From NCBI GenBank assembly GCA_938001995.1, contig CALLAV010000148.1, positions 1 through 11,840 on the forward strand: a DNA stretch of 11,840 bases, read 5' to 3'. Source of the DNA: an uncultured Amylibacter sp. (lineage in GTDB: Bacteria > Pseudomonadota > Alphaproteobacteria > Rhodobacterales > Rhodobacteraceae). The stretch's first letter is position 1; each line of letters begins with the position of its first letter. Under the pieces are notes generated by a model. That model searched no databases, was not told where the DNA came from, and worked only from the letters and a program-made list of their open reading frames with translations. Below, in pieces: positions 1 to 11,840 of this stretch. Position numbers and translations under genes: made by a program.

Positions 1-72
1 GTCATGAAAGCAGCGCTGGCGTGTCATTCTGGCATGGCAACCTTTGCCGAAGCTGGTGTTTCCGAGGGCTAG
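1..72 (+). CDS. 3' end of an unidentified upstream gene (partial)
   Basis: Frame 1 is open from the window edge to a TAG at 70-72 and reads as an ordinary protein tail rich in Ala and Gly, ending in the residues AEAGVSEG. Frame 3 is also open here (to about position 108), but its product is dominated by Cys, Trp and Arg and looks non-coding. The piece is too short (23 codons) to assign to a family, and I do not recognise it. If real, it ends 81 bases before the sensor kinase start, so the kinase could be expressed from its own promoter or as the distal gene of a transcription unit. Confidence 0.35.
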   Translation, partial: VMKAALACHSGMATFAEAGVSEG

Positions 73-138
73 GAAACAACCTGCGGTACAGAATTTGTTA
101 ACGTTGTCGGGCTAATTTGCACAAAACGACTTTGTTTT

Positions 139-144
139 GGGTGA
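139..144 (+). promoter_or_regulatory. Shine-Dalgarno GGGTGA deciding the TTG start of the sensor kinase
   Basis: GGGTGA, which complements the anti-SD core, lies 9 bases before TTG at 154. Its TGA (142-144) is also the in-frame stop closing the kinase frame upstream, so no start further upstream is possible. The next ATG in the frame lies inside the first predicted membrane helix (Met45), which makes the TTG the best choice. A GTG at 238 is a weaker alternative. Confidence 0.5.
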
Positions 145-153
145 AAGCCAGCT

Positions 154-2373
154 TTGGAAGACAGCAGCGGACAAAAATACGAAAGTTTGGAAAAATACGA
201 CGCAGCGCATGCACCCGCTGGGTTGTTGATCCGCTATGTGCGCGGCAGATCGCGCACGATTTGGTTGCGTCTTGCCGTTGCCGTGATGGGCTGTGTGTTT
301 CTGGCCATCGTAATCGAACCGCGCTTTGGGATGATGGTCGCTGCAATCACACTGTCCCTTGAAATCCTTGAATTTTGGATGCTGAAGCGTTGGATCATGG
401 ATCGCGTGCCTCACTCCGCTGTTTCCAGTCAAATCGTGACCTTTGCCAGCGCATTGCAATCGGTTGGGATCGGGCTGAGCATCTTTTTAACAGGTATACA
501 ATCAACCGAACTGCGCATGGTTGCATGGTCTTTCTTCTTGGGCGCAGTTTTAAACTCCATGATTGCGGCCCATTATCACCCCGCCTCGAATGTGGCCCGC
601 CTTTGGGTGCTGTGCTTGTCCGCGCTTTTCGTTTTGCTCGAAGGATTGGGCCAAGGACAGATTTCAACCGCGCAATTTTGGACAGAAATCGTGGCTCTGG
701 TTGCGATGGGTGTGATGCTTTGGAATCTGTTTTCGCATTTGGCGCGGCGCGATGTGCGTGTAAAAAACGCTGAAAGAGAATTGATCCACCGCTCGGTCGA
801 AGCCGAGCGTTTGGCGCTGGTGGCGGAACATGCGTCCGATTCCATTTTGTTGATGGATCCCAATATGATCATTCAATGGGTTAACCCCCAATTTACCAAG
901 GTCACGGGTTACAGTGCGAAATATGCAGTTGGCCGCGCGCCCGGCGATTTTCTCAACCATCCTGATACTTCCATGGAATCCATTGACCGTTTGATCAGTG
1001 CCGCACGGAATAAACAGTCCGTCAATCTTCGCATTCTGAATAAAACCCGTGATGGGCGGGCAATTTGGGTCGAAACACACCAGACCCCGGTGATCGGTCC
1101 TGATGGTGAGGTAAAGGCTTTTATCGCTGTCGAACGGGATGCATCCGCATTGGTTGCTCGTGAAAAACAACTTCAGCATGCTCTTGTGGCTGCCAAAGAA
1201 GCGGATCGGGAAAAGGCTGCGTTTCTGTCCCGAATGAGCCATGAACTGCGCACCCCTGCCAACGGAATTTTGGGCGGACTGGAAATTCTGCGCGAAACCA
1301 ATGTTGACGACAGTCAGGCAGACGCTTTGGGGATTTTGGATATTTCTGCAAAGCGGCTCAAAACACTATTGGACAATCTGGTCACCACTGCTGGGCTTCA
1401 GGAGGGTTCGATTGAAACGCAATTTGCAGATCTGCGTATTGGTCAAGTCATCGACGGAATTGTTGCGCAACACCAGCACGACGCGGATGAAAAACATATC
1501 AAATTGATTTCAAAAATTGCCCCAAGCGCGCGCTGTGTTCTGCGATCAGACGCATCGGTTATCCATGGCGTGCTCGATAAATTGGTCGACAATGCGATCA
1601 AGTTTACACCCAAAGGTCAGGTCCAGATCGAAGCGCGGCTGGAAGAAGACAGTTGGCTGCATGTGATCGTTGAGGACACGGGTGTGGGCATTCCAGAAGA
1701 CAAACTTTCGCAGATATTTGAAGCGTTTGAGCAGGTAGATGACAATGACACGCGCAACTATGATGGGGCGGGGTTGGGGCTGGCAACGGCTAAAAACCTC
1801 GCTGGTTTGTTGGGCGGACGTGTTCGGGTTCACTCGACCCTAGGAACAGGCAGCCGCTTTAAGGTAAAACTACCCGTGCAGGTCGTTTCAGCGCAGTCTG
1901 ACGAAGTAGCGTTTGAGAAAACCGTTTCCTCTGAAAAGCCTGAACCGCCTCTTCCGGTCGCACCCACAGAAGCTGCAAAAAAAGAAGAAGGCCAAGTTTC
2001 CCAAATGCGGTTGTTGGTTGCAGAAGACAATCGTGCCAATCGCATGTTAATCAAGACGATGCTGAAAAGTGCGGGCCATGCAATTGAATTTGCCGAAGAC
2101 GGTGTTCAGGCAGTGGCGTGCTATATCGAAAACCGTCCCGATTTTGTTCTTATGGACCTGAGCATGCCAAACAAAAACGGGTTTGACGCCACGCGTGAAA
2201 TCCGTGCGCTGGAAGAAAAGGACAGCCTGCGGCGCTGTCCGATTGTGGCGGTTACCGCCAATGTGACCGAAGACGACCGGCGCAAGTGCTTTGACGCTGG
2301 TATGGATGCTTTTCTGCCAAAGCCTGTGAAAAAAGCGAAACTATTGGAAACGATCACTCAAATCTCGGCATAG
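154..2373 (+). CDS. membrane-bound hybrid sensor histidine kinase (6 TM, PAS, HisKA, HATPase_c, REC)
   Basis: The product is a 739-residue two-component hybrid kinase of the inner membrane. Residues ~37-195 hold about six hydrophobic helices with short loops and almost no periplasmic domain, so the signal is probably sensed in or near the membrane. A linker coil leads to a PAS domain (~217-330). The HisKA H-box SHELRTP carries the phospho-accepting His363. The ATPase domain shows the N-box (Asn480 in VDNAIKF), the G1 box DTGVGIP (508-514), an F-box (IFEAFE) and the G2 box GAGLGLA (538-544). A Pro/Glu-rich linker (~580-615) precedes a receiver domain with the acidic pair Glu624/Asp625, phospho-acceptor Asp668, Thr701 and Lys723. 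All catalytic residues are present. No Hpt domain or separate response regulator is visible, so its output partner lies elsewhere. It starts at TTG (see the SD entry). It ends 121 bases before the molybdenum operon, and no functional link to that operon is shown. Confidence 0.93.
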   Translation: MEDSSGQKYESLEKYDAAHAPAGLLIRYVRGRSRTIWLRLAVAVMGCVFLAIVIEPRFGMMVAAITLSLEILEFWMLKRWIMDRVPHSAVSSQIVTFASALQSVGIGLSIFLTGIQSTELRMVAWSFFLGAVLNSMIAAHYHPASNVARLWVLCLSALFVLLEGLGQGQISTAQFWTEIVALVAMGVMLWNLFSHLARRDVRVKNAERELIHRSVEAERLALVAEHASDSILLMDPNMIIQWVNPQFTKVTGYSAKYAVGRAPGDFLNHPDTSMESIDRLISAARNKQSVNLRILNKTRDGRAIWVETHQTPVIGPDGEVKAFIAVERDASALVAREKQLQHALVAAKEADREKAAFLSRMSHELRTPANGILGGLEILRETNVDDSQADALGILDISAKRLKTLLDNLVTTAGLQEGSIETQFADLRIGQVIDGIVAQHQHDADEKHIKLISKIAPSARCVLRSDASVIHGVLDKLVDNAIKFTPKGQVQIEARLEEDSWLHVIVEDTGVGIPEDKLSQIFEAFEQVDDNDTRNYDGAGLGLATAKNLAGLLGGRVRVHSTLGTGSRFKVKLPVQVVSAQSDEVAFEKTVSSEKPEPPLPVAPTEAAKKEEGQVSQMRLLVAEDNRANRMLIKTMLKSAGHAIEFAEDGVQAVACYIENRPDFVLMDLSMPNKNGFDATREIRALEEKDSLRRCPIVAVTANVTEDDRRKCFDAGMDAFLPKPVKKAKLLETITQISA

Positions 2374-2434
2374 TGTTTGGGTAAATCGGTTTGGTCGCGC
2401 CGTTCATTTTTGTTAGTATACCTATGAATTTCTG

Positions 2435-2464
2435 TTGACAGGCTCCGCGCTTTGGAGATTTATT
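2435..2464 (+). promoter_or_regulatory. candidate sigma-70 promoter of the molybdoenzyme operon
   Basis: A perfect -35 hexamer TTGACA (2435-2440) is followed after 18 bases by TTTATT (2459-2464), a 4/6 match to the -10 consensus. Transcription would start near 2471 and leave a leader of about 25 bases before ATG 2495. The same TTGACA supplies a TTG that opens a longer reading frame, but as a -35 box it would lie outside the transcript, which supports the ATG start. No convincing terminator is seen after the kinase stop (2371-2373), so read-through from upstream is also possible. Confidence 0.4.
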
Positions 2465-2474
2465 TGTGTACAAA
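2463..2474 (+). promoter_or_regulatory. short palindrome TTTGT-GT-ACAAA, possible operator
   Basis: Two perfect 5-base arms (TTTGT 2463-2467 and ACAAA 2470-2474) are separated by two bases. The site overlaps the proposed -10 and start-site region, which is where a repressor would act. The operon's own MarR-type protein is the obvious candidate ligand. The TTGTnnACAA shape also resembles sites of GntR-family regulators, but no such gene is in view. A 12-base AT-rich palindrome can occur by chance, so confidence is low. Confidence 0.3.
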
Positions 2475-2494
2475 CAAACGACCGCCGAGACTCC

Positions 2495-3316
2495 ATGTAT
2501 TTACAACCTTCGACCCTTGAACAAGCGGTGTGCGATGCGCAAGTCGATGGAGTGCGCATTCTGGCTGGCGGGACGGATTTTTATCCCACCCAAGGCGATG
2601 TATTGCCCGATTTCCCAATTCTGGACCTAAGCCGCATAGCAGAAATATCTGGCGTGTCTCGGACAGAAAAAGGCTGGCGGATCGGCGCGACAACCACCTG
2701 GACGGATTTGGTTAGTGCCCCTTTGCCACGCGCCTTTGACGGATTAAAAGCCGCCGCGCGCGAAGTTGGTTCAATCCAGATTCAAAACGTGGCCACTTTG
2801 GCTGGCAATCTGTGTAACGCGAGCCCCGCGGCGGATGGCGTTCCACCGCTGTTAACCTTGAACACAGAAGTGGAATTGACTGGCCCCAATGGTCAGCGAC
2901 ACTTGCTCCTCGAACATTTTTTGAAGGGACCGCGCCAAACGGAACTGGCGGTTGGCGAAATTATGACCGCGCTGTACGTTCCTGACATCAAGGGCGCAAT
3001 TTCACGGTTTAGCAAACTCGGCAGTCGCAAATACCTGGTTATTTCCATTGCAATGGTGGCTGTCCTTTTGTGTATTGAAAACGACGCAATTACCGAGGCC
3101 CGTGTGGCCGTTGGCGCCTGTTCGCCTGTCGCGGTGCGATTGCCCACGCTCGAAGCGGATCTAATTGGGCAGCGTGATGTTCATGGTTTTGTAAAGCCGC
3201 TGCATTTGAATCCGCTTCAGCCGATAGACGACCTGCGCGGTTCGGCGGCGTATCGGTTGGATGTTGTCGTTCCTTTGATTGAACGCGCGTTGATCGCTGC
3301 GCTGGAGTCCGCGTAA
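2495..3316 (+). CDS. FAD-binding (medium) subunit of a xanthine dehydrogenase/CO dehydrogenase-family molybdenum hydroxylase
   Basis: The 273-residue product matches the usual length of CoxM/XdhB/YgfM-type flavoproteins. Two FAD-binding motifs of the family are visible: AGGTD (residues 24-28) near the N-terminus and TLAGNLCNASPAAD (101-114). The C-terminal part (~165-270) fits the CO dehydrogenase flavoprotein C-terminal domain. By family, this subunit takes electrons from the molybdenum centre via the [2Fe-2S] clusters of its partner and passes them to an acceptor such as NAD+, in the cytoplasm. I chose ATG 2495 because the 20 extra residues of the longer TTG frame (2435) do not resemble the family and overlap the probable promoter. 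Its SD is weak (GAGA, 4 bases upstream). The stop overlaps the next start by one base (TAATG), indicating coupled translation with the catalytic subunit. Confidence 0.9.
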   Translation: MYLQPSTLEQAVCDAQVDGVRILAGGTDFYPTQGDVLPDFPILDLSRIAEISGVSRTEKGWRIGATTTWTDLVSAPLPRAFDGLKAAAREVGSIQIQNVATLAGNLCNASPAADGVPPLLTLNTEVELTGPNGQRHLLLEHFLKGPRQTELAVGEIMTALYVPDIKGAISRFSKLGSRKYLVISIAMVAVLLCIENDAITEARVAVGACSPVAVRLPTLEADLIGQRDVHGFVKPLHLNPLQPIDDLRGSAAYRLDVVVPLIERALIAALESA

Positions 3317-6054
3317 TGGATGGCGGTGGCATTCCAATGATCCGCTTCTCGCTCAACGGCACAGAAGTCTCGGTGGCGGCCACCTCGGGCGAACGCCTAT
3401 CAGCATCCTTGCGGGAAAAATGTGATGCGAAAGATGTAAAAATCGGCTGCAACGCGGGTGATTGTGGGGCCTGCTCGGTTCTTGTGGACGGAGACGTCGT
3501 TTGTGCCTGCCTTATGTCAACAGCACAGGCGTCGGGTCGAAATGTTCAAACGCTTTCCGGCTTGCGCACCAGTGATGAGGGCAGAGCCCTGACCGAGTCC
3601 TTTCAAAACCACGGGGCCGCCCAATGCGGAATTTGCACGCCCGGTATGATGGTGTCCGCCATTGCATGGATGAGGTCGCAAACAGGAACGATTGAGGACG
3701 CACTTGGCGGAGTGTTGTGTCGTTGTACCGGCTATCGCAAAATACTCGACGCGGTGAACGAGGCCGCCCAGGGCGGCGCACCCGCGCGTGTCGGATCTGG
3801 TCAAATGGGCTCGTCCATACGCCGATTGGACGGCGCAGATAAGGTCGCTGGACTGGAACGATTTGGGGACGATATTGCAGGTGCCGACGTGGCTGTCGTG
3901 CATGTCATACGTTCTCCACATCCACGCGCGTCATTTCGCTTCGGTGATTTGGAAGGGTTTCGGACCCACACAGACGGAGTTTTGGCTGTCCTGACCGCCG
4001 CGGACATAAAAGGAAACAACTGTTTTGGCGTCATCCCGCCTTTTGCAGATCAGCCCGTTTTTGCAGTGAATGAAACCCGTTTCCAAGGCGAAGCGGTGGC
4101 CGCAGTGGTTGGAACACCTGCGCTGATAGCACGATTTAAAGATGTAGATTTTCCAATCACTTGGGAGGACCTTCCAAGCGTTTCAGATCCCCAAACAGCC
4201 ATGAATGACGGTGCACCAGAGTTGCATTCAGGGCGGGTCAATAACGTAATGATCAAGGGATTTGTGGCGTGTGGTGACAGCAAAGCCGCGCTAGATCGTG
4301 CGGTCCACAGTGTTTCTGGTACATTTGAAACAGGGTTCGTGGAACACGCCTATATCGAACCAGAAGCAGGGTTTGCAGAGATCGTAAATGGCCGTGTCGA
4401 GGTGCATGCCTGCACGCAGGCGCCTGTGATGGACCTAGAAAGTTTGGCAGAGATTCTAGGGATGGATCACAGCCAAATTCGCATTGTTCCCACTGGGGTC
4501 GGCGGTGGATTTGGATCAAAACTGGACCTATCCGTACAGCCCTTTTTGGCGCTGGCTGCACTGGCAATACAGGGTCCTGTGCGGATCAATTATTCACGCA
4601 GCGAAAGCATGCAAAGCACGACGAAACGGCACCCCGCAATCATGACGGTGCGGATTGGCGCGGACGCGGATGGGCGTTTATCAGGAATGCGATTTGACGG
4701 TGTGTTTAACACTGGGGCCTATGCGTCTTGGGGGCCGACGGTGGCGAACCGCGTGCCTGTCCATGCGTCTGGACCTTATGCCGTGCGCGATTACCGCGCC
4801 GAGGCGGTTGGCGTTCACACCCATTGTCCCCCCAGTGGCGCGTTTCGCGGGTTCGGCGTACCACAGGCTGCAATCGCGCAAGAGGTCCTGTTTGATGACT
4901 TGGCCGCTGCATGCGGATTGGATCCGCTGGAATTTCGGGTGAAAAACGCGCTTACAAACGGCGCAGCTACAGTCTGTGGACAAGTGTTTGATCAGGGCGT
5001 CGGCATTGGTGCCTGTTTCGAGGCGCTGCGTGAGTCATGGCACGATGCGCTCACTCAAGCAGACGATTTCAACCAAACCTCAACCACGATAAGACGCGGC
5101 GTTGGCATCGCGGCAGGTTGGTATGGGTGCGGAAATACCAGCTTGCCGAACCCGTCCACGATTAAGGCAGGCGTACGCGCAGATGGTCAATTTGTTCTGC
5201 ACCAAGGGGCAATGGACATTGGACAGGGGGCAAATACTGTTATTTCGCAGATATTTGCGCAGGCTTTGGGATTTGACGTCCATGACCTGGAGTTGGTTGG
5301 CGCTGACACGGATGTGACGCCAGATGCAGGCAAAACCAGCGCATCACGGCAAACGTTTGTGTCTGGAAATGCGGCGCGATTGTCTGGCCTTGCCCTGCGC
5401 GCCGAAATCTTGCGCCGTTGCAATTTGGACAGCAAAACAGCACGTATTTCATCGGGCGACGGTGTGATTGTTGTGAGTGATGGTTCAGTATTGAACGAAA
5501 TTTCACTCAGCGCACTCGATGTCAACGCAGATGGCTACGTTTTACACGCTGAAGAAACCTATGATCCACCGACTAAGCCGCTCGATCCTAATGGTCAGGG
5601 TGTGCCTTACGCGCAATTCGGCTATGCGGCGCATTTGGCGGTTGTTGAAGTCGACATGGAACTTGGCACGGTCACGCCTGTTCGCTTTGTTGCGGCTCAT
5701 GATGTGGGCCACGCGGTCAACCCGATGCTGGTCGAAGGGCAAGTGCATGGCGGAATTGCACAAGGGCTCGGAATGGCGCTGATGGAGGAATTTATTCCTG
5801 GCCGAACCGACAATTTGCACGACTATTTGATCCCGACCATTGGAGATATTCCGCCCATTGAAACAGCGATCGTCGAAGAGCCGGATGCCCATGGGCCGTT
5901 CGGTGCGAAGGGACTGGGTGAGCATGTTTTGATCCCAACAGCCCCCGCATTGGTTAACGCGATTAACCGTGCCGCGGGCGTGCAAATGCGCCGTGTTCCT
6001 GTAACGCCCGCACGATTACGGGCTGCGATTGTGGGGCGTGACAATGACCGTTAG
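3316..6054 (+). CDS. fused [2Fe-2S] / molybdopterin catalytic subunit of a xanthine oxidase-family hydroxylase
   Basis: The 912-residue product is a fusion of subunits that are usually separate. Residues ~8-155 form the small subunit. The ferredoxin-type cluster ligands are Cys45, Cys50, Cys53 and Cys65 (C-x4-C-x2-C-x11-C), and the helical-domain cluster ligands are Cys104, Cys107, Cys135 and Cys137. Residues ~165-905 form the large Mo subunit. It has GVGGGFGSK (394-402), FRGFGVPQ around Arg511, DIGQGAN (634-640) and GAKGLGE (863-869), whose Glu869 matches the catalytic base. By family, it hydroxylates a carbon next to a ring nitrogen using water. Fe-S/Mo fusion with a separate FAD protein is the E. 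coli XdhD/YgfM arrangement. The substrate is unknown, and the downstream 6-hydroxynicotinate reductase-like gene suggests nicotinate or a relative. GGAG (3304-3307) lies 8 bases before ATG 3316. An alternative ATG at 3337 would remove seven residues. Confidence 0.92.
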   Translation: MDGGGIPMIRFSLNGTEVSVAATSGERLSASLREKCDAKDVKIGCNAGDCGACSVLVDGDVVCACLMSTAQASGRNVQTLSGLRTSDEGRALTESFQNHGAAQCGICTPGMMVSAIAWMRSQTGTIEDALGGVLCRCTGYRKILDAVNEAAQGGAPARVGSGQMGSSIRRLDGADKVAGLERFGDDIAGADVAVVHVIRSPHPRASFRFGDLEGFRTHTDGVLAVLTAADIKGNNCFGVIPPFADQPVFAVNETRFQGEAVAAVVGTPALIARFKDVDFPITWEDLPSVSDPQTAMNDGAPELHSGRVNNVMIKGFVACGDSKAALDRAVHSVSGTFETGFVEHAYIEPEAGFAEIVNGRVEVHACTQAPVMDLESLAEILGMDHSQIRIVPTGVGGGFGSKLDLSVQPFLALAALAIQGPVRINYSRSESMQSTTKRHPAIMTVRIGADADGRLSGMRFDGVFNTGAYASWGPTVANRVPVHASGPYAVRDYRAEAVGVHTHCPPSGAFRGFGVPQAAIAQEVLFDDLAAACGLDPLEFRVKNALTNGAATVCGQVFDQGVGIGACFEALRESWHDALTQADDFNQTSTTIRRGVGIAAGWYGCGNTSLPNPSTIKAGVRADGQFVLHQGAMDIGQGANTVISQIFAQALGFDVHDLELVGADTDVTPDAGKTSASRQTFVSGNAARLSGLALRAEILRRCNLDSKTARISSGDGVIVVSDGSVLNEISLSALDVNADGYVLHAEETYDPPTKPLDPNGQGVPYAQFGYAAHLAVVEVDMELGTVTPVRFVAAHDVGHAVNPMLVEGQVHGGIAQGLGMALMEEFIPGRTDNLHDYLIPTIGDIPPIETAIVEEPDAHGPFGAKGLGEHVLIPTAPALVNAINRAAGVQMRRVPVTPARLRAAIVGRDNDR

Positions 6055-7453
6055 AGCTGAAAAAATCCGTTGTGATGCCTGTCCTGTGCTGTGTTTCATA
6101 GCCGAAGGCCGCTCTGGCGCTTGTGACCGTTACGCCAATCACGGGGGCGACCTTGTGCGGCTCGATCCGTTGACTGTGATCGACAATGGCGGGCCTGCGG
6201 TGCCGTTTCTAGGGGAAGATTGGAACGGCGATATTGTGCAAGGGCAACGGCCTTTTGTCACGGCCATTGGGGCGGGCACGACCTATCCCGATTACAAACC
6301 AGCGCCGTTTATCGTGTCTGCAGAAACACGCGGTGTGGACATGGTTACTGTCGTGACCGAAGGAATTTTCAGCTATTGCGGTGTGAAGGTTAAGATCGAC
6401 ACGGACCGTCATATCGGCGAAGAACGCGCCATCGTTCGTGTGGATGGAGAGGCCATCGGTCATGTCATGACCAGCGAGTATGGCAGTAAAATGCTGTCGC
6501 TTGGTGGGGTGGATCACTTGACGGGTGGGTCGAAAAAGGAAGGTCGCGTAACTTGCGATGCTTTGTTGGCTTTGTGCAATTGCGAGCCTGTTGAGATGGC
6601 AATCGACGAAGGAGCAGTTGTGATTGTGCAAGCAGGCAAGGCGCCTGTCATTGACGGTGATCGCGAAAAGCTGATGCGCGTGGGCTGTGGATCCGCCGCG
6701 ATTGGGATGTTTGCAGCGCAGTGGAAAGGCCATGCGGATGAGGTCATTGTGGTGGACGACCATATCACGGGAGTGCTGTCAGAGCACCAAGCGGGCGTGC
6801 TGCTGGACATTCCACCAAGCGGTATTCGCGTGGTCGGGCGCAGGTCCACGCCTGGGCGATATTTTCAAGTGGCAGAACCTGGAACGGGCTGGGGTGGCAC
6901 GGACATCCAAGACCCTTTGACGGTGATCAAAACGATCAATCCAAAACTGGCTTGGCCGGGTTTGCGGTTGTTCATGATTTCAACAACAGGCGAACAGTGG
7001 GCGTATTTTGAGTTGGACGAAAATCTGGTTCCGCAAAGTGCCGAACCCTCTGCCGCTTTGCGGGCCAGCGCTGAACGGGTTGCAGAAAACTGCGAACCAT
7101 CGGTGTGTTCCGTGTTGTTCATGGGAGGCGCTGGGGGATCCTTGCGTGCGGGCGTGACCGAGAACCCCGTGAAGCTCACCCGATCGGTGCGCGAAACGTT
7201 AACGCAAGTGACCATCGGCGGAGCGGAAGCCTATCTTTGGCCAGGGGGTGGCATCACCGTTATGGCGGACGTAACACAGATGCCAAGCAACGCCTTTGGC
7301 TACGTGCCGACACCCGCGTTGGTGGCCCCCATCGAATTCACCATGCGGCGCGAGGACTACGTTTCACTGGGTGGATATGTAGATGAAATTCAGGATGTGA
7401 ATGACGTTCTGAACGGGCAAGAGCGCCGCATCGGCGCAAAGGCTGCGGAATGA
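6044..7453 (+). CDS. 6-hydroxynicotinate reductase-like iron-sulfur protein
   Basis: The 469-residue product resembles proteins annotated as 6-hydroxynicotinate reductase, the enzyme that reduces 6-hydroxynicotinate to 1,4,5,6-tetrahydro-6-oxonicotinate in ring-reducing nicotinate catabolism (known from Eubacterium barkeri; the same intermediate is reported for Azorhizobium). The N-terminus has four cysteines spaced C-x2-C-x3-C-x9-C (Cys10, 13, 17, 27), fitting a [4Fe-4S] site. More cysteines occur at 112, 171, 178, 180 and 215. A Gly-rich segment (~361-369) and a Gly-rich WPGGG (399-403) lie in the C-terminal half. No signal peptide or TM segment is seen, so it is probably cytoplasmic. I chose ATG 6044 (GGGGCG about 6 bases upstream) over the in-frame TTG at 6029. 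It overlaps the hydroxylase gene by 11 bases and the next gene by 4. Family assignment is from recognition of the overall sequence. The true substrate could be another hydroxylated N-heterocycle. Confidence 0.75.
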   Translation: MTVRAEKIRCDACPVLCFIAEGRSGACDRYANHGGDLVRLDPLTVIDNGGPAVPFLGEDWNGDIVQGQRPFVTAIGAGTTYPDYKPAPFIVSAETRGVDMVTVVTEGIFSYCGVKVKIDTDRHIGEERAIVRVDGEAIGHVMTSEYGSKMLSLGGVDHLTGGSKKEGRVTCDALLALCNCEPVEMAIDEGAVVIVQAGKAPVIDGDREKLMRVGCGSAAIGMFAAQWKGHADEVIVVDDHITGVLSEHQAGVLLDIPPSGIRVVGRRSTPGRYFQVAEPGTGWGGTDIQDPLTVIKTINPKLAWPGLRLFMISTTGEQWAYFELDENLVPQSAEPSAALRASAERVAENCEPSVCSVLFMGGAGGSLRAGVTENPVKLTRSVRETLTQVTIGGAEAYLWPGGGITVMADVTQMPSNAFGYVPTPALVAPIEFTMRREDYVSLGGYVDEIQDVNDVLNGQERRIGAKAAE

Positions 7454-8256
7454 TCGCGGCGCGGATTTCTGGGGATCGGTTGCATTTGCAGCAGGGTCCA
7501 ATTGATTTGATTATCGGGGCTGAGGGCGCGCGCGATGCCGCGTTTGCCGCAGCAAGCACACGATTTTCAACGATACTGGAGGAGTTGGTGGCGGAATTGC
7601 CTGTATTGCGATCTGCGATGCCTGTTGCGCCCAAAGGTGTCGTTGCAAGGCGGATGGCGCGGGCCGCCGCTGGACACACAGAGTTCGTGACACCCATGGC
7701 TGCGGTGGCAGGTGCGGTGGCGGATGAAATCCTCTCTTCGATGAAAAATAACGATATTACAAAAGCTTACGTGAACAATGGCGGTGATATTGCGCTGTGC
7801 TTGCGCGATGGTTCGTTTGACGTGGGCATTGCAGGTTTGGATTCCTCACCGCTTGGTAAAGTGACGACCCGCGCAGGTGACGGGATCGGCGGGATTGCCA
7901 CCAGCGGGCGGGCTGGGCGCAGTTTATCGCGTGGAATTGCGGACAGCGTAACCGTTTTAGCAAGCTCGGCCGCACAAGCGGATGTTGCAGCCACGCTCAT
8001 TGCAAATGCGGTAAACGTGGAGTCTCCCCAAATTTCACGAAAACGGGCGTGTGACCTCGATCCGGACAGTGATTTGGGTGGGCGATTGGTCGTGACAGCG
8101 TGTAATCGTTTAGCGTTGAACGAAATTGAAGCGGCCCTCAGTGCGGGCAAAGCACGCGCGTTTGAAATGGTGCAAAGCGGGCGGATAAAATCTGCGTTTT
8201 TGGTGCTGCAGAGGCAGTCTTGTGTGATTGGAATGACGGAGTTGGCGGATGCCTGA
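7450..8256 (+). CDS. UPF0280 family protein (ApbE-like, COG2122)
   Basis: The product is 268 residues, and I recognise it as UPF0280, a family distantly related to the ApbE flavin transferases. Visible conserved segments are TPMAAVAGAVADEIL (81-95), VNNGGDIAL (108-116) and GIATSGRAGRSL around 148-159. These correspond in order to the Gly/Asp-rich flavin- and metal-binding region of ApbE proteins. No lipoprotein signal or TM helix is present, unlike typical periplasmic ApbE, so it should act in the cytoplasm. Its biochemical function is not established. It begins in an ATGA overlap with the reductase gene, with AAAGG 7 bases upstream. The tight coupling suggests it serves the reductase or the hydroxylase, for example in flavin insertion, or is itself a pathway enzyme. 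I saw no clear ApbE flavinylation motif in the neighbouring proteins. Confidence 0.82.
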   Translation: MIAARISGDRLHLQQGPIDLIIGAEGARDAAFAAASTRFSTILEELVAELPVLRSAMPVAPKGVVARRMARAAAGHTEFVTPMAAVAGAVADEILSSMKNNDITKAYVNNGGDIALCLRDGSFDVGIAGLDSSPLGKVTTRAGDGIGGIATSGRAGRSLSRGIADSVTVLASSAAQADVAATLIANAVNVESPQISRKRACDLDPDSDLGGRLVVTACNRLALNEIEAALSAGKARAFEMVQSGRIKSAFLVLQRQSCVIGMTELADA

Positions 8257-8833
8257 TGTGGTGGTTCGTAAAGTGTTAACAATGGTGGAAGAAATCCACC
8301 ATGAATTTGGCCCTGCGCCCGACGCGCCGTTGCGCAAATGCGCAACTGTTGCGGTGATCAAGAACCCGTTTGCAGGCGCTTATCACGCTGATATCGCTGG
8401 ATTTATGGAAGACCTTAAGCCCCTGGGCTTACAGATGGCGCAAAAGGGTCTTGCCGCGCTTGGTGGGGATAAGAATGACGTTCAAGGTTACGGCAAGGGT
8501 GCAATTGTCGGACTGGACGGCGAGCTGGAACACGGTGCGCTGTGGCATGTACCAGGGGGGTATGCGATGCGCGAATTGCTGGGTGATGCAGCCGCGATTG
8601 TGCCGTCGACCAAGAAGGTCGGCGCGATGGGCGCGCGCCTTGACGTTCCGATCACGCATATCAACGCAAGCTACGTGCGCAGCCATTTTGACGCGATGGA
8701 AATTGGGCTAAACGATGCGCCGCGCGCCGGCGAGATGGCGCTAATCCTCGTGATGAGCACGGGCGCGCGTATCCATGCGCGTGTCGGGGGATTGGCGGCA
8801 CAGGATATTGTTGGGAAGGATGGTCTGCGATGA
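8249..8833 (+). CDS. amino acid synthesis family protein (PF06684/DUF1185), divergent paralogue 1
   Basis: The product is a 194-residue soluble protein of PF06684, whose solved members have a variant Bacillus chorismate-mutase fold and no proven activity. Recognisable segments are VAVIKNPFAG (34-43), GELEH (91-95), VPSTKK (118-123), LDVP (131-134), YVRSHFD (142-148), NDAPR (155-159), RVGGL (178-182) and the terminal GKDGLR. It is a clear paralogue of the next gene, with the same length. It has lost some residues that the second copy keeps, for instance HVPGGY in place of HPKLG after GELEH, and a more hydrophobic stretch before RVGGL. This suggests a changed role, such as one half of a heteromer. 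GGAG lies 7 bases upstream, and the gene overlaps the UPF0280 gene by 8 bases. Confidence 0.85.
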   Translation: MPDVVVRKVLTMVEEIHHEFGPAPDAPLRKCATVAVIKNPFAGAYHADIAGFMEDLKPLGLQMAQKGLAALGGDKNDVQGYGKGAIVGLDGELEHGALWHVPGGYAMRELLGDAAAIVPSTKKVGAMGARLDVPITHINASYVRSHFDAMEIGLNDAPRAGEMALILVMSTGARIHARVGGLAAQDIVGKDGLR

Positions 8834-9414
8834 CATTAAATATAAGAAAAACAGCAGTTTGGGTAGAGGAAACGCATATCGAAATGGGCAAACCAATTGC
8901 GCCTGCAACACGCAAAGCCGTGGCTGTGGCCGTGATTGAAAACCCATTTTCGGGCAAATATGTGGAGGATTTGACACCACTTATGGACATCGGAGCAGAA
9001 TTGGGCGCACTGCTGGGCGAGCGCTGTGTTGCGGCACTTGGGATCACGCCAGAACAAGCCGAAAGTTACGGCAAAGCAGCGATGGTTGGCGAAAACGGCG
9101 AGTTGGAACATGCCGCTGCCATCTTGCACCCAAAGCTCGGTGCGCCTTTGCGCAAAGCGGTGGAAAAAGGCGCGGCTTTGGTGCCGTCTTCCAAGAAAAT
9201 GGGCGGACCGGGACAGGATTTAGATGTGCCGCTCGGTCACAAAGACGCCGCCTACGTGCGCTCTCACTTTGACGGAGTGGAGGTGCGCATGAACGACGCA
9301 CCGCGGCGCAATGAAATCCTTGTGGCGGTGGCTGTCACTGACAGCGGGCGCCCCTTGCCGCGCGTCGGCGGGCTGGAACATAAGGATGCAGAAGGAAAGG
9401 ATGGGCTGCGCTGA
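8830..9414 (+). CDS. amino acid synthesis family protein (PF06684/DUF1185), paralogue 2
   Basis: This is the second 194-residue PF06684 protein, starting in an ATGA overlap with the first, with AAGGA 9 bases upstream. It shares VAVIENPFSG, SYGKAAMVG, GELEH, VPSSKK, LDVP, YVRSHFD, NDAPR, RVGGL and GKDGLR with paralogue 1. About half of the aligned C-terminal 75 positions are identical without gaps, pointing to an old tandem duplication. By eye it is the more family-typical copy (HPKLGAPLRKA, EVRMNDAPRRNE, GRPLPRVGG). No signal peptide or cofactor motif is seen. The conserved His, Lys-Lys, Asp and Ser-His-Phe-Asp positions are candidate active-site residues. Function is unknown. Within this operon it could handle the reduced ring product, but that is inference only. 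Confidence 0.87.
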   Translation: MTLNIRKTAVWVEETHIEMGKPIAPATRKAVAVAVIENPFSGKYVEDLTPLMDIGAELGALLGERCVAALGITPEQAESYGKAAMVGENGELEHAAAILHPKLGAPLRKAVEKGAALVPSSKKMGGPGQDLDVPLGHKDAAYVRSHFDGVEVRMNDAPRRNEILVAVAVTDSGRPLPRVGGLEHKDAEGKDGLR

Positions 9415-9821
9415 TGTACAAGCTCGACGAACAAGTTGGGTATATTTTGCGCCTTGCCAGTCAGCGGCATGCGACGGTTTTTAACAAGCACTCCGATTTG
9501 GGCCTCACACCCACGCAGTTTTCGGCGCTTGTGCGCGTGGCGGAAATGGGAAGCTGTTCACAGAATCTGTTGGGGCGGCGCACAGCGATGGATGTGGCAA
9601 CCATCAAGGGTGTTGTTACGCGACTGAAAGCAAAGGGTTTTGTGGAGCTCGGTACTGATCCGGGGGACAAACGGCGCACTGTTGTTTCGCTCACGGATAA
9701 GGGGCATGAGGTGATCGCGCAGTTGCACAGTTTTGGTCAAGCGGTCACGGATGAAACGCTTGCGCCGCTTAATACTGCGGAACGCAAGGTTTTTCTGGAG
9801 ATGCTGACGCGGTTGACCTAG
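9414..9821 (+). CDS. MarR-family transcriptional regulator
   Basis: The 135-residue product shows the MarR fold order: an N-terminal dimerisation helix (1-25), a winged helix-turn-helix (~31-95) with LTPTQFSALVRV, a recognition-helix region MDVATIKGVVTRL (59-71) and the wing signature DPGDKRRTVVSLTDKG (82-97), then C-terminal dimerisation helices. MarR proteins are usually ligand-released repressors of neighbouring genes. NicR of Pseudomonas putida, a MarR protein, responds to 6-hydroxynicotinate, so an aromatic pathway intermediate is a reasonable effector guess. The gene lies inside the operon, sharing one base with the preceding stop (TGATG), so it is probably autoregulated. Its SD (AAAGGA, 9396-9401) is 12 bases upstream, a little far. 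Candidate operators are the palindrome at 2463-2474 and the inverted repeat at 9817-9841. Confidence 0.88.
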   Translation: MYKLDEQVGYILRLASQRHATVFNKHSDLGLTPTQFSALVRVAEMGSCSQNLLGRRTAMDVATIKGVVTRLKAKGFVELGTDPGDKRRTVVSLTDKGHEVIAQLHSFGQAVTDETLAPLNTAERKVFLEMLTRLT

Positions 9822-9841
9822 GATTTTAGTCGAATCCTAGG
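9817..9841 (+). promoter_or_regulatory. perfect 9-bp inverted repeat overlapping marR stop and downstream SD
   Basis: CCTAGGATT (9817-9825) and AATCCTAGG (9833-9841) are exact inverted copies around a 7-base loop. The left arm contains the TAG stop of marR (9819-9821). The right arm ends inside the AGGAG Shine-Dalgarno (9839-9843) of the following gene. In RNA this would form a stable hairpin masking part of that SD, and a ribosome terminating on marR would be expected to melt it. In DNA it could be a dimeric repressor site. It is not a rho-independent terminator, because no T-run follows. Confidence 0.6.
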
Positions 9842-9843
9842 AG
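9839..9843 (+). promoter_or_regulatory. Shine-Dalgarno AGGAG of the DMSO reductase-family gene
   Basis: AGGAG lies 7 bases before ATG 9851, a near-ideal placement that fixes the start. Its first three bases are paired in the hairpin described at 9817-9841. Confidence 0.7.
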
Positions 9844-9850
9844 CGAGCCT

Positions 9851-11840
9851 ATGGCCGAAGATTATCCGCTGACATCGACCCATTGGGGTGTTTACCGCGC
9901 AGAAGTTGCGAATGGTAAACTGGTTAAACTGCATGATTTTGAAGACGACGTGGACCCAAGCCCCATTGGCAACGGAATCGTAGAGGCCCTTGATGCGCCA
10001 AGCCGTGTAACAGCACCAATGGTGCGACGGTCTTGGCTGGAAAATGGAGCGGGCTCACGTACAGATTTGCGTGGCAAAGACACGTTCGTAGAGGTCACGT
10101 GGGATGAAGTGAACAAGCTGGTTGCTGACGAATTGCGTCGTGTGCAACGCGATCACGGACAAAGCGCAATTTATGCGGGGTCCTATGGCTGGGCCTCTGC
10201 GGGGCGGTTTCATCATGCACAAAGCCAGATGAAACGGTTTTTGAACTGCATTGGCGGGTTTACGTCTTCGGTGAACACCTATTCTTTTGCTGCGGCTGAG
10301 GCGATTGTGCCCCATATTTTGGGAAATTACCGAGATCACATGAACCGCACGACAAGCTGGCGTTCCATTGCGCAGGCAGGCGAATTGGTCGTTGCCTTTG
10401 GTGGCATTCCTGTAAAAAACGGCCAGATCGAAGCAGGTGGAACAGGCCGCCATGTACAGCGTGAAGGACTACGCGCCGCGCGGTATGCTGGTGTGGAATT
10501 CGTGAATATCAGCCCGCTGCGCACGGATATGGAAGCGGAGTTGAACGCCGAATGGTGGGCAGCGCGGCCGACGTCGGATGTGGCGATTATGTTGGGTTTG
10601 GCACATACGATTTACACCGAGAACCTGCACGATTCCGCGTTCCTGAACGCGTATTGCAGCGGCTTTGATCGGTTTGTTCCCTACCTGATAGGGGAGGTCG
10701 ATGGGCAGCCAAAGAATGCAGATTGGGCGAGCACACTGTCCGAAATTCCCGCAGACGATATCCGTGACTTGGCGCGTAAAATGGCGGTTAAACGAACCAT
10801 CGTTTCCGTAAGTTGGTCCCTAACGCGGAGCCATCATGGAGAACAACCGTTCTGGATGGCGATAACGCTTGCTGCGATGCTCGGACAGATCGGTTTGGAA
10901 GGCGGTGGCGTTGCCTTTGGCTTCAGTGCTGAAAACTCCATCGGCGGGGACACGCGGCTGACACCGGGGGCGGGTTTACCAATGGGCCGCAATCCAGTTT
11001 CAGAGTTTATTCCCGTGGCAAGAATAGCAGAATTGCTAGAAAATCCGGGAGGTGAATGCCAGTATGACGGCAAATCCTTGCAGTTTCCTGACATTAAGCT
11101 GATTTGGTGGTCTGGCGGAAATCCATACCATCACCACCAAGATTTGAATCGCTTGGCGCAAGCCTGGCAGAAACCTGACACCATCATTGTGAATGATTGG
11201 TGTTGGACTGCGACGGCAAAACGCGCTGATATTGTATTGCCTGTCACAACCCATGTGGAGCGAGACGATCTACAATTGTCTCAGCGTGACCCCTATATTG
11301 TTGCGATGAAAAAGGCCGTTGAACCGCCAGAAAACGTACGCGGGGATCATCAAATTTTCAAAGGAATCGCGGCAGAATTGGGTGTCGAAACTGCGTTCAC
11401 TGAAGGGCGATCTGAAGAAGAATGGTTGCGGTGGCTTTGGGATAAAACCCGTCAGAATCCTGAAGCGGAAGGGATGGGTCTGCCCGATTGGGACGAGCTG
11501 CAAGAAATGGGCTGGTACAAGACGCCCGAACAGGAAAAGGCGACCGTAATGATGCGTGAATTTCGCGCAGATCCGCGTGCAAATGCGCTCTCCACGCCGT
11601 CAGGAAAGATCGAGATTTATTCGGATGTGGTCGCAGGCTTTGGCTATGCGGATTGCCCGGGCCATGCAGTTTGGCAGACGCCTTATGAATGGCTCGGCAA
11701 TGTGGACAAACATCCATTGCATATGATGAGCAATCAGCCTCGCAACAAGTTGCATTCGCAGTTGGATCAAGGGGCGGTTTCGGCATCTGGCAAGTTGAAG
11801 GGCCGCGAACCTGTAGTTTTAAACACAGCAGATGCAAAAG
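9851..11840 (+). CDS. cytoplasmic DMSO/biotin-sulfoxide reductase-family molybdopterin oxidoreductase (3' end cut by window)
   Basis: 663 codons are open to the window edge with no stop. Family members are about 740-830 residues, so roughly the last 100 are missing. The molybdopterin guanine dinucleotide-binding fold is recognisable from THWGVY (10-15), SYGWASAGRFHHAQ (111-124), HHGEQPFWM (328-336), SGGNPYHHHQDLNRL (421-435), WTATAKRADIVLP (452-464), TPSGKIEIYSD (582-592) and SNQPRNKLHSQ (627-637). Ser116 in GWAS matches the serine Mo ligand of DMSO reductase. There is no N-terminal Fe-S cysteine cluster, as expected for the DorA/TorA/BisC branch. There is no Tat leader either, so it stays in the cytoplasm like BisC. 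Known relatives reduce S- or N-oxides, while pyrogallol-phloroglucinol transhydroxylase shows that the wider superfamily also handles aromatic hydroxyls. It follows marR by 29 bases, probably in the same transcript. The substrate is unknown. Confidence 0.9.
   Translation, partial: MAEDYPLTSTHWGVYRAEVANGKLVKLHDFEDDVDPSPIGNGIVEALDAPSRVTAPMVRRSWLENGAGSRTDLRGKDTFVEVTWDEVNKLVADELRRVQRDHGQSAIYAGSYGWASAGRFHHAQSQMKRFLNCIGGFTSSVNTYSFAAAEAIVPHILGNYRDHMNRTTSWRSIAQAGELVVAFGGIPVKNGQIEAGGTGRHVQREGLRAARYAGVEFVNISPLRTDMEAELNAEWWAARPTSDVAIMLGLAHTIYTENLHDSAFLNAYCSGFDRFVPYLIGEVDGQPKNADWASTLSEIPADDIRDLARKMAVKRTIVSVSWSLTRSHHGEQPFWMAITLAAMLGQIGLEGGGVAFGFSAENSIGGDTRLTPGAGLPMGRNPVSEFIPVARIAELLENPGGECQYDGKSLQFPDIKLIWWSGGNPYHHHQDLNRLAQAWQKPDTIIVNDWCWTATAKRADIVLPVTTHVERDDLQLSQRDPYIVAMKKAVEPPENVRGDHQIFKGIAAELGVETAFTEGRSEEEWLRWLWDKTRQNPEAEGMGLPDWDELQEMGWYKTPEQEKATVMMREFRADPRANALSTPSGKIEIYSDVVAGFGYADCPGHAVWQTPYEWLGNVDKHPLHMMSNQPRNKLHSQLDQGAVSASGKLKGREPVVLNTADAK

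Follow-up and report, generated by a model that had tools for sequence, protein, structure and literature searches.

A gene cluster for nicotinate breakdown was described in 2012 in Azorhizobium caulinodans (AZC_2804-2790), Bradyrhizobium, R. palustris and strain SG-6C, and the available excerpts of that report tie it to the catabolism of both nicotinate and 6-chloronicotinate (PMC3511419). The stretch of DNA analyzed here, which comprises the entire contig CALLAV010000148.1 (11,840 bases; hereafter the window), carries a matching cluster, and the operon is not undescribed, contrary to the original prediction. By homology, the locus appears to be a Rhodobacteraceae member of this known Azorhizobium/Bradyrhizobium-type reductive nicotinate cluster and not a new pathway. 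The pathway itself is ordinary, and what the locus offers is a way of tying two families of unknown function, UPF0280 and PF06684, to specific and testable jobs; we found no published function for either. Solved structures for these families have been in print since 2010.

A probable reductive nicotinate cassette and its missing enamidase

All eight predicted collinear genes were confirmed at their positions, with the following features:

2435..2475, + strand: promoter/operator region, promoter assigned by eye (-35 TTGACA at 2435-2440, -10-like element at 2458-2464)
2463-2475, + strand: candidate MarR operator, imperfect palindrome TTTGTGTACAAAC
2495..3316, + strand: XDH-type FAD subunit of the presumed nicotinate hydroxylase (PF00941, PF03450)
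3316..6054, + strand: fused 2Fe-2S and molybdopterin subunit of the presumed nicotinate hydroxylase (PF01799, PF00111, PF01315, PF02738, PF20256)
6044..7453, + strand: 6-hydroxynicotinate reductase-like protein, Hnr (N-terminal CxxCx3Cx9C motif; annotated homologues)
7450..8256, + strand: UPF0280 protein with predicted ApbE fold, proposed Hnr flavin maturase (NF003322, fold, pairing with Hnr)
8249..8833, + strand: PF06684 paralogue A (PF06684, 230.7 bits; cut-off 27)
8830..9414, + strand: PF06684 paralogue B, SPO0826/2QTP subfamily (PF06684, 248.6 bits; cut-off 27)
9414..9821, + strand: NicR-like MarR regulator (PF12802/PF01047)
9851..11840, + strand: BisC/TorA-like enzyme of the DMSO reductase family, 3' truncated, a subclade-specific insertion (Pfam/NCBIfam profiles)

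Six overlapping junctions link the seven genes from the XDH FAD subunit to MarR, while a gap of 29 nt separates MarR from the eighth gene, which is cut by the contig end. A hybrid histidine kinase at 154-2373 is set apart by a promoter-like gap and lies outside the cassette. The cassette was found again in the 80 loci gathered by a scan for Hnr, and its gene order is therefore not a matter of chance.

We consider the locus likely to be an Azorhizobium-type operon for the reductive breakdown of nicotinate under the control of MarR, a reading that draws on homology. The XDH-family hydroxylase would convert its substrate, putatively nicotinate, to 6-hydroxynicotinate; the hydroxylase gene that an Azorhizobium-type cluster requires is present by gene family. 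Among its PDB matches are chains A, B and D from the nicotinate dehydrogenase of Eubacterium barkeri (3HRD), although the top single match is the aldehyde oxidoreductase 1DGJ (350 bits) and 3HRD comes out ahead only if the scores of its split chains are added up. Hnr would then reduce 6-hydroxynicotinate to 1,4,5,6-tetrahydro-6-oxonicotinate, probably fed by a ferredoxin-NADP reductase, the gene for which adjoins Hnr in some relatives. No Pfam or NCBIfam profile matches Hnr at an E value of 0.001, and the protein is named here from database and plasmid annotations of close homologues, its link to the E. barkeri enzyme being one of name; six of its 19 closest database rows (P0008-P0026) carry an organism name (Amylibacter 3, Neptunicoccus 2, Rhodobacteraceae 1). 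The predicted opening by hydroxylation and ring reduction, as in E. barkeri and Azorhizobium, is supported by homology only.

For the third step, in which an enamidase would open the ring to give 2-formylglutarate, the original prediction saw no gene and had uncharacterized families replace the known later enzymes; neither reading is supported. A homologue of the E. barkeri enamidase (2VUN; E value 1e-106) lies near Hnr in 42 of the 80 loci, and the host encodes one on another contig (C47) that is 85% identical to a Sulfitobacter protein. Synteny with a same-genus complete genome (G471) places this gene a few kilobases past position 11840, just where the original prediction had allowed that later genes might lie; its absence from the window is a contig-edge effect. 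Neither an enamidase nor HydA is in view in 29 of the 80 loci, some of which are on short contigs. Beside the enamidase on C47 is an ATPase-like fragment (40% identity), the only trace of an ABC transporter in the host; ATPase 1 of this transporter occurs in 36 of the 80 loci, and the whole transporter in one (L009). These loci also suggest that the hydroxylase (XDH or NicB-like) and the ring-opening enzyme (enamidase or HydA-like) have been swapped around a stable Hnr-UPF0280 core.

The window MarR protein, which would control the operon, is 48% identical to a MarR annotated as nicR at another locus (L137). A motif like the candidate operator, with three or fewer mismatches, occurs upstream of xdhM in 41 of 70 regions, a count that takes in the window from which the query motif was drawn, compared with ∼3% of 1,400 random segments from the same loci. 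In the host genome, the motif matches at 2462-2475 of the window contig, and no exact copy of it lies close to the C47 enamidase.

UPF0280 as a candidate maturase of Hnr

UPF0280 is almost strictly paired with Hnr. The window protein scores 323.8 bits against NF003322 (cut-off 290), and in two genome samples UPF0280 lies just downstream of Hnr in all 52 Hnr-positive genomes, while Hnr-negative genomes of the same samples have no strong UPF0280 match. These counts exclude weak matches dropped from the class searches for Hnr (2 of 34 genomes, G047 and G163; E values 6e-4 to 8e-4 over 33 to 35 positions) and UPF0280 (3 of 35, G098, G108 and G128; ≤29.5 bits) and from the phylum search for UPF0280 (1 of 25, G430; 22.1 bits), and retain G077, the UPF0280 of which is split over contig ends and falls below the cut-off. 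One same-genus genome (G478, 79% complete) is an apparent exception, having Hnr but lacking UPF0280 throughout the 16 kb retrieved, of which 3.8 kb lie downstream of Hnr; one locus (L060) likewise shows no UPF0280 within 14.8 kb.

The predicted fold of UPF0280 is that of the ApbE flavin transferases, and the ApbE-fold structures that it matches are named as flavin transferases or flavin-trafficking proteins, although its score against the Pfam ApbE family (PF02424) is 23.4 bits, under the curated cut-off of 25.6. The Hnr of E. barkeri holds a covalent flavin. The pairing, the fold and this flavin together suggest that UPF0280 is an Hnr maturase, an ApbE-fold protein that would load flavin onto Hnr.

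UPF0280 differs from the known transferases ApbE, Ftp and FmnB in being a shorter protein with no signal peptide discernible by eye, and apparently in two further features. The parts of PMC12052999 available describe a general-base His in ApbE and the target motif D-x-x-[S/T]-G-A-[S/T]. Judged by motif, the window UPF0280 keeps the Ser of ATSG and the Asp of AD and has no His between ATSG and VTV, the segment of the ApbE general base, and its partner lacks the target motif, with no [ST]GA[ST] in Hnr or any of the nine window proteins. Both differences, like the tight pairing, which would suit a subunit equally well, speak for a reading in which UPF0280, instead of being a flavin transferase, serves Hnr as a flavin-binding subunit for electron transfer or as an FAD chaperone. 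We regard this as a serious possibility but not the favored one, given the names borne by the matched structures and the covalent flavin of the E. barkeri enzyme. Near-strict pairing and the ApbE fold make the function of UPF0280, for which we prefer the role of maturase, answerable by one experiment.

The PF06684 pair

Paralogue A keeps 15 columns that are invariant over 27 PF06684 rows, and paralogue B matches 2qtp_A, which is SPO0826, with an E value of 1.2e-105. The family is absent from 3 of 32 Hnr-positive genomes (1 of 42 genomes in the class PF06684 search, G050, was dropped as below the cut-off). PF06684 genes often adjoin enamide-opening hydrolases, also where Hnr is absent, which suggests that they act on 2-formyl-dicarboxylates; at 7 of 19 enamidase-type places no PF06684 gene lies within 3 kb, one of the seven being the host's own contig break. 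In the fourth step of the route, one or both proteins may act on 2-formylglutarate, most likely by promoting its decarboxylation to glutarate semialdehyde, toward glutarate.

The PF06684 proteins could instead leave 2-formylglutarate alone and stimulate aldehyde dehydrogenases or serve another step, which we hold to be possible without preferring it. TgnF, a homologue of these proteins, stimulates TgnE-dependent oxidation of succinate semialdehyde, and attempts to detect a similar effect for HcdD failed, according to the excerpted text of PMC7913881. Faster decarboxylation upstream would, however, also stimulate semialdehyde oxidation, and PF06684 occurs in stretches without an annotated aldehyde dehydrogenase (L123 and the Hnr clusters L003 and L008); for the alternative speak some neighborhoods, with aminotransferase/M20 genes, that are no obvious fit to the formyl-acid idea.

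Taking the preferred readings of both families together, we tentatively propose that UPF0280 may be a new clade of flavin transferases with the ApbE fold, located in the cytoplasm, with Hnr as sole client and a target site unlike the ApbE motif, a candidate being GGSLRxGxTxNP, a strongly conserved stretch of Hnr, and that PF06684 may be a 2-formyl-dicarboxylate family that releases a semialdehyde by decarboxylation, from 2-formylglutarate here and from 2-formylsuccinate in trigonelline-type routes. The linkage of PF06684 to hydrolases suggests a chemistry common to nicotinate and trigonelline-type breakdown.

The BisC-like gene, other substrates and known systems

The BisC-like gene is a lineage-restricted insertion, and the core route needs no such gene. 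Both molybdoenzyme genes predicted to share one pathway are present in the window, but the BisC-like gene is found in none of the 80 homologous loci in which the cassette recurs. It follows MarR in three same-genus genomes (G471, G475 and G496), whereas in three same-genus clusters without it (L139, L141 and L142) a desaturase-like gene takes that place. A full-length orthologue (L132) resembles the DMSO reductase 1EU1 (E value 4.9e-196), and scores against the BisC/TorA S/N-oxide reductase family TIGR00509 (cut-off 1017.55) are 813.4 bits for the truncated window gene and 952.4 for the full-length orthologue. That the enzyme is a working member of the pathway, which might supply the operon by reducing nicotinate N-oxide or other pyridine N-oxides, would suit its position close behind MarR on the same strand, its S/N-oxide reductase relatives and the lack of a Tat-type leader by eye, but is unlikely in view of its distribution.

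That the cluster acts on another N-heteroaromatic acid (homarine, picolinate or an N-methyl pyridinium, for example) is improbable, because Hnr, the E. barkeri-type enamidase, the nicA/nicB- and nicR-annotated partners and the catabolism linked to the published cluster (PMC3511419, in part) indicate nicotinate, although BCAA-type ABC transporters adjoin the cluster, 14 of the 80 loci have a VanA-like Rieske oxygenase, and a conserved homarine pathway was published in 2026 (via the accessible portion of PMC13390433).

With the E. barkeri fermentation cluster, the nicotinate route favored here shares homologues of the nicotinate dehydrogenase (3HRD) and enamidase (2VUN) chains, and Hnr by name; E. 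barkeri has separate MoCo and FeS chains, in contrast to the fused MoCo/2Fe-2S subunit of the window, and none of the later-step genes of its cluster lies in the window. The PF06684 pair resembles its homologue TgnF of the Acinetobacter trigonelline pathway, which the same excerpts tie to the semialdehyde step (PMC7913881), while tgn-like plasmid clusters have a single PF06684 gene beside a luciferase-type monooxygenase, flavin reductase, hydrolase and aldehyde dehydrogenase, as opposed to two beside Hnr here. The closest system remains the Azorhizobium-type cluster, which, as far as the available description in PMC3511419 extends, has in common with the host putative genes for the first three steps and conserved genes of unknown function, among which the two unknown proteins are not named, and includes an ABC transporter, of which the host shows the ATPase-like fragment on C47, and from which, compared by description, the host lineage differs in having its enamidase on the other strand, past the BisC-like insertion and a desaturase-like gene.

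Conservation of the cassette

The window is one full contig (C148, 11840 bases) of a 2.7-Mb host genome that is 72% complete. After a promoter-like gap it encodes, in order, an XDH FAD subunit, a fused 2Fe-2S/MoCo subunit, the Hnr-like protein, UPF0280, two PF06684 proteins, a MarR regulator and a truncated BisC/TorA-like enzyme. Six overlapping junctions join genes 1 to 7, and gene 8 begins 29 nt past MarR, which agrees with the eight collinear genes, seven of them overlapping, of the original prediction. The FAD subunit likely starts at ATG 2495; the TTG at 2435 called by the ORF tool coincides with a -35-like TTGACA. We note a PAS hybrid histidine kinase upstream of the operon (154-2373), with a 57% homologue equally placed in the same-genus genome G471 (locus L132) and none so placed in G475.

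We scanned contigs with a six-sequence Hnr alignment, kept the best 80 of at least 593 confirmed stretches as loci, and matched their ORFs to reference proteins at ≥35% identity. UPF0280 was found near Hnr in 77/80 of these loci, the MoCo and FAD hydroxylase subunits in 70 and 66, PF06684 paralogues B and A in 66 and 59, MarR in 53, ferredoxin-NADP reductase in 20, a VanA-like Rieske protein in 14, and HydA-like and NicB-like proteins in 9 and 6. An enamidase-type amidohydrolase was near Hnr in 42, a count that includes a few matches of 48-50% identity (L041, L070, L072) that are possible paralogues. Of these 80 loci, 57 are flanked by 6 kb or more in each direction, and of the 57, 56 had UPF0280 and 36 the enamidase. 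UPF0280 lies immediately 3' of Hnr in 59 of the best 80; it is missing from L043, L054 (a 3-kb contig) and L060, where direct tblastn gave nothing significant, and in L059 (also named Granulosicoccus) it sits ∼9 kb upstream. The window genes form a conserved cassette, and BisC is the one family absent from this set (0/80).

When the 19 nearest database rows to Hnr were listed, six carried organism names, all Amylibacter, Neptunicoccus or Rhodobacteraceae, and the host is accordingly assigned to the Rhodobacteraceae. A same-genus Hnr locus, L144 (G478:C465:1-16000), has hydroxylase genes upstream and other ORFs in the 3.8 kb downstream, with neither UPF0280 nor PF06684 seen in the 16 kb in view.

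The BisC-like insertion and the contig edge

An Hnr match is present in 13 of 33 genomes of the genus, host included, and we inspected nine of the other 12 (G471, G475, G472, G473, G483, G494, G496, G477 and G478, leaving G482, G486 and G499). BisC occurs in G471, G475 and G496; G472, G483 and G494 carry a desaturase-like gene after MarR, without BisC; and neither gene was seen in G473, G477 or G478, where Hnr shares 64-74% identity with the window protein. Because of this patchy presence and its absence from the 80 loci, BisC is a subclade insertion, and the pairing of two molybdoenzymes that had been read as a feature of the operon does not extend to the cassette. Its full-length orthologue is similar to DMSO/TMAO reductases (1EU1, E 4.9e-196) and scores 952.4, below the TIGR00509 cut-off of 1017.55; no Tat-type leader was seen by eye. 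Pyridine N-oxide reduction is a possible role. A perfect 9-bp inverted repeat, CCTAGGATT/AATCCTAGG, spans the MarR stop and BisC leader (9817-9841); it was not seen in L132 and is degraded in L133, another related locus.

Within the clade of the window, the gene after MarR or BisC encodes an FA_desaturase-family protein (L132:15789-16727, L131:5119-5877, L133, L139, L141-L143, L009). The closest NCBIfam model, arginine hydroxylase, scores 107.6, far below its cut-off of 380, suggesting at most a hydroxylase-like role.

G471, assembled as one contig, carries the kinase, FAD, MoCo, Hnr, UPF0280, two PF06684, MarR and BisC genes in that order, followed by the desaturase-like gene, further ORFs, and isochorismatase-like and enamidase genes, both on the minus strand. 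The host's enamidase copy, 85% identical to a Sulfitobacter protein, is on another contig, C47 (976-2136), which when reversed opens inside the desaturase-like gene and keeps the G471 order of families down to the enamidase. Since the two match, the lack of an enamidase that the original prediction recorded is a contig-edge effect, and its alternative, that later steps are encoded beyond the edge, holds for this enzyme, which should lie a few kb past 11840.

Possible enzyme exchange and a candidate operator

Ring-opening genes vary among the best 80 of at least 593 loci: 42 have the enamidase (≥45% identity), 9 a HydA-like hydantoinase/oxoprolinase, none both, and 29 neither. This pattern of gene presence suggests that the HydA-like protein may be an alternative lactam-opening enzyme. 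Outside the 80, plasmid locus L008 has an enamidase plus a distant HydA/HydB pair (43% and 36%). HydA-like genes, often with a HydB-like one, were seen with no enamidase in view in L005, L007, L065, L067, L069 and L076, and further HydA-like loci of this kind are L077, L080, L083, L085, L086 and L138. A NicB-like gene replaces the XDH pair in 6/80 of the same loci at ≥35% identity (5/80 at ≥45%); the homologue in L006 has MoCo plus cytochrome c domains, and L076, L083 and L086 also show the 2Fe-2S partner of the NicB-like protein.

VanA/dicamba-demethylase-like Rieske oxygenase genes, often followed by an ABC transporter, lie near the cassette in L013, L017, L019, L020, L022, L027, L038 and others, and at L003:16185-17252. 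Such enzymes may supply the route with an N- or O-methylated precursor.

The promoter region holds one candidate regulatory feature:

2463-2475, operator-like motif TTTGTGTACAAAC, overlapping the -10-like region upstream of the FAD subunit

The motif, picked from the window after three relatives were viewed, occurs within three mismatches in 41/70 FAD-upstream regions (window and plasmid loci included) versus ∼3% of 1400 random segments. Searching the host genome with a looser form of the palindrome yielded six matches, spread over five places, versus one for a control pattern; only one of the six is at the window operon, and none is on C47.

Orphan families and the probable nicotinate pathway

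Neither the Hnr sequence nor its predicted model matched a Pfam or NCBIfam family or, with confidence, a PDB fold; nine Hnr cysteines are invariant across 49 sequences. In the single-contig genome G026 (C1:2969820-2971228) the Hnr match is split in two, a frameshift or sequencing error.

An alignment of 27 PF06684 members, taken from the window, from further Hnr clusters and from unrelated ones, has 15 invariant columns, including a YGK lysine, the Glu-His pair of GExEH, and arginines. In the PDB, paralogue B matches SPO0826 (2QTP); one study points to a conserved His/Arg/Glu cavity at a dimer interface and reports BCAA-transporter neighbours for SPO0826 (PMC2954203). A class sample contained 19 places with an enamidase-type hydrolase (E 1e-60 or better, 35-85% identity); 12 of them have PF06684 no more than 3 kb away and seven have none within that distance. 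Two of the 12 are in genomes without Hnr, and two (G189 C1, G001 C88) are on a different contig from the same genome's Hnr. Ten plasmid places were viewed from 387 records. On plasmids of Leisingera, Rhizobium, Chimaeribacter and Acinetobacter, PF06684 shares a cluster with genes for an alpha/beta hydrolase, a flavin reductase, a luciferase-type monooxygenase and an aldehyde dehydrogenase (L117, L119, L120, L121; variants L118, L122), a layout resembling the trigonelline tgn cluster. TgnF is a PF06684 homologue that stimulates succinate semialdehyde oxidation (PMC7913881). Contexts with an aminotransferase/M20 pair or a fumarylacetoacetase-family hydrolase fit a formyl-acid substrate less clearly. 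What the enamidase-type and tgn-like settings appear to share is a hydrolase that would yield a 2-formyl-dicarboxylate, and we therefore propose that PF06684 is a decarboxylase acting on such compounds.

The relatives' amidohydrolase matches E. barkeri enamidase (2VUN, E 1e-106); the enamidase product is given as (S)-2-formylglutarate (PMC9304392). Annotated plasmid relatives label a hydroxylase variant nicA/nicB and the MarR protein NicR; one of these NicR proteins is 48% identical to the window MarR. By homology, the pathway substrate would be nicotinate. For the orphan families, the analysis yields two well-defined functional proposals that can be put to the test. The operon itself is, contrary to what had been supposed, of a described kind: the nicotinate pathway of this cluster type is already known, with a matching cluster described in A. 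caulinodans, B. japonicum and R. palustris (PMC3511419), and the window is a further example of it plus a lineage-specific insertion.
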